From contig CAIRZD010000130.1 of the NCBI GenBank assembly GCA_903882965.1, positions 23,305-87,304 on the forward strand: DNA of 64,000 nt, given 5' to 3'. Position numbers and translations under genes: made by a program. The notes beneath the pieces are model-generated. The model saw nothing but the letters and a program-made list of their open reading frames with translations, was not told the DNA's origin and did not search any database. This stretch comes from an uncultured Bacteroidota bacterium (GTDB taxonomy: Bacteria; Bacteroidota; Bacteroidia; Chitinophagales; Chitinophagaceae). Shown one piece after another: positions 1-64,000 of this stretch (its first letter is position 1; each line of letters begins with the position of its first letter).

Positions 1-851
1 TCAGTGCCTATTTCCTTCATTTCATCGGGAAGGTAATAGTGCATATCGCCTGAGATCTTTCCTTTTTTAAAGTCGAAACCGGAAGTAAAGGCTGCATCTT
101 TCCATAGGGCACCGGATAGTGAAACGCCACTGCCGGAAACATTACTGCCATACTGGTCCATAAGTTGTCCGTAGTTAAGCCAGAAGGTGATATCGTGGCC
201 TTCTGATTCGAGGACAGAAAAGTGGGGGTTAGTAATTATTGAATTATCTTTTGCTACGTTGAAAGCATTATCCATTTCGGCTGAGAGGCCGGCAACATCC
301 TCCATAGGTTTATCAATAATCCCCGAGCTACTTCTATCCAATTGGCTATAATCTGTAGGTATTGACAGGACGTTAATGATCACTAACAGCTTATTGTTCC
401 AACCTACAAACATATCCCTGCCAAGGCTTGTTTCTTTATGGTCACCGTGTTGTTTTATTATTGCCTGTGGAAACACTTGTTTGACGTATGTTTCCCATAG
501 GCCGGCATCAGAAAGGGGCACCAAGCCTGTGATGATGTTGCCTCCTTTGAATCGAGTGTCTGGTTTTACATAAACATAAAGGGTATTTGAAAGGTCGATG
601 CCGGCCTTTTCGATACCATTCATAGCATCCTTAGTACTTTTTTCGGGAATGCGTTTTTGCATTTCCTGAAATAGCTTGCTGCCTGTTATCATATTCCAGG
701 CAATTTTTTTGCCTAGTGATTTAAGGTTAATGCCTGCTACCGCTACAGCATCTTTAGGTATATAGCGCGCATGATCCGGTATTTTGCTGCAAGCACTAAA
801 CAGTGCTGCAGCAAGCAAAGCAAATAAGGTAATGCGCGGGAAATGCTGCAT
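1..851 (-). CDS. DUF4836-like lipoprotein, partial (C-terminus beyond left edge)
   Basis: Open minus frame from ATG at 851 to window edge; MQHFPRITLFALLAAALFSACSKIPDHARYIPKDAVAVAGINLKSLGKKI..., lipobox-like LFSAC. Confidence 0.6.
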   Translation of the reverse strand, partial: MQHFPRITLFALLAAALFSACSKIPDHARYIPKDAVAVAGINLKSLGKKIAWNMITGSKLFQEMQKRIPEKSTKDAMNGIEKAGIDLSNTLYVYVKPDTRFKGGNIITGLVPLSDAGLWETYVKQVFPQAIIKQHGDHKETSLGRDMFVGWNNKLLVIINVLSIPTDYSQLDRSSSGIIDKPMEDVAGLSAEMDNAFNVAKDNSIITNPHFSVLESEGHDITFWLNYGQLMDQYGSNVSGSGVSLSGALWKDAAFTSGFDFKKGKISGDMHYYLPDEMKEIGT

Positions 852-868
852 ATGACTACTCTAATTTA

Positions 869-1306
869 TTAAAACGGTAAGTCGTCAATTGTTTCGGGTG
901 ATGGATTGAAATTTGGTGCAGCATTATAATTGTTCCCACCGGCCTGATTGCCACTGTTATTGTTATATGCAGGAGCTGCCTGATTACTGTTGCTGGTATT
1001 TGTAGCCCCGGTAGCACTTTCTACTCTCCATGCATCGAGGTTGGTGATATACTTGGTTAGCCCGTCTTTCTTATCAACGTAAGAATTGCCTTTTATGTTG
1101 AAGCTTACTTTTACGATGTCTCCTTCTTTAAAGCGGTCTATGATATCTGTTTTGGTTTGCACCAATTGCAGTTTTGCGAAGTTGGTGTAAATGTTACCAT
1201 TGATCTCTTCAGCTAATTCAATCACAAATTCGCGCTTCTTAAATTTTTCGCTTACTTGCTGTGCATCATACTTTACAAGTAGTTTTCCGGTTACTTCTAA
1301 ACTCAT
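869..1306 (-). CDS. DUF3127-family protein with SSB-like acidic C-terminal tip
   Basis: MSLEVTGKLLVKYDAQQVSEKFKKREFVIEL...; Asn/Ala-rich linker and C-terminal DDLPF. Confidence 0.8.
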   Translation of the reverse strand: MSLEVTGKLLVKYDAQQVSEKFKKREFVIELAEEINGNIYTNFAKLQLVQTKTDIIDRFKEGDIVKVSFNIKGNSYVDKKDGLTKYITNLDAWRVESATGATNTSNSNQAAPAYNNNSGNQAGGNNYNAAPNFNPSPETIDDLPF

Positions 1307-1369
1307 TTTAGTAAAATTTAATTATAAAACAATAAAAACAAAGATAAGGATACTTGCGATGAAGATAAT

Positions 1370-1406
1370 AAAAAAAGTGTCCCGAATATTCGGGACACTT
1401 TTTTTT
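1370..1406. terminator. Bidirectional rho-independent terminator
   Basis: Perfect palindrome GTGTCCCGAATATTCGGGACAC (1377-1398) flanked by A7 and T-run. Confidence 0.85.
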
Positions 1407-1418
1407 GATGAATTTTGG

Positions 1419-1493
1419 GGAGACTGATGGGGTTCGAACCCACGACCCTCAGAACCACAATCTGATGCTCTAACCAGCTGAGCTACAACCTCC
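1419..1493 (-). tRNA. tRNA-His (anticodon GTG)
   Basis: Cloverleaf readable on minus strand: GGAGGTTGTAGCTCAGCTGGTTAGAGCATCAGATTGTGGTTCTGAGGGTCGTGGGTTCGAACCCCATCAGTCTCC; G-1:C73 pair typical of tRNA-His; CCA not encoded. Confidence 0.93.
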
Positions 1494-1674
1494 GTGTTAA
1501 AAACGGACGGCAAAGGTAATATTTTTTTTGTTAACCTCACACTTCATTCCTGTTTTTAATATGGATACATTATAATCGGATGCAGGCAGGCTATATGTCA
1601 AATACATATCAGCCTGAAAGAAATAGCTGAATTATCATTTTTGGTGTAATGAAAAAAACCTATTATTGCCGTGT

Positions 1675-2568
1675 ATGAGGGCCTTATTTCTCACATTAGT
1701 CATTATCCATTGTACCCAATTCAATGTAATTGGGCAAACAAAGCCGATCACGCTCACAGGTAAGCTTGTTATGGCAACCGGGGAGGTATTTCCGTATAAA
1801 GTAGTGCTTACAGATTCAGGTGATGTGGTAAAAGGGTACTCTATTACATACAAAGAGCCCGATGACACCAAAGCTACAATACGCGGGATACTAGACCGGC
1901 ATATGCGCACGCTGAACTTTAAAGAAAAGGAGATCGTTTATTCGCATAATGTAAGTACAAAAGCATTTATGTGCCTGGTAAATGCCAGCCTGGAAAACGT
2001 GCATGAGGCGGGAGGTAGTGTGCTGAAAGGCTCTATTACGAGCCGGGAAAAAGACAATACTGCCTGCACTGAGGGTGAGATCATTTTTGATAATGACAAG
2101 GAGTTACAAAATTTGTTTGCCTATCATGAGCATTTCGATACGGTTATTTCCATGAAAAAAAGAGTACGGGAACCAGAGACAGTGAACGCAACACCAGAAC
2201 AGAGAGTACAAGAGCCATTAGTAACCGATAAGGTTACTGCCGGTATGGAAAAATTGTATGAATGGCATTCAGACACAATTATTATAGATATATGGGACGG
2301 GGGTAATGTAGATGGCGACCGGGTAACTTTGAATTTTAATGGTAAAACGTATCTTTCCAATTATACCTTGGTAAAAGAAAAAAAGCAGTTGCATATTCCG
2401 ATAACCGGGACTGATATTAAAACAATTACCATTTTTGCTGAAAATGAGGGATCTGAGCCACCCAACACTGCCAGCATTACCCTCACGGACGGAATTCTAA
2501 AATATAATATACTCGCATATAATAAAAAGGGTGATGCCGCATTAATCAGGGTAAAGAAAGTAGATTAG
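1675..2568 (+). CDS. Hypothetical secreted protein
   Basis: ORF; ATG at 1675 gives signal peptide MRALFLTLVIIHCTQFNVIGQ. Confidence 0.7.
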   Translation: MRALFLTLVIIHCTQFNVIGQTKPITLTGKLVMATGEVFPYKVVLTDSGDVVKGYSITYKEPDDTKATIRGILDRHMRTLNFKEKEIVYSHNVSTKAFMCLVNASLENVHEAGGSVLKGSITSREKDNTACTEGEIIFDNDKELQNLFAYHEHFDTVISMKKRVREPETVNATPEQRVQEPLVTDKVTAGMEKLYEWHSDTIIIDIWDGGNVDGDRVTLNFNGKTYLSNYTLVKEKKQLHIPITGTDIKTITIFAENEGSEPPNTASITLTDGILKYNILAYNKKGDAALIRVKKVD

Positions 2569-2613
2569 GGAATAGCAGGTTAAATGGTTAAAATATTAAA
2601 AAAAAAGAGTGTA

Positions 2614-2910
2614 TCAACTTTTCTTCTTTTCAATAACATCGCTTACGGCCAGTACTAGTTGATATGGAAGAGTGCTATCTTCTTCATTTACAATGTCATA
2701 TCTCCCCAACGGCGACCAGGCCATGTAGAAGCGGGGATATCCTTTAATATTAACTTCATAGTACATACCGTCTTTACGTAATTGCGATATGATGACGGCA
2801 AGCATTGTTTTTTTATCAAAAACTATTTGCTTTGAGAAGCTGTTAGACACGCAGCAAAGTACGGTAAAATGTAGCATATCGGAGTAGAAATGACATTTTA
2901 TCAAAATCAA
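2614..2910 (-). CDS. Hypothetical small protein (start uncertain)
   Basis: 98-aa ORF in an otherwise empty interval; plausible internal start MLAVIISQLRKDGMYYEVNIKG. Confidence 0.45.
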   Translation of the reverse strand: MILIKCHFYSDMLHFTVLCCVSNSFSKQIVFDKKTMLAVIISQLRKDGMYYEVNIKGYPRFYMAWSPLGRYDIVNEEDSTLPYQLVLAVSDVIEKKKS

Positions 2911-3030
2911 ATTTTAAGAATTACCAACGTTTTTTAGTTTTAATCCGTCTTATTAGTTAGTATCGATACTTATATTATTTAGTAATTCATCACCCAAAAT
3001 TGGTTTCATAAGTCACTAAAAAACTCTAAA

Positions 3031-3345
3031 ATGAACATCGGAATAGCTATTAAGTCAATACGGAAGAAACTTTCTATCACACAATATGAACTGGCGGAAA
3101 AGTGCGAGTTATCACAAACGTCATTATCACAAATAGAAACCGGCGTAAAACGCCCAAGCCAAAGGACCATTTCAAAAGTATGCGCAGTATTAGACATACC
3201 AGAATCTATTATATATATTGTGGCAATGCAGGAAGATGATGTACCACCAAGCAAAAAAGATGTATATGAATTGGTATACCCTTCCATAAAAAGCCTCGCC
3301 CTGCAAATGGTAAGTTCTGAGCATATGGCTTTAGTTGTGGCATAA
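3031..3345 (+). CDS. XRE-family helix-turn-helix regulator
   Basis: IRKKLSITQYELAEKCELSQTSLSQIETGVKRPSQRTISKVCAVLDI is a canonical XRE HTH. Confidence 0.85.
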   Translation: MNIGIAIKSIRKKLSITQYELAEKCELSQTSLSQIETGVKRPSQRTISKVCAVLDIPESIIYIVAMQEDDVPPSKKDVYELVYPSIKSLALQMVSSEHMALVVA

Positions 3346-3453
3346 TGATAATGCGTACCTTGCATTATTAAGTACCTTAAAGCAATTCTTCTTTCATAGA
3401 TGCGTATTTAATTGTTTTGTATTACTATTGTAATGAATAGTAATACAAAACCT

Positions 3454-5106
3454 ATGAATAATATTCGCTACTATCCCGCTCTCTTATTATGCTTTTATTT
3501 TTCACTTGGGTATGCCCAGGGAAAAAAATATGATGTAAGTGCTCCAATAGATCTGCGTGAAACGGGAGTAAATAAAGTGCTTTGCATGAAAAATGGCAAT
3601 ACTATACTTTTTCATTTTGAACTTGAACCCGCAAAGTCTGTTATTGTAAAAATTTTTGATAGCACACACAAGGAAATAGCGAGCAAGAAGCAACTCTTCA
3701 GGTTATTTGATGTAAGAAAAATTAACGAGGCAGTATTCAAAGGGCTGTTTGAGATTAATGGAGAAGCCGTTTTATTTATCCAGCAGGAACATCTTAGTAA
3801 TACAGGCTTGATTAGGTTACGTTTCAATGCTACAGATGGAAGCGTAATTGAAGAAGAGCAGGCGGGGAAGTCGCCTAGTATGACGAAGCGCACAAGATTT
3901 GATGTAATGAAAAATAAGGATGAGGACAGTTATGCAATCCTTTTCTGTACAGATTCAAGAGAGTTTCTGGAGTGCAAAGTTTATGTAGCGTATTATAATA
4001 ACAGGCACGAGGGAATAAGAGAAGTGCCGATAGAAGTGGACCGGAAAAAGTATGATTATCTTGATGTTGTAGGTGCTGAGTGGCAATCCAGTGGCATCAA
4101 TATTACTCTCAGTCTTTTTAAACTTATAGAAAATGGTACAGCTGGCGATTTATCTTCGGCGCCAATTTATGACCATCATTTAGCTATGTATTATATTCCT
4201 AAGGGAAGCTCAACGGCCTACTCTGCTGCAGCCCATTTATCAACCGAAACCTATCCTTTGTATACCAATTACACGTATAATCCATTTGCGAAATCACTGA
4301 ACATATTGCTTTTAAGCTATAGGGCTGTTAATTACAAATATGGGTATACATGGCTTCCGGCAGCGATAATACAGCATCTTTTGTTTAAAATAGATGAAAG
4401 TAGCATGACCGCCGATTCTAAATGGATAAAGAACAAGTCGGCAAATGACTTCTTAAAGCAAGAGCGGGATTCAGGTGCATATTATGAAGGGTTGCCCATA
4501 AATATGTTTACGATGGAAACAGGGCTTTCTACAGTCATTTCCGAATCCTATTCGAGGTATCCGGAAATTGAAACAAGGGTGAGGATTAACAGATTTACTT
4601 ACTTTGGCGATATTGGGATCACACAGTATGATGATGATGGTAACGAAATATGGGGCACTGTATTGCCCATGCGGCAAACGCTGAAAAGCTACAATCATTA
4701 TTATGATCCGTATGAATTATCAAAAAAAGGGCAATCGCAGGAATTCTTCGGGGACTTGCCGGATGCGGTAAATGAACGACAACTCGTCTCCATAAATTCT
4801 TATTATCACGATAAAAATTTCTACATCATATTTAACGACAATAAAAAGAACTTCAATAACAGTCTGGCGCGTCCCGGGGATACTGTATGCAATTTCAACT
4901 TTACAAATACCTGCTATTATAAAATGGACAGGAAAAAGGAAGTCACAAAGCATTACCTGTTTGGTGAACCGGAAGCTAATGAATATAAATGCAGTTTTAT
5001 AGAAGGCGCTGATTTTGACGAAAAGAGAGGAACATATGCATCATTGGTGCAGTATAAAAAGGGAGATGAAACTTCGCTATGCATGGCGTGGGGCAAATTA
5101 GATTAA
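3454..5106 (+). CDS. Hypothetical secreted protein
   Basis: Long ORF; signal peptide MNNIRYYPALLLCFYFSLGYAQ from ATG at 3454. Confidence 0.7.
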   Translation: MNNIRYYPALLLCFYFSLGYAQGKKYDVSAPIDLRETGVNKVLCMKNGNTILFHFELEPAKSVIVKIFDSTHKEIASKKQLFRLFDVRKINEAVFKGLFEINGEAVLFIQQEHLSNTGLIRLRFNATDGSVIEEEQAGKSPSMTKRTRFDVMKNKDEDSYAILFCTDSREFLECKVYVAYYNNRHEGIREVPIEVDRKKYDYLDVVGAEWQSSGINITLSLFKLIENGTAGDLSSAPIYDHHLAMYYIPKGSSTAYSAAAHLSTETYPLYTNYTYNPFAKSLNILLLSYRAVNYKYGYTWLPAAIIQHLLFKIDESSMTADSKWIKNKSANDFLKQERDSGAYYEGLPINMFTMETGLSTVISESYSRYPEIETRVRINRFTYFGDIGITQYDDDGNEIWGTVLPMRQTLKSYNHYYDPYELSKKGQSQEFFGDLPDAVNERQLVSINSYYHDKNFYIIFNDNKKNFNNSLARPGDTVCNFNFTNTCYYKMDRKKEVTKHYLFGEPEANEYKCSFIEGADFDEKRGTYASLVQYKKGDETSLCMAWGKLD

Positions 5107-5134
5107 CCTAATTCCCTGATATGGTTTCCTTCCT

Positions 5135-5422
5135 CTATTTGATGGCGATACCAATTATGCCGCTTATGTTGCGGGCAAGTGTTATTATTTTCTCTGCAAA
5201 ACCCATGTTATGAGCAATGCTTGGAGGTATAGCCGCAGGGTTATTTGCTTCCGGTGTTTGAGGTGAAGTAATATTGCTCATGACCGTTATAGGGTTGCTG
5301 CTTTTTACTTTGTTGTTTACATCATCCCAATTAAAAGCGAGCATCAATACTACATAAAGAAGCATTGACCACAACATAGATTTTGCAATAAATACAAACC
5401 GCTTTTTGAATACGGGTTTCAT
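5135..5422 (-). CDS. Hypothetical small membrane protein
   Basis: 95-aa ORF with N-terminal hydrophobic helix SMLWSMLLYVVLMLAF. Confidence 0.5.
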   Translation of the reverse strand: MKPVFKKRFVFIAKSMLWSMLLYVVLMLAFNWDDVNNKVKSSNPITVMSNITSPQTPEANNPAAIPPSIAHNMGFAEKIITLARNISGIIGIAIK

Positions 5423-5545
5423 ATGCAGTGTTTTTATAAGTATGTAAAGTTAAGGGAGGATCAGCATACATTCAAAAAAATATTTAGATGGGGTTGTTGA
5501 TTGGTCAGGCGTAGTTTTAACATTATACACAAACGATTAATCCCG

Positions 5546-5553
5546 TAAATTTG
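5546..5553 (+). promoter_or_regulatory. Bacteroidota -7 box (TAAATTTG) 6 nt before ATG
   Basis: Matches TAnnTTTG. Confidence 0.45.
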
Positions 5554-5559
5554 CTTTAT

Positions 5560-7698
5560 ATGAGAGGTTTCACGAAACAGTATTGCAATATTATCTTATG
5601 CGCTTTGTTTCTACTTGGTTGTTGGGATAATGTAAATGCAGCTATCCCCCCATGTTCCGGACCACCTGTGGTTGCTGCTATTAATGGAACAGACAGTTTG
5701 TGTATTGGGTATTCAGTTACATTATCAGATAATACTTCGGGTGGCATATGGTCAAGCAGCAATACAGGTATTGCGGTAGTAAACACTAGTGGCGTTGTGA
5801 CAGGGATGGCAACAGGTGTTGATACTGTGAAATATTCAGTAACTAATAGTTGCGGCACTACCACCGTAACGAAAATTATCCAGGTTGTATCCTTATCCCT
5901 TGCAGGTATATCCGGTCCTGACACGGTATGTGAAGCTTCGTCAATAACTTTAAATAATACTACTTCAGGTGGCAACTGGAGCAGTAGTAACAGTATCGTG
6001 GCCGTTGTGGATTCAACGAGCGGAATTATTACCGGGGTATCCGGCGGCGTTGTTATCATAAGCTACACACTACCATCCGGCTGTTTTGTTACCAAATGGA
6101 TTGTTGTAAACCCCATATCGCAGATCACAGGGAGTGCAGCAATTTGTGTTGGTGTCACGGGCCTTTTCAGTGACCTTTCAACAGGTGGCACCTGGAACAG
6201 CAGCAATACTACTGTAGCGACTATTAATGAAAGTACAGGCTCATCGCAGGCCATTGCACCCGGTGAAACAATGATAACCTACACTATCCCTAATGGTTGC
6301 AGCAGAAGGGTATTGCTTACCGTTAATCCCCTGCCTCCAAATTATTATGTATTTGGTGGTGGTGATTATTGTGCAGGTACATCAGGGGCGACAATAGGGC
6401 TTAATGGCTCTGATACAGGTATCAATTATTCATTGTATGACGGCACGGCGTTTGTTGATTCTCTTCATGGTACCGGCAGTTCACTTTTCTACGGCCCGTA
6501 TACGGCAGCGGGAACGTACCAGATATATGGTGTAAATATTGCTACAGGATGTAGTAACCGTATGTCGGGTATTGCAACTATTGGTGTAATACCGGATAAT
6601 GTACCTTCTGTAAGTATTACCACCGGTGTTGGCGACACTGTATGTGTGTTGGCAAACACTACTTTTACAGCATTACCTGTAGACGCGGGCGCATCTCCTT
6701 ATTACCAGTGGTACGTGAACAGTGCCAGCATGGGCACCGGTGTTACATACAGCTACGTACCTGCTAACGGAGATGTGGTTTCGGTTGTTATTTTCAGTGA
6801 TGCAGTTTGCGCGATTCCCAGTACTGCAACCAGTGCCATGACCATGACGACGATACCGAGAGTTTCGCCATCGATAAGCCTTTCTGTAACCCCCGCAGAT
6901 ACTGTGTGTGAATATGTACCGGCAACTATCATTCCTGCACCGGTTTATGGTGGGCCCACGCCTACATACAGGTGGATAAAGAATGGCTACACTGCAGCTA
7001 TTGGACCCGTATATACTTATGTGCCTGCCAATGGGGATAATATACTGTGCTCTATGTATAGCAGTTATGAATGCCTCATTACAGATTCGGTTTACAGCAC
7101 CAATAATATTAACATGACCGTTGTACCGTTGCTGATACCCACTGTAACTGTTACTGCACATCCGGGCGATACCATAACACAAGGTAATAGTGATACACTT
7201 GTGGCAAAGGTCGTGAATGGCGGAACGTCGCTGGCTTATCAGTGGGAAATAAACGGTATAGCTGTTCCCGGTGCCACAAACGATACATTTACCAGTAGTA
7301 ATTTTTCCGGCATTGATACCGTGGCCTGCGTAGTGACTAGCACCAGTTTTTGCGGAGGAGAACCGGCAATTGCTTATATAGTGATCAGGGATACAGATAC
7401 TGTGAGCCATTTGGGAATTGAAATGTTTTCGTCTTCCGGGGAAGAAGTTAGAATAGTGCCTAATCCTAACAAAGGAGTATTTACCATTAACGATACATTT
7501 ATTTCTGTTGCCAACGAAGCTACTGTGGAGATAGCAGATGTATTAGGGCAAATGGTTTATAGGCGAGTTATTCCACTGCAAAAAGGAAAATTGAATGCGC
7601 AGATAGATATGGATGAGCAGTTGGTAAATGGGGTTTATCTGATTCGTATCACAGCTAATGGAGCTGGTGTGTTTAGCAGGGTTACATTGACCAGGTAA
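5560..7698 (+). CDS. Ig-like-repeat secreted protein with T9SS type A sorting domain
   Basis: Repeated GG.WSSSN...V...GVVTG Ig-like motif; C-terminal VPNPNKGVFTI...DVLGQMVYRR...GVYLIRI. Confidence 0.85.
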   Translation: MRGFTKQYCNIILCALFLLGCWDNVNAAIPPCSGPPVVAAINGTDSLCIGYSVTLSDNTSGGIWSSSNTGIAVVNTSGVVTGMATGVDTVKYSVTNSCGTTTVTKIIQVVSLSLAGISGPDTVCEASSITLNNTTSGGNWSSSNSIVAVVDSTSGIITGVSGGVVIISYTLPSGCFVTKWIVVNPISQITGSAAICVGVTGLFSDLSTGGTWNSSNTTVATINESTGSSQAIAPGETMITYTIPNGCSRRVLLTVNPLPPNYYVFGGGDYCAGTSGATIGLNGSDTGINYSLYDGTAFVDSLHGTGSSLFYGPYTAAGTYQIYGVNIATGCSNRMSGIATIGVIPDNVPSVSITTGVGDTVCVLANTTFTALPVDAGASPYYQWYVNSASMGTGVTYSYVPANGDVVSVVIFSDAVCAIPSTATSAMTMTTIPRVSPSISLSVTPADTVCEYVPATIIPAPVYGGPTPTYRWIKNGYTAAIGPVYTYVPANGDNILCSMYSSYECLITDSVYSTNNINMTVVPLLIPTVTVTAHPGDTITQGNSDTLVAKVVNGGTSLAYQWEINGIAVPGATNDTFTSSNFSGIDTVACVVTSTSFCGGEPAIAYIVIRDTDTVSHLGIEMFSSSGEEVRIVPNPNKGVFTINDTFISVANEATVEIADVLGQMVYRRVIPLQKGKLNAQIDMDEQLVNGVYLIRITANGAGVFSRVTLTR

Positions 7699-7717
7699 AG
7701 GCAATTGCTATTAGAAT

Positions 7718-7751
7718 AAAAAAGCCCCGACTATTACATCGGGGCTTTTTG
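7718..7751. terminator. Bidirectional terminator
   Basis: AGCCCCGA-N8-TCGGGGCT flanked by A-run and T-run. Confidence 0.85.
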
Positions 7752-7771
7752 TATCTATTGAACTTTTTATT

Positions 7772-9777
<2,006 letters not shown>

Positions 9778-9814
9778 AGTTATTAATTTTTAATTTTTAC
9801 TAATTAGTGTTTGG

Positions 9815-9841
9815 TTTTCACTCGTAACTGAGGAGTGCATT
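9815..9841 (-). promoter_or_regulatory. CIRCE-like inverted repeat upstream of groES
   Basis: CACTC-N9-GAGTG (9819-9837); core of TTAGCACTC-N9-GAGTGCTAA, outer bases degenerate. Confidence 0.45.
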
Positions 9842-10038
9842 TTCTATGCCATTTGCAGGCGGGTTGCAAATCTCGCTATTTTGGCAGAAAAATTGCTATT
9901 TTTTCTATTATTAGGTGTATATTTTGGCAGAAAGTCTTTATTGTCTAAAATAATTATATATCCCATTTTGACAGTAGCATTGCTTACTTTACTTTTACCA
10001 GAACAATCTTCAATTATAATAATAAAATCAATAATATT

Positions 10039-10512
10039 ATGCCAATACAAGTAGGGCAAAAAGCTCCGGATTTCACACTCCGTGATAATGAGAAAAATAA
10101 GGTAACTCTGAGTGAGCAAAAAGGTAAGAATGTATTACTACTATTCTACCCCTTAGCTTTTACAAGCACCTGCACCAAAGAATTATGTGCTATGCGTGAT
10201 AATATAGCAACATATAATAATCTTAATGCACAGGTCTACGGGATATCAGTTGACTCTCTTTTTACGCAGGATAAATTTAAAAAAGAGCAGAACCTGAATT
10301 TCCCTTTACTCAGTGATTTTAATAAAGTAGCTTCACGGGCTTATGACAGCATTTATGAGCATTGGTTCAATGACATGGAAGGTGTATCAAAGCGCTCGGC
10401 TTTTGTGATAGATAAGGAAGGCATAGTGCGTTATGCGGAAGTTTTAGAGAATGCGTCAGAAATACCCAATTTCGATGCGATACAGCAATGTTTAAAGGAA
10501 ATAAATCATTAA
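10039..10512 (+). CDS. Peroxiredoxin (AhpC/TSA-redoxin family)
   Basis: VGQKAPDFTLRDNEKNKVTLSEQKGKNVLLLFYPLAFTSTCTKELCAMRD. Confidence 0.92.
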   Translation: MPIQVGQKAPDFTLRDNEKNKVTLSEQKGKNVLLLFYPLAFTSTCTKELCAMRDNIATYNNLNAQVYGISVDSLFTQDKFKKEQNLNFPLLSDFNKVASRAYDSIYEHWFNDMEGVSKRSAFVIDKEGIVRYAEVLENASEIPNFDAIQQCLKEINH

Positions 10513-10545
10513 TTTGCATTTAAATAAATCATAAAAAACAAACTC

Positions 10546-11544
10546 ATGAAGAAAATCTACTTACTGTTATTTGCCCTGGTAGCAGGGTGCACTGCTTTTG
10601 CACAGTCTAATGCAGGTATGGAAACATGGCGTAGCGGCAATTCTGGTACCGGTCCGATTGTTGCGATACATGCTCCCGACCAATGGTTTGGTTTTGATTC
10701 CCTTGTGATTGCCGAAGAAGAGGGGCTTTTACCATTATTTTTTGCAGGTTATATGCCTACTAATTTACATGCCCAGCTTTTTCAGGAAACCAGTATTGTA
10801 CATTCCGGTACTTCTTCAGCTAAGATAGTTACACTTAAGCAGGATACAATTGGCATGTTTGCCGGAATACTTTCAAACGCAAAGGCAAACTTAAATACAA
10901 CTGAGTTAATAGCTACCATGAACCTGGGGCAGTCATTAACATTAACCGGAGGCACACCCGTAACCGGAAGGATAGCTTCTGTAAGTGCCTGGGTTAGGTA
11001 TACTCCAGGTAAAGATAGTACAGGTGCCACCGGAATAGATAGCGGCACATTTGTGGTAACGGTGTATAGCCAGGTATCGGGGGTAGATTCTGCTGTAGGC
11101 ACTGTTACTATGAAAATAGGACCTACTGCAACATGGAGGCAGGTTACTGCACCTGTTGTTTATGCAGACTCAGTTGATGGTGCTGATACGGTACGCATCC
11201 AATTTGCAAGTAGTGGACAGATCGGCGCGTTGGATAGCAGCACACTTTATGTAGATGATGTTAGTATGACCTACCTGCCAAACGCTGTTAAAAATGTGAA
11301 TTTGCAAAATGATGTAAAAGTATACCCTAACCCAGCATCAGGAATATTGTACGTAGAAGGTGCTGATAATGCAGGAGCAAACTTCCGTTTATATGCAATG
11401 AATGGCCAGCTTGTCGCTAACAAAACATTGACCAGCAAGGATGCAATAGATATTTCAAACCTGTCTGATGGCGTGTATTTCTACACTATCTCTGATGTAA
11501 ATGGTAACACCACGCAGAGAGGAAAAGTAAGTGTGTTGAAATAA
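10546..11544 (+). CDS. T9SS type A sorting domain-containing secreted protein
   Basis: Signal peptide MKKIYLLLFALVAGCTAFAQ; C-terminal VKVYPNPASGILYVEG...LSDGVYFYTI. Confidence 0.85.
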   Translation: MKKIYLLLFALVAGCTAFAQSNAGMETWRSGNSGTGPIVAIHAPDQWFGFDSLVIAEEEGLLPLFFAGYMPTNLHAQLFQETSIVHSGTSSAKIVTLKQDTIGMFAGILSNAKANLNTTELIATMNLGQSLTLTGGTPVTGRIASVSAWVRYTPGKDSTGATGIDSGTFVVTVYSQVSGVDSAVGTVTMKIGPTATWRQVTAPVVYADSVDGADTVRIQFASSGQIGALDSSTLYVDDVSMTYLPNAVKNVNLQNDVKVYPNPASGILYVEGADNAGANFRLYAMNGQLVANKTLTSKDAIDISNLSDGVYFYTISDVNGNTTQRGKVSVLK

Positions 11545-11568
11545 GTAACTAATTCAGTATTTTATAAT

Positions 11569-11605
11569 AAAGAAATAGGGCACCTTTTGGTGCCCTATTT
11601 CTTTT
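11569..11605. terminator. Bidirectional terminator between convergent genes
   Basis: Perfect 16-bp arms AAAGAAATAGGGCACC-TTTT-GGTGCCCTATTTCTTT. Confidence 0.9.
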
Positions 11606-11625
11606 AGTATCGCAAGCAAGAGAGA

Positions 11626-12369
11626 TTATACAACTTCGAACGCTGCATGATAGAAATTATTTTGTGCGGAGATAAGTTTCAGGTTTACATAAAAACATTC
11701 TGTAAAATACCTGAACGCCATGAATTCATGGCCGTATACATTGAACTCATCAAACATTATGATGTCCCCTTTCTCGAGGTAAGGATATAACTGGCTAAGT
11801 GCAAAAAGTGTAGCACTGAATAGGTCGGCATCCATGTGTATCAATTTTTGTTTGCCCTTTAAAGAAGATCCATATTCCTGCAAAAAATCATTGAGTGTAT
11901 CCTGAAAAATACCTTTAATAAACATTCCCCGGTTATCATTTATTTCCGGTATGGCGGCACTCATATCACCCTTTGTAAAAACCCCCCAGCTTTCCGGCAG
12001 GCCTTCAAAAGTATCAAAGCCATAAAAACGGGATTCAGGGTTACGGCAGGTATTCATCCACCACTTAAACGAACCGCCGGATGCAACTCCGAATTCAAGA
12101 TAGGAAACAGGTATTTCATTTAATTTATAATGTGCTGCAATGGCATCGAAGCTCTTAAGTCGGTCGTCATAGTTCCTTACCGGCCGGTAAAAATCATTTG
12201 TGAGCAGCTTTTCACTTTTGTGTTTATGCACCCATGAAGTAAGCAGGTTGAAATTATAAATGAAGCCAAACACCCTGTTGAAAGGCTGCAATAACTGCAA
12301 TAAGCGTGATGCAAGCAGGAAGTCTTTTACAAACTTTAGTAGTTTTAATTTATCGGCTTTATTGGACAT
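11626..12369 (-). CDS. TylF/MycF-like SAM-dependent methyltransferase
   Basis: VSYLEFGVASGGSFKWWM...FYGFDTFEGLPESWG...LIHMDADLFSATLFAL. Confidence 0.85.
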   Translation of the reverse strand: MSNKADKLKLLKFVKDFLLASRLLQLLQPFNRVFGFIYNFNLLTSWVHKHKSEKLLTNDFYRPVRNYDDRLKSFDAIAAHYKLNEIPVSYLEFGVASGGSFKWWMNTCRNPESRFYGFDTFEGLPESWGVFTKGDMSAAIPEINDNRGMFIKGIFQDTLNDFLQEYGSSLKGKQKLIHMDADLFSATLFALSQLYPYLEKGDIIMFDEFNVYGHEFMAFRYFTECFYVNLKLISAQNNFYHAAFEVV

Positions 12370-12434
12370 TGTGATCCCGGAACGTTAATAAAAGGTAGCA
12401 ATATAAAGAGGATTATCGTAAAAATGCAAAAACC

Positions 12435-13016
12435 TTATGTAGTTTGCTTAGTGACTACCTGTGGTGCGGCTGTGGGGTCGTAGGCTTCCATTTGTGTAAG
12501 CAGGTCATCTATAGATCCATTTATAAGCAATGTAGCGTTTACAAATTCATTCAGGAAGCCTTCTGTGACCATATTGTCAGTTAAAGCTTTAAGGGCATCG
12601 TAATATCCATTTACGTTGAGCAGGCCAACGGGCTTACTGTGTAGGCCAAGTTGGCTCCAGGTAAGCATTTCAAATAACTCTTCCATAGTACCCCATCCGC
12701 CGGGTAGAGTAATGATGCCATCGCTAAGCTCATGCATTTTTAGTTTGCGCTCATGCATGGTATCTACTATTATGAGCCTGGTCAACTGTTCGTGGGCTAC
12801 TTCTGTCGTTTTCAAAAACTCAGGTATAACACCCACTATTTCCCCGTTATTTTCCAGAGCGCCATCGGCAAGAGCACCCATCAGCCCTACTTTAGCCCCG
12901 CCGTATATAATGCGGATGCCACGCGCTGCAAGCAAGGCGCCAAGATTATATGCAGCCTCGCGGTAGCATTCATTATACCCCTCTGATGATCCGCAAAAAA
13001 CAACAATACTTTTCAT
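12435..13016 (-). CDS. LOG-family protein (TIGR00730-like)
   Basis: VFCGSSEG...GGAKVGLMGALADGALE...PGGWGTMEELFEMLTWSQLG. Confidence 0.92.
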   Translation of the reverse strand: MKSIVVFCGSSEGYNECYREAAYNLGALLAARGIRIIYGGAKVGLMGALADGALENNGEIVGVIPEFLKTTEVAHEQLTRLIIVDTMHERKLKMHELSDGIITLPGGWGTMEELFEMLTWSQLGLHSKPVGLLNVNGYYDALKALTDNMVTEGFLNEFVNATLLINGSIDDLLTQMEAYDPTAAPQVVTKQTT

Positions 13017-13095
13017 TACGGGTTAAATTTATTGTTCCCAAATGTAAATGGATAAAAGGACATAGTATCAGGGAACAGGATTAAATAATAAAAAA

Positions 13096-13115
13096 ATCCC
13101 GCCATAAAGCGGGAT
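13096..13115 (-). terminator. Rho-independent terminator of DUF2795 gene
   Basis: ATCCCGC-N6-GCGGGAT, T-run on the minus strand. Confidence 0.7.
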
Positions 13116-13135
13116 GTAATTATTTTCGAAACAGG

Positions 13136-13357
13136 TCAATACTCATCTTCATTAAAGAAGAAATCTTCCTGAGTGGGATAATCGGGCCAGATGTCTTCTA
13201 TGCCTTCGTATATCTCACCTTCGTCATCAAGTTCCTGCAGGTTCTCCACTACTTCTAGCGGTGCTCCGGAGCGGATGGCATAATCTATAAGCTCATCTTT
13301 TGTTGCAGGCCAGGGGGCGTCTTCGAGATGTGATGCTAATTCAAGTGTCCAAAACAT
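13136..13357 (-). CDS. DUF2795 domain-containing protein
   Basis: LEDAPWPATKDELIDYAIRSGAPLEVVENLQELDDEGEIYEGIEDIWPDYP. Confidence 0.85.
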   Translation of the reverse strand: MFWTLELASHLEDAPWPATKDELIDYAIRSGAPLEVVENLQELDDEGEIYEGIEDIWPDYPTQEDFFFNEDEY

Positions 13358-13525
13358 ATTATAAATAGATTATTTTTATTCTGATTCCCGCAAATGTAAG
13401 GGAAAATTCAAAATTTAAAAGCCAAATTCTAAAACTTCCAAAACTTAATTAAAAATTGATATTCCATAGTTGTTAATTATATCATACTTCGATTATTCAA
13501 AAGTCAAATTCAAAAGTTAAATAAC

Positions 13526-13533
13526 TACCTTTA
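13526..13533 (+). promoter_or_regulatory. -7-like box TACCTTTA 6 nt before ATG
   Basis: TAnnTTTG with final mismatch. Confidence 0.35.
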
Positions 13534-13539
13534 TCCACT

Positions 13540-14208
13540 ATGCTTTCCGTTAAGAACCTATTCAAAAAGTATACCAATTTTATGGTAGTTAACGATGTGT
13601 CATTGCATGTAGATAAAGGTGAAATTATATCTATAATAGGCTCTTCAGGAGCAGGCAAAAGCACTTTGCTGCATCTTATAGGTGCATTAGACAAGCCTGA
13701 TAGTGGCAGTGTGCTCATAGCAGGTACTGATATTTTACAACTGCCTTCTAAAAAACAGGCTAAATTTCGTAATAGCCATATTGGTTTTGTATTCCAGTTC
13801 CATCATTTGTTGCCGGAATTCAGTGCAGTAGAGAATGTTTCGGTGCCGTTATGGATAAAAGGGAGCAGTAAAAAAGAAGCGATGCAGCAAGCTGAAGAAA
13901 TGCTGAATATAGTAGGCCTTGGCAACAGGCTGGAAAATAAGCCTTCAGAATTATCAGGCGGTGAGCAGCAGCGGGTAGCTATTGCCCGGGCATTGATAAC
14001 AAGACCATCAATAATAATGGCAGATGAGCCAACCGGTAACCTCGACACAGCAAATGCGCAATCAGTACATAAATTATTCCTGCAATTACGTGATCAGTTT
14101 GGGCAAACATTTATCATGATCACCCATAATGATGCACTGGCAAAAATGACAGACAGGACGCTGACTATGCAGGATGGCAAAATAGTTAGCGAGAAAAAGA
14201 ATTATTGA
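13540..14208 (+). CDS. lolD: ABC transporter ATP-binding protein (LolD-like)
   Basis: Walker A GSSGAGKSTLLHLIGALD; LSGGEQQRVAIARAL; DEPTGNLD. Confidence 0.85.
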   Translation: MLSVKNLFKKYTNFMVVNDVSLHVDKGEIISIIGSSGAGKSTLLHLIGALDKPDSGSVLIAGTDILQLPSKKQAKFRNSHIGFVFQFHHLLPEFSAVENVSVPLWIKGSSKKEAMQQAEEMLNIVGLGNRLENKPSELSGGEQQRVAIARALITRPSIIMADEPTGNLDTANAQSVHKLFLQLRDQFGQTFIMITHNDALAKMTDRTLTMQDGKIVSEKKNY

Positions 14209-14300
14209 TATTTTATCCTGAGCAATAATTATATATCATTTCCAGATATTTTTTTCAACGCACGAATGTGTATGATTATGGACATCCACCCAAAAATTTG

Positions 14301-14308
14301 TACGTTTG
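14301..14308 (+). promoter_or_regulatory. -7 box TACGTTTG 4 nt before purL ATG
   Basis: Exact TAnnTTTG. Confidence 0.45.
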
Positions 14309-14312
14309 CACC

Positions 14313-16514
14313 ATGATTGCCACACTCGAACAAGCTACCAAACTCGGCCTTCGCGAAGAAGAATTTGAAAAAATAAAAGAAATACTGGGACGCACCCCCA
14401 ATTTTACTGAAGTAGCCATGTACTCCGTAATGTGGAGTGAGCACTGCAGCTACAAAAACTCCATAACATGGCTGAAAACCCTGCCACGTGATGGCGCAAG
14501 GTTACTCGTAAAAGCAGGTGAAGAAAATGCAGGGCTTGTAGATATTGGCGATGGCTGGGGTTGTGTGTTCAAGATAGAGAGCCATAACCATCCGTCAGCA
14601 ATAGAACCCTTTCAGGGTGCAGCTACCGGTGTGGGTGGTATTCACCGTGATATTTTTACAATGGGTGCACGCCCTATTGCATCACTTAACTCTTTGCGTT
14701 TCGGTAAAGTAGATAACCCTAAAACAAAGTGGCTGATAAAGGGAGTAGTGAAGGGAATAGGTCACTACGGTAATTGCTTTGGTGTACCTACTGTGGCAGG
14801 AGAAGTATATTATGAAAGTTGCTACCAGACCAATCCGTTGGTAAATGCGATGAGTGTGGGTGTAGTTAGAGTGGGGCAAACAGTGTCTGCAACTTCGCAC
14901 GGCGCGGGTAATCCGGTCTTTATAGTTGGTGCATCTACAGGTAAGGATGGCATAGGTGGTGCATCATTTGCATCTGCCGATATCAGCGAGAACAGTGCAG
15001 AGTCTTTGCCCTCTGTACAGGTAGGGGATCCGTTTGAAGAAAAAAAATTACTCGAAGCTTGTCTGGAGATGATACCTACCGGTGCGCTGATAGGCATGCA
15101 GGATATGGGTGCAGCAGGTATCACCTGCAGCACCAGTGAAATGAGTGCAAAGGGTGAACACGGAATGATCATTCACCTGGATAAAGTACCCACGCGCCAG
15201 AAGGAAATGAAACCATGGGAAATGCTGCTGAGCGAAAGCCAGGAACGCATGCTCATTGTAGTGAAAAAAGGCAGGGAAGCTGAAGTGCAAAAAATATTTG
15301 ATAAATGGGATATACACTGCGTGCAAATAGGAGAGGTAACAAAAGACCTCAATCTTAAATATTACATGAATGGTGAACTAGTTGCAGATGTACCGGCTGA
15401 AAGCCTGGTGCTTGGCGGTGGCGCACCTATTTATGAGCGTGAATATTCAGAGCCACGTTATTTTGCAGAGATCAGGAAATTTAATGCAGACAGCATTGCA
15501 ATACCGGGAGATCTTAAAGAAGCGGCTTACCAGCTAATACAACTACCTAATATAGCATCTAAGCGCTGGATATATGAGCAATATGACAGCATGGTAATGA
15601 CCGGCAACACACATACAAATGAAGCAAGTGATGCTGCGGTAATACGAGTGCACGGAACAGAAAAAGCACTGGCGGTAACTACCGACTGTAACAGCCGTTA
15701 TGTATTTGCTGATCCTTACAAGGGTGCAATGATAGCCGTGAGCGAGGCGGCACGTAACATAGTATGTAGTGGCGGCCTGCCCGTAGCGATCACCAATTGC
15801 CTGAACTTTGGTAACCCATATAATCCGGAAGTATATTACCAGTTTGTGAATGCCATCAAGGGAATGGGCGAGGCTTGCCTTAAATTTGATACACCGGTTA
15901 CCGGGGGGAATGTTAGTTTTTACAATCAAAGTGAAGACGGGCCGGTATATCCTACCCCCACAATTGGTATGGTGGGGGTGCTGGATAGTATACACCAAAA
16001 AATGTCCTTAGGATTTAAACATCCGGGAGATACTATATACCTGCTTGGGGTAAATAGAAACGACATCAATTGTTCTGAATATCTGCATCATATATGTGGT
16101 GTAACGCACAGCCCTGCACCACACTTCGACCTGGAAGAAGAATACCAGTTGCAGCAAACTGTGATGCGGTTGATAAGTGAAAAGCTTATTAAATCTGCAC
16201 ATGATATTTCTGAGGGAGGGCTCTTTGCTTGCCTGCTGGAAAGCGGTATGGCGAATGGACTTGGGTTCAGTATACATACAGACAAAGAAATACGTAAGGA
16301 TGCAACACTTTTTGGTGAAGCACAAAGCAGGGTGGTGGTAAGCGTAAATCCAGACGTCCATGCTCTTTTTGAAGCGGAACTGAAAGGCCTTCCGTTTACA
16401 AAAATCGGGGTAGTAAATGCGAATAAAGAAATCTGCATAGATGACGATAGCTGGGGCTACATAAGTGACTGGAAAGAGGCTTATGATATGGCGCTGGAGA
16501 AGCTTTTGCAATAA
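14313..16514 (+). CDS. purL: Phosphoribosylformylglycinamidine synthase subunit PurL
   Basis: MYSVMWSEHCSYKNS...SHNHPSAIEPFQGAATGVGGIHRDIFTMGARPIA. Confidence 0.98.
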   Translation: MIATLEQATKLGLREEEFEKIKEILGRTPNFTEVAMYSVMWSEHCSYKNSITWLKTLPRDGARLLVKAGEENAGLVDIGDGWGCVFKIESHNHPSAIEPFQGAATGVGGIHRDIFTMGARPIASLNSLRFGKVDNPKTKWLIKGVVKGIGHYGNCFGVPTVAGEVYYESCYQTNPLVNAMSVGVVRVGQTVSATSHGAGNPVFIVGASTGKDGIGGASFASADISENSAESLPSVQVGDPFEEKKLLEACLEMIPTGALIGMQDMGAAGITCSTSEMSAKGEHGMIIHLDKVPTRQKEMKPWEMLLSESQERMLIVVKKGREAEVQKIFDKWDIHCVQIGEVTKDLNLKYYMNGELVADVPAESLVLGGGAPIYEREYSEPRYFAEIRKFNADSIAIPGDLKEAAYQLIQLPNIASKRWIYEQYDSMVMTGNTHTNEASDAAVIRVHGTEKALAVTTDCNSRYVFADPYKGAMIAVSEAARNIVCSGGLPVAITNCLNFGNPYNPEVYYQFVNAIKGMGEACLKFDTPVTGGNVSFYNQSEDGPVYPTPTIGMVGVLDSIHQKMSLGFKHPGDTIYLLGVNRNDINCSEYLHHICGVTHSPAPHFDLEEEYQLQQTVMRLISEKLIKSAHDISEGGLFACLLESGMANGLGFSIHTDKEIRKDATLFGEAQSRVVVSVNPDVHALFEAELKGLPFTKIGVVNANKEICIDDDSWGYISDWKEAYDMALEKLLQ

Positions 16515-16529
16515 ACTGTTTGCTGCGAG

Positions 16530-16862
16530 TTATTGTTCATAACAAACTTGTGCATAAGCTACGTCGCCCGGCATTGGGGGGTGTAATTTTCTGACAGCTA
16601 CTTTTATTTTTTGGGCTATTGGGAAATTACCTTTTAGTGCGGTGTGTATATTATACGCGAAGGTTTCGAGAAGCTGGCCGGGTTGCTGAAAAATATCTGA
16701 TACAGTTTGGCGGATAAGAGTATAATCCGCGAAGGGCCAGGGCAGGGTATCAGGGAGCCAAATATCAATATCAATTTCGAATGTATTACCAAGAATATGC
16801 TCTTCCGGGTAAAGACCGTGAGGAGCATTTATTTTTATTCCATGTAGAGAAACTGTGAGCAT
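16530..16862 (-). CDS. folB: Dihydroneopterin aldolase
   Basis: VSLHGIKINAPHGLYPEEHILGNTFEIDIDI, FolB size and motifs. Confidence 0.9.
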   Translation of the reverse strand: MLTVSLHGIKINAPHGLYPEEHILGNTFEIDIDIWLPDTLPWPFADYTLIRQTVSDIFQQPGQLLETFAYNIHTALKGNFPIAQKIKVAVRKLHPPMPGDVAYAQVCYEQ

Positions 16863-16911
16863 TTTATAAATTCAAAAGTAAATATTTAAAAGCAGGGGAT
16901 GTAGATACTTA

Positions 16912-18438
16912 TTAAAACCTGTTGGAAATAGCGTAGGGAAATACGGGTACTCCATAACGGTTATTATACATCACCAGGGTATTCAGGTTATATACGGTAT
17001 ACCATCCATCGCGGCCGGAACAATTGCCCAGTACGTGGTGAGGTGGAGGGCCACTGGGGTTTGAGTTGGTACTGCATATGTATATAAGGCCATCCTGCTC
17101 ATCGACACAAACATCATGCGGCTGGTAGAAATCGCCATATAAAGTGGTAACAACGTGCAGTGTATTATAATCAATAATAGTAACGCAGCCCTTAGCACCG
17201 GAGGGAGTGTGTGCATTAGAATCCTGCATACACACTACAAAGAGGTAGCCTTTAGATCTTGATATTGCCATTTCCTGTGGGAATGCGCCGACAGGTATTG
17301 CTTTGATCAGGGTATCCTTATAGGCGTCCATTACACGGACCTCATTAGAGTTTTGACAGGAAACAAAATATTTTGAGTAGTCGGGGGACATCTGTATCTG
17401 GTGTGGATCCGGTGAGGTAGCGCTTTTAGCGGCTATAGGCGGATTGCCATCAAGGCTTATGTATTTGTATGTAAACTCCGGGGCGAAGGAAAACTTATTA
17501 ATTACATTACCATATTCGAGGGTTGCAAAAAAAGTATCAAAAGTTGCATTGCTTGCTATGCCATGCGGATAAGCAAATTCTGATGTACCTGCGGTATGCG
17601 CATCTGCAGATAAATTATTGTTTATGAGCAATGAATTAGTATTGATGGTAACTTCATAACCAGTAGCTAAGAAGCCGCTTACCATCAAGGCTGTATCTTG
17701 CGGAGACAGGTTAATGATGCTCCATCCGCCGGTACCATATACACCTGCTACGGCACTGGTGAGGTTTGCGGCACCAATTACGGTATCTGCACGTGTATCT
17801 ATTTTTTGCAACAAATTGTTGTCGAGAAAAGAAACGTAGGCATACATACCATCGCCGGAAACCGTAACATCATGAAGGTATTCGTTTCCCGGGTAAGTGC
17901 CGACTTTTATATACCGCATGATGACGTGGCTCTGGGCATCGATAACGGCAATGAGGTTGCAGCCAGATATGGTAAGGTAAATTTTTTGCCTGGTATCTGG
18001 GTTAGTGGCAAAGGGGATGTTGCCGTTCCTATCGGGGGCGCCGGCTGCTACCCAGCGCTTTAGCGTCATGTATTGACTGAGTGTGAGTGGGGTGGTGAGA
18101 TGCCCTGCGTCGTTTGCCAGAATATCTGAAGAATCATATGCATTGCAGTAATAAAGGAGTGGGCTCAGCTGTGTGTTATAAGCAACGACAACAGCACCAC
18201 TGACACTACCCTGGAGCATATGCTGCCATGTATCAAGCAGGAGGCCGCCGGCATTGGTATAGCTGGCCTGGTTATGACAGCCGGAATTGGTGCACTTAGC
18301 GAGAAATATATTACCAATGGAATCAGGGAAACCGCCATTTGGAGCTACTACTAATGACTGGGGTTTATGCACGCAGGATGTGGTGCATACCACAGCTGTG
18401 AATATAGCGAATACAGTAAGTATAAGAAGCCTGCGCAT
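16912..18438 (-). CDS. YncE-like beta-propeller lipoprotein with N-terminal cytochrome-c-like CX4CH motif
   Basis: FLAKCTNSGCHNQASYTNAGGLLLDTW; propeller strands ...IHVVDA/VRVMDAYKDTLIKAIPVGAFPQEMAIS. Confidence 0.75.
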   Translation of the reverse strand: MRRLLILTVFAIFTAVVCTTSCVHKPQSLVVAPNGGFPDSIGNIFLAKCTNSGCHNQASYTNAGGLLLDTWQHMLQGSVSGAVVVAYNTQLSPLLYYCNAYDSSDILANDAGHLTTPLTLSQYMTLKRWVAAGAPDRNGNIPFATNPDTRQKIYLTISGCNLIAVIDAQSHVIMRYIKVGTYPGNEYLHDVTVSGDGMYAYVSFLDNNLLQKIDTRADTVIGAANLTSAVAGVYGTGGWSIINLSPQDTALMVSGFLATGYEVTINTNSLLINNNLSADAHTAGTSEFAYPHGIASNATFDTFFATLEYGNVINKFSFAPEFTYKYISLDGNPPIAAKSATSPDPHQIQMSPDYSKYFVSCQNSNEVRVMDAYKDTLIKAIPVGAFPQEMAISRSKGYLFVVCMQDSNAHTPSGAKGCVTIIDYNTLHVVTTLYGDFYQPHDVCVDEQDGLIYICSTNSNPSGPPPHHVLGNCSGRDGWYTVYNLNTLVMYNNRYGVPVFPYAISNRF

Positions 18439-18572
18439 AAGTTTATAGACGTATTAAAGAATAAAGTTAAGATAAATACTCGTAAGCGGTAATTGCAGCG
18501 GTATCATTTCCGGTGTTTTTAAATGTCTCAAAATGCCCCGTTTTTATCACATTTTATCACGGGTGGGGGATG

Positions 18573-18630
18573 GACCTCTCCCAGACTCTCCCCTTCGGCA
18601 TGCTCAGGGCAGGCTGAAGGAGAGGTGGTG
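18573..18630. repeat. REP-like palindromic intergenic element, copy 1
   Basis: ACCTCTCCCAGACTCTCCCCTTCGGCATGCTCAGGGCAGGCTGAAGGAGAGGT; related to 18751-18812. Confidence 0.7.
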
Positions 18631-18750
18631 TAATGATCGCTATTATAGTGTGGATAATTTTTCATGTGTTTCTTTTTTAAAAATCTGGTGTCGATTTATT
18701 TAGGATATTAAAATGTTTATTTGATAATTTGTAGTTGTGTAAATGTATAA

Positions 18751-18812
18751 ACCTCTCCCCAGCCCTCTCCCCCTTCGACAGGCTCAGGGCAGGCTGGAGA
18801 GGGTGAGGTCGA
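18751..18812. repeat. REP-like palindromic intergenic element, copy 2
   Basis: ACCTCTCCCCAGCCCTCTCCCCCTTCGACAGGCTCAGGGCAGGCTGGAGAGGGTGAGGT. Confidence 0.7.
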
Positions 18813-19011
18813 ATGAGCGTTTTGGATATGCAATTGTTTGCTTTGCATTTTTACTGTTTTATGAATAAAGTTAGTTAGTTAGAATGTATGCGGCGGGAAA
18901 GTGTATACACCTTTCTTTCTGCGTGTTAATGGCAGGCGATAAATGCCAAACTGTTTGATCCGCGTTGCATGGCGTCAGTTGGGAATCAAGGGTTGGGTAG
19001 TCTCTTTGATT

Positions 19012-19548
19012 TTAATTCACTCTTGTAAGAATAAATGTAGTAGAGTCTGTTTCATAACCGGAGCAATATGCCGGGCAATCAGTTTCTATAACATACCCTG
19101 TAATGACATCGGTGGTGAAGCTGAATATACCGATCCTAACATTTCCCAACCCTAGTGCTGCACCAGAATTGCTGTATAGCATTTGCTGCTCATCGAGGGC
19201 AAACCTGCTTCCGCCAATCACGCCTACAAATTGCATGGGGAAAGTAAGAGGAGGATCGCCCAATCCACAGTTACTGCCTATTATCGTTTGCGCGGAAGAA
19301 GACACCATTGTTTCTGTTATGTTTACAGAACTGTCGCCCAGTTCGCTTATCACCCAATTCACTTTCATATTAAATGAACTGTAACGACTATAAGCGCCAC
19401 ATCCGTCGCTGCAATAATAAAATGTTACAGCATTTGGGGTTGTCCAGTTTCCTGCCAGTTTCCTGGCGGGAGTAAGTGCGGGAGAAGAACTTTTAGCGCA
19501 ACCGAAAAATAGAAAAACAATAAAAAGATATAAAATGAATGGTTTCAT
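19012..19548 (-). CDS. Hypothetical lipoprotein
   Basis: MKPFILYLFIVFLFFGCAKSSSPAL lipobox. Confidence 0.7.
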   Translation of the reverse strand: MKPFILYLFIVFLFFGCAKSSSPALTPARKLAGNWTTPNAVTFYYCSDGCGAYSRYSSFNMKVNWVISELGDSSVNITETMVSSSAQTIIGSNCGLGDPPLTFPMQFVGVIGGSRFALDEQQMLYSNSGAALGLGNVRIGIFSFTTDVITGYVIETDCPAYCSGYETDSTTFILTRVN

Positions 19549-19890
19549 TACAGATGTTATAAGTGAAAATAACTATAATATATAAAGGTAGTATTTATTA
19601 ATTGTTTGTATGCATGTTATCCACTAATTCTGGTTTTCAACTTGCTTTGTTGTCAGGATGAGAGGTTTTGCCTGAGTATATAAAGATCGTATTTATTATA
19701 CCGGATATCAAGCATCGGCTGTTTATGAGTAAAATAAATATTTATCTTGAGCCCTAACATTTTGAGACGAGGGGACGCCTACTATATATGGCAAGATCCC
19801 CGGAAGGGGAAATACCTTATATTTTGATAGTTATATTTAAGAAATTTTATTAATTTACATGCCTTGCGGCTGTAATAAAATATACCCCTA

Positions 19891-22800
19891 ATGAAACATT
19901 TTAACTATTCCCGTTGTAATTCAGCGACTATGAAAAATTCCGGCAGTACACGCAGGGATTTAATTGTAAGCGCTTTATTTTTTTGTACGCTGCTGCTATG
20001 TGGTAATGCTATAGCACAGCCTGTTATTGGCTCATTAAGTACAAATATTGGTGTGCCGGGTAGTAGTATTAACATTAGTGGTTCGAATTTTAATACGAAC
20101 CCCGTAAATAATATTGTTTACTTCGGAGCAACGAAAGCTACTGTAAATACTGCAAGCGCTACATCGCTAGGTGTAACGGTGCCTGTGGGAGCGACTTATG
20201 CGCCGGTTACTGTAAATAATACGGCAACGCACCTGATGGGGTATTCGGATTATTCGTTTTTGCCGAGATATAATAATAGCGGGTATTTGCCGGGGGCAAT
20301 AAATTTCGATTCGAATGTAAGTTTTACAGACGCAGGTTCTAATACTCCTGTACAAGTAGTGATCGCAGATATAGATGGGGATGGTACACCCGACCTTGTA
20401 GTAATGAATAATATTGGTTTTTCGGTATACCGGAATACGAGCACAAGTGGCTCCATTACAAGTGGTTCCTTTGCTACTGCGGTTGACTTTACCGTGACCG
20501 GGAACGTAGCACAATATGGAGAACCGCAATTAGCTGTGGGCGATATAGACGGGGATGGGAAACAGGATGTATGCATTTGCAATGGCAGTGATACTATTTA
20601 TGTAATGCGCAATACTTCCTCGATCGGAACTGTTAATTTTACATCTCCGGTATTCTTTTTGGGAAATTCATATTATTGGGGCACTGATTATTTTGCCAGT
20701 ATAGCAATCATAGATATTGACGGGGATGGGAAAGCAGATATAGTTTGCGGAGATGGTATGGGCATAGCTGTATTCCGGAATATGGGTACTGCTGGAACAA
20801 TAACTTCAAGTTCGCTGGCAACGTCGATAGTTTTTGAGGGAGCCGGTTACTCGGGAATAGCTATCGGGGATTTGGATGGGGATGGTAAGCCGGATGTGGT
20901 AGGCACTATAGGCTCGACAGCGGGAGATAATCTTACAGTATACAAAAATACCAGTTCTCCAGGGGTTATTAACTTTGCAACTTCGGTGGGCTTTGCTACA
21001 GGTAATTATCCGGCAAATGTGCTTATCAGTGATATTGACGGAGATGGCAAGCCTGACCTTGCGTTCCTTAACCAGGGAGATGGCACTCTTGGTCTTATGC
21101 GTAACACTGCTACGACAGGTACTATTGATGCAAGCTCTTTTGCGGCACAAGTCGTTTTTGCAGCAGGCTATAGCCCGTGGGGTTTAGCTTCAGGAGATTT
21201 TGATGGTGATGGTAAACCAGACATCGCTGTGTCTAGCCCTTATACTTTGCTCGCCACCTTTGGCCAGACCGTACAGATATTTCATAACATAGCCAGTGCA
21301 GGAACAATAGACACTAATTCGCTTAATGGCAATGAAAATGTTGTAGCAGGGAACCCGATAGTGAGTATAGCAGTGGGTGATATAGACGGGGACAGTAAGG
21401 CTGACATTGTTACGGTGAACCAGGCTGATAATAGTATTTCGGTATTAAGGAATGCTCCTTTATATCCTTCACCTACTATTACGTCAGTAAGTCCGGACAT
21501 TAATTCACCGGGAACCTCTGTAACCATAACGGGCACTAACTTTAATACTACTGCGGCGAATGATATTGTTTATTTCGGGGCTACGAGGGCTACTGTGAAC
21601 ACGGCAAGCGCTACATCGCTGACTGTGACAGTGCCGATTGGGGCTACTTATGCACCGGTGACTGTAAATAATACGGCAACGAACCTGATGGGGTATTCGG
21701 AACATGCATTTTTGCCGGATTATAATAACAGTGCATATGTACCGGGTACGGTAAATTTTGATCCTGAAGTGGGTTTTACAGACGCAGCCAATTCTAATAT
21801 AAGCCAGGTAGTAATTGCAGATATAGACGGAGATGGGAAGCCTGATCTTATAGTAGCAGGCGCGACTATTTCTATTTACCGGAATATCAGTACAAGCGGC
21901 TCTATAACTGCCGGTTCTTTTGCAGCTCCAATAGATATCAGTGTAACCGGTAATAACTTGTTTGTAGCTACAGGGGATATAGATGGTGATGGGAAACCGG
22001 ACATGGTTGTCAGTGGTCTGTATAGTGATTCTATTTACGTATTCCGCAATACCTCTACCAGCGGTTCTGTAAATTTTGCACCGTATGTGGCATTTACAGA
22101 GAATACATCTTATACGCCTCAGGGCCCTATTAATATAGCCATTGGTGATATAGATGGGGATGGTAAAGCGGATATAATTACCGGTACCTATGGGGCCCAA
22201 TATTTTGCAGTATTCAGGAATACTGCTACAGCCGGGACAATAGATGCCAGCTCGCTGGCCACTGCCGTAGATTTTCCAGCAGCCATTACAGGTAGTGGAG
22301 GTAATAGTTTTGTAGCTATAGGGGACCTGGATGGAGACGGGAAGCCAGATGTGGTAATCACGAACGACTATATAGATGTGTGGGTAATGCATAATACCAG
22401 CACAGCTGGCTCACCCAGCTTTGCAGCAGGTGTGGACTTTACAGCGGGCAATGGTACAACATTTATAGCCATCAGCGATATAGATGGGGATGGAAAAGCA
22501 GACCTTGCAATTTCTAATACAAATGATGGTACCGTTTCTATTTTGCGTAATACAGCCACTGCGGGTACTATTAATGCCAGTTCTTTCGCTGCACAGGTAG
22601 TTTTTGCTGTCGGCTATGATCCATACAGTATTGTTTGGGGTGATTTTGACGGTGATGGAAAACCAGACCTAGCTGTGAGCAGCGGCTTATACACTGCGAC
22701 CCCCCTATTTACCTATGTATTCCGGAATACATCTACACCAGGTGTCATAAACAGCAGTTCACTCACCGGCAAGATGTATGCCGGAGCAGCAAGCACTATT

Positions 22801-25800
22801 TCCAGTGTAGTTGCGGGCGATATAGATGGAGATGGCAAGACAGATATAATTACAGCAAACTTCAGTAGTAATACTATTTCGGTATTAAGGAATGATCCTT
22901 TATTACCAGTGATCACATCTGTGAACCCGACGATAGCTGCTGCGGGCGCTACAGTGACCATAAGCGGTGCGAATTTTAATACTACAAGTGCAAATGATAT
23001 TGTTTATTTCGGGGCTACTCGGGCATCGGTAACTTCAGCGAGCGCTACATCACTGAGTGTAACAGTGCCTGTGGGCGCAACGTATGCACCAGTATCAGTT
23101 ACTAATACCTTGAACGGGCTGGCCGCATTTTCAACAAATGCGTTTTTGCCCAATTATAATAACAGTGCGTACCTGCCTGGATTGGTAAATTTTGATCCAC
23201 ATGTGGACTTCACAGATCCGGGGGGCGTTTACCCGGGGAAGACAGTAATTGCAGATATAGACGGAGATGGGAAACCTGATATGATAACAGTAGGGGGCTT
23301 CGGTATTTCGGTGTACCTAAATACAAGCACAAGCGGCACTATCACGAGCGGTTCTTTCGGAACTGCTGCTGATTTTACGGTACCCGGTGGTTGGGGCTCT
23401 ACACTAGGAGCAGGAGATATAGATGGAGATGGCAAGCCGGATTTAGTGGTTGCAGGTAATGGTAACATTGTGTTATTCCGCAATACTTCTACGACCGGGT
23501 CTGTGAGCCTTGCATCTCCTGTAACCATCGCCGCAGATTTTATGGATAATAATCCTTATGCTATCGCTATCGCGGACCTTAATGGAGACGGGAAACCTGA
23601 TGTGATTGTTTCGGATGCATATTACGGTAATATTGCGGTATACCTGAATACGGCAACAGTAGGCACGATAGACGTCAACTCGCTGACAACAGGGGCTGGG
23701 GTGGAGTCTGCAGGTTTAGATTTCCCAATTCCGGGAGGGGGAGGGTATTTGCATGGTCTCGCTGTCGGCGACCTAGATGGAGACGGTATACCTGATGTTG
23801 CAGTGGCAGATATCAATAATAATGTGGTTTGGGTATTCCGTAATACTTTTTTGAGCGGAGCTGTGGGTTTTGCGGCGCCTGTGAGCTTTGCTACAGGCAA
23901 TGGGGTTAATGATGTACTTATCGCTGATATAGATGGTGACGGGAAACCAGACCTGGCTGCCGTGAACTTATCTGATAATAGTATTTCTCTCTTACGCAAT
24001 ACATCAACGGTTGGGGCGCCTTCATTTGCAAGCCAGGTAGTTTTTGCTACCGGGAATCAACCATACACAATAGCTTCAGGTGATTTTGACGGAGATGGAA
24101 AACCAGACCTTGCTGTGGAGAACTATAGTGATAATACCATTTCTGTATTCCGCAATACAGCTACGGCAGGAAATATTAATACAGGGTCGTTAGCGACAAG
24201 CAGTGTGTTTGCAACAGGTAATGGCCCCCAGTATATAGCAGCGGGTGATATGGACGGGGATGGCAAGACGGATATAGTAGTTGCCAATACCAATGACGGA
24301 AGTATTTCAGTATTGAGGAATTATCCTTTATATCCGCACCCGACTATAACGTCAGTAAGTCCATTGATTGACTCGCCGGGAACTTCTGTAACCATAACCG
24401 GTACTAATTTTAATACAACTGCGACGAATGATATTGTTTATTTCGGGGCTACGAGGGCTACTGTGAACACGGCAAGCGCTACATCGCTGACTGTGACAGT
24501 GCCGATTGGGGCTACTTATGCACCGGTGATGGTGGATAATACACTGCATGGGCTGATGGCATTATCGCCGAAAGCGTTTTTGCCGAATTATGATAACAAT
24601 GCTTATGCGCAAGGAGTAATAAATTTTGATCCGAAGGTGACTTTTACAGATCCGGGAGGTGTAGGCGGCGGGCAAATGCTTATCGCAGATATAGATGGAG
24701 ATGGCAAGCCTGATATGATAACAAGCACTGGGGCATCTATTTCCGTTTACCGGAATATAAGTGCAAGTGGCTCTATTACGAGCGGGTCTTTTGCAACGGC
24801 GGTAGATTTTGTTGTTCCGAGTGCAATTGGGGGAGCGCTGACATTTGGCTATGGCGCAATCGCAGCAGGTGATATTGATGGGGATGGTAAACCTGATTTA
24901 GTCTTTGCCGGAAATGATGCTTCAAATAATTTTTACATTTTTGCATTCCGGAATACATCCACCAGCGGATCCATCAGCTTTGCATCACCAGGAGTGATCC
25001 CTTATATCAGCTCTGATGAAGAGCCTACAAGTATTGCTATCGCAGACATAGATGGGGATGGGAAAGCGGATGTTGTTACCGCAAATTTTTATGGAAATGT
25101 TTCTGTATTTTTAAATTCTGCCACGGTTGGAATTATTAATTCCAGTTCGTTTGCAGCCCCTATAGATTTTGGAAATTGGGGGACAGCAAGCGGGCAAAAA
25201 CTTGCGGTAGGCGATCTTGACGGAGATGGGAAACCAGACCTAGCATATACAGATTATTTTAATAATGTGTCTGTGCAGCTTAATACATCCACTATAGGGG
25301 TGGCCGGCTTTGCAGCCCCGGTAAGTTTTGCCGCGGGAAATGCACCTTACGGTATAGTGATCGCGGATATAGATGGGGATGGCAAACCAGACCTTGCAGT
25401 AACGAATGTGACTGATAATACGATTTCGCTTTTTCGGAATACGGCTACTGTAGGTAGTATAGATGGCAGTTCGTTTGCGAGCCAGGTAGTTTTTACTACC
25501 GGTATGGGACCATTCGATGTAGCCTCAGGCGATTTTGACGGCGATGGGAAACCAGACCTGGCAGTGGTGAACATTAACGGGTATGATAATTCAGTTTCTA
25601 TATTCCGCAATACAGCAACTACAGGTTCTATTAATACCGGATCTCTGGCGGCAGGTGTGACTTTTGCCACCGGTAGCGCGCCAGCGTATATGGCTGTAGG
25701 TGATATAGATGGAGATCGTAAGGCGGATGTGGTAATTGCAAATATCGGGGATGGTAATATATCGGTATTAAGGAATGATCCTTTTTATGCGAGTCCTACT

Positions 25801-28800
25801 ATAACATCAGTGAGTCCGTTGATTGACTCACCGGGAACTTCTGTAACGATAACGGGTACTAATTTTAATACTGTAGCGGCGAGTGATATTGTTTATTTCG
25901 GAGCTACGAGGGCAACGGTAAATGCGGCAAGCGCAACATCGCTGAGTGTAACTGTGCCTGTAGGAGCGACTTATGCACCGGTGACTGTGGATAATATGCT
26001 GCATGGGCTGATGGCATTTTCACCGAAAGCATTTTTACCTGATTATAATAACAGTGCATATCTGCCCGGGATTGTAAATTTTGACCCACAAGTGGTTTTT
26101 ACTGATCTCTCCAGTTATAATGCAAGCCAGGTGGTTATCGCAGATATAGACGGTGATGGTAAACCAGACATGGTAGTTGCAGGCAGTACATCTATTTCTA
26201 TTTATCTAAATACAAGTACAAGTGGATCCATTACCAGTGGATCTTTTGCATCACCGGTGGATTTTGCCATACCATCAGCCGGTGGTAGTAATTATTTTTC
26301 TATAATTGGGATAGGCGATATTGATGGTGATGGTAAGCCAGACCTGGTTGTGGCAGGGGCGAGGGGGTATAGTTTTGATGGATCAGGAGTGCAGAGCGAT
26401 AGTATTTCAGTATTTCGCAACACTTCGACCGGCGGGTCTGTAAGTTTCGGATCGCCTGTGTCATTTGCACAAGGGCCAAATGATTTCCCGACAGCTATAA
26501 CTGTTATGGATATAGATGGAGATGGGAAAGCAGATGTAATAACAACAAATAATGACGGCAACGTTGTAGTATTCCGGAATACAGCTGCCATTGGTAGCAT
26601 CACTATATACTCGCTGAATTTGCCGGTGGATCTTTCTACTGCGGGCGGTGCCCTGGCAGGTTTGGCTGTGGGCGACCTTGATGGGGATGGTAAGCCAGAT
26701 ATAGCAGCTGACGATAACAATAATAATGTTGTCTGGGTATTACGCAATACCAGTATTTTGGGCAGTATAGGATTTGCAACACCAGTGAGTTTTCCTACCG
26801 GCATAGAGCCGTATGGTATTGTGATCGGAGATATAGACGGGGATGGTAAGCCAGACTTGGCGATCGCTAACTCGAATGACAATACGATTTCACTTTTGCG
26901 TAATACATCTGTAGTTGGTACTATTGATGGAAGTTCTTTTGCGGGGCAGGTGGTTTTTGTTGCAGGCATTAATCCGTGGAGTATAGCTTCAGGTGATTTT
27001 GACGGTGATGGAAAACCGGATCTGGCTGTTATCAATCTTGTTTCATCAACTGTTTCCGTTTTCCGTAATACAGCTACGGCCGGCAACATTAATTCAAGTT
27101 CACTTGCAGCAAAGGTGGATTATGCAACAGGTAGCGAGGGACAGGGTGTAGCCGCAGGTGATATAGATGGGGACGGTAAAGCCGATATAATAACAGCCAA
27201 TACGAGCGCTGGCACTGTATCGGTATTGCGGAATGATCCATTAATGGCAACCAGCATTACCATTACAGGTAATACTCCATTATGCGTTAGCTCAACAATA
27301 ACACTGAATGGAACACCGGCTGGTGGAACATGGAGCAGTGGTAATGCGGCTGTGGCCACTGTGGGTGGCTCTACAGGAGTTGTGACAAGCGTAAGCGCAG
27401 GGACAAGTCTAATATCTTATACAACTTCAGGTGGAGCGACAACGACAATAGTGACCGTTAATGCTATACCAACGGCCGCACCCGCCAGTAATGGACCTAT
27501 TTGTAGCGGAGGGAATGTGATGATTGTCGCAAATGCTACAGGCGCTACTAATTTCTCCTGGAGCGGGCCGAATTTATCATCAACCACAATTGCGAATCCT
27601 ATTGCTACACCTACTGCTACGGCCACTTACTCTTTGACGGTGAGCAATGCAGGTTGCAGTTTATCAACGACAACGTTAGTTATTGTAAACCCTGCCCCAA
27701 CAGCAGCCCCAACAAATAACTCACCGATATGCAGCGGAGGGACAGTGATGCTTGCCGCACATCCTTCGGGAGGCGTTACAAATTATTCGTGGAGTGGGCC
27801 TAATTTGTCTTCAGGAAGCGTACAAAATCCTACAGCAACTCCTACCGTCACTGTTGCAACATATTCTTTGACAGTAAGCAGCAGCCTTGCCTCAGGCTGC
27901 AGCCCATCGACGGTATATACAACTACAGTTGTTGTTAATCCATTACCTAGTGCGGGAAGTATAAGTGGGCCGTCATCTGTGTCAACAAGGCACAGCATTA
28001 CTTTGACTGATGCTGTTGCAGGAGGTATATGGACATCATCGAATGCAGGAGTTGCTGCTGTGAATAGTGCAGGTATTGTAACAGGAGTTGCTGCAGGTAG
28101 CGCCGTTATTACTTATGCAGTAACTAATAGTTGTGGTACTGCTTATGCGACAACTACAATTACTGTGACTACAGGTGTAATCAGTTGTACTACGGCAAGT
28201 AACATATCGACCTTTGCCGGTGACCATGTGAATGGTTATAATGGTGATGGCGGTATGGCGACTGCTGCTGAAACAGGGAGCTCTTATGGCGTGGCTGCAG
28301 ACGGTGTGGGCAATGTTTATATAACAGACTATTTTAACAATGTAGTACGCAAAGTAGACCCATCAGGTGTGATCTCTACTATCGCGGGTACAGGTGCTGC
28401 AGGGTACAACGGCGATGGTATTGCGGCAACTTCGGCGCAACTGAACGGGCCGATGGGTATAACGCTGGATGGTGCAGGAAATATTTACATCGCTGATAAA
28501 TACAATGAGCGTATCCGTATGATCAATACAGCAGGTGTGATCACAACTATAGCGGGAAATGGTTTTCATGGTGGCTGGGCCGGGCATGGATATGGTAGTG
28601 GCGGACCAGCCGATTCGGCGAGCCTGGATTATCCTGTATCTGTTGCAGTGGATTGCAGCGGCAACATGTATATAGCAGACCAGGGCAGTGAAACGGTGCG
28701 TAGAATAAATGCATCCGGTATAATCAATTTCTTTGCAGGAACAGGTGCAGGTGGGTATAATGGTGATGGGATAGCTGCTGCTACAGCACAACTCAATAAC

Positions 28801-30057
28801 CCAAGTGGTGTGGCGGCAGATTGTGCCGGTAATGTATACATAGCAGACGCATGGAATAACCGAGTGCGTAAAGTTGATGCATCAGGGATCATTACTACTA
28901 TTGCCGGTAATGGCGTTGCAGGATATGGTGGCGACGGCAGCCCGGGCGGCTCTGCGGAATTATGGATACCAACCGGTGTGACGCTTGATGCATGTGGTGA
29001 CCTTTATATCTGCGACTGGCAAAATAATGTGGTAAGATTCTTGAGTACAGATGGTTATATTTCCACTTTTGCAGGTAATAATATTAGCGGCTATGATGGT
29101 GATGGTGGTGCTGCAAATGCTGCCGAGCTATATCTGCCAAGCAGCCTTGCAATAGACGGACTTGGAAATGTATATATAGCTGATTATGGGAATTATGTGA
29201 TACGAGCTATAGGTAATGCGCTGCCTGCCGAAAGGAAATTTATAAATGGTACTACGCAGGATATGACGGTTTGTGAAAATGAAACAGCCATCCCGATAAA
29301 TAGCCTGATGGCGATACCTGATGCCGCGAGCGGTAATACAGAAACCTGGGTAGTAAGTATAAACCCGGCACATGGTACGCTTAGCGGATTTAATGCGACC
29401 GCTACATCAACGATAGGTATAACTACCCCAATGGGATTGATCTATACTCCTGAAGCCGGGTATGCGGGTATGGATGCATTTACCATTATGGTGAAGGATG
29501 GGACAACTGCGGCATCTACGACTGTGAATGTGAAAGTGGATTCTATGCCAAACCCGGGTATCATAATCGGAAGTTCAAATATTATTATTGGCAAGAACAT
29601 CGCCCTTGTTAATGCCAGCGGCGACAAAAACGGGGTATGGAGCAGCAGTGATAACTTGATAGCTACGGTAGATGCATCGGGTAATGTAACCGGAGTGGGT
29701 AGTGGGATTGCAACTATCTCATATACAGTGGCCAACAATTGCGGATCAAAGAGCGCTACAACAGGGATAGAGATAAACGATGTATCGGCGCACCAAGGGA
29801 ATGTATTATTAGTGCCAAATCCGAATAACGGAACGTTTACTATCAGGGGCCCCATAGGGGCAACCGTAAATGAAGTGGTGACGCTTGAAGTAACGGATAT
29901 GCTTGGCCAGACTATTTATAAAGCCGAGGTTGTGGCAAAGAACGGCAGCATTAATGAGACTATATCGATGAGCAATACCCTGGCTAATGGCATGTATATG
30001 GTGAATATGCACAGCGAAACAGTTAGCAAGGTGTTCCACTTTGTGATTGAGAGATAG
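19891..30057 (+). CDS. Giant modular secreted protein: 5x(IPT/TIG + 7 FG-GAP), Ig-like, NHL repeats, T9SS sorting domain
   Basis: 3388-aa uninterrupted ORF; 35 DxDGDGxxD-type motifs, NHL units (GNVYIADxxNNRVRK), C-terminal LLVPNPNNGTFTI...DMLGQTIYK...LANGMYMVNM. Confidence 0.93.
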   Translation: MKHFNYSRCNSATMKNSGSTRRDLIVSALFFCTLLLCGNAIAQPVIGSLSTNIGVPGSSINISGSNFNTNPVNNIVYFGATKATVNTASATSLGVTVPVGATYAPVTVNNTATHLMGYSDYSFLPRYNNSGYLPGAINFDSNVSFTDAGSNTPVQVVIADIDGDGTPDLVVMNNIGFSVYRNTSTSGSITSGSFATAVDFTVTGNVAQYGEPQLAVGDIDGDGKQDVCICNGSDTIYVMRNTSSIGTVNFTSPVFFLGNSYYWGTDYFASIAIIDIDGDGKADIVCGDGMGIAVFRNMGTAGTITSSSLATSIVFEGAGYSGIAIGDLDGDGKPDVVGTIGSTAGDNLTVYKNTSSPGVINFATSVGFATGNYPANVLISDIDGDGKPDLAFLNQGDGTLGLMRNTATTGTIDASSFAAQVVFAAGYSPWGLASGDFDGDGKPDIAVSSPYTLLATFGQTVQIFHNIASAGTIDTNSLNGNENVVAGNPIVSIAVGDIDGDSKADIVTVNQADNSISVLRNAPLYPSPTITSVSPDINSPGTSVTITGTNFNTTAANDIVYFGATRATVNTASATSLTVTVPIGATYAPVTVNNTATNLMGYSEHAFLPDYNNSAYVPGTVNFDPEVGFTDAANSNISQVVIADIDGDGKPDLIVAGATISIYRNISTSGSITAGSFAAPIDISVTGNNLFVATGDIDGDGKPDMVVSGLYSDSIYVFRNTSTSGSVNFAPYVAFTENTSYTPQGPINIAIGDIDGDGKADIITGTYGAQYFAVFRNTATAGTIDASSLATAVDFPAAITGSGGNSFVAIGDLDGDGKPDVVITNDYIDVWVMHNTSTAGSPSFAAGVDFTAGNGTTFIAISDIDGDGKADLAISNTNDGTVSILRNTATAGTINASSFAAQVVFAVGYDPYSIVWGDFDGDGKPDLAVSSGLYTATPLFTYVFRNTSTPGVINSSSLTGKMYAGAASTISSVVAGDIDGDGKTDIITANFSSNTISVLRNDPLLPVITSVNPTIAAAGATVTISGANFNTTSANDIVYFGATRASVTSASATSLSVTVPVGATYAPVSVTNTLNGLAAFSTNAFLPNYNNSAYLPGLVNFDPHVDFTDPGGVYPGKTVIADIDGDGKPDMITVGGFGISVYLNTSTSGTITSGSFGTAADFTVPGGWGSTLGAGDIDGDGKPDLVVAGNGNIVLFRNTSTTGSVSLASPVTIAADFMDNNPYAIAIADLNGDGKPDVIVSDAYYGNIAVYLNTATVGTIDVNSLTTGAGVESAGLDFPIPGGGGYLHGLAVGDLDGDGIPDVAVADINNNVVWVFRNTFLSGAVGFAAPVSFATGNGVNDVLIADIDGDGKPDLAAVNLSDNSISLLRNTSTVGAPSFASQVVFATGNQPYTIASGDFDGDGKPDLAVENYSDNTISVFRNTATAGNINTGSLATSSVFATGNGPQYIAAGDMDGDGKTDIVVANTNDGSISVLRNYPLYPHPTITSVSPLIDSPGTSVTITGTNFNTTATNDIVYFGATRATVNTASATSLTVTVPIGATYAPVMVDNTLHGLMALSPKAFLPNYDNNAYAQGVINFDPKVTFTDPGGVGGGQMLIADIDGDGKPDMITSTGASISVYRNISASGSITSGSFATAVDFVVPSAIGGALTFGYGAIAAGDIDGDGKPDLVFAGNDASNNFYIFAFRNTSTSGSISFASPGVIPYISSDEEPTSIAIADIDGDGKADVVTANFYGNVSVFLNSATVGIINSSSFAAPIDFGNWGTASGQKLAVGDLDGDGKPDLAYTDYFNNVSVQLNTSTIGVAGFAAPVSFAAGNAPYGIVIADIDGDGKPDLAVTNVTDNTISLFRNTATVGSIDGSSFASQVVFTTGMGPFDVASGDFDGDGKPDLAVVNINGYDNSVSIFRNTATTGSINTGSLAAGVTFATGSAPAYMAVGDIDGDRKADVVIANIGDGNISVLRNDPFYASPTITSVSPLIDSPGTSVTITGTNFNTVAASDIVYFGATRATVNAASATSLSVTVPVGATYAPVTVDNMLHGLMAFSPKAFLPDYNNSAYLPGIVNFDPQVVFTDLSSYNASQVVIADIDGDGKPDMVVAGSTSISIYLNTSTSGSITSGSFASPVDFAIPSAGGSNYFSIIGIGDIDGDGKPDLVVAGARGYSFDGSGVQSDSISVFRNTSTGGSVSFGSPVSFAQGPNDFPTAITVMDIDGDGKADVITTNNDGNVVVFRNTAAIGSITIYSLNLPVDLSTAGGALAGLAVGDLDGDGKPDIAADDNNNNVVWVLRNTSILGSIGFATPVSFPTGIEPYGIVIGDIDGDGKPDLAIANSNDNTISLLRNTSVVGTIDGSSFAGQVVFVAGINPWSIASGDFDGDGKPDLAVINLVSSTVSVFRNTATAGNINSSSLAAKVDYATGSEGQGVAAGDIDGDGKADIITANTSAGTVSVLRNDPLMATSITITGNTPLCVSSTITLNGTPAGGTWSSGNAAVATVGGSTGVVTSVSAGTSLISYTTSGGATTTIVTVNAIPTAAPASNGPICSGGNVMIVANATGATNFSWSGPNLSSTTIANPIATPTATATYSLTVSNAGCSLSTTTLVIVNPAPTAAPTNNSPICSGGTVMLAAHPSGGVTNYSWSGPNLSSGSVQNPTATPTVTVATYSLTVSSSLASGCSPSTVYTTTVVVNPLPSAGSISGPSSVSTRHSITLTDAVAGGIWTSSNAGVAAVNSAGIVTGVAAGSAVITYAVTNSCGTAYATTTITVTTGVISCTTASNISTFAGDHVNGYNGDGGMATAAETGSSYGVAADGVGNVYITDYFNNVVRKVDPSGVISTIAGTGAAGYNGDGIAATSAQLNGPMGITLDGAGNIYIADKYNERIRMINTAGVITTIAGNGFHGGWAGHGYGSGGPADSASLDYPVSVAVDCSGNMYIADQGSETVRRINASGIINFFAGTGAGGYNGDGIAAATAQLNNPSGVAADCAGNVYIADAWNNRVRKVDASGIITTIAGNGVAGYGGDGSPGGSAELWIPTGVTLDACGDLYICDWQNNVVRFLSTDGYISTFAGNNISGYDGDGGAANAAELYLPSSLAIDGLGNVYIADYGNYVIRAIGNALPAERKFINGTTQDMTVCENETAIPINSLMAIPDAASGNTETWVVSINPAHGTLSGFNATATSTIGITTPMGLIYTPEAGYAGMDAFTIMVKDGTTAASTTVNVKVDSMPNPGIIIGSSNIIIGKNIALVNASGDKNGVWSSSDNLIATVDASGNVTGVGSGIATISYTVANNCGSKSATTGIEINDVSAHQGNVLLVPNPNNGTFTIRGPIGATVNEVVTLEVTDMLGQTIYKAEVVAKNGSINETISMSNTLANGMYMVNMHSETVSKVFHFVIER
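20020..21471 (+). repeat. Module 1 of five (484 aa)
   Basis: Begins PVIGSLSTNIGVPGSSINISGSNF; seven FG-GAP motifs. Confidence 0.9.
21472..22905 (+). repeat. Module 2 of five (478 aa)
   Basis: Begins PTITSVSPDINSPGTSVTITGTNF; seven FG-GAP motifs. Confidence 0.9.
22906..24339 (+). repeat. Module 3 of five (478 aa)
   Basis: Begins PVITSVNPTIAAAGATVTISGANF; seven FG-GAP motifs. Confidence 0.9.
24340..25794 (+). repeat. Module 4 of five (485 aa)
   Basis: Begins PTITSVSPLIDSPGTSVTITGTNF; seven FG-GAP motifs. Confidence 0.9.
25795..27243 (+). repeat. Module 5 of five (~483 aa)
   Basis: Begins PTITSVSPLIDSPGTSVTITGTNF; seven FG-GAP motifs. Confidence 0.9.
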
Positions 30058-30070
30058 ATTAAAAATTAAT

Positions 30071-30121
30071 AACTGCCCGCTTATCTGATCGTGAAAGATC
30101 AGACGAGCGGGTAGTTTTTTT
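30071..30121 (+). terminator. Terminator of the giant gene
   Basis: TCTGATC-GTGAAA-GATCAGA inside an imperfect CTGCCCGCT/AGCGGGTAG stem, then T-run. Confidence 0.75.
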
Positions 30122-30166
30122 ATTGTTGAACCAGCGAGGAAACTATATTATCTTGCAGGTTTGACC

Positions 30167-31555
30167 ATGAGGTATTTTATTTCAATACTTTTTTTGTTGT
30201 TGGTTTATTCCGGGGCTTATGGCCAGGATAGCGGCAGCAATATTGATACCTCACAAAGCAGGATAAGTAAAATAATCATTACGGGCAATGCGGTGACGCG
30301 GGGGGCTGTGATACTGAGAGAGATAAGTATACATGAGGGGGACGTGATAGCGGGGGATTCGATAGCTTTCATCACGGAGCAGAACAGGTTGCGGCTTTTT
30401 AACCTGCAATTATTTAATGAGGTGGACCAGCATACGGAACGGATTGGAGATGAGATCACCTGGTATATACATGTAAAGGAGCGCTGGCCCGTGATACCAA
30501 CGCTTATAGTACAGTTTGCCGACCGTAATTTTAATACATGGTGGGTAACAGAAAATCATGATGTGCGCAGAATATCGGCGGGGCTGACACTTACGGATAA
30601 AAACTTCAGGGGTAATCTTGAAACGCTTGCGGTGACTGCAGAGGATGGGTATACACAGAAACTAGGCATTGGTTATATGCGGCCATATGTTAATAATGGC
30701 CAGACCAGGGGATTGGGTTTTAACCTGAGCTATGCACAGAGCAGGCAAACGTATTATGCAACTGACTCTGATAAACTGGTATATGCGGGTACTTATGGAG
30801 GGCCGGTGATGTTGCGGCAATTTGAAGGCGGGCTGAGCTATGTATATCGCCCTGCATATGCATCGAAGCATATATTCCAGGTGAGTTATAAGAATTATTG
30901 GGTGAGTGATACGATACTGAAACTTAATGCGGATTATTTTGCGAATGGCAAAAAGGAAGCAAAGTTTGTGGAGTTTTATTATCGTTACGAATATAATGGA
31001 GTGGACAACTGGAACTACTCACTCAAAGGGCTAAAGTTAGTGATGCAAGGCGTGGTGCGGAGTGGACTGGAGGGGTTGAATTTCCAGAGCTATGCAAATG
31101 TGGAGGCCGGGATATTCAGGAATCCTTTTCGCGGGTGGTATGTGTCTGCGATCTTTCGCGGGCGGTTGATATACCCGGAAGATCAGCCATACTATTTCAG
31201 AGGAGGGCTTGGGACGCAGACGGATTATGTAAGGGGCTATGAGTATTATGTGACCGATGGCTATAATTATGGCGTGTTAAGACTGGACCTGAAGCGGGAA
31301 ATTTTTAACAAGACCTATTCTTTACCAGTGAAATATTTTACGGCGCTACCGCTGCGTATTTATCCTAAGATATTTGCTGATGCAGGTTATATTGATAACC
31401 CAATGCCGGGAAACAGCTTTTTGAGTAACCGGCTGGAATATAGTATAGGCGCAGGGATTGATGTGGTAACGTTTTATGATATGAAGATCAGGTTTGAGTT
31501 TGCTTATAATCGTTTGGGACAAAATGGGTTATATTTACATTTTAATAGTGAATAG
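30167..31555 (+). CDS. BamA/TamA-like outer membrane protein (POTRA + beta-barrel)
   Basis: ISKIIITGNAVTRGAVILREISIHEGD POTRA; surface-antigen barrel, FRGGLGTQTDYVRGYEYYV... Confidence 0.8.
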   Translation: MRYFISILFLLLVYSGAYGQDSGSNIDTSQSRISKIIITGNAVTRGAVILREISIHEGDVIAGDSIAFITEQNRLRLFNLQLFNEVDQHTERIGDEITWYIHVKERWPVIPTLIVQFADRNFNTWWVTENHDVRRISAGLTLTDKNFRGNLETLAVTAEDGYTQKLGIGYMRPYVNNGQTRGLGFNLSYAQSRQTYYATDSDKLVYAGTYGGPVMLRQFEGGLSYVYRPAYASKHIFQVSYKNYWVSDTILKLNADYFANGKKEAKFVEFYYRYEYNGVDNWNYSLKGLKLVMQGVVRSGLEGLNFQSYANVEAGIFRNPFRGWYVSAIFRGRLIYPEDQPYYFRGGLGTQTDYVRGYEYYVTDGYNYGVLRLDLKREIFNKTYSLPVKYFTALPLRIYPKIFADAGYIDNPMPGNSFLSNRLEYSIGAGIDVVTFYDMKIRFEFAYNRLGQNGLYLHFNSE

Positions 31556-31569
31556 GTAGAGGGTCTAAA

Positions 31570-31667
31570 GCCTAAAGTAGATAGTCTAAAGTTTAAAATC
31601 AAGACATTCGCTTTATTTTTTGATCTGTGTTATAACGGCTTTCTACTTTAGACTATGTACTTTAGAC
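31570..31667. repeat. Imperfect inverted repeat upstream of nadK
   Basis: 23-nt arms 31570-31592 and 31645-31667, 21/23 complementary. Confidence 0.75.
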
Positions 31668-31680
31668 TTAGAACTCTTTT

Positions 31681-32559
31681 ATGTTAGTAGCGTTATATAA
31701 CAGAACATTTGGAGAGCAGGATGTACCCCTGTTGCTCAATATATTGAAAATGCTGGAGCAGCATAAGTTGCAACTGGTATTTTACAAAGGATTTTATGAG
31801 CGGTTGCAGCCACATGTTTCATTTGAAGTTGCGCCACGTTTATTTACGAGTAAGAAAGACCTGCCGCCGCATACAGATATGCTGTTTAGCCTTGGGGGAG
31901 ATGGGACTATGCTTGATGCTGTGTGCTTTGTGGGCAATTCCAATATTCCTTTAATTGGTGTGAACCTGGGCAGGTTAGGTTTCCTGGCGGCTATACCGGA
32001 AGAAGAAGTAGGAGAAGCTATCTTGTCGCTGGTGAGGGGGTCATATACTTTGGAGAAAAGAACATTACTGCATCTTGATTCGAGTGTGCCTTTATTTAAC
32101 GGAGCTCCGTTTGCGCTGAATGAGTTTACGATACACCGGCAGGATACATCGTCGATGATAAAGATACATACTTACCTTAACGGCGAGTTTCTGAACACTT
32201 ACTGGGCAGACGGGTTGATCGTGGCTACACCAACGGGTTCGACGGGTTATTCATTAAGTTGCGGCGGCCCTGTAGTTTTTCCGCAAACATCAAGTTTTGT
32301 AATAACACCGGTGGCACCGCACAATCTGAATACGAGGCCGATCGTGGTGCCGGATGATAATGTGATATCGTTTGAAATAGAGGGACGTACCGAACAGTTT
32401 TTATGCACACTCGACGCACGCACTGAAACGATAAAAAGTAATGTGCAGCTGGCGGTGAAGCGGGAAAGCTTTATGGTATCACTTGTGCGGCCGGATGAGC
32501 ATAATTTTTTGAACACGATCCGGCAGAAATTGTATTGGGGGATCGATAAGCGAAACTAA
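31681..32559 (+). CDS. nadK: NAD kinase
   Basis: DMLFSLGGDGTMLDAV; GVNLGRLGFLAAIPEEE; ATPTGSTGYSLSCGGPVV. Confidence 0.97.
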   Translation: MLVALYNRTFGEQDVPLLLNILKMLEQHKLQLVFYKGFYERLQPHVSFEVAPRLFTSKKDLPPHTDMLFSLGGDGTMLDAVCFVGNSNIPLIGVNLGRLGFLAAIPEEEVGEAILSLVRGSYTLEKRTLLHLDSSVPLFNGAPFALNEFTIHRQDTSSMIKIHTYLNGEFLNTYWADGLIVATPTGSTGYSLSCGGPVVFPQTSSFVITPVAPHNLNTRPIVVPDDNVISFEIEGRTEQFLCTLDARTETIKSNVQLAVKRESFMVSLVRPDEHNFLNTIRQKLYWGIDKRN

Positions 32560-32663
32560 TATCGGGTAGAGAGTTAAAAGTAAACCCCCAAAAGACTTTT
32601 GACAAGTATTATCCTTGATTTGAGACGATGGCAGGGCTTTTTCGGATAAAGTAGGGATTATTT

Positions 32664-32671
32664 TATATTTG
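32664..32671 (+). promoter_or_regulatory. -7 box TATATTTG, ~227 nt upstream of the next ATG
   Basis: Exact TAnnTTTG. Confidence 0.35.
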
Positions 32672-32897
32672 CCTAACATATAAAAGTAGTTTGTTTGAAT
32701 GTGTATCCTTTTTAATAAAAAAAGGGTACGAATTTTGTTATTCAGCAAAGTATTCTTATTTTTCCGATGAATAAATATTGTTTTTCATAAACCGGGCAGC
32801 GCAATTTTATTGATTGTGCCAACGGGTTGTATTAACTGGAAAAATATTTTTCGCAATTTATTGAAGAATTGTTCACCCTTTTTATTATAAGAATGCG

Positions 32898-34658
32898 ATG
32901 AAGAAATTTTATTTTTTATCCCTATTGTGCTGCTTGAGTTTTGTAACATTTGCACAAAGTACAGTAACGATATATGCTACCGGCCTTACAGGGTCATACA
33001 CAACCGGAACTGCAAGTAGTTTTGGGACACGGACAGACGGTAACATTGTAACATCTGGAACTACCTTCAGAGGGTATGCTGTTTTTGACCTCAGCTCTAT
33101 TCCTGTGGGAGCAACGATAACGGGTGTTGTTATTGGCTTCAATGTAAGCGGTTATGGTGGTGGTGGTGCGCCATCGGGTTGGAATACTTATGGCTATGCA
33201 AGCGATCTTTCTACGGTGACCACTGCGGCTACGCTTTTTGCAGATATGGTAGCAGGGACTTCACTTACCACAGCTACTTACGGAACGGCTACCGGTAACC
33301 AGACACTTGCGTCGACAGGGGCATCAACTACTTTTATACAGACCAACTCAGGCAGTAAAGTTTCTATTTGCTGGACCGGCGGGGGAAGTAAAAATTATAC
33401 TATAACCGGGGAAACAGGCACAGCTACAACAACCGGTACCAATGCCCCTTATTTGCAAATCAGTTATACCTGCGCCGGGGTAAGCGGAGTAAGCGCGTCG
33501 GCAACACCAAACCCGATATGTGTTGGTTCGTTATTATCGCTAACCGGTGTTGCGACGGGTGCAACAAGTTATTCATGGTCGGGCCCGGGCCCATATACAT
33601 CTGCAACACAGAGTCCAACATTTGCTACTACTGCTTCTTCGGGAGGGGTATACACTTTTACTGCGTATAACTCGACCGGTTGCGGTACGCAGGCTACGAC
33701 AGCGGCAGTGACATTAAATGCAACGCCAGTAGCTACGGTTACGACAACCTCTTCTGTGGTGTTTTGTGCGGGACAAAATGTAGTACTTACCGGCACCACA
33801 GGAGCCGGGTATACTTACCAATGGGATCAATCAGGTGGAATAATCGGGGGGGCAACAAACCAGACATATACGGCATCAAATAGCGGTGGTTATACCGTTG
33901 ATATAACAGATCCTTCAACCGGTTGTTCAAGCACATCTACTCCAGTTGTTGTGAATGCTATCCCTGATGCACCACCGCTAACACCTGCGGGTAGTGCAGG
34001 GCTATGTACCGGAAGTGATTTGACGCTGGCAATAAATTTGAGCGGAGTAACTACCGGTATGACTTATCAATGGGCCAGAGGCGGTATACCGATTGCAGGG
34101 GCTAACAGCAGTAATTATACAACAGCTACCGGAGGGAATTATTATTGTATACTTACGCTTCCAACTTGTGTCGATACTACACAAACGACTATAGTAAATG
34201 TCTTATCGTTGCCTACACCAACAGTTAGTTTTAACGGGGCGATATTATCAACATCTTCTGTGTATTCAGGTTACCAGTGGTTTTTGAATTTAGTAGCAAT
34301 ACCCGGTGCTACTACTTCTACTTATTTCCCCACATCAATAGGCAGTTATCGTGTGAGGGTAACGGATACAAATGGATGTACTAACTACTCGGCTCCGGAC
34401 GGGGTAAATTTTTTAGGTGTGGCACAGATAAATGCTGCGGCCATAAAAATATATCCTAACCCGGCTACCCAAATGGTGCATATAACATCTGCTGAACCAG
34501 TAAGTGCAGTAATATCAAGTGTTGAAGGGAAACAATTGATCAACAGGTCAGCAGCTATTGATATTGATGTGAATGAATTGCCGAGCGGATTATATATCAT
34601 TATGCTATACAATGAAGCAGGTGACCGTGTGTATATTGATAAATTAATTAAAGAATAA
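32898..34658 (+). CDS. Ig-like domain secreted protein with T9SS type A sorting domain
   Basis: Signal peptide; Ig/PKD-like repeats; C-terminal IKIYPNPATQMVHITS...LPSGLYIIMLYN. Confidence 0.85.
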   Translation: MKKFYFLSLLCCLSFVTFAQSTVTIYATGLTGSYTTGTASSFGTRTDGNIVTSGTTFRGYAVFDLSSIPVGATITGVVIGFNVSGYGGGGAPSGWNTYGYASDLSTVTTAATLFADMVAGTSLTTATYGTATGNQTLASTGASTTFIQTNSGSKVSICWTGGGSKNYTITGETGTATTTGTNAPYLQISYTCAGVSGVSASATPNPICVGSLLSLTGVATGATSYSWSGPGPYTSATQSPTFATTASSGGVYTFTAYNSTGCGTQATTAAVTLNATPVATVTTTSSVVFCAGQNVVLTGTTGAGYTYQWDQSGGIIGGATNQTYTASNSGGYTVDITDPSTGCSSTSTPVVVNAIPDAPPLTPAGSAGLCTGSDLTLAINLSGVTTGMTYQWARGGIPIAGANSSNYTTATGGNYYCILTLPTCVDTTQTTIVNVLSLPTPTVSFNGAILSTSSVYSGYQWFLNLVAIPGATTSTYFPTSIGSYRVRVTDTNGCTNYSAPDGVNFLGVAQINAAAIKIYPNPATQMVHITSAEPVSAVISSVEGKQLINRSAAIDIDVNELPSGLYIIMLYNEAGDRVYIDKLIKE

Positions 34659-34664
34659 ATGGCC

Positions 34665-34699
34665 TTCAATAAGCAACTACAATGTAGTTGCCTATTGAA
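34665..34699. terminator. Strong hairpin downstream of the T9SS gene (terminator-like, no T-run)
   Basis: TTCAATAAGCAACTAC-AAT-GTAGTTGCCTATTGAA, one mismatch. Confidence 0.55.
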
Positions 34700-34899
34700 G
34701 ATAAAAATTACTTCTGCCGCCATTTTTCAGTCATGGTTTGGGCTGTATCATTCATTAATTGCCACACTTTTTTTACATAGCGAGGGTATTATTCAAATCC
34801 GCTAATAATAGTAACTGAGTCATTTTCATAATGCTTGTTATTGGATATAAAGGTTTGCTAAACCTTTATACATCCTAATGTAATTAGTATGCTTTTTAT

Positions 34900-34907
34900 T
34901 ATTTTTG
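34900..34907 (+). promoter_or_regulatory. -7 box TATTTTTG 4 nt before ATG
   Basis: Exact TAnnTTTG. Confidence 0.4.
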
Positions 34908-34911
34908 AATT

Positions 34912-36114
34912 ATGCTAAAGCGTTTATTGATCATTTTGCTTGCGATTGGGGGCTATATGTCTGTTTGTGCGCAGGTTAGTGATACAACAGCAGTACAAAA
35001 TAAAAGCCATTTACGTATAAGCTTACTTACCTGTAGCCTCGGAGAAGAGGTATGGGAAACATTCGGGCATAGCTGCATCCGAATTATAGACAGTACTAAA
35101 AGCGGACGGGAAAGAGATGTAGTATATAATTATGGATTTTTAGAATCTTCTGAAGATAATACTGTGATGCATCAATTCCTGACCAGCCGTGTACTGGTTT
35201 TTTTGGCGACTAATACCTACGCTGAATTTAATTATCAGTATGGGAATGAGGGAAGAGAAGTAGATGAGCAAGTTTTTTTATTGGATGACACGGAAAAGCA
35301 GGCTATAGTTTCTTTTTTGAAAAATAATGCTCGCAAAGAAAACAGGTATTATGAATATGATGCCGGTTATGACAATTGTTCTACCCGTATCCTGGGCATA
35401 TTTGTAAAAACATTTGGTAATCGTTTTGTGCCCGGGCAAGTGATACCAAAAGGTTCCCGCCTGACATACCGGGATCTGACAAGCCGGTATGGCCCACAGA
35501 AAATACAAGGAAAATATTGGTTTGCACTTGGGATGAAAATTTTTTTCGGTATCAGTTCTGACCGGAAACCGAGTAACACAGAGGCTATGTACCTTTCTGA
35601 ATTTTTAAGTGATGGTATGGCAGGGGCAACTCTTGATGGCAAAAAGCTATGCGATAATAAAGCAACTATATTAGAAAACAAGATAACCTGGCCCGAAACA
35701 ACTGATGAACCTTTTATTGTTTTCTTAATTATCGCCATTATTACTATCGTAGGTTTTTTTGTAAAGAGATTGCGTATTTTGAGCAATGTAGTGAGTGTTT
35801 TGGTTTTATTTTCATCCGGCATATTAGGCTGTTACCTGCTGTATATCGGGGTTATGGATTGTGAGCCGGGATGGAAAAATAATTTCAATATTTTATGGGC
35901 TTTACCCACTAATCTTATTATTCCTTTTTTGGGGCCCAGAGTCAAGGCAAAGTATGCTATCGTAGGTATGTCTTTTATAGGTGTATCGCTTATACTGGAT
36001 GTATTTAGAGTGCAGGAACTTCCTTTGCTTGAAATAGCACCATTGCTGCTGACATTGCTATTTATCTTTGGTCAAATGTATCAAAAAAGTACCTTGAAAA
36101 TCAAATCTTCCTAA
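34912..36114 (+). CDS. DUF4105 (Lnb N-terminal-like) membrane protein
   Basis: ISLLTCSLGEEVWETFGHSCIRIIDS...VVYNYGFL...YYEYDAGYDNCSTRI; C-terminal TM helices. Confidence 0.85.
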   Translation: MLKRLLIILLAIGGYMSVCAQVSDTTAVQNKSHLRISLLTCSLGEEVWETFGHSCIRIIDSTKSGRERDVVYNYGFLESSEDNTVMHQFLTSRVLVFLATNTYAEFNYQYGNEGREVDEQVFLLDDTEKQAIVSFLKNNARKENRYYEYDAGYDNCSTRILGIFVKTFGNRFVPGQVIPKGSRLTYRDLTSRYGPQKIQGKYWFALGMKIFFGISSDRKPSNTEAMYLSEFLSDGMAGATLDGKKLCDNKATILENKITWPETTDEPFIVFLIIAIITIVGFFVKRLRILSNVVSVLVLFSSGILGCYLLYIGVMDCEPGWKNNFNILWALPTNLIIPFLGPRVKAKYAIVGMSFIGVSLILDVFRVQELPLLEIAPLLLTLLFIFGQMYQKSTLKIKSS

Positions 36115-36316
36115 TAATTACAAAACAGTTCCAATGTCGGTGTATTTATAACTTTCAGTTAATCTTTTTATTATTCTGAAAACCGGTCAATTGCAATACC
36201 TACAAGGGGTTAAAATATTTTGATAAATAAGTTGTGTATTTCCTCATTTTTTTATATCTTTAGCATTACTTGTAACAATATTTTTTATTAATATAATTAA
36301 TCCTAAAACGAGACAA

Positions 36317-38863
36317 ATGAGCAATTTTACTTCATCCAGCTCTGTACCCTCTAAATATGCATATGCAAGAGTATGTAGGGTAGTAAGCCTAATTTATTCG
36401 GCTCTTGCAGGCAAAAAACAAATACGGTTTGTAATGGCCGGCTTGTTGTTTTTATTGGTAAGCAGTATGGGCAATAAAGCATTTGCATTTGGAACAACAT
36501 ATTATTACCCAACCTCTGTTACTGCAGGCGGCGGCGGTACTTATTGCGTAGGTAGCACCGCAACAGGATTGACTGGTACAATTAACGATGGAAGTTCCAC
36601 TGCTACAGGGGGGACAAGTTCTACCGTTACATGGACATGGTATTACAACACTACGGGAGCTACCGGCACCACTGCGGGTGCGACATCCGTTTTAACCGGG
36701 GGGCCTTATACCGCAGGTAGTGGAAGTACATCCGCTCCGCTTCCATCGGCAAATATTTCTACTGCTACTCCAGGTACTTATTATTACTTCCTTTGTGTGA
36801 ACTATGCGGGGGGTACTTATGGTAGTGGATCTTTGTTTTCGAACTTAATTACTGTAACCGTTAATTCCACGCTGCCAATTACGGGCACTACAACGATTTG
36901 CCAGGGTTCTACTACTACGTTAGGTGACGCTACTCCGGGAGGGACGTGGAGCAGCACCGTACCCGGCGTGGCGACGGTTACTAGCGGTGGTGGTTTAGTC
37001 ACGGGTATTTCCGGTGGGTTGACGAGTATCGTTTACAGTGCCGGTTGTGGCGCTCCGGCAACTATCACTGTATCAGTAACTGCAATTCCATCGGCTATTA
37101 CCGGTCCAGGTGCTGTCTGTATAGGAAACACGATCACGTTGTCAGATAGCCCATTCGGTGCGTGGGGGAGTTCAAATACCTCAGTTGCTACTGTTGCTCC
37201 TACCACAGGTGTAGTATCGGGGTTAACAAGTGGTACAACCAATATAACCTACAGCAATGGCTGTGGCACACCCGCGTCAACGATAATTACTGTTAATCCA
37301 CTACCACCAAGTATTACCGGACCAGATAGTTTGTGCCCAGGTGGTGCTACTATCACGTTAAATGATGCAACGACAGGTGGTACATGGTCTAGTTCGATGC
37401 CTACTGTTGCTGCCGCAGGCCTTGTTACCGGAGTAATAACCAGTGGCCTATCAGGTACTACAACGATCACTTATACATCGCCGTTAACCTGCATTACGAC
37501 TAAAGTGGTAACAGTAGAACCATTACCCGCACCAATAGGAGGGATACTCCATGAGTGTGCAGGTACGCAGGTTACTTTGACAAATACTACTATTGGTGGG
37601 ACATGGGTAAGCAGTACCCCTCCGGTAGCCAGCATTGATACTAATAGCGGGCTTGTGACCGGCGTATCGGGTGGAACAACTGTGATCACTTATATTACTG
37701 CCTGTGGTTCTATCACAGCCATAGATACATCAATTGCCGCTCCTGATCCGATAGTAGGGAATGGCAGCGTATGTCTTGGCAGCGCTACTACTTTTGCAGA
37801 TATACCAACAGGCGGTACCTGGACTAGCAGTACACCAGGAACAGCATCAGTACTTTCGGGATCAGGTGTGATAACTGGAGTAACTGTGGGAACGGCAACT
37901 ATTACTTATACTATTCCTCCGGGATGCTCTGCGATAAAATCGGTAAATGTAGTGGCATTACCCCCGGCAATAAGTGGTGTTAAACACACTTGCATTGGTA
38001 TGACAACCACTTTAAATGATGCATTTACAGGCGGGACATGGAGTAGTTTACAAACTTACGTAGCCAGCGTAAATGATGCAAGCGGTATTGTAACCGGAGT
38101 AACGGCAGATACTGCTAATATTGTTTATACTGATGCCGCAGGCTGTAAGACCAGCACAACTGTGACCGTAAACCCATCACCGGATTCAATAGTCACCGGG
38201 TTTATTGCTAACTGCAGCTCAACGATGGATACTATGTATGATGCTACTCCAGGAGGCGCATGGAGTAGCGGTGCCACTGCGGTTGCGACGATAAGTGCTG
38301 CAGGTGTTGTTACAACACTTACAGGGGGAACAGCAATTATCACTTATAAATTACCTACCGGCTGTTTGGTAAGTAAATCATTTAGTGTGCATCCGCTTCC
38401 TTCACCAATTGTAACCTGGGATTGGGCTACGAATACATTTTTCACGAATAATATTTATGTAACCTACCAATGGTATGATTCTATCCAAGGACAAATTAAC
38501 GGAGCAAATGCTTTCCAGACAGCGGCTTTATATAATGGATATTACTGGGTAGTAGTAACAGATACCAATGGATGCACGGCTGCGTCAGGGCATGTTCATT
38601 ACAATACAAATATGACCGGAGTGCCGACAGTCAATAGTGGTACAGTTTTGCGTATTTATCCTAATCCGGCGAATGGGGTTGTTTATATAGAATCGGGGAT
38701 ACGGGTACGTGCTGTGATTAGGGGAATAGATGGGAAAACGGAGCTGGAGGAAGTAGATGCCAAGCAGCTTGATATAAGCAGGTTGGCAAACGGGATATAT
38801 TTCATTTCGCTGTATGCAGATAGCGGGCAGCGATTGATTGTGGAGAAGCTTATAAAACAATAG
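36317..38863 (+). CDS. Secreted Ig-like repeat protein (about 7 repeats) with T9SS type A sorting domain
   Basis: Repeats of [I]xGxxxxCxGxxxxLxDxxxGGTWSSS; C-terminal LRIYPNPANGVVYIES...LANGIYFISLY. Confidence 0.88.
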   Translation: MSNFTSSSSVPSKYAYARVCRVVSLIYSALAGKKQIRFVMAGLLFLLVSSMGNKAFAFGTTYYYPTSVTAGGGGTYCVGSTATGLTGTINDGSSTATGGTSSTVTWTWYYNTTGATGTTAGATSVLTGGPYTAGSGSTSAPLPSANISTATPGTYYYFLCVNYAGGTYGSGSLFSNLITVTVNSTLPITGTTTICQGSTTTLGDATPGGTWSSTVPGVATVTSGGGLVTGISGGLTSIVYSAGCGAPATITVSVTAIPSAITGPGAVCIGNTITLSDSPFGAWGSSNTSVATVAPTTGVVSGLTSGTTNITYSNGCGTPASTIITVNPLPPSITGPDSLCPGGATITLNDATTGGTWSSSMPTVAAAGLVTGVITSGLSGTTTITYTSPLTCITTKVVTVEPLPAPIGGILHECAGTQVTLTNTTIGGTWVSSTPPVASIDTNSGLVTGVSGGTTVITYITACGSITAIDTSIAAPDPIVGNGSVCLGSATTFADIPTGGTWTSSTPGTASVLSGSGVITGVTVGTATITYTIPPGCSAIKSVNVVALPPAISGVKHTCIGMTTTLNDAFTGGTWSSLQTYVASVNDASGIVTGVTADTANIVYTDAAGCKTSTTVTVNPSPDSIVTGFIANCSSTMDTMYDATPGGAWSSGATAVATISAAGVVTTLTGGTAIITYKLPTGCLVSKSFSVHPLPSPIVTWDWATNTFFTNNIYVTYQWYDSIQGQINGANAFQTAALYNGYYWVVVTDTNGCTAASGHVHYNTNMTGVPTVNSGTVLRIYPNPANGVVYIESGIRVRAVIRGIDGKTELEEVDAKQLDISRLANGIYFISLYADSGQRLIVEKLIKQ

Positions 38864-38873
38864 TATATAAAAG

Positions 38874-38911
38874 CACTAGCTTGAATTCTGAGATCAGAAT
38901 TCAAGCTAGTG
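38874..38911. repeat. Perfect 18-bp inverted repeat with 2-nt loop
   Basis: CACTAGCTTGAATTCTGA-GA-TCAGAATTCAAGCTAGTG. Confidence 0.95.
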
Positions 38912-38958
38912 TTGGATTTTGTTAAAAGGGTACAAATTAATTTAGTTATTTAGCATTT

Positions 38959-41484
38959 ATGAAGAAAATATATTTACTGATTATTTTTTGTTGTTTGAGT
39001 ATTTCCGGTTTCTCAGTTTGTGTTACCCCTCCTACGGCTATCACCGGGCCTACTTCTGTATGTGCCGGTAATTCAATAAACTTAACAGATGGTGTCGCGG
39101 GTGGTGTATGGTCCAGTACTAATGGTAGCGGCACCGGCACTGTAGGATCTACATCAGGTATTGTGAATGGTATTTCTGCAGGTACTATTACTATTTCGTA
39201 TACAACCGCCGGATGCACTCCTGCAACTTATGTTGTTACGGTTAATGCTTATCCGAGCGCAATCACCGGGCCCGCCACAACAGTATGTGTTGGCGGCACA
39301 TTATCATTAACTGATGTTACGACAGGAGGAATTTGGGGTAGTACTTTTACCACAACTGCGACGGTTGACCCGACCGGAGTTGTTACCGGGAATGGTGCCG
39401 GACCAGTAACAATATCATATAATGTGGCGGGATGTGCGGTGACTTATCCAGTGACAGTTAACCCCATACCCATGGCCGTTACGGGGCCTAGTTCGGTATG
39501 CATCGGTCATACTATTTTGTTATCCGATATTTCGCCCGGTGGTACATGGAGTAGCAGTACCCCTGCCGTAGCAAGCGTAGGATCAAACACAGGCATTGTG
39601 ACCGGAGTAGCCTCCGGTGCAACTTATATTACTTACACGTATACTGCTACCGGTTGTTATGCAGCAGCAGTTTTGGAAAATGTAAATACTAATCCGGCAG
39701 CGATATCGGGAGCAACATCTGTGTGCCAGGGTGATTCAACAATATTAAGCGATATTAGTGGCGGCGGCACGTGGAGTTCTTCAAATCCACCAATTGCATC
39801 CATTGGTTCATCAACCGGTGTTGTGACGGGGGGGAGCTTGCTAGGGACTACGACTATTACATATACGTACATTACAACCGGCTGTTTTGTAACCCAGACG
39901 ATGAGCGTAAATGCAAACCCTGCTGTTATTACCGGGTCGGGTTTAGTATGTGTTGGGGGTACTATTACATTGTCAGATCTAACGCCTGGAGGTACCTGGA
40001 GCAGTGCTGAATTCTGGGTAGCGTCTGTTGGGTCCACAGGTGTTGTTACCGGCCTTACCGGCGGTGCGACCAGCACGATATCTTATACCATAGCAAATGG
40101 CTGCTTCACTACTTATATCGATAGTGTAATAACACCACCATCAATGATAACAGGCGATACCACTTTATGTGTAGGTTACGCCACCACATTCTTAGATTCT
40201 ATAAGTGGTGGGACATGGAGCAGCAGTGCGCCGGGAAGTGCGTATTTTGCCTCCCCTTCATCGGGTGTTATTACTGCAACAGCTCCCGGGGTTGTTACTG
40301 TAACTTATAGTGTGACGATGTGTCCATCTGTTTCGCATAACGTAACAGTAAATCCTGTACCTGCAACTATTACCGGTGCAAGCAGTTTGTGTGATAGTGT
40401 GCATTCTTATTTATATGATCTTACTCCCGGTGGTTTATGGACCAGTAGTGATTCAACGCATGCCAGAGTAGTTTCGTATCCCGATACAGGTGTTGCCGTA
40501 GGGGTATCACTTGGCACAGCAGTTATCAGCTATACCCTGCCAACCGGATGTTTTGTTGTATTACCGGTAACGGTTAATCCGCTGGCGCCGCCAATTGCCG
40601 GTACGGATACTATTTGTTCTACCGGCTCTACGTGGCTTACTGATATAGTAGGTGGTGGTACATGGACCAGTAGTAATATGGCCGTGGCAACGATAACAGT
40701 GGACAGTGGGAAAATGACCGGAATAGTACCCGGCCTCACTTACATTGTATATACCTTGCCCACAGGCTGTACAGCATCTTTATTAGTGGACGCAATACCT
40801 GCTATACCTGCAATATCAAGCCCTTCGCATGTTTGTACAGGGGCTGTCATTAATATGACCGATCCGGATACGACCGGTGTGTGGAGCAGTGCGAATAATT
40901 ATATTGCGAGTGTTGGTACTAATGGAGTTCTGTCAGGCCATTTTCCTGATACTGTAAATATTACGTACATGGTATCTGCTTTCAAGGGCTGTTATGCTAC
41001 CAAAATGATAGTGGTAAATCCATTGCCAGTACCTGTGATAACACGTACTCCGGGCACACGCAATCTTGTTACTTTTAACTACTACACAAGCTACCAATGG
41101 TTCAATGACCGGACAGGGCTTATAGCGGGCGCTACTACGCCAACGTATATATTGCCTTTTGCAAGCGATTCGTTTTACGTTGTAGTAACTGATACTAACG
41201 GATGCACATCGAGGGGTAGCTGGTATCCATATGATTTTACCGGCGTGAACAATGTTAGTGCGGAAAACATAAGTGTGTATCCAAACCCTGCAAACGCTAC
41301 TATATATATAGATGGCAGTGTTCAGGTTCGTGCGGTTTTGAGCACAATTGATGGTAAAATGATAATGGAAGAAGATCATGCAAAAGAGTTGAATATCAGT
41401 TCACTTGCTCCGGGTTTGTATCTTCTGGCCTTGTATAATGATAACGGGGAAATGATAAAGATGGAAAAAGTGATCAAAGAATAA
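38959..41484 (+). CDS. Secreted Ig-like repeat protein (about 9 repeats) with T9SS type A sorting domain
   Basis: Same repeat family as 36317-38863; C-terminal ISVYPNPANATIYIDG...LAPGLYLLALYN. Confidence 0.88.
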   Translation: MKKIYLLIIFCCLSISGFSVCVTPPTAITGPTSVCAGNSINLTDGVAGGVWSSTNGSGTGTVGSTSGIVNGISAGTITISYTTAGCTPATYVVTVNAYPSAITGPATTVCVGGTLSLTDVTTGGIWGSTFTTTATVDPTGVVTGNGAGPVTISYNVAGCAVTYPVTVNPIPMAVTGPSSVCIGHTILLSDISPGGTWSSSTPAVASVGSNTGIVTGVASGATYITYTYTATGCYAAAVLENVNTNPAAISGATSVCQGDSTILSDISGGGTWSSSNPPIASIGSSTGVVTGGSLLGTTTITYTYITTGCFVTQTMSVNANPAVITGSGLVCVGGTITLSDLTPGGTWSSAEFWVASVGSTGVVTGLTGGATSTISYTIANGCFTTYIDSVITPPSMITGDTTLCVGYATTFLDSISGGTWSSSAPGSAYFASPSSGVITATAPGVVTVTYSVTMCPSVSHNVTVNPVPATITGASSLCDSVHSYLYDLTPGGLWTSSDSTHARVVSYPDTGVAVGVSLGTAVISYTLPTGCFVVLPVTVNPLAPPIAGTDTICSTGSTWLTDIVGGGTWTSSNMAVATITVDSGKMTGIVPGLTYIVYTLPTGCTASLLVDAIPAIPAISSPSHVCTGAVINMTDPDTTGVWSSANNYIASVGTNGVLSGHFPDTVNITYMVSAFKGCYATKMIVVNPLPVPVITRTPGTRNLVTFNYYTSYQWFNDRTGLIAGATTPTYILPFASDSFYVVVTDTNGCTSRGSWYPYDFTGVNNVSAENISVYPNPANATIYIDGSVQVRAVLSTIDGKMIMEEDHAKELNISSLAPGLYLLALYNDNGEMIKMEKVIKE

Positions 41485-41507
41485 ATTATTAACGAATTGT
41501 TTTTATA

Positions 41508-41538
41508 AGAGCCCCGCTATTCCGGGGCTCTTTTTTTT
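41508..41538 (+). terminator. Rho-independent terminator
   Basis: AGAGCCCCG...CGGGGCTCT followed by T8. Confidence 0.88.
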
Positions 41539-41557
41539 GTTACTTGGGAAGATGAAG

Positions 41558-41565
41558 TATATTTA
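41558..41565 (+). promoter_or_regulatory. -7-like box TATATTTA 6 nt before ATG, TTTG 18 nt upstream
   Basis: TTTG (41536-41539)-N18-TATATTTA. Confidence 0.35.
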
Positions 41566-41571
41566 TGGTGC

Positions 41572-43611
41572 ATGGCAAAGAAAAAAAGCAAACAAAGTAA
41601 TGTGACTAATGCATCTGTCAGCAAGTCTACTGTGCCACAGCAACAGAAGGTAAAACAGGCAGGGGTAGATGGAGGGAATATTTTTCAACGCCCATATGTG
41701 CAGTTATTAATTGTTGCAGGGCTAGGAATAGTTACATGGTTGTTTTTTAAAGTATGCCTTAATAACCAGCTTACTAACTGGGACGATCCGGGTTATATAA
41801 GGGATAATGCTTTCATTAAAGATATTTCGGCTGAAGGGATAAAAAATATTTTTTCTTTTTCGAACCCAATAATGGGTAACTATCATCCGCTTACTATACT
41901 TACTTATGCTATAGAGTATAGCTACGCGCAGTTGAGGCCGGAGTATTTTTACATTTATCACAGGGATAGCCTGTTGTTTCATATTGCAGTTACTTTATTG
42001 GTTTATTGGTTTGTGAAGGTGCTTACGCGCAGGGATATAGCTGCAATTGTGGCTGCATTGTTATTTGGGCTTCACCCGATGCATGTGGAGTCGGTGGCAT
42101 GGCTGGCAGGACGAAAGGATGTGGTTTATGGCATGTTCTTCATGGCATCACTCGTTGCATATGTGTATTATATGCGGGCAACCGATACTAAAAAATGGGT
42201 GTTCTATTCTTTAGTTATTATATTGTTCATTTGCTCATTACTGGCAAAACCGGTAGCAGTAATACTGCCGGTGGTGCTATTACTTATTGACTATTTTGAG
42301 CAACGGAAACCGGATGCCGCACTATTTGCAGATAAGATACTTCCTTTTATTATTTCCCTGGTATTTGGTATCAAATCGGTTATGGACCAACATGCATTCG
42401 GGGCGTTAGGAACTCAAAATGTAAGTTATGGTCCTTTTGAAAGAATAGCGTTAGGTGGTTATGCATTCATTACCTATTTATGGAAGGCTATTTTGCCAAT
42501 TAATTTAAGTTGTTTCTATCCATATCCTACGAAGGTAGATGGCGCAATACCTGCCGGCTATTATCTCTACCCGGTGGGGGCGATCGTATTGTTACTATTA
42601 CTTGTATGGGCATTTTTGCGTAAAAAGAAAGTGATCGTTTTCGGGGCAATGTTCTTCCTTGCCAATATTGCTTTGTTGTTACAATTCATACCTGTGGGTG
42701 GCGCGATACTTGCAGACAGGTATACTTATATTCCTTACCTGGGTTTATTTTTTATGGCAGGGTGGTTTGTATCTGAATATTTTGAGCAAGGCGCGAACAA
42801 AAAGATCGGTTATGGTGCGCTGATGATAGTGGGTATATATTCGCTTTATCTTGGGTACCTTAGTAATGAAAGATGCCAGGTGTGGTATGACACTGCGAGC
42901 CTGTGGCGGGATGAAATAGAGCAACAACCGGCAGCACCGAATGCATATAATAACCTGGGGTTTGAATACTTTAATAAATTCAACGAAAGTGTGAATCAAA
43001 ACGAGCGGAAAATATATTATGACTCGGCGTTTAATTTACTGAACAAGGCGGTATCCTTACAAAAAGATTTTGCTAATCCTTACATTTCACTTGGTGAGCT
43101 GGAGCGGACAACACAGCAATACCCGGAAGCTAAAAAGAACTACTATAAAGCGATCTCGCTGGGAGATAAGAGCGAAACTCCGAATGCATACCTTGGGTTG
43201 GCAATCATTTATGCGATCACTAATAAATGGGATTCGTCGGATATATGCTTTAGGCTTGCGTTAAAGAACAAGCCCTATTTTCCGGAGGCTGTGGGTAATT
43301 ACGGTAACTTCCTTGATATGACCGGACGAACCGATGAAGCAATAAAGGAATATGGGGTAGCAATATCCCAGAACCCTGATATGTATGCACCCCACCTGAA
43401 CCGTGGCAGAGCATTGATGCGGCAGAAAAAACTGGATGAAGCCCTTAGTGACTTTAACCGTGCTATAGAGCTTAGCCCACAGATGGGCGAGATCTATTAC
43501 TTTAGGGGGCTGTGCTATGCCGGGAAGGGGAATAATGCACAGGCACAGCAAGATATGCAGAAGGCAAAGGCTTTAGGATATAATCCGCCGGCTAATGCAC
43601 CGCAACCATAA
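41572..43611 (+). CDS. TMTC-like polytopic membrane protein with C-terminal TPR repeats
   Basis: LLFGLHPMHVESVAWLAGRKDVVYGMFF; multiple TM helices, then TPR units. Confidence 0.8.
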   Translation: MAKKKSKQSNVTNASVSKSTVPQQQKVKQAGVDGGNIFQRPYVQLLIVAGLGIVTWLFFKVCLNNQLTNWDDPGYIRDNAFIKDISAEGIKNIFSFSNPIMGNYHPLTILTYAIEYSYAQLRPEYFYIYHRDSLLFHIAVTLLVYWFVKVLTRRDIAAIVAALLFGLHPMHVESVAWLAGRKDVVYGMFFMASLVAYVYYMRATDTKKWVFYSLVIILFICSLLAKPVAVILPVVLLLIDYFEQRKPDAALFADKILPFIISLVFGIKSVMDQHAFGALGTQNVSYGPFERIALGGYAFITYLWKAILPINLSCFYPYPTKVDGAIPAGYYLYPVGAIVLLLLLVWAFLRKKKVIVFGAMFFLANIALLLQFIPVGGAILADRYTYIPYLGLFFMAGWFVSEYFEQGANKKIGYGALMIVGIYSLYLGYLSNERCQVWYDTASLWRDEIEQQPAAPNAYNNLGFEYFNKFNESVNQNERKIYYDSAFNLLNKAVSLQKDFANPYISLGELERTTQQYPEAKKNYYKAISLGDKSETPNAYLGLAIIYAITNKWDSSDICFRLALKNKPYFPEAVGNYGNFLDMTGRTDEAIKEYGVAISQNPDMYAPHLNRGRALMRQKKLDEALSDFNRAIELSPQMGEIYYFRGLCYAGKGNNAQAQQDMQKAKALGYNPPANAPQP

Positions 43612-43618
43612 GCATTGT

Positions 43619-44881
43619 TTACTTCATGATCACCTGGACCGTTTTCCGTGTTTCCTGGCGCAGCAGTATTTGCGTATCTTTTATTAGGTTGCCAATTATC
43701 TCTGGAGTATAATGGCGTATTGTGAGCAGGCTCACATGGTCATTGATAGACACTTTATAATCTTTCCCTAGTGCTTCTATAAGTGATTTTACTTTATCTT
43801 CCCGATTATCAATACACGCTACGAAGCTGATGGCTGCGTTTTGGATCAGGTTGATCTTTACATTGAGATCATGGAATATGCTGTATAGTTTGCTGAGGTT
43901 ATCTTCTGTGATAAAAGAGAAATCCTTTGTGGTTACCTGTATCAATACCTGATTTTCTTTAAGCACTATGAGCGGTGGGTATGCTGCATGTACTTTTGCC
44001 TGTATTACACTGCCATCTAATTTTGGATCGAGGAAGCATTTTACATAGAGTGGTATATTATTGTTTTGTAAGGGCTTAATGGTTTTTGGGTGAATGATCT
44101 GTGCGCCGTAGAATGCCATTTCTATTACCTCGTTATAGGAGATCGCATCAATTTTTACGGTATTGGGGAATTGTTTTGGGTCGGCATTTTGCAGGCCTTC
44201 CACATCTTTCCATATAGTAACAGAAGATGCATGGAGCATGGCTGCAAGTATAGCTGCTGTATAATCGGAGCCTTCGCGGCCGAGGGTGACAGACTTGCCA
44301 GCAGAGGTGGCGCCTATGAAACCCTGGGTAATGACTATTTTGCCCTTGTGCAATTCTGAGCCAATAATGTCTTGTGCCTGTTGCTTCGAGTATTCCCAAT
44401 CAACGGCGGCATCGCGGTAGGTGGCATCTGTGCGGATAACGGTGCGGATGTCTATCCACTCGATGGGCAAATTATGCTGGCGTAGGAAAAAATAAAAAAG
44501 GATTGTAGAAAATATCTCGCCAAGGCATACTACCTGGTCGTATGAATAATCATAGTTGCCAGGTGCTATATTTTTTACGGCATTCTCCAGTTCATTAAAA
44601 TATACTTTTAAAACTTCCGCAGCATTTATATAGTTACCGGCGGATAATAATTTTTCGGCAAAGTAGAGGTGCTGCTGTTCAAGTTTGTGCGCGTGAGCAA
44701 GTGCTTCTGCGGCATCACCATGAAAGGCTTTATTAACAATGTTTTCAAGTGCATTGGTAGTTTTGCCTAATGCAGATACTACCAGCAACAGAGGCTTTTG
44801 CCCATCAGCGATGATGGGTAATAAATTTGACATTCTTTCTGCATCGGCTATGGATGCGCCGCCGAATTTGTAAACGAACAT
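43619..44881 (-). CDS. Aspartate kinase
   Basis: MFVYKFGGASIADAERM; VTLGREGSDYTAAILAAML; C-terminal ACT-like domains. Confidence 0.93.
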   Translation of the reverse strand: MFVYKFGGASIADAERMSNLLPIIADGQKPLLLVVSALGKTTNALENIVNKAFHGDAAEALAHAHKLEQQHLYFAEKLLSAGNYINAAEVLKVYFNELENAVKNIAPGNYDYSYDQVVCLGEIFSTILFYFFLRQHNLPIEWIDIRTVIRTDATYRDAAVDWEYSKQQAQDIIGSELHKGKIVITQGFIGATSAGKSVTLGREGSDYTAAILAAMLHASSVTIWKDVEGLQNADPKQFPNTVKIDAISYNEVIEMAFYGAQIIHPKTIKPLQNNNIPLYVKCFLDPKLDGSVIQAKVHAAYPPLIVLKENQVLIQVTTKDFSFITEDNLSKLYSIFHDLNVKINLIQNAAISFVACIDNREDKVKSLIEALGKDYKVSINDHVSLLTIRHYTPEIIGNLIKDTQILLRQETRKTVQVIMK

Positions 44882-44972
44882 TTAAAAAGTAAAAAATTAA
44901 AAGTTAAAAAGTAAAATTGCCCATAATTGAACTTGCAGATATTGCGAGCTTATTTATTTAATTGTCAGTTTT

Positions 44973-45590
44973 TTATTCTGGATTACTTTTGATTCCATCA
45001 TACCATTTACCACTTAAAAGATATTCTATATTTTGTTTTAAATTGCCTGATAGGAGTTTGTCATTTTTAATTAAAGTTAATAAATCGCGTACTTTTTTAT
45101 TTTCATAATTTTTTACAAGACAAGGGTAAATTAGAATACCTTCTTCTGTTCCGATTATTTGACCTAAAAGGTCCTCCTCGATTTTGCCATTTTTAAAAAG
45201 GTGATATCCTTCATTGGCGAATTCAACATATTTATTTACATCAAGTTCGGCCATGCTATAAATAGCAATACATTTTTCTTGCTTAGAATATTTTGAATCG
45301 GCAATAAAACCTGTAACATCCGGAATATATGGCTCGGGGTTTGTAAAAACAGTAATAAACAATTTAACGTTCAATAAATCAGACGCAGCTGTAAGATCAA
45401 CAACAGTATTTTCAGTCTTAAGAATTCTATCATTAAATAAGACGCTGTTGTCTTTCGGAACAAAGATTTTTGTTACTCCAGAGCTATTAAGTATTAACCC
45501 TCCTTTTTTCGTTAAGTAGGAAAACGAAAGTATTGTGGAAAGAGAAAGCACCAATAAAATAGCAATAGTGATTAATATCTTTTTCTTCAT
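44973..45590 (-). CDS. Hypothetical membrane-anchored protein
   Basis: MKKKILITIAILLVLSLSTILSFSYL N-terminal helix. Confidence 0.65.
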   Translation of the reverse strand: MKKKILITIAILLVLSLSTILSFSYLTKKGGLILNSSGVTKIFVPKDNSVLFNDRILKTENTVVDLTAASDLLNVKLFITVFTNPEPYIPDVTGFIADSKYSKQEKCIAIYSMAELDVNKYVEFANEGYHLFKNGKIEEDLLGQIIGTEEGILIYPCLVKNYENKKVRDLLTLIKNDKLLSGNLKQNIEYLLSGKWYDGIKSNPE

Positions 45591-45599
45591 AGGCGCTGT

Positions 45600-47471
45600 T
45601 TACATTATCTTCTTTCCTTTCATCGCATCCTTCAGTGCCCCTTCCATTACACGTTCTGCATATGGGCGGGAAACATCATTGAGTATTTCTGTTTCGTGCT
45701 GTATGCGGTCTTTGTCTTTTGCGGTCATTGCTTCGCGCAATATCTGCATGCGGGTGTGAGTGGTTTCCACTTCTTCCTGCGTGAGCTGGTCGCGATACTT
45801 GGAGAGAAAATTTTCTGTGGTATCGAGCATTTGCTGGGCCTCTGTTGTGGCTTCTACCAATGCGCGGATTTTAATATCGTCTTTGGCATGGGTCAATGAA
45901 TCGAGGAGCATTTTTTCTACCTCTTCATCGGTGAGGCCATACTGGGGTTTTACATCTATGCTTTGTGCTACACCGCTGCGTAGCTCTGTGGCGCTTACCT
46001 TAAGAATACCATCGGCATCAATGAGGAAAGATACTTCCACTTTTGGCAGGCCTGCGGGCATACCGGGGATACCGGTAAGCTCAAACTCGGCCAGCTTGCG
46101 GTTGTCGGCAACAAGGTCGCGCTCACCCTGGAATACGGATATGCGCATACTGCCTTGTCCGTCTTTTTGCGTGGTGTATTGACGGCCTGCCTTGTTGGGT
46201 ATTTTAGAATTGCGGGGCATGAGTACATCCATAAGGCCCCCCATGGTTTCTATGCCGAGCGATAATGGCGTAACATCGAGCAGGAGCATTTCGGTATTGT
46301 TACCGGCGAGAATATCTGCCTGTACTGCTGCGCCTAGGGCTACCACTTCATCAGGGTTTAGCTTGTCATACAGATCCCTGCCAAAGAATTTGCTTACACT
46401 TTCTTTTACCAATGGTACGCGGGTAGAGCCACCTACCATTACTACGGCGTCTATTTGTTCTTTTTTTATACCCGCATCACGGAGTGCATTGGCACAGGCA
46501 GTGATGGTGCGGTCTACGAGCGGTTGTATAAGGTCGTTGAACTCCTGCCTTGTTATGCGCACCGGTGTGCCGTTTATTTCGCTTTCAAACACATCGTTAT
46601 TACTGAGGTGTATCTTGGCTTTTTCGGCGGTGACCCTGAGTTGCTGCATGAGTGTTTTATCAATAGAACTACCAAAACCTAAATCGGAATTTCCTTCGCC
46701 CGGATCTTCCTGCCAGTAACGGGCAACGAGGTTGTCCATATCATCACCACCCAGGTAGGTGTCGCCATTGGTAGAGAGTACTTCGAAAATACCATCATTA
46801 ATTGTAAGTACGGATATATCGAATGTGCCGCCGCCGAGGTCGTAAACGGCTATTGTTTTTTCTTCTCCTTTTTTTGCACCCAGCCCGTAAGCGAGGCTTG
46901 CGGCTGTGGGCTCATTGATGATACGCAACACATCGAGCCCGGCAAGACGGCCGGCATCACGGGTAGCCTGCCGCTGTGCATCATTGAAATAGGCGGGTAC
47001 TGTAATAACCGCTTTGCTGATCGTTGTCTTTAAAATATGCTCGGCCCGTTTTTTTAATTCCTTTAGTATATACGAAGACAATTCTATTGGTGAATAAAAT
47101 TTTTGGCCAACCTGTATTTTTACGAGTGCATCGGTATTGTCATCTATAATATGATAGGCAAAGAAACCGGCATCTGTACTCACATCTTTATAGGATTTAC
47201 CCATAAGTCGTTTTACGGAATAAATGGTGCGCTCAGGTTGGGCGATGAGTAACTCCTTAGCAGGGTTGCCGACAGTGGTATTGCCATATTCATCAAAATG
47301 AACAATGGATGGCACGAGTGTCAGGCCATCTATCTCTTTTAATGCAATTGGCTCGTGAGTATCTCCCCGCACAATAGCAATGAGGCTATTGGTAGTGCCG
47401 AGGTCTATACCTACAATTATTTCTTCTTTTTGAATGCTGCCTGTGGCTATATTGATGGCTATTTTGCCCAT
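45600..47471 (-). CDS. hscA: Hsp70-family Fe-S assembly chaperone HscA
   Basis: [43 protein letters not shown]-type motifs; shorter C-terminus than DnaK. Confidence 0.85.
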
Positions 47472-47522
47472 AAATTAATTTTGGATGACAAAGGTAGGGC
47501 ATTCAGTTGTATGGATTTTTAG

Positions 47523-47530
47523 TAAATTTA
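47523..47530 (+). promoter_or_regulatory. -7-like box TAAATTTA 5 nt before ATG
   Basis: TAnnTTTG with final mismatch. Confidence 0.3.
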
Positions 47531-47535
47531 TATTC

Positions 47536-48645
47536 ATGGTAAGACTTATCCGGGCTTTCATTTTATTGATCTTAATATGCATAGTTGTCAATGCATATGC
47601 CCAGGACGATTACCGTATTTATCACAGGTGGATCAATAATGCGGAAAGATGTTTCTTTTTAGATGGCAAAACAGATTCTGCTTACAGGTATTATGACATG
47701 GCATTTTCAAAATTTGATTTTGTTTTTGCCAAGGACTGTTTTATGGCAGCACAAATAGCTTGCTATAACAAAAGCGATAAATATATATCTTATTTAAGGA
47801 AGGGCTTTAAAAATGGTTTGCGTCCTGATCATTTGAAATATTCCCGGGTATTGGCTCCATTGATCAAGGATAGCACTGTATTTAAGAAGAAATTCAATGA
47901 TTACAGAGAATTGCGAAAAATTTACCTCAAAAGAATAAATGCTGTTGTATTGAAACAGGTCATTAAGCATGTTAGTCAGGATCAGTCGGAGAAAAATTTC
48001 ATATATTCAGACAAGGATTGGGAAGGAGAAAACGCTTATGCGAAGAAACTTGGAAGGCATATCAGTTTTATCGAGGCTTTATTAAAGCAGGTTGGCTTTC
48101 CGGGAGACAAGTTGTTAGGCATTGACCAGGCCGATATAATGAAAGAGTTGGGCTATGATAGTTCTGATTACATTGATTTGTACAACCTCATCTATAAAGA
48201 CCCGAAATACCATACCGGCAGAGGACAATTTGAAATATGTGATGATTGTATATCGCATGAGCATGTATTTGCATTATTATTTCATCAAGTATGCGCATAT
48301 TGGTTGTTTTCTAAAGATTGGGAAAAATTAATTATATCTGGAGAGGTCCATCCCCGGGAGGTAGCGATGCTATATGATGAGTTTGCTGAACTTTATTACG
48401 CGAATGCAGACCAGGTAAGGAATAAAAAAATAGCCAATATATTTGGATGCGGAAGTATTTGCCTTCCGGGCTGCTATAAAACAGATCAATTTACAGATTA
48501 TAAAAGCCCAAACTGTAGTGCTCATATTACAGACTCTCTCAGAATGGCTTTATATATTAATACATTGGCTGTGGACTCAGCGAAATATATTTTTGGAGAT
48601 ATACACGGATTCAAGACTAAGTTTGGTTTTAGAAATTGCAGGTAA
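47536..48645 (+). CDS. Hypothetical secreted protein
   Basis: Signal peptide MVRLIRAFILLILICIVVNAYAQ from ATG at 47536. Confidence 0.7.
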   Translation: MVRLIRAFILLILICIVVNAYAQDDYRIYHRWINNAERCFFLDGKTDSAYRYYDMAFSKFDFVFAKDCFMAAQIACYNKSDKYISYLRKGFKNGLRPDHLKYSRVLAPLIKDSTVFKKKFNDYRELRKIYLKRINAVVLKQVIKHVSQDQSEKNFIYSDKDWEGENAYAKKLGRHISFIEALLKQVGFPGDKLLGIDQADIMKELGYDSSDYIDLYNLIYKDPKYHTGRGQFEICDDCISHEHVFALLFHQVCAYWLFSKDWEKLIISGEVHPREVAMLYDEFAELYYANADQVRNKKIANIFGCGSICLPGCYKTDQFTDYKSPNCSAHITDSLRMALYINTLAVDSAKYIFGDIHGFKTKFGFRNCR

Positions 48646-48777
48646 TACGATAAAGTATATATTATTAAATACTACTAGATTACTTGCAACATTATTATAT
48701 ATCCGGTTACCATAAATAATGCCTGTGTTTTTTTGAGTTTTAGTTTATTTTTGTTTCCCTCCTAAATTTTTTGTGCT

Positions 48778-51700
48778 TTGAGATTAAAGTCGTTGGAAAT
48801 AAAAGGGTTTAAGTCTTTCGCGGACAAAACCCATATAATACTGGACAACCCGATAACCGGCATTGTCGGTCCGAATGGTTGTGGCAAGTCGAATATAGTA
48901 GATGCTATCCGCTGGGTAATAGGTGAGCATAAGATCAAATCTTTGAGGTCTGATAACCTTGAAGACCTGATATTCAATGGTTCGCGTACACGCACTGCTT
49001 CCGGCATGGCCGAGGTGTCGCTTACTTTTGAGAATACACGTAACCTGCTGCCTACAGAATTTACCACAGTAACTATAACGAGAAAGTTTTATAAAAGCGG
49101 TGAAAGTGAATACCGTCTGAATGATGTGACCTGCCGCCTGAAGGATATTCATAACCTGTTTCTGGATACCGGGGTGAGCAATGACTCGTATGCGATCATA
49201 GAGCTGGGAATGGTGGATGATATCATTAAGGACAAAGACGGATCGCGACGCAGGATGCTGGAGCAGGCTGCAGGGATATCTATTTACAAAACCCGTAAAA
49301 AAGAAGCCAAGCAAAAACTGGAAGCTACCGAGCTGGATATAGCACGAATAGAAGACCTGCTTTTTGAAATAGGTAATAACCTGCGCACACTGGAAAGCCA
49401 GGCTAAAAAAGCCGAACGTTACTTTGCTATAAAAGCGGAATATAAAGAGGTGAGCGTAGAGCTTGCCAAGGCATCGCTGGAGCATTTTAACGAGCAATAT
49501 AAAACACTCAACGAGCAGCACGATACCGAAACCGACAGAAGGACACAGCTTGAGGCCATAGTGGCCACTGAGGAGGCATCGGTAGAGCAGCAAAAAGTAC
49601 AACTGATAGGTAAGGAGCAGGAGCTGAGTGTGCTGCAAAAACAATTCAATGAATTGGTGAACAGGATACGCCAACTGGAAAGTGATAAAAAACTTGCAGC
49701 ACAACGCCTGGAGCATCTGAAAGAGCGTGAGAAAAATCTTAGCGATTTCCTGTCGGGTGCAGATGGGCAATCGCAAAAACTGGAAGAGTCTATAGCATTT
49801 GCTGAAAAGCAGATAGCTGAAGAGACTGCTATGCTTGAAACCATAAAGGCTGAAGTAGAAACACTCCGTACCACAGTAGAAGAGAAACGTAAAGCATTTG
49901 ACGAAAAGAAACTGGTACTGGAGCAAATGCGCAATGAATACCAGCAAAGACAGCGCAGCCAGTTTGATGCAGAAAAGAAGGTGGCTATTGCTGATACATC
50001 TGTAATGAACCTGCAACGTAGTATGCAGCAAGTGCAAGACGAAAAAGCACAGCGCACAGGGCAAATAACACAGCTAAGTACAGAAAGAACGGAAACAGAA
50101 GAAAAGCTGGGTACCAAACAACAAGAACTGCAAGACCTGGTAGCTAAGCACGAAGAAGTAAAATCTAAAATATTACAGAGCCAGGAGCAAATGGAAACCC
50201 TGCGCGCAAAACTTGTGGAGGAAAACCGCAAACTGGACAGCCGCAGAAATGAACATGACCTGCTGAAATCGCTGGTGGATAGCCTTGAGGGATACCCTGA
50301 CAGTATCAAATTTCTTAAAAAGAATAAAGAGTGGGATAACAATGCACCACTGTTGTCTGACGTATTTGTGGTGAAAAACGAATACAGGACTGCCCTTGAG
50401 AATGTACTGGATAATTACCTCAACTATTATATAGTAGCTAATACCAAAGAAGCAGCAAAGGCAGTATCGCTGCTGGATTCAAATAAAAAAGGCAAGGCAA
50501 ATTTCTTTATCATAGACCACCTTGGCGAATATAAAGCAACTGCATCAGAAGCGCCGGAAGGAGCGGTATCTGCACTGGATGTGGTGACTGTAGACGACCA
50601 GTATGCAGATCTTGCAAAACATTTACTTGGGCATGTATATATAACCAATGAAGACGCAGATATAAGCGGGGTAACGCTGAAGAATGGCAGCCTGCTGGTA
50701 AGTAAAAGCGGTAAAATGATACGCGGCAAGTATACTCTTGGAGGCGGATCAATTGGCTTGTTTGAAGGTAATAAGATAGGCCGTGCCAAAAACCTGGAAC
50801 GCCTTGCTATAGAAATACAGGATCTTACTGCAAAGACAGCTGAACTGAAGCAGTTTATAGCTGATACACAAACCCAGATAACAGGGTTTAACAGTGAGCT
50901 TAATGATAGGGCAATAGAACAAACCCGGCAGGAAATAAACAGATTGCAAAATCATAGTGTGAACCTTGCAAACAGGGTTGAAAACTTTGAGTCACTGAAC
51001 CAGAACGGAGAAAAACGGCTACAGGAAATACAGGCCCAACTGGATAGTACACACGATAGTATACAGGATACCCGCACTGAGCTCGGAAAGATAACTGAAG
51101 AACTACAGACTTTACAGCAAAATATACAGAGTGCAGAAACTGACTTCCGTACGGTGGAACAAGCATTCAATGAGGTAACGGCGCAGTATAACCAGCAAAA
51201 CATTGCCTTTACCCGCCAGCAAAGTAAACTGGATAACCTGACACAGGAATTACTGTTCCGTAACAACCAGCTTACAGACCTGAAAAACCAGATAGCAAGC
51301 AATAGTGAGCAATTGCAGCAAATAACAGTGCAGCTGGAAGAGACAGAAAAACTACTCCATAGCGGGGACAATGAGCTGTATGAATTGCTAAGCCGGAAGG
51401 AAAGCGATGAGCGGATATTAAATGAAAAGGACCGCGCTTATTATGAGATGCGTAATAATATTACTGCCCTGGAAGGCAACCTCAATCAGAAACGCCGTGA
51501 GAAAGAACATGCAGAGGCATTACTGAATGGGATAAAAGAGAAACTGAGCACAATGAAAGTGCAAGTGGCCGGGATGAGTGAAAGGCTGGCGATAGAATTT
51601 AAGGTAGTACTTGATGAAATACTGGATGAGCCACGTACCGGAACGCAAAGTATAGAAGAGCTGACAGCAGATTCAGACAAGATGAAGAAGCGCCTCGAAA

Positions 51701-52308
51701 ATATGGGCGAGGTAAACCCGACAGCGATAGAGGCTTATACTGAAATGAAGGTGCGAAATGATTTTATCGTAGAACAACGTGATGACCTTGTGAATGCAAA
51801 GGAATCATTGCTATCTACAATTGAAGAAGTAGAAAATACCGCCAATTCAAAATTCCGTGAGACATTTGATATGGTGCGTGCAAACTTTGTGCAGGTATTT
51901 AAAGCATTGTTTACAGAAGATGATAGCTGTGATCTGCGCCTTACGGATCCGGATAATATTGCAGACAGCAATATAGAAATATATGCACAACCCAAGGGTA
52001 AAAAGCCAAGTACGCTTACACAGCTGTCGGGAGGGGAAAAGACCCTTACCTCTACAGCGTTCCTTTTTGCGATATACTTAATTAAACCAGCACCGTTCTG
52101 TATACTTGATGAGGTGGATGCGCCGCTGGATGATGCCAACGTCGGTAAGTTCACACAGATGATCCGCAAGTTCTCAGACAACTCGCAGTTCATCATCGTA
52201 ACGCACAACAAGCAGACGATGGCTGCAGTAGATGTGATATATGGAGTGACGATGCAGGAGGCCGGTGTAAGTAAGCTTGTGCCAGTGGATTTCAGGAGTT
52301 TGAATTAA
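48778..52308 (+). CDS. smc: Chromosome segregation protein SMC (TTG start)
   Basis: LKSLEIKGFKSFADKT; GPNGCGKSNIVDAIRWVIGE; coiled coils; LSGGEKTLTSTAFLFAIYLIKPAPFCILDEVDAPLDDANV. Confidence 0.98.
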   Translation: MRLKSLEIKGFKSFADKTHIILDNPITGIVGPNGCGKSNIVDAIRWVIGEHKIKSLRSDNLEDLIFNGSRTRTASGMAEVSLTFENTRNLLPTEFTTVTITRKFYKSGESEYRLNDVTCRLKDIHNLFLDTGVSNDSYAIIELGMVDDIIKDKDGSRRRMLEQAAGISIYKTRKKEAKQKLEATELDIARIEDLLFEIGNNLRTLESQAKKAERYFAIKAEYKEVSVELAKASLEHFNEQYKTLNEQHDTETDRRTQLEAIVATEEASVEQQKVQLIGKEQELSVLQKQFNELVNRIRQLESDKKLAAQRLEHLKEREKNLSDFLSGADGQSQKLEESIAFAEKQIAEETAMLETIKAEVETLRTTVEEKRKAFDEKKLVLEQMRNEYQQRQRSQFDAEKKVAIADTSVMNLQRSMQQVQDEKAQRTGQITQLSTERTETEEKLGTKQQELQDLVAKHEEVKSKILQSQEQMETLRAKLVEENRKLDSRRNEHDLLKSLVDSLEGYPDSIKFLKKNKEWDNNAPLLSDVFVVKNEYRTALENVLDNYLNYYIVANTKEAAKAVSLLDSNKKGKANFFIIDHLGEYKATASEAPEGAVSALDVVTVDDQYADLAKHLLGHVYITNEDADISGVTLKNGSLLVSKSGKMIRGKYTLGGGSIGLFEGNKIGRAKNLERLAIEIQDLTAKTAELKQFIADTQTQITGFNSELNDRAIEQTRQEINRLQNHSVNLANRVENFESLNQNGEKRLQEIQAQLDSTHDSIQDTRTELGKITEELQTLQQNIQSAETDFRTVEQAFNEVTAQYNQQNIAFTRQQSKLDNLTQELLFRNNQLTDLKNQIASNSEQLQQITVQLEETEKLLHSGDNELYELLSRKESDERILNEKDRAYYEMRNNITALEGNLNQKRREKEHAEALLNGIKEKLSTMKVQVAGMSERLAIEFKVVLDEILDEPRTGTQSIEELTADSDKMKKRLENMGEVNPTAIEAYTEMKVRNDFIVEQRDDLVNAKESLLSTIEEVENTANSKFRETFDMVRANFVQVFKALFTEDDSCDLRLTDPDNIADSNIEIYAQPKGKKPSTLTQLSGGEKTLTSTAFLFAIYLIKPAPFCILDEVDAPLDDANVGKFTQMIRKFSDNSQFIIVTHNKQTMAAVDVIYGVTMQEAGVSKLVPVDFRSLN

Positions 52309-52317
52309 AACATAGCA

Positions 52318-52839
52318 TTGTATCAGACTGATCTTGTTGTTATAGCTGCGGCTTCTCTTGAAAAAGAGGAAGAGAACGATTATTTTTTGCGCTCGCTCAA
52401 AAACAGGGATACAGAAGAACTCGATGTTATTGTTCATAGTATTTATGATAAAATAAGTGGTGGTATAGATTGTACTTCATGCGGCAATTGCTGTAAATCG
52501 CTTGTGATAAATGTGAAGCAGGAAGAGATAGCCCCGCTTGCTGCACATCTTAATTTATCAGTCGATGAGACTAAAGAAAAATATATTGAAGAAAGTCAGC
52601 AGGGCAATTGTTTTATTAATACTATTCCCTGTCATTTTCTGGCTGATAATAAGTGCACAATTTATGAGCAGCGCTTTACCGAGTGCAGGGATTTCCCACA
52701 TTTGCATAAACCGGGATTCAAAGCCAGGTTATCCGGAACGCTTATGCATTATGGCAGATGCCCAATCATTTATAATGTAATTGAAGAGGTGAAAGTAAGG
52801 CTTTGGTTTTCTGGAAACGATCAGCCAAGTTTACCATAG
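52318..52839 (+). CDS. YkgJ-family cysteine cluster protein (TTG start)
   Basis: [19 protein letters not shown]...[23 protein letters not shown]. Confidence 0.9.
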
Positions 52840-53471
52840 TAATACATGAGCACGCATAGTGCAAGTGTGATGAGAATAATAAAATAGGGCAATAATTTTT
52901 CCTGCCGGGATTTTCTCATTCTTTCATCAACATGTTCTTCAATAGCTTGCAGCATTCCGGCATCTCCTGCAGCAAGGATTACCAGGCGTTTTTCTATTTC
53001 ATCGAGGTATATTGCTTTTAGTTTGTGGGTAGCTTTCAGTATTTGTGTGATAATACTGTTATTTATTTCTTTGTCATTATAATGTTGTAATATACCAAGA
53101 TGTGCATCTGTGAGTATGAGCAGAATATATGCCTGTAAGGCTCCCTGGCTCATACGGTGTGTATCGATTGCTGCCAGGCTGGTATTTAATTGGGAGCAGA
53201 TATTCAGTAGCCATTTAGGTGTTATTTCTTCCTGTTGTTTTGTTTTACTACTCATTCCGGAAAGCCAGCGCTCATCATCATAAGCATCCCGTTTATAGGA
53301 ATCAGAGAGTGTTGCATATGCTTCCTGTATCTCTTTAAAGTGGGCTTCTGAAAACGAGTTATCAGGGTTTTTATCGGGGTGGTATTTGAAAGCCAGGGCA
53401 CGGTATGCTTTTTTAATCTCCGCTATGGTGGCAGAGGGTTTTATACCCAATATTTTGTAATAGTCTTTCAT
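52821..53471 (-). CDS. J-domain protein with C-terminal TM helix
   Basis: [38 protein letters not shown]-terminal [18 protein letters not shown]. Confidence 0.93.
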
Positions 53472-53522
53472 ACTTCCGCCACTTAAAGAGCAGTCCTTAT
53501 GTAATATGGATTGATCAGCAAT

Positions 53523-54140
53523 TTACTTTGTATCCTTGTATTTCCAAAGGTAAAAACAAGCGTAGGTGCGGTAAGGTGCCCATTTAGCAGATATTTTCAG
53601 CATTTTTTCACGAAGCCCTTTTTTATCTGCTATATCCAGTTTATAAACTTTTGCCATTGCTTGTTGGATGCCAAGGTCATCAGCGGCAAAAACATCTTCA
53701 CGCCCCAGCGTGAACATAAGCAACATTTCTACCGTCCATCTGCCAACGCCTTTTATTGGGGTGAGAAAAGCAATTACCTCTTCATCGCTCATTTTGTTTA
53801 GCTTTTTATCATCAGCATTATGCTCCAGCAGGTACTTTGCTACATTTTGTACATAATTGACTTTGGCATTAGACAGGCCTATTGCACGCAGTTTGTCAAA
53901 TGGGGTATCAATGATTTGCTGTGGTGTGGGCTCTTCGCTGCCATATAATTCGAGGAAGCGTTTGAAAATTACTTCTGCTACACGGGTAGATAATTGCTGG
54001 CTCATGATAGATGCACAAAGACGCAGGCATATGTTTTTTCTTTTCTTTAGTTTATAGGGCTCTACGGTTTCCAGTAAACGGAGTAGTTTCTTATCTTTAG
54101 ATAAGTGCTCAATATGTGCAGTGGATGATCTTGCGGCCAT
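53523..54140 (-). CDS. DNA-3-methyladenine glycosylase-like HhH-GPD protein
   Basis: [22 protein letters not shown]...[37 protein letters not shown]. Confidence 0.92.
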
Positions 54141-54291
54141 GACTTAAATTTATGCATTTAACGAATACTGCATCCGGAATTTATTGAGTCGCTACGTTAT
54201 AAATACCTTCTATCAATCTATAGTAATAAGAATTTGCAAATAGATGTATATACATGTAACTTTGTAAAAGGAAGTTTTTTTAAATAGTAAT

Positions 54292-55173
54292 ATGCACAGG
54301 CGTACATTATTAAAAGCAGGTGGCCTATTTGCCATCACACAAGTTATGGGATCTACATTATCAGCTTTAGAAGCGCTGGGGGGTAATTTATCCCCGTCAG
54401 TAAGAATGCCGGTTATGTTTGTAGGGCATGGAAGTCCTATGAATGCTATAGAAGACAATAAATATCATAAAAGCTGGCAGGCAATGGGTAAAACATTGCC
54501 AAGACCGCAGGCAATATTATCGGTATCAGCACACTGGATAACAAAAGGCACGAAAGTGACAGTGATGAGCAAGCCGAAAACGATACATGATTTTGGGGGT
54601 TTTCCAAAGCAACTATTCGACCAGGAATATCCTGCACCTGGTTCACCTGAATTTGCAAAGCTTACAAAAGAATTAGTTACATACAGCCATATACAGACCG
54701 ATGAAAGCTGGGGGCTTGATCATGGCACATGGAGTGTATTATTGCCAATGTACCCCGCTGCAGATATACCGGTATACCAGCTTAGCCTTGATTACGACCA
54801 GCCACCAACATATCATTACGAGATAGGAAAGCAGTTAAGTAAATTAAGGGAGAAAGGGGTGCTGATAATAGGCAGTGGAAACCTTGTGCATAATCTGCGC
54901 GAGATTGACTGGAGTGGAGGAAACAAGGTGTATGACTGGGCAAGGGAATTCGACAGTAAATTTACAGAGTGGATGAATAAAGGCGACCATGCTTCTATTC
55001 TCAATTATCAAAAAATACTAGGCAATACTGCTACTATGGCTCACCCGAGTTATGATCATTTATTGCCGCTGTTCTATATACTTGGCCTTCAGCAAAAAAA
55101 TGAACACATCACTTACTTCAATGACCAGTTTGATATGGCGTCAATATCTATGCGATCTATGGTGATACAGTAG
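54292..55173 (+). CDS. ygiD: DODA-type extradiol dioxygenase (YgiD-like), Tat-like signal
   Basis: MHRRTLLKAGGLFA; MFVGHGSPMNAIEDNKY; SAHWITKGTKV; GSGNLVHNLR. Confidence 0.92.
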   Translation: MHRRTLLKAGGLFAITQVMGSTLSALEALGGNLSPSVRMPVMFVGHGSPMNAIEDNKYHKSWQAMGKTLPRPQAILSVSAHWITKGTKVTVMSKPKTIHDFGGFPKQLFDQEYPAPGSPEFAKLTKELVTYSHIQTDESWGLDHGTWSVLLPMYPAADIPVYQLSLDYDQPPTYHYEIGKQLSKLREKGVLIIGSGNLVHNLREIDWSGGNKVYDWAREFDSKFTEWMNKGDHASILNYQKILGNTATMAHPSYDHLLPLFYILGLQQKNEHITYFNDQFDMASISMRSMVIQ

Positions 55174-56500
55174 TTGTGTGTTGTTTACGCATAAAAATGA
55201 AGTAAGCCATTACACCCAGCGCTACAATGCCAAGGGATGATAATATGTAATGATAATCTATGGTTGAGTAAATGAACAGCCAGATAATGATGCATAAGAT
55301 GGCAGGTAATGGAAACAAAGGCATTTTGTTCGGACGCTCTTCATCAGGTTTCTTATAATGCCACGCTATAACACCAATGGCCTGTGATACGAATTGTACC
55401 AATATGCGCATCGTGAGAATAGCGGTGATGACATCGCCAAGTTTGAATAACAGGCTGAAAACAAAACCTACTCCACCAACAGCCAGTAGGGAGATATGTG
55501 GGAACTTATATTTAGGATGGACCTTTGCGAATACACTGAAGAAATTTCCATCTAATGCAGCGGCATATGGTATGCGTGAATAACCAAGGATTGCGGAGAA
55601 TAAAGAAGCAAGTGCAATGACCAGAATGAGCAGGGTAGCGACCTGTGCAATAGTGTGATTGTATATCTGCCCGAAATAAATACTGGCTACAAAATCCGAT
55701 TTTGCTACTGTTTCCCACGGAAGTACACCCAGGATTACTGTTTGCATAGCAAGGTAGAAAACAGCTATGCCCGTAATGGAAATGAAGATACTTCTTGGTA
55801 TATTTTTAGCAGGATCTTTTATCTCTGCTCCCAGGTGACATACATTGTAATAACCAAGGTAGGAATAAACTGATTTAAGCGATGCCTGCCCAATAGCTAC
55901 ATAGATCAGTGAGGTGCTGTTAAAACCATCAAAGTGAATGTTGAATGCTTGTGCAGCATTAAAATGCGGAATGCCCGATGCAACCAGCCAGATTATGGTG
56001 CTAACGGTAATACACCAGAGCACCACCGATATTTTCCCTACGTTTTTTATGTTGCGATAAAGTAATGTGATCAATAAAATGACCAGTGCGCCGCTTACCA
56101 TTTTCTTTTGAATAGCGGTGATTGGAATGAGGTATGAAAAATAGTTAGCGAAACCAATTGCCCCGCTGGCAATAACAAGCGGAGCCTGCAGTGTAGTTTG
56201 CCAGATGAACAGGAAAGACATAAGCCTGCCACCCTTACGCTCGCCAAAAAGTTTTTGCAGGAATACATAGCTGCCACCGGCTTCCGGCCATTTAGCACCC
56301 AGTTCTGCCCATACCATACCATCCATATAAGCAAGAAGGGCGCCTATGAGCCACGGGATAATACTCGCAGGGCCATGCATTAGGCTCACGATCATGGGTA
56401 TAGTCACAAACGGCCCTATGCCCACCATATCTATCATATTGATAGCGGTGGCCTGGCTTAATGATAACCCCCTCTCTAATTTATAACCGGTAGCAGACAA
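55157..56500 (-). CDS. APC-family amino acid permease (TTG start)
   Basis: LSLSQATAINMIDMVGIGPFVTIPMIVSLMHGPASIIPWLIGALLAYMDGMVWAELGAKWPEAGGSYVFL. Confidence 0.92.
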   Translation of the reverse strand: MSATGYKLERGLSLSQATAINMIDMVGIGPFVTIPMIVSLMHGPASIIPWLIGALLAYMDGMVWAELGAKWPEAGGSYVFLQKLFGERKGGRLMSFLFIWQTTLQAPLVIASGAIGFANYFSYLIPITAIQKKMVSGALVILLITLLYRNIKNVGKISVVLWCITVSTIIWLVASGIPHFNAAQAFNIHFDGFNSTSLIYVAIGQASLKSVYSYLGYYNVCHLGAEIKDPAKNIPRSIFISITGIAVFYLAMQTVILGVLPWETVAKSDFVASIYFGQIYNHTIAQVATLLILVIALASLFSAILGYSRIPYAAALDGNFFSVFAKVHPKYKFPHISLLAVGGVGFVFSLLFKLGDVITAILTMRILVQFVSQAIGVIAWHYKKPDEERPNKMPLFPLPAILCIIIWLFIYSTIDYHYILSSLGIVALGVMAYFIFMRKQHTTTVSP

Positions 56501-56562
56501 GCAAATGAATTATTACACAAAATATGAAATGCATGGGGCAATTCATAAATTTTTACAATTGG

Positions 56563-56605
56563 TTTGCTATTTTCATTATTTATCGTAATATTGCAATGAA
56601 ACGAT
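56563..56605 (+). promoter_or_regulatory. Predicted ars promoter/ArsR operator
   Basis: TTTG (56563)-N20-TAATATTG (56587) overlapped by ATCGT (56582)-N14-ACGAT (56601). Confidence 0.4.
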
Positions 56606-56609
56606 TGAT

Positions 56610-56957
56610 ATGGGAATCAGTAAAACGGAATTATTCACAAAAAAGCAAAACGAACTTGCCAATATAGCAAAAGCTTTAGGGCATCCTGCGCGTATAGCAA
56701 TATTGCAGCACCTTGTAAAAATAAATGGTTGTATTTGTAATGACCTTGTTGAAGAGCTTGGCCTGGCTCAGCCTACAATATCACAGCACCTTAAAGAGCT
56801 TAAACAAATTGGATTGATACAAGGATCGATAGAAGGTACAAGTATTTGTTATTGTGTGGACCCAAAAGTATGGGATAAGTATAAAAAGCTGTTCTCAGAG
56901 TTTTTTGTGGAAATAAAATCTGTTGATAAAAAGGGCTGCAGCCCTGAGTGTTGTTAA
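56610..56957 (+). CDS. arsR: ArsR-family regulator
   Basis: LGHPARIAILQHLVKINGCICNDLVEELGLAQPTISQHLKELKQIGLIQGSIEGTSICYCV; C-terminal CSPECC. Confidence 0.93.
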   Translation: MGISKTELFTKKQNELANIAKALGHPARIAILQHLVKINGCICNDLVEELGLAQPTISQHLKELKQIGLIQGSIEGTSICYCVDPKVWDKYKKLFSEFFVEIKSVDKKGCSPECC

Positions 56958-56988
56958 TAATATTTTATAACTAGCTAAAAAACATTCT

Positions 56989-57825
56989 ATGCAAACCGAA
57001 CAAGAATTAAAAGAACTGGTAAAGCAGAAATACAGCGAGATCGCTTTACAGGATAAAGAAACAAACATGAGTTCCTGCTGCGGATCGGGATGTTGCAGTA
57101 CAGAGGTATATAACATCATGAGCGATGACTATACCCAACTCGAAGGCTATAATGCAGATGCAGACCTCGGGCTCGGCTGCGGATTACCCACCGAATTTGC
57201 GCAAATAAAGAAAGGTGATGTAGTGATAGATCTTGGTAGCGGTGCCGGCAATGACTGTTTTATAGCAAGAGCTGTGACCGGAGAAACCGGCAAGATCGTT
57301 GGTATTGACTTTACAGAAGCAATGATCAGCAAGGCCAGAACAAACGCAGAAAAACTGGGTTTCAATAATGTAGAGTTTAGATATGGAGATATTGAGAAGA
57401 TGCCTGTTACAGCTAATGTAGCTGATGTGGTGGTGAGCAATTGCGTATTAAATCTTGTGCCCAATAAAAACAATGTATTCAAAGAGATATTCCGGGTGTT
57501 AAAACCGGGCGGCCATTTCAGTATATCGGATGTGGTACTGGTTGGAAATTTGCCTGATAAATTAAAGAGCGCAGCTGAAATGTATGCAGGTTGTATATCT
57601 GGCGCCATACAAAAAGACGAATATATGAGCTTGGTAAAAAGCAATGGCTTTAAGGATATTGTTATTCAGAAAGAAAAAGCGATAGTAATACCTGATGATA
57701 TTCTTACCACATATTTATCAACCGAAGAAATTAATTTATTTAAAAACAGTGCATTAGGTATATACAGCATCACTGCATTTGCAAAAAAGCCGGAAGCTTG
57801 TTGTGAGCCGGGCTGTTGTAATTAA
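56989..57825 (+). CDS. arsM: Arsenite methyltransferase
   Basis: SSCCGSGCC; LGLGCGLPTEFAQIKKGDVVIDLGSGAGNDCFIARAV; NCVLNLVPNK; C-terminal CCEPGCCN. Confidence 0.93.
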   Translation: MQTEQELKELVKQKYSEIALQDKETNMSSCCGSGCCSTEVYNIMSDDYTQLEGYNADADLGLGCGLPTEFAQIKKGDVVIDLGSGAGNDCFIARAVTGETGKIVGIDFTEAMISKARTNAEKLGFNNVEFRYGDIEKMPVTANVADVVVSNCVLNLVPNKNNVFKEIFRVLKPGGHFSISDVVLVGNLPDKLKSAAEMYAGCISGAIQKDEYMSLVKSNGFKDIVIQKEKAIVIPDDILTTYLSTEEINLFKNSALGIYSITAFAKKPEACCEPGCCN

Positions 57826-57833
57826 CCACTTTT

Positions 57834-58475
57834 ATGATGAAGAAACTCTTAGCCGAATTCTTAGGTACATACGCGGTTGTTTTTGCCTGCACTGGGGCAG
57901 CTACCATCAACCAGCAGTTCAATGGGGTTATTACACTCGTTGGGATGGCCATTGTGTGCGGGCTTATCGTCATGAGCATGATTTATGCTTTTGGCGAAAT
58001 ATCCGGTGCCCATTTTAATCCCGCTGTGAGCATTGGATTTACCATTGCGGGTCGTTTCCCTGTAAAGCAACTTGTCCCGTATATAGCCAGCCAGTTTGCC
58101 GGTGGCTTGCTCGCAAGCCTCACACTGAGGCTGATGTTTCCCGCAAGCGAAATGCTCGGGGCTAATATGCCCTCCGGAAGCGATATGCAATCGCTTGTTA
58201 TGGAGTTCATTCTCACTTTCTTCCTTATGCTGGTCATACTCAATGTGGCTTTGGGTAGCAAGGAGCAAGGCATGTTTGCAGGCATTGCAATTGGTGCTGT
58301 AGTGGCACTGGAGGTGATGTTTGCCGGCCCTGTTAGCGGCGGTTCTATGAACCCTGTACGTTCTTTCAGCCCGTCATTAGTAAGCGGCCACCTGGAGCAT
58401 GTATGGATATACCTTACGGCACCCGTCATTGGAGCTGCAGCAGCAATACCAGTTTTTAAAATTCTAAAACGATAG
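57834..58475 (+). CDS. MIP-family aquaporin/aquaglyceroporin in ars operon
   Basis: LAEFLGTYAVVFACTGA; HFNPAVSIG; GGSMNPVRSFSPSLVSG. Confidence 0.92.
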   Translation: MMKKLLAEFLGTYAVVFACTGAATINQQFNGVITLVGMAIVCGLIVMSMIYAFGEISGAHFNPAVSIGFTIAGRFPVKQLVPYIASQFAGGLLASLTLRLMFPASEMLGANMPSGSDMQSLVMEFILTFFLMLVILNVALGSKEQGMFAGIAIGAVVALEVMFAGPVSGGSMNPVRSFSPSLVSGHLEHVWIYLTAPVIGAAAAIPVFKILKR

Positions 58476-58477
58476 CA

Positions 58478-58885
58478 ATGAAGAACATACTCTTTGTGTG
58501 TATAGAGAACAGTAACCGCAGCCAGATGGCCCAGGCATTTGCTAAAATATATGGCGGGGAAAAAATAGCGGCCTTCAGTGCTGGTTCACGGCCTTCAGGA
58601 GTAGTTAATCCTAAAGCAATTGCTGCGATGAAAGAACTGGGATATGACCTTTCTGTACACGAATCAAAGTCGCTGGATGATTTGCCGGATGTACTGTTTG
58701 ACTATGCGATAACAATGGGCTGCGGGGATGCCTGCCCATTGGTACGCGCAAGACACCGGGATGACTGGAATATACCTGACCCAAGGAATATGGATGATGT
58801 TGAATTCAGAGAAGTGAGGGATATGATAAGAGATAAAGTGAAGGATGTGGTCTTGAAATTAAATATTGGCGCAAATTCACAATAA
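58478..58885 (+). CDS. arsC: Arsenate reductase, LMW-PTP/ArsC family
   Basis: ILFVCIENSNRSQMAQAFAK (CX5R-S); FSAGSRPSGVVNPKAI; MGCGDACPLV. Confidence 0.93.
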   Translation: MKNILFVCIENSNRSQMAQAFAKIYGGEKIAAFSAGSRPSGVVNPKAIAAMKELGYDLSVHESKSLDDLPDVLFDYAITMGCGDACPLVRARHRDDWNIPDPRNMDDVEFREVRDMIRDKVKDVVLKLNIGANSQ

Positions 58886-58947
58886 AAAACACAGAGTTTA
58901 ACTTTATAGGCATGCTTTTTTTGTAGGTATTTACAAAAAGCACTTTT

Positions 58948-59730
58948 ATGCATGCAATATGGAGTGGGGCGATAGGTTTTGGGCTGGTAAACATTCCTGT
59001 GAAGTTATATAGCGCAACACAGGAAAGCTCGCTAGATCTGGATATGCTGGATAAGAATGGTCATGCAAACATTCATTATGCCCGTATTAATGCAAAAACA
59101 GGAAAAGAAGTTCCCTGGGCAAATATTGTAAAAGGCTATAAATATAATGATGGGTATGTAGTACTAACTGATGCAGATTTTGAAAAAGTTAGTCCACAGA
59201 AAAGCAAGATGATTGATATTAATGATTTTGTAAAAGCAGAAGAAATTAATACTACTTTTTATGACACACCATATTATCTTTCTCCTACAAAAGGTGGTGA
59301 GAGAGCCTATGTACTATTACGGGAAGCACTAAAGCAAAGTGGTAAAATTGCTATAGGCCAGTTTGTGCTGCGCAATAAAGAAAGCCTATGTATACTTAAG
59401 CCCCAGGATGATGTGATACTATTGCAGAAGATCAGGTTTGCAGAAGAAATACGTAGTTACGAAGACTTGGGAATACCCAAAAATATAACTGTAAAACCCG
59501 CCGAGCTAAAAATGGCTCATTCGCTCATTAACCAATTGACGCCTAAGAAATTTTCGATATCGAAGTATAAGGATACATACGACGAAGATCTTATGAAGAT
59601 CATTAAAGCTAAGGCAAAAGGGAAAAAGATAACAGCACCTAAATTCAAAATTATACACAATAAGAGTAAGGACCTGATGGAGCAGTTAAAAGCAAGTCTT
59701 GATACTGGAACCAGGAAAAAAGCATCATAA
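58948..59730 (+). CDS. ku: NHEJ end-binding protein Ku
   Basis: MHAIWSGAIGFGLVNIPVKLYSATQES; ARINAKTGKEVPWANIVKGYKY; RAYVLLREALKQSGKIAIGQFVLRNKE. Confidence 0.97.
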   Translation: MHAIWSGAIGFGLVNIPVKLYSATQESSLDLDMLDKNGHANIHYARINAKTGKEVPWANIVKGYKYNDGYVVLTDADFEKVSPQKSKMIDINDFVKAEEINTTFYDTPYYLSPTKGGERAYVLLREALKQSGKIAIGQFVLRNKESLCILKPQDDVILLQKIRFAEEIRSYEDLGIPKNITVKPAELKMAHSLINQLTPKKFSISKYKDTYDEDLMKIIKAKAKGKKITAPKFKIIHNKSKDLMEQLKASLDTGTRKKAS

Positions 59731-60320
59731 TGAGCCTTGTAAAGTATAACAGCAAAAGAAGCTTCAATGATACGCCGGAGCCTTCCGGGAAGCAGGGCAG
59801 CAAACCCGGCAAGCTGATATTTGTGGTACAACGGCATCATGCCAGTCATTTACATTATGACTTCAGGCTTGAGTTAGAAGGCGCTTTGAAAAGTTGGGCC
59901 GTGCCTAAAGGGCCATCACTAAATCCGAAGGATAAACGATTGGCTATGATGGTAGAAGACCACCCCATAAGCTATGCTACATTTGAAGGGGATATACCTG
60001 CAGGCAATTACGGAGCAGGGCATGTTGATATATGGGATCATGGTACTTACGAACCTGTAGATGATAATGGTGCGGTGATAACAGCCCGTAAATTTGCTCA
60101 AAACCTGGATGCAGGAAGTATAAAATTCAGGATGCATGGCAAACATTTGAAAGGAGAGTTTGCACTGGTGCACATGAAAAAGGATGCGAAGACATGGTTG
60201 CTCATAAAGCATAAAGACAAATACGCTACCGAAGAAGATTATAGTAGTGAAGACTATGCCAAGAAGAGCTCTCTTGCGTATACTGCCAAACGTAATGAGG
60301 TAAGCGTAAAAAAAAAGTAA
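59730..60320 (+). CDS. ligD: LigD 3'-phosphoesterase (PE) domain ORF
   Basis: KLIFVVQRHHASHLHYDFRLELEGALKSWAVPKGPSLNPKDKRLAMMVEDHPISYATFEG; TAATG overlap with ku. Confidence 0.93.
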   Translation: MSLVKYNSKRSFNDTPEPSGKQGSKPGKLIFVVQRHHASHLHYDFRLELEGALKSWAVPKGPSLNPKDKRLAMMVEDHPISYATFEGDIPAGNYGAGHVDIWDHGTYEPVDDNGAVITARKFAQNLDAGSIKFRMHGKHLKGEFALVHMKKDAKTWLLIKHKDKYATEEDYSSEDYAKKSSLAYTAKRNEVSVKKK

Positions 60321-60351
60321 AACCGGTACTGCTTAAGAAACCTGCGGAACC
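60297..60351 (+). promoter_or_regulatory. Candidate -1 frameshift element joining PE to LIG
   Basis: GAGGT (60297-60301), A AAA AAG (60311-60317), TAA (60318), GGTACTGC/GCGGAACC hairpin (60325-60351). Confidence 0.5.
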
Positions 60352-60424
60352 TGTTGAGCCAAAATCGAATTCTAAAATACTACGTAACAGCAATAACCCT
60401 AAATTTAAAGATTATATAAAGCCT

Positions 60425-61342
60425 ATGCTGGCCAGGCTGCACGATGCTCCTTTTAACGACCCTGATTGGATATATGAGATCAAGTGGGATGGATACCGGG
60501 CGATTGCAGAAATAGGGAAAAATGCAACGAGGCTTTATTCGCGGAATGGATTATCATTTGAAGCCGACTACCCTTTAATATATGAGGAGCTAAGTAAAAT
60601 AAAAAAAGAAGCAATAATTGATGGAGAGATCGTAGCGCTTGACGCCAGAGGAAAGCCTGCATTTCAATTGATACAGCAGTATGAACAAAATGGAGATGTA
60701 CCTATTTGCTACTATGTGTTTGACTGTCTTTCAGTTAATGGCAAATCTATAGAAGATAAGCCACTGACAGAAAGGAAAAAAATATTAAGATCTATATTAC
60801 CCAAAAGCGATGTGATAAAGTATAGTGATCATGTGGAGGAGCGTGGTAAAGATTTTTTCAAGGCAGTGAAAAAGAAAGGGCTGGAAGGGATGATCGCAAA
60901 ACGCGCTGAAGGTTCATACAAAGAAGGTTATCGCTCTGCCGACTGGCTGAAAGTAAAGAATATAGTGATTGAAGAAGCGGTGATAGCAGGCTATACTGCA
61001 CCTTCAGGGAGCCGGAAATATTTTGGCGCACTTGTACTGGGATTGTATAAAAAGGGCAAGCTCATCTATATAGGGCATACCGGAACGGGATTTAATCACA
61101 ACACACTCAAGGAAGTTTATCAAAAATTACAACCGTTAAAAACTACAAATACCCCATTTGATACTGAAGTGCAAGTCAATGCACCGGTAACATGGGTAAA
61201 GCCAAAACTGGTATGTAATCTGAAGTATTCTGAGATCACCCAGGATGGACACAGAAGGCATCCTGTATTTATGGGCCTACGCATAGACAAAGAAGCGCAG
61301 GAAGTACATGAAGAAGTGCGGAATAGCAAAAAAAGGCACTAA
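60425..61342 (+). CDS. ligD: LigD ATP-dependent DNA ligase domain ORF (frame open upstream to 60299)
   Basis: DWIYEIKWDGYRAIAEIG (motif I KWDG); DGEIVALD; EGMIAKRAEGSYKEGYRSADWLKVK. Confidence 0.93.
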   Translation: MLARLHDAPFNDPDWIYEIKWDGYRAIAEIGKNATRLYSRNGLSFEADYPLIYEELSKIKKEAIIDGEIVALDARGKPAFQLIQQYEQNGDVPICYYVFDCLSVNGKSIEDKPLTERKKILRSILPKSDVIKYSDHVEERGKDFFKAVKKKGLEGMIAKRAEGSYKEGYRSADWLKVKNIVIEEAVIAGYTAPSGSRKYFGALVLGLYKKGKLIYIGHTGTGFNHNTLKEVYQKLQPLKTTNTPFDTEVQVNAPVTWVKPKLVCNLKYSEITQDGHRRHPVFMGLRIDKEAQEVHEEVRNSKKRH

Positions 61343-61374
61343 TAAAAAAAGCCTTAAAAAGTAAAGCCAGAAGC

Positions 61375-62286
61375 ATGGAAACTACAAAAAGTATAAACGG
61401 CATTAAAATGGCATTCTCTCATCTTGATAAGATATTCTGGCCTGATGAGGGTTATACTAAAGGGGATGTGATAGACTACTATAATAAAGTATATCCTCAC
61501 ATCATTAAGTATATGAAAGAGCGGCCGGAGTCATTATTGCGAATGCCTAATGGGCTTGCAGACAAAGGATTTTTTCAAAAGGACGCAGGATTAAACGCAC
61601 CGGAATGGGTGAAGCATGTGCCACTACATTCGGAAAGTGCGGAGAAGGATATCAATTACATAATATGCAATGATAAACCTACGCTGCTATATCTTGCCAA
61701 CCTTGGATGTATAGAAATGAACCCATGGAATTCGAGACTTGATACGCTTGATAAGCCTGACTATTTTGTGATGGATATAGACCCGTCTGAGCAGAATACT
61801 TTTGAGCAGGTAATTGAGACCGCAAATGTTATAAAAGAACTTCTTGACAAAGCCGGTGCTGCATCATTTCCTAAAACATCAGGCGCTACAGGTATTCATA
61901 TCTATGTGCCGCTCGGAGCTAAATATACTTATGAGCAAGCCAAAAACTTTGCAAATACAATCGCCATTATGACACAGGAGCAGTTACCTGATTTCACCAG
62001 CCTGGAACGTACATTAAGTAAGCGGGGTAAAAAGCACATTTATATAGACTATCTGCAAAACCGGAAGGGGCAGACATTGGCTTGTGCATATAGTTTGAGG
62101 CCAAAAGCGGGAGCTACGGTAAGTACCCCGCTTGATTGGAAGGAGGTAAAGAAGGGTCTTCATCCCTCTGATTTTACGATGAACAATATTATAAAGCGGA
62201 TAGAAAAGAAAGGTGATCTTTTCAGTGGTGTGTTGCTGAAGGGTATAGATATGATGAAGTGTATAAAGCAACTCGAGAGTAAATAA
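61375..62286 (+). CDS. ligD: LigD polymerase/primase (POL) domain ORF (frame open upstream to 61327)
   Basis: FSHLDKIFWPDEGYTKGDVIDYYNKVYPHIIKYMKERPESLLRMPNG; DYFVMDIDPSEQ; SGATGIHIYVPL. Confidence 0.93.
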   Translation: METTKSINGIKMAFSHLDKIFWPDEGYTKGDVIDYYNKVYPHIIKYMKERPESLLRMPNGLADKGFFQKDAGLNAPEWVKHVPLHSESAEKDINYIICNDKPTLLYLANLGCIEMNPWNSRLDTLDKPDYFVMDIDPSEQNTFEQVIETANVIKELLDKAGAASFPKTSGATGIHIYVPLGAKYTYEQAKNFANTIAIMTQEQLPDFTSLERTLSKRGKKHIYIDYLQNRKGQTLACAYSLRPKAGATVSTPLDWKEVKKGLHPSDFTMNNIIKRIEKKGDLFSGVLLKGIDMMKCIKQLESK

Positions 62287-62319
62287 AAAAACGGCTGGTA
62301 TTTACCAGCCGTTTTTTTA
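62284..62319. terminator. Bidirectional terminator between ligD and dnaK
   Basis: ACGGCTGGTA-TT-TACCAGCCGT with A-run and T-run. Confidence 0.88.
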
Positions 62320-62336
62320 TTTATGTTTTAAAATGA

Positions 62337-64000
62337 TTACTTCACTTCTTCATATTCAGCATCAGCTACATTGCCTTCGTTGCCGGCGGTTTGGTGTTGC
62401 TGGCCATCGTGTGGTGCTCCGTCTGTAGGAGGCTGCTGGCCTGCCTTGTACATTTCTTCGCTGGCTGCCATCCATGCTTTGTTCAGTTCTTCTTCAGCTG
62501 TATCAATACCTGCGAGATCTTCTGCCTTATGGGCAGTCTTCAACTTAGCCATAGCCTCGTCTATTGCTGCTCTTTTTTCAGCAGGGATCTTGTCGCCGTA
62601 TTCTTTCAGTTGTTTTTCTGTATTGAAAAGAAGACCATCAGCTTTATTGAGTTTTTCTACACGCTCACGCACTTTCTTATCTTCTTCTTCATTGGCTTTA
62701 GCCTCATTCTTCATGCGTTCTACTTCTTCTTTATTGAGGCCGCTACCAGCTTCTATGCGTATGTTCTGTGACTTGCCGGTTCCTTTATCTTTGGCAGTTA
62801 CATGCAACATACCGTTTGCATCAATATCAAAGATAACTTCTACCTGCGGTACTCCACGCGGAGCTGGAGGTATACCATCGAGTATGAAACGGCCAAGGTT
62901 CTTATTGTCTTTAGCCATAGGGCGCTCACCTTGCAATACGTTTATTTCTACGCTAGGCTGGCTGTCGCTGGCAGTAGAGAATGTTTCGCTTTTCTTGGTA
63001 GGTATAGTAGTGTTTGATTCGATAAGGCGTGTCATAACACCACCCATAGTTTCTATACCGAGTGATAGCGGGGTAACGTCAAGGAGCAATACATCTTTTA
63101 CATCGCCGGTGAGTACACCGCCCTGTATAGCTGCGCCAATAGCTACCACTTCATCAGGGTTAACACCCTTGTGCGGTTTTTTGCCAAAGAATTTTTCTAC
63201 TACTTCCTGTACTTTGGGTATACGGGTAGAACCACCTACTAATATCACTTCATCAATTTCGGCAGCGGTAATGCCTGCATCTTTCAATGCTTTGCGGCAT
63301 GGCTCCAATGTACGCTCAACGAGCTTATCTGAAAGCTGTTCGAACTTAGCGCGGCTTAGCTTGCGTACCAGGTGTTTTGGTGCGCCATCGATAGCGGTGA
63401 TATAAGGCAGGTTAATTTCTGTTTCCTGCGAAGATGACAGCTCTATTTTAGCTTTTTCTGCTGCTTCCTTCAAGCGCTGCCAAGCCATAGGATCCTTGCG
63501 GAGCTCCATGTTCTCGTCTTTCTTGAACTCTTCGGCGAGCCAGTCCATGACAACTTTATCAAAGTCGTCACCACCAAGATGCGTATCACCGTTGGTAGAT
63601 TTTACTTCGAATACACCATCTCCCAACTCGAGTACTGATACATCGAATGTACCACCACCAAGGTCGAATACGGCTATTTTGCTGTCTTTGTGCTGCTTGT
63701 CGAGACCATAAGCGAGTGCTGCGGCTGTAGGCTCGTTGATGATACGGCGAACATTAAGGCCAGCGATCTCACCGGCTTCTTTGGTAGCCTGACGTTGTGC
63801 ATCATTAAAGTAAGCAGGTACGGTGATAACCGCTTCCTTTACTTCATAGCCCAGAAAATCTTCTGCAGTCTTCTTCATTTTCTGAAGGATCATTGCTGAA
63901 ATTTCCTGAGGGGTATAGTTCTTATCGTTGATCTGTACGCGTGCAGTATCATTAGGTCCGGCCATTACTTTGTAGGAAACCAGCTTGGTTTCGCTGCTGA
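62337..64000 (-). CDS. dnaK: Chaperone DnaK, partial (N-terminus beyond right edge)
   Basis: Frame open past 63965 to edge (...[18 protein letters not shown]); [43 protein letters not shown]. Confidence 0.98.

Follow-up and report, generated by a model that had tools for sequence, protein, structure and literature searches.

Two breaks in the ligD reading frame of an uncultured Bacteroidota bacterium: a widespread A-run between PE and LIG and a probable lineage-specific separation of POL

The conventional three-domain LigD has been assigned to all Bacteroidetes with NHEJ in a survey of these systems (PMC7719229). The locus analyzed here is closer to the nonconventional NHEJ described there, in which Ku is accompanied by ligase (LIG), primase-polymerase (POL) and 3'-phosphoesterase (PE) domains that are not all on one polypeptide, and POL is a gene of its own adjoining ku and LIG. 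Unlike in that survey, both fused and split forms occur here among close relatives within Bacteroidota, and the junction carries a conserved ATG. The ligD reading frame is broken twice, between PE and LIG (the first break) and between LIG and POL (the second break), and for both breaks there are described systems that invite comparison. Slippage at a run of nine A/T in dnaX of Thermus thermophilus (PMC5009743) is paralleled at the first break, where nine to ten A's lie at a domain boundary and one gene would yield a short and a long product; the likeness ends with the gene, which is ligD, with the occurrence of the run in both in-frame and -1 genes, and with the A7 of the second break, which does not fit. 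The -1 shifts of E. coli dnaX and IS elements occur at A_AAA_AAG, a heptamer that is also found directly before the stop at the first break; however, the run of 9–10 A's at this site exceeds what the heptamer needs, no significant downstream stem is detected, and the motif is missing from the second break. Genes with internal in-frame starts that yield a C-terminal product resemble the fused relatives of the locus, which carry a conserved in-frame ATG, a candidate start, at the POL boundary; in the window, in contrast, the frame is broken and POL would simply be a separate cistron.

Organization of the ku-ligD locus

The window, that is, the whole stretch of DNA analyzed (64,000 nucleotides), carries the following features, all on the forward strand:

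58948..59730, +: ku (TIGR02772, E 2.5e-88)
59730..60320, +: PE (3'-phosphoesterase) ORF of ligD (TIGR02777, E 8.2e-64; PF13298)
60299..61342, +: LIG (ATP-dependent ligase) open frame (TIGR02779, E 1.4e-89)
60308..60316, +: A9 run at the PE-LIG junction, first break, PE frame GTA AAA AAA AAG TAA; putative slippage site
61327..61342, +: stretch open in both the LIG and the POL frame, the sole place possible for a -1 transition
61328..61334, +: A7 run of the second break, neither conserved nor a canonical slippery heptamer
61344..61350, +: second A7 run, 3' of the LIG stop
61355..61374, +: sequence context 5' of the POL start; A at -3, -6 and -12, T at -13 (rule from PMC6847099)
61375..62286, +: POL (primase-polymerase) ORF, proposed own cistron from ATG 61375 (TIGR02778, E 2.7e-76; PF21686)
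62280..62323, +: terminator-like hairpin 3' of POL, candidate operon end (consensus scan)

The PE, LIG and POL domains thus lie beside ku, in the order ku-PE-LIG-POL, as in bacterial NHEJ loci with LigD, and at the DNA level they occupy three frames, not the single frame of a conventional LigD. The first ATG of the LIG frame is at 60425 and its stop, TAA, at 61340-61342. The profile matches (TIGR02777, TIGR02779, TIGR02778 and PF21686) bear out the PE-LIG-POL order in one ligD locus proposed in an earlier note on this DNA, and the arithmetic by which that note had joined the three domains also holds (2557 + 2 = 2559 nt, or 853 codons with the stop). The stop of ku and the start of PE overlap in TAATG (59728-59732), suggestive of translational coupling. 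At the other end, a dnaK-like gene on the opposite strand lies beyond the terminator-like hairpin, which comes from a consensus scan where the count of such hairpins in the region was not above the shuffle expectation. The closest plasmid matches were from Chryseobacterium for LIG and from Parabacteroides for DnaK, which supports an origin in Bacteroidota. Elsewhere in the window, positions 19879-30057 form a single open frame that runs for about 3390 codons without a break, to which the earlier note had also pointed. Arrangements with ku directly beside POL, without LIG, occur in loci L019/L144 (genome G044) and L021/L143 (genome G037), so that ku-POL pairs exist in the family.

The LIG/POL junction and the POL start codon

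The LIG frame ends in AGC AAA AAA AGG CAC TAA (61325-61342), and the POL frame, which is -1 relative to LIG, is closed by a TAG at 61324; the resulting overlap of 16 nt (61327-61342) contains the A7 run (61328-61334). When re-read, the coordinates that the earlier note had given for the run, the LIG end, the TAG and the -1 frame were all correct, and its remark that the heptamer of the second break is less canonical is borne out as well: A_AAA_AGG falls outside X_XXZ_ZZN, the definition of the -1 slippery motif (PMC4066793). No such heptamer is present in the 0 frame, in which AGC AAA AAA AGG offers only the A_AAA tetramer; weak tetramers of this kind remain near background in E. coli in the absence of a stimulator (PMC4066793). 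A small stem that had been proposed to follow the run, AAGGC/GCCTT, does appear in the predicted fold, but the stability of the region is not above that of shuffled sequences (25 of 200 shuffles fold as well; z = -1.09), and no significant stimulatory structure was detected on the downstream side, which this analysis covered. Efficient bacterial transcriptional slippage has been described at runs of nine A/T (PMC5009743); the A7 run is shorter than the roughly nine A/T or more of such homopolymers. The second A7 run (61344-61350) and the possible start at ATG 61375 are both absent from the earlier note.

Loci with ligD were collected within the genus, within the family and more widely in Bacteroidota, and both junctions were read, with 94 loci included in the linker counts. 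Nearly all loci have LIG and POL fused in one frame, and the nearest relatives of the window do so without exception. The split minority comprises the window, L062, L064, L065, L072, L088, L094, L100, L110, L112 and L116; relative to the LIG stop, the POL start lies between -3 and +33 nt in ten of the split loci and at +379 in one. L065 has a gap of 23 nt between its open frames instead of an overlap, so no simple shift could join LIG and POL there. An A-run of at least six inside the frame overlap was found at the LIG/POL junction of the window only, and the proposed frameshift site of the second break is shared by 0 of the 94 loci.

The linker itself is rich in A (45.8%, vs 40.7% for the PE-LIG linker), and the longest A-run in it is A7 in 26 of the 94 loci and A8 in a further 8, 34 in total, mostly in in-frame genes; on these counts, an A7 at the second break is ordinary and not above chance. 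Runs of nine or more A's are found in 0 of 94 LIG-POL linkers, against a mean of 11.0 loci and a minimum of 4 in 1000 trials of triplet shuffling; the linker seems, judging from this comparison, to avoid slippage-prone runs. Given the absence of the site from all relatives and of long runs from their linkers, the lack of the motif and the insignificant stem, the view of the earlier note that the second break is of the same kind as the first, i.e., programmed or regulated, is not supported. Its broader suggestion that the two poly-A breaks are regulated survives in part, for the first break, where A9 is kept in dozens of genera, but not for the unconserved second one.

The ATG at 61375 is located 33 nt 3' of the LIG stop. 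The clade of the window consists of 30 loci (support 100/99), 24 fused and 6 split, the window included. Of the 24 fused genes, 22 carry an in-frame ATG at a distance of 11-13 codons from the POL domain, on its upstream side, and the first ATG of POL is at the homologous place in all six split genes, pointing to a putative POL start codon that recurs among relatives; outside this clade, fused genes have no ATG at that position. The earlier note had named separate POL genes with their own starts in relatives as evidence that would refute a frameshift, and this evidence is in part at hand: POL is a separate gene beginning at the homologous ATG in five relatives of the clade, and the ATG is kept in frame in 22 of the 24 fused ones. 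Across the 22 fused genes, the 12 columns upstream of the Met have entropies of 2.2–3.3 bits and conservation begins at the Met; the zero entropy of the Met column itself follows from the anchoring of the alignment on it, and the recurring distance to the domain is the informative part. Conservation of a Met codon is by itself compatible with either a start codon or a conserved residue. The window has A at -3, -6 and -12 relative to 61375, positions where A favours initiation in Flavobacterium johnsoniae, a member of Bacteroidota without Shine-Dalgarno sequences (PMC6847099). The A-richness at -12 to -10 in the fused genes comes partly from a common Lys codon, so the context is consistent with a start and does not amount to proof. 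Taken with the recurrence among split genes, we infer that ATG 61375 is used for initiation in the window and that the same ATG may be an internal start in the fused relatives.

Origin of the LIG/POL break

Phylogenetic analysis groups the window with L069, L071, L067, L077, L070, L138 and L139, all fused (support 94/84), and not with the remaining split loci of the genus, and there are at least seven changes between the fused and split states on the tree. Being nested among fused loci and apart from other splits, the break of the window is, as far as the tree can tell, recent and independent. Because synonymous sites are near saturation, dN/dS ratios were left out and dN was compared; for POL, it is 0.101 between the window and L069, vs 0.091 between the fused pair L069 and L067, a value at which POL appears as constrained as in its fused relatives.

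We consider it probable, with some room for doubt, that LIG and POL are two adjacent cistrons, POL being translated from its own ATG at 61375, and that A7 is not a frameshift device. The second break would then most likely be a species-level separation of POL, rendered harmless by a pre-existing start codon. Under this scenario, LIG and POL would have shared one frame in the ancestor of the immediate clade of the window, with an unconserved linker between them and an in-frame ATG where POL begins; a small indel upstream of that ATG, within the linker, would have broken the join in the window lineage, and would have been tolerated because the ATG could act as the start of POL. Translated from 61375, POL would now close a ku-PE-LIG-POL operon. 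Observed directly are the frames, the conservation of the ATG, the position of the window among fused relatives and the lack of any conserved slippery run.

Two points run counter to separate cistrons: the seven nearest relatives are all fused, such that a single missing A would mimic a split, and the -1 reading across the linker gives a plausible Lys-rich linker. An assembly error or homopolymer undercall, with LIG and POL in frame in the true genome (e.g., through an A8) as in the nearest relatives, is the rival to be taken most seriously, even if we regard it as unlikely. The nesting of the window among fused loci at 94/84 support, the full-length ORF restored by one added base and the fragmentation of the assembly into 508 contigs are all in its favour, but, the first break excepted, no other run of A7/T7 or longer within the long ORFs of the window lies at a frame break, nor do any of 54 sampled A9/T9 or longer strand-runs elsewhere in the genome. 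These surveys of runs make an undercall at the second break less likely, not impossible; moreover, splits at the same place are found in other genomes, some of them beyond a single-base error (L065 and L062).

That A7 gives rise to a LIG-POL fusion beside free LIG, whether by a programmed -1 shift or by slippage during transcription, seems very improbable. The run does lie within the 16-nt overlap, -1 is the right direction, and the upstream break does resemble slippage; nevertheless, conservation in none of the 94 loci, the avoidance of long runs in this linker, the misfit of A_AAA_AGG to the slippery motif, with only a tetramer expected to act near background, and the insignificant stem all speak against it. 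Least credible of all is that POL is a decaying pseudogene fragment: compared with the fused relatives its frame is interrupted, but it is full length, scores above the family cutoffs, has a dN like that of the fused relatives and possesses its own ATG. The separation of POL into a cistron of its own remains our preferred reading.

The A-run between PE and LIG

At least nine consecutive A's (modal 9–10) are present in the PE-LIG linker of 73 of the 94 loci, compared to 15.6 loci on average and at most 26 in shuffles; inside the domains, about 206 kb in all, runs of this length occur once in PE, once in LIG and never in POL. The PE-LIG run is found in at least three Bacteroidota families (f1, f24 and f25), and the -1 relation between PE and LIG in dozens of genera. 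As the run is present both in -1 genes (e.g., GTA AAA AAA AAG TAA) and in in-frame genes (e.g., L080, L086, L161 and L162), the conserved thing is the run and not the frame. It is missing in 21 of the 94 loci, and the named plasmid ligD genes of Chryseobacterium sp. SNU WT5 and Dyadobacter chenhuakuii are without it. The site combines the traits of transcriptional slippage sites, namely, about nine or more A/T, conservation, and location at a domain boundary or frame transition, and is likely to represent a conserved slippage site. The slippage is probably transcriptional rather than ribosomal because the run comprises 9–10 A's, while ribosomal shifting needs 6–7. In -1 genes, a slip adding one A would join PE to LIG, and to POL where the latter is fused; in genes that are already in frame, the product of a slip would be PE with a short tail.

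Homopolymer undercall at this site is ruled out by the conservation of the run. The phase of the run was considered as a means to tell transcriptional from ribosomal slippage and was set aside, given that the phase varies and nine A's in any phase hold A_AAA_AAA or A_AAA_AAG. In the in-frame genes, alternative-frame stops after the run are no closer than in the control (median 4.5 vs 5 codons) and lend slippage no added support. No report of slippage in ligD was found in the open-licence full-text literature, and ligD goes unnamed in the main text of a survey of conserved frame transitions (PMC3711429). Two loci depart from the common pattern. In L077 (G004), the run is A8 instead of A9, which makes the frame relation +1 rather than -1 at the DNA level; the run may truly differ in length there or may have been undercalled. 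In L064 (G008), PE, LIG and POL are all separate, with an in-frame TGA in place of the A-run and POL split as well.

Of the two breaks, the first, with its A9, is the more interesting one, apparently a shared device, the other being a species-level fission. Tentatively, and with slightly less than even confidence, we propose that LigD of Bacteroidota is routinely made as several products, through RNA polymerase slippage at the PE-LIG A9/A10 run (PE vs PE-LIG-POL) and, in one clade, through initiation at a conserved internal ATG where POL begins (giving free POL as well as LIG-POL), and that in the window the second link has been fully broken as free POL suffices. Annotation pipelines may label such ligD genes as frameshifted or as pseudogenes. 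If the internal ATG is used, POL would be made free of the ligase even from a fused gene, which would explain the repeated, harmless LIG/POL splits; together with the conserved PE-LIG A-run, such use would suggest that Bacteroidota set the ratio of their end-joining activities at the stage of gene decoding.
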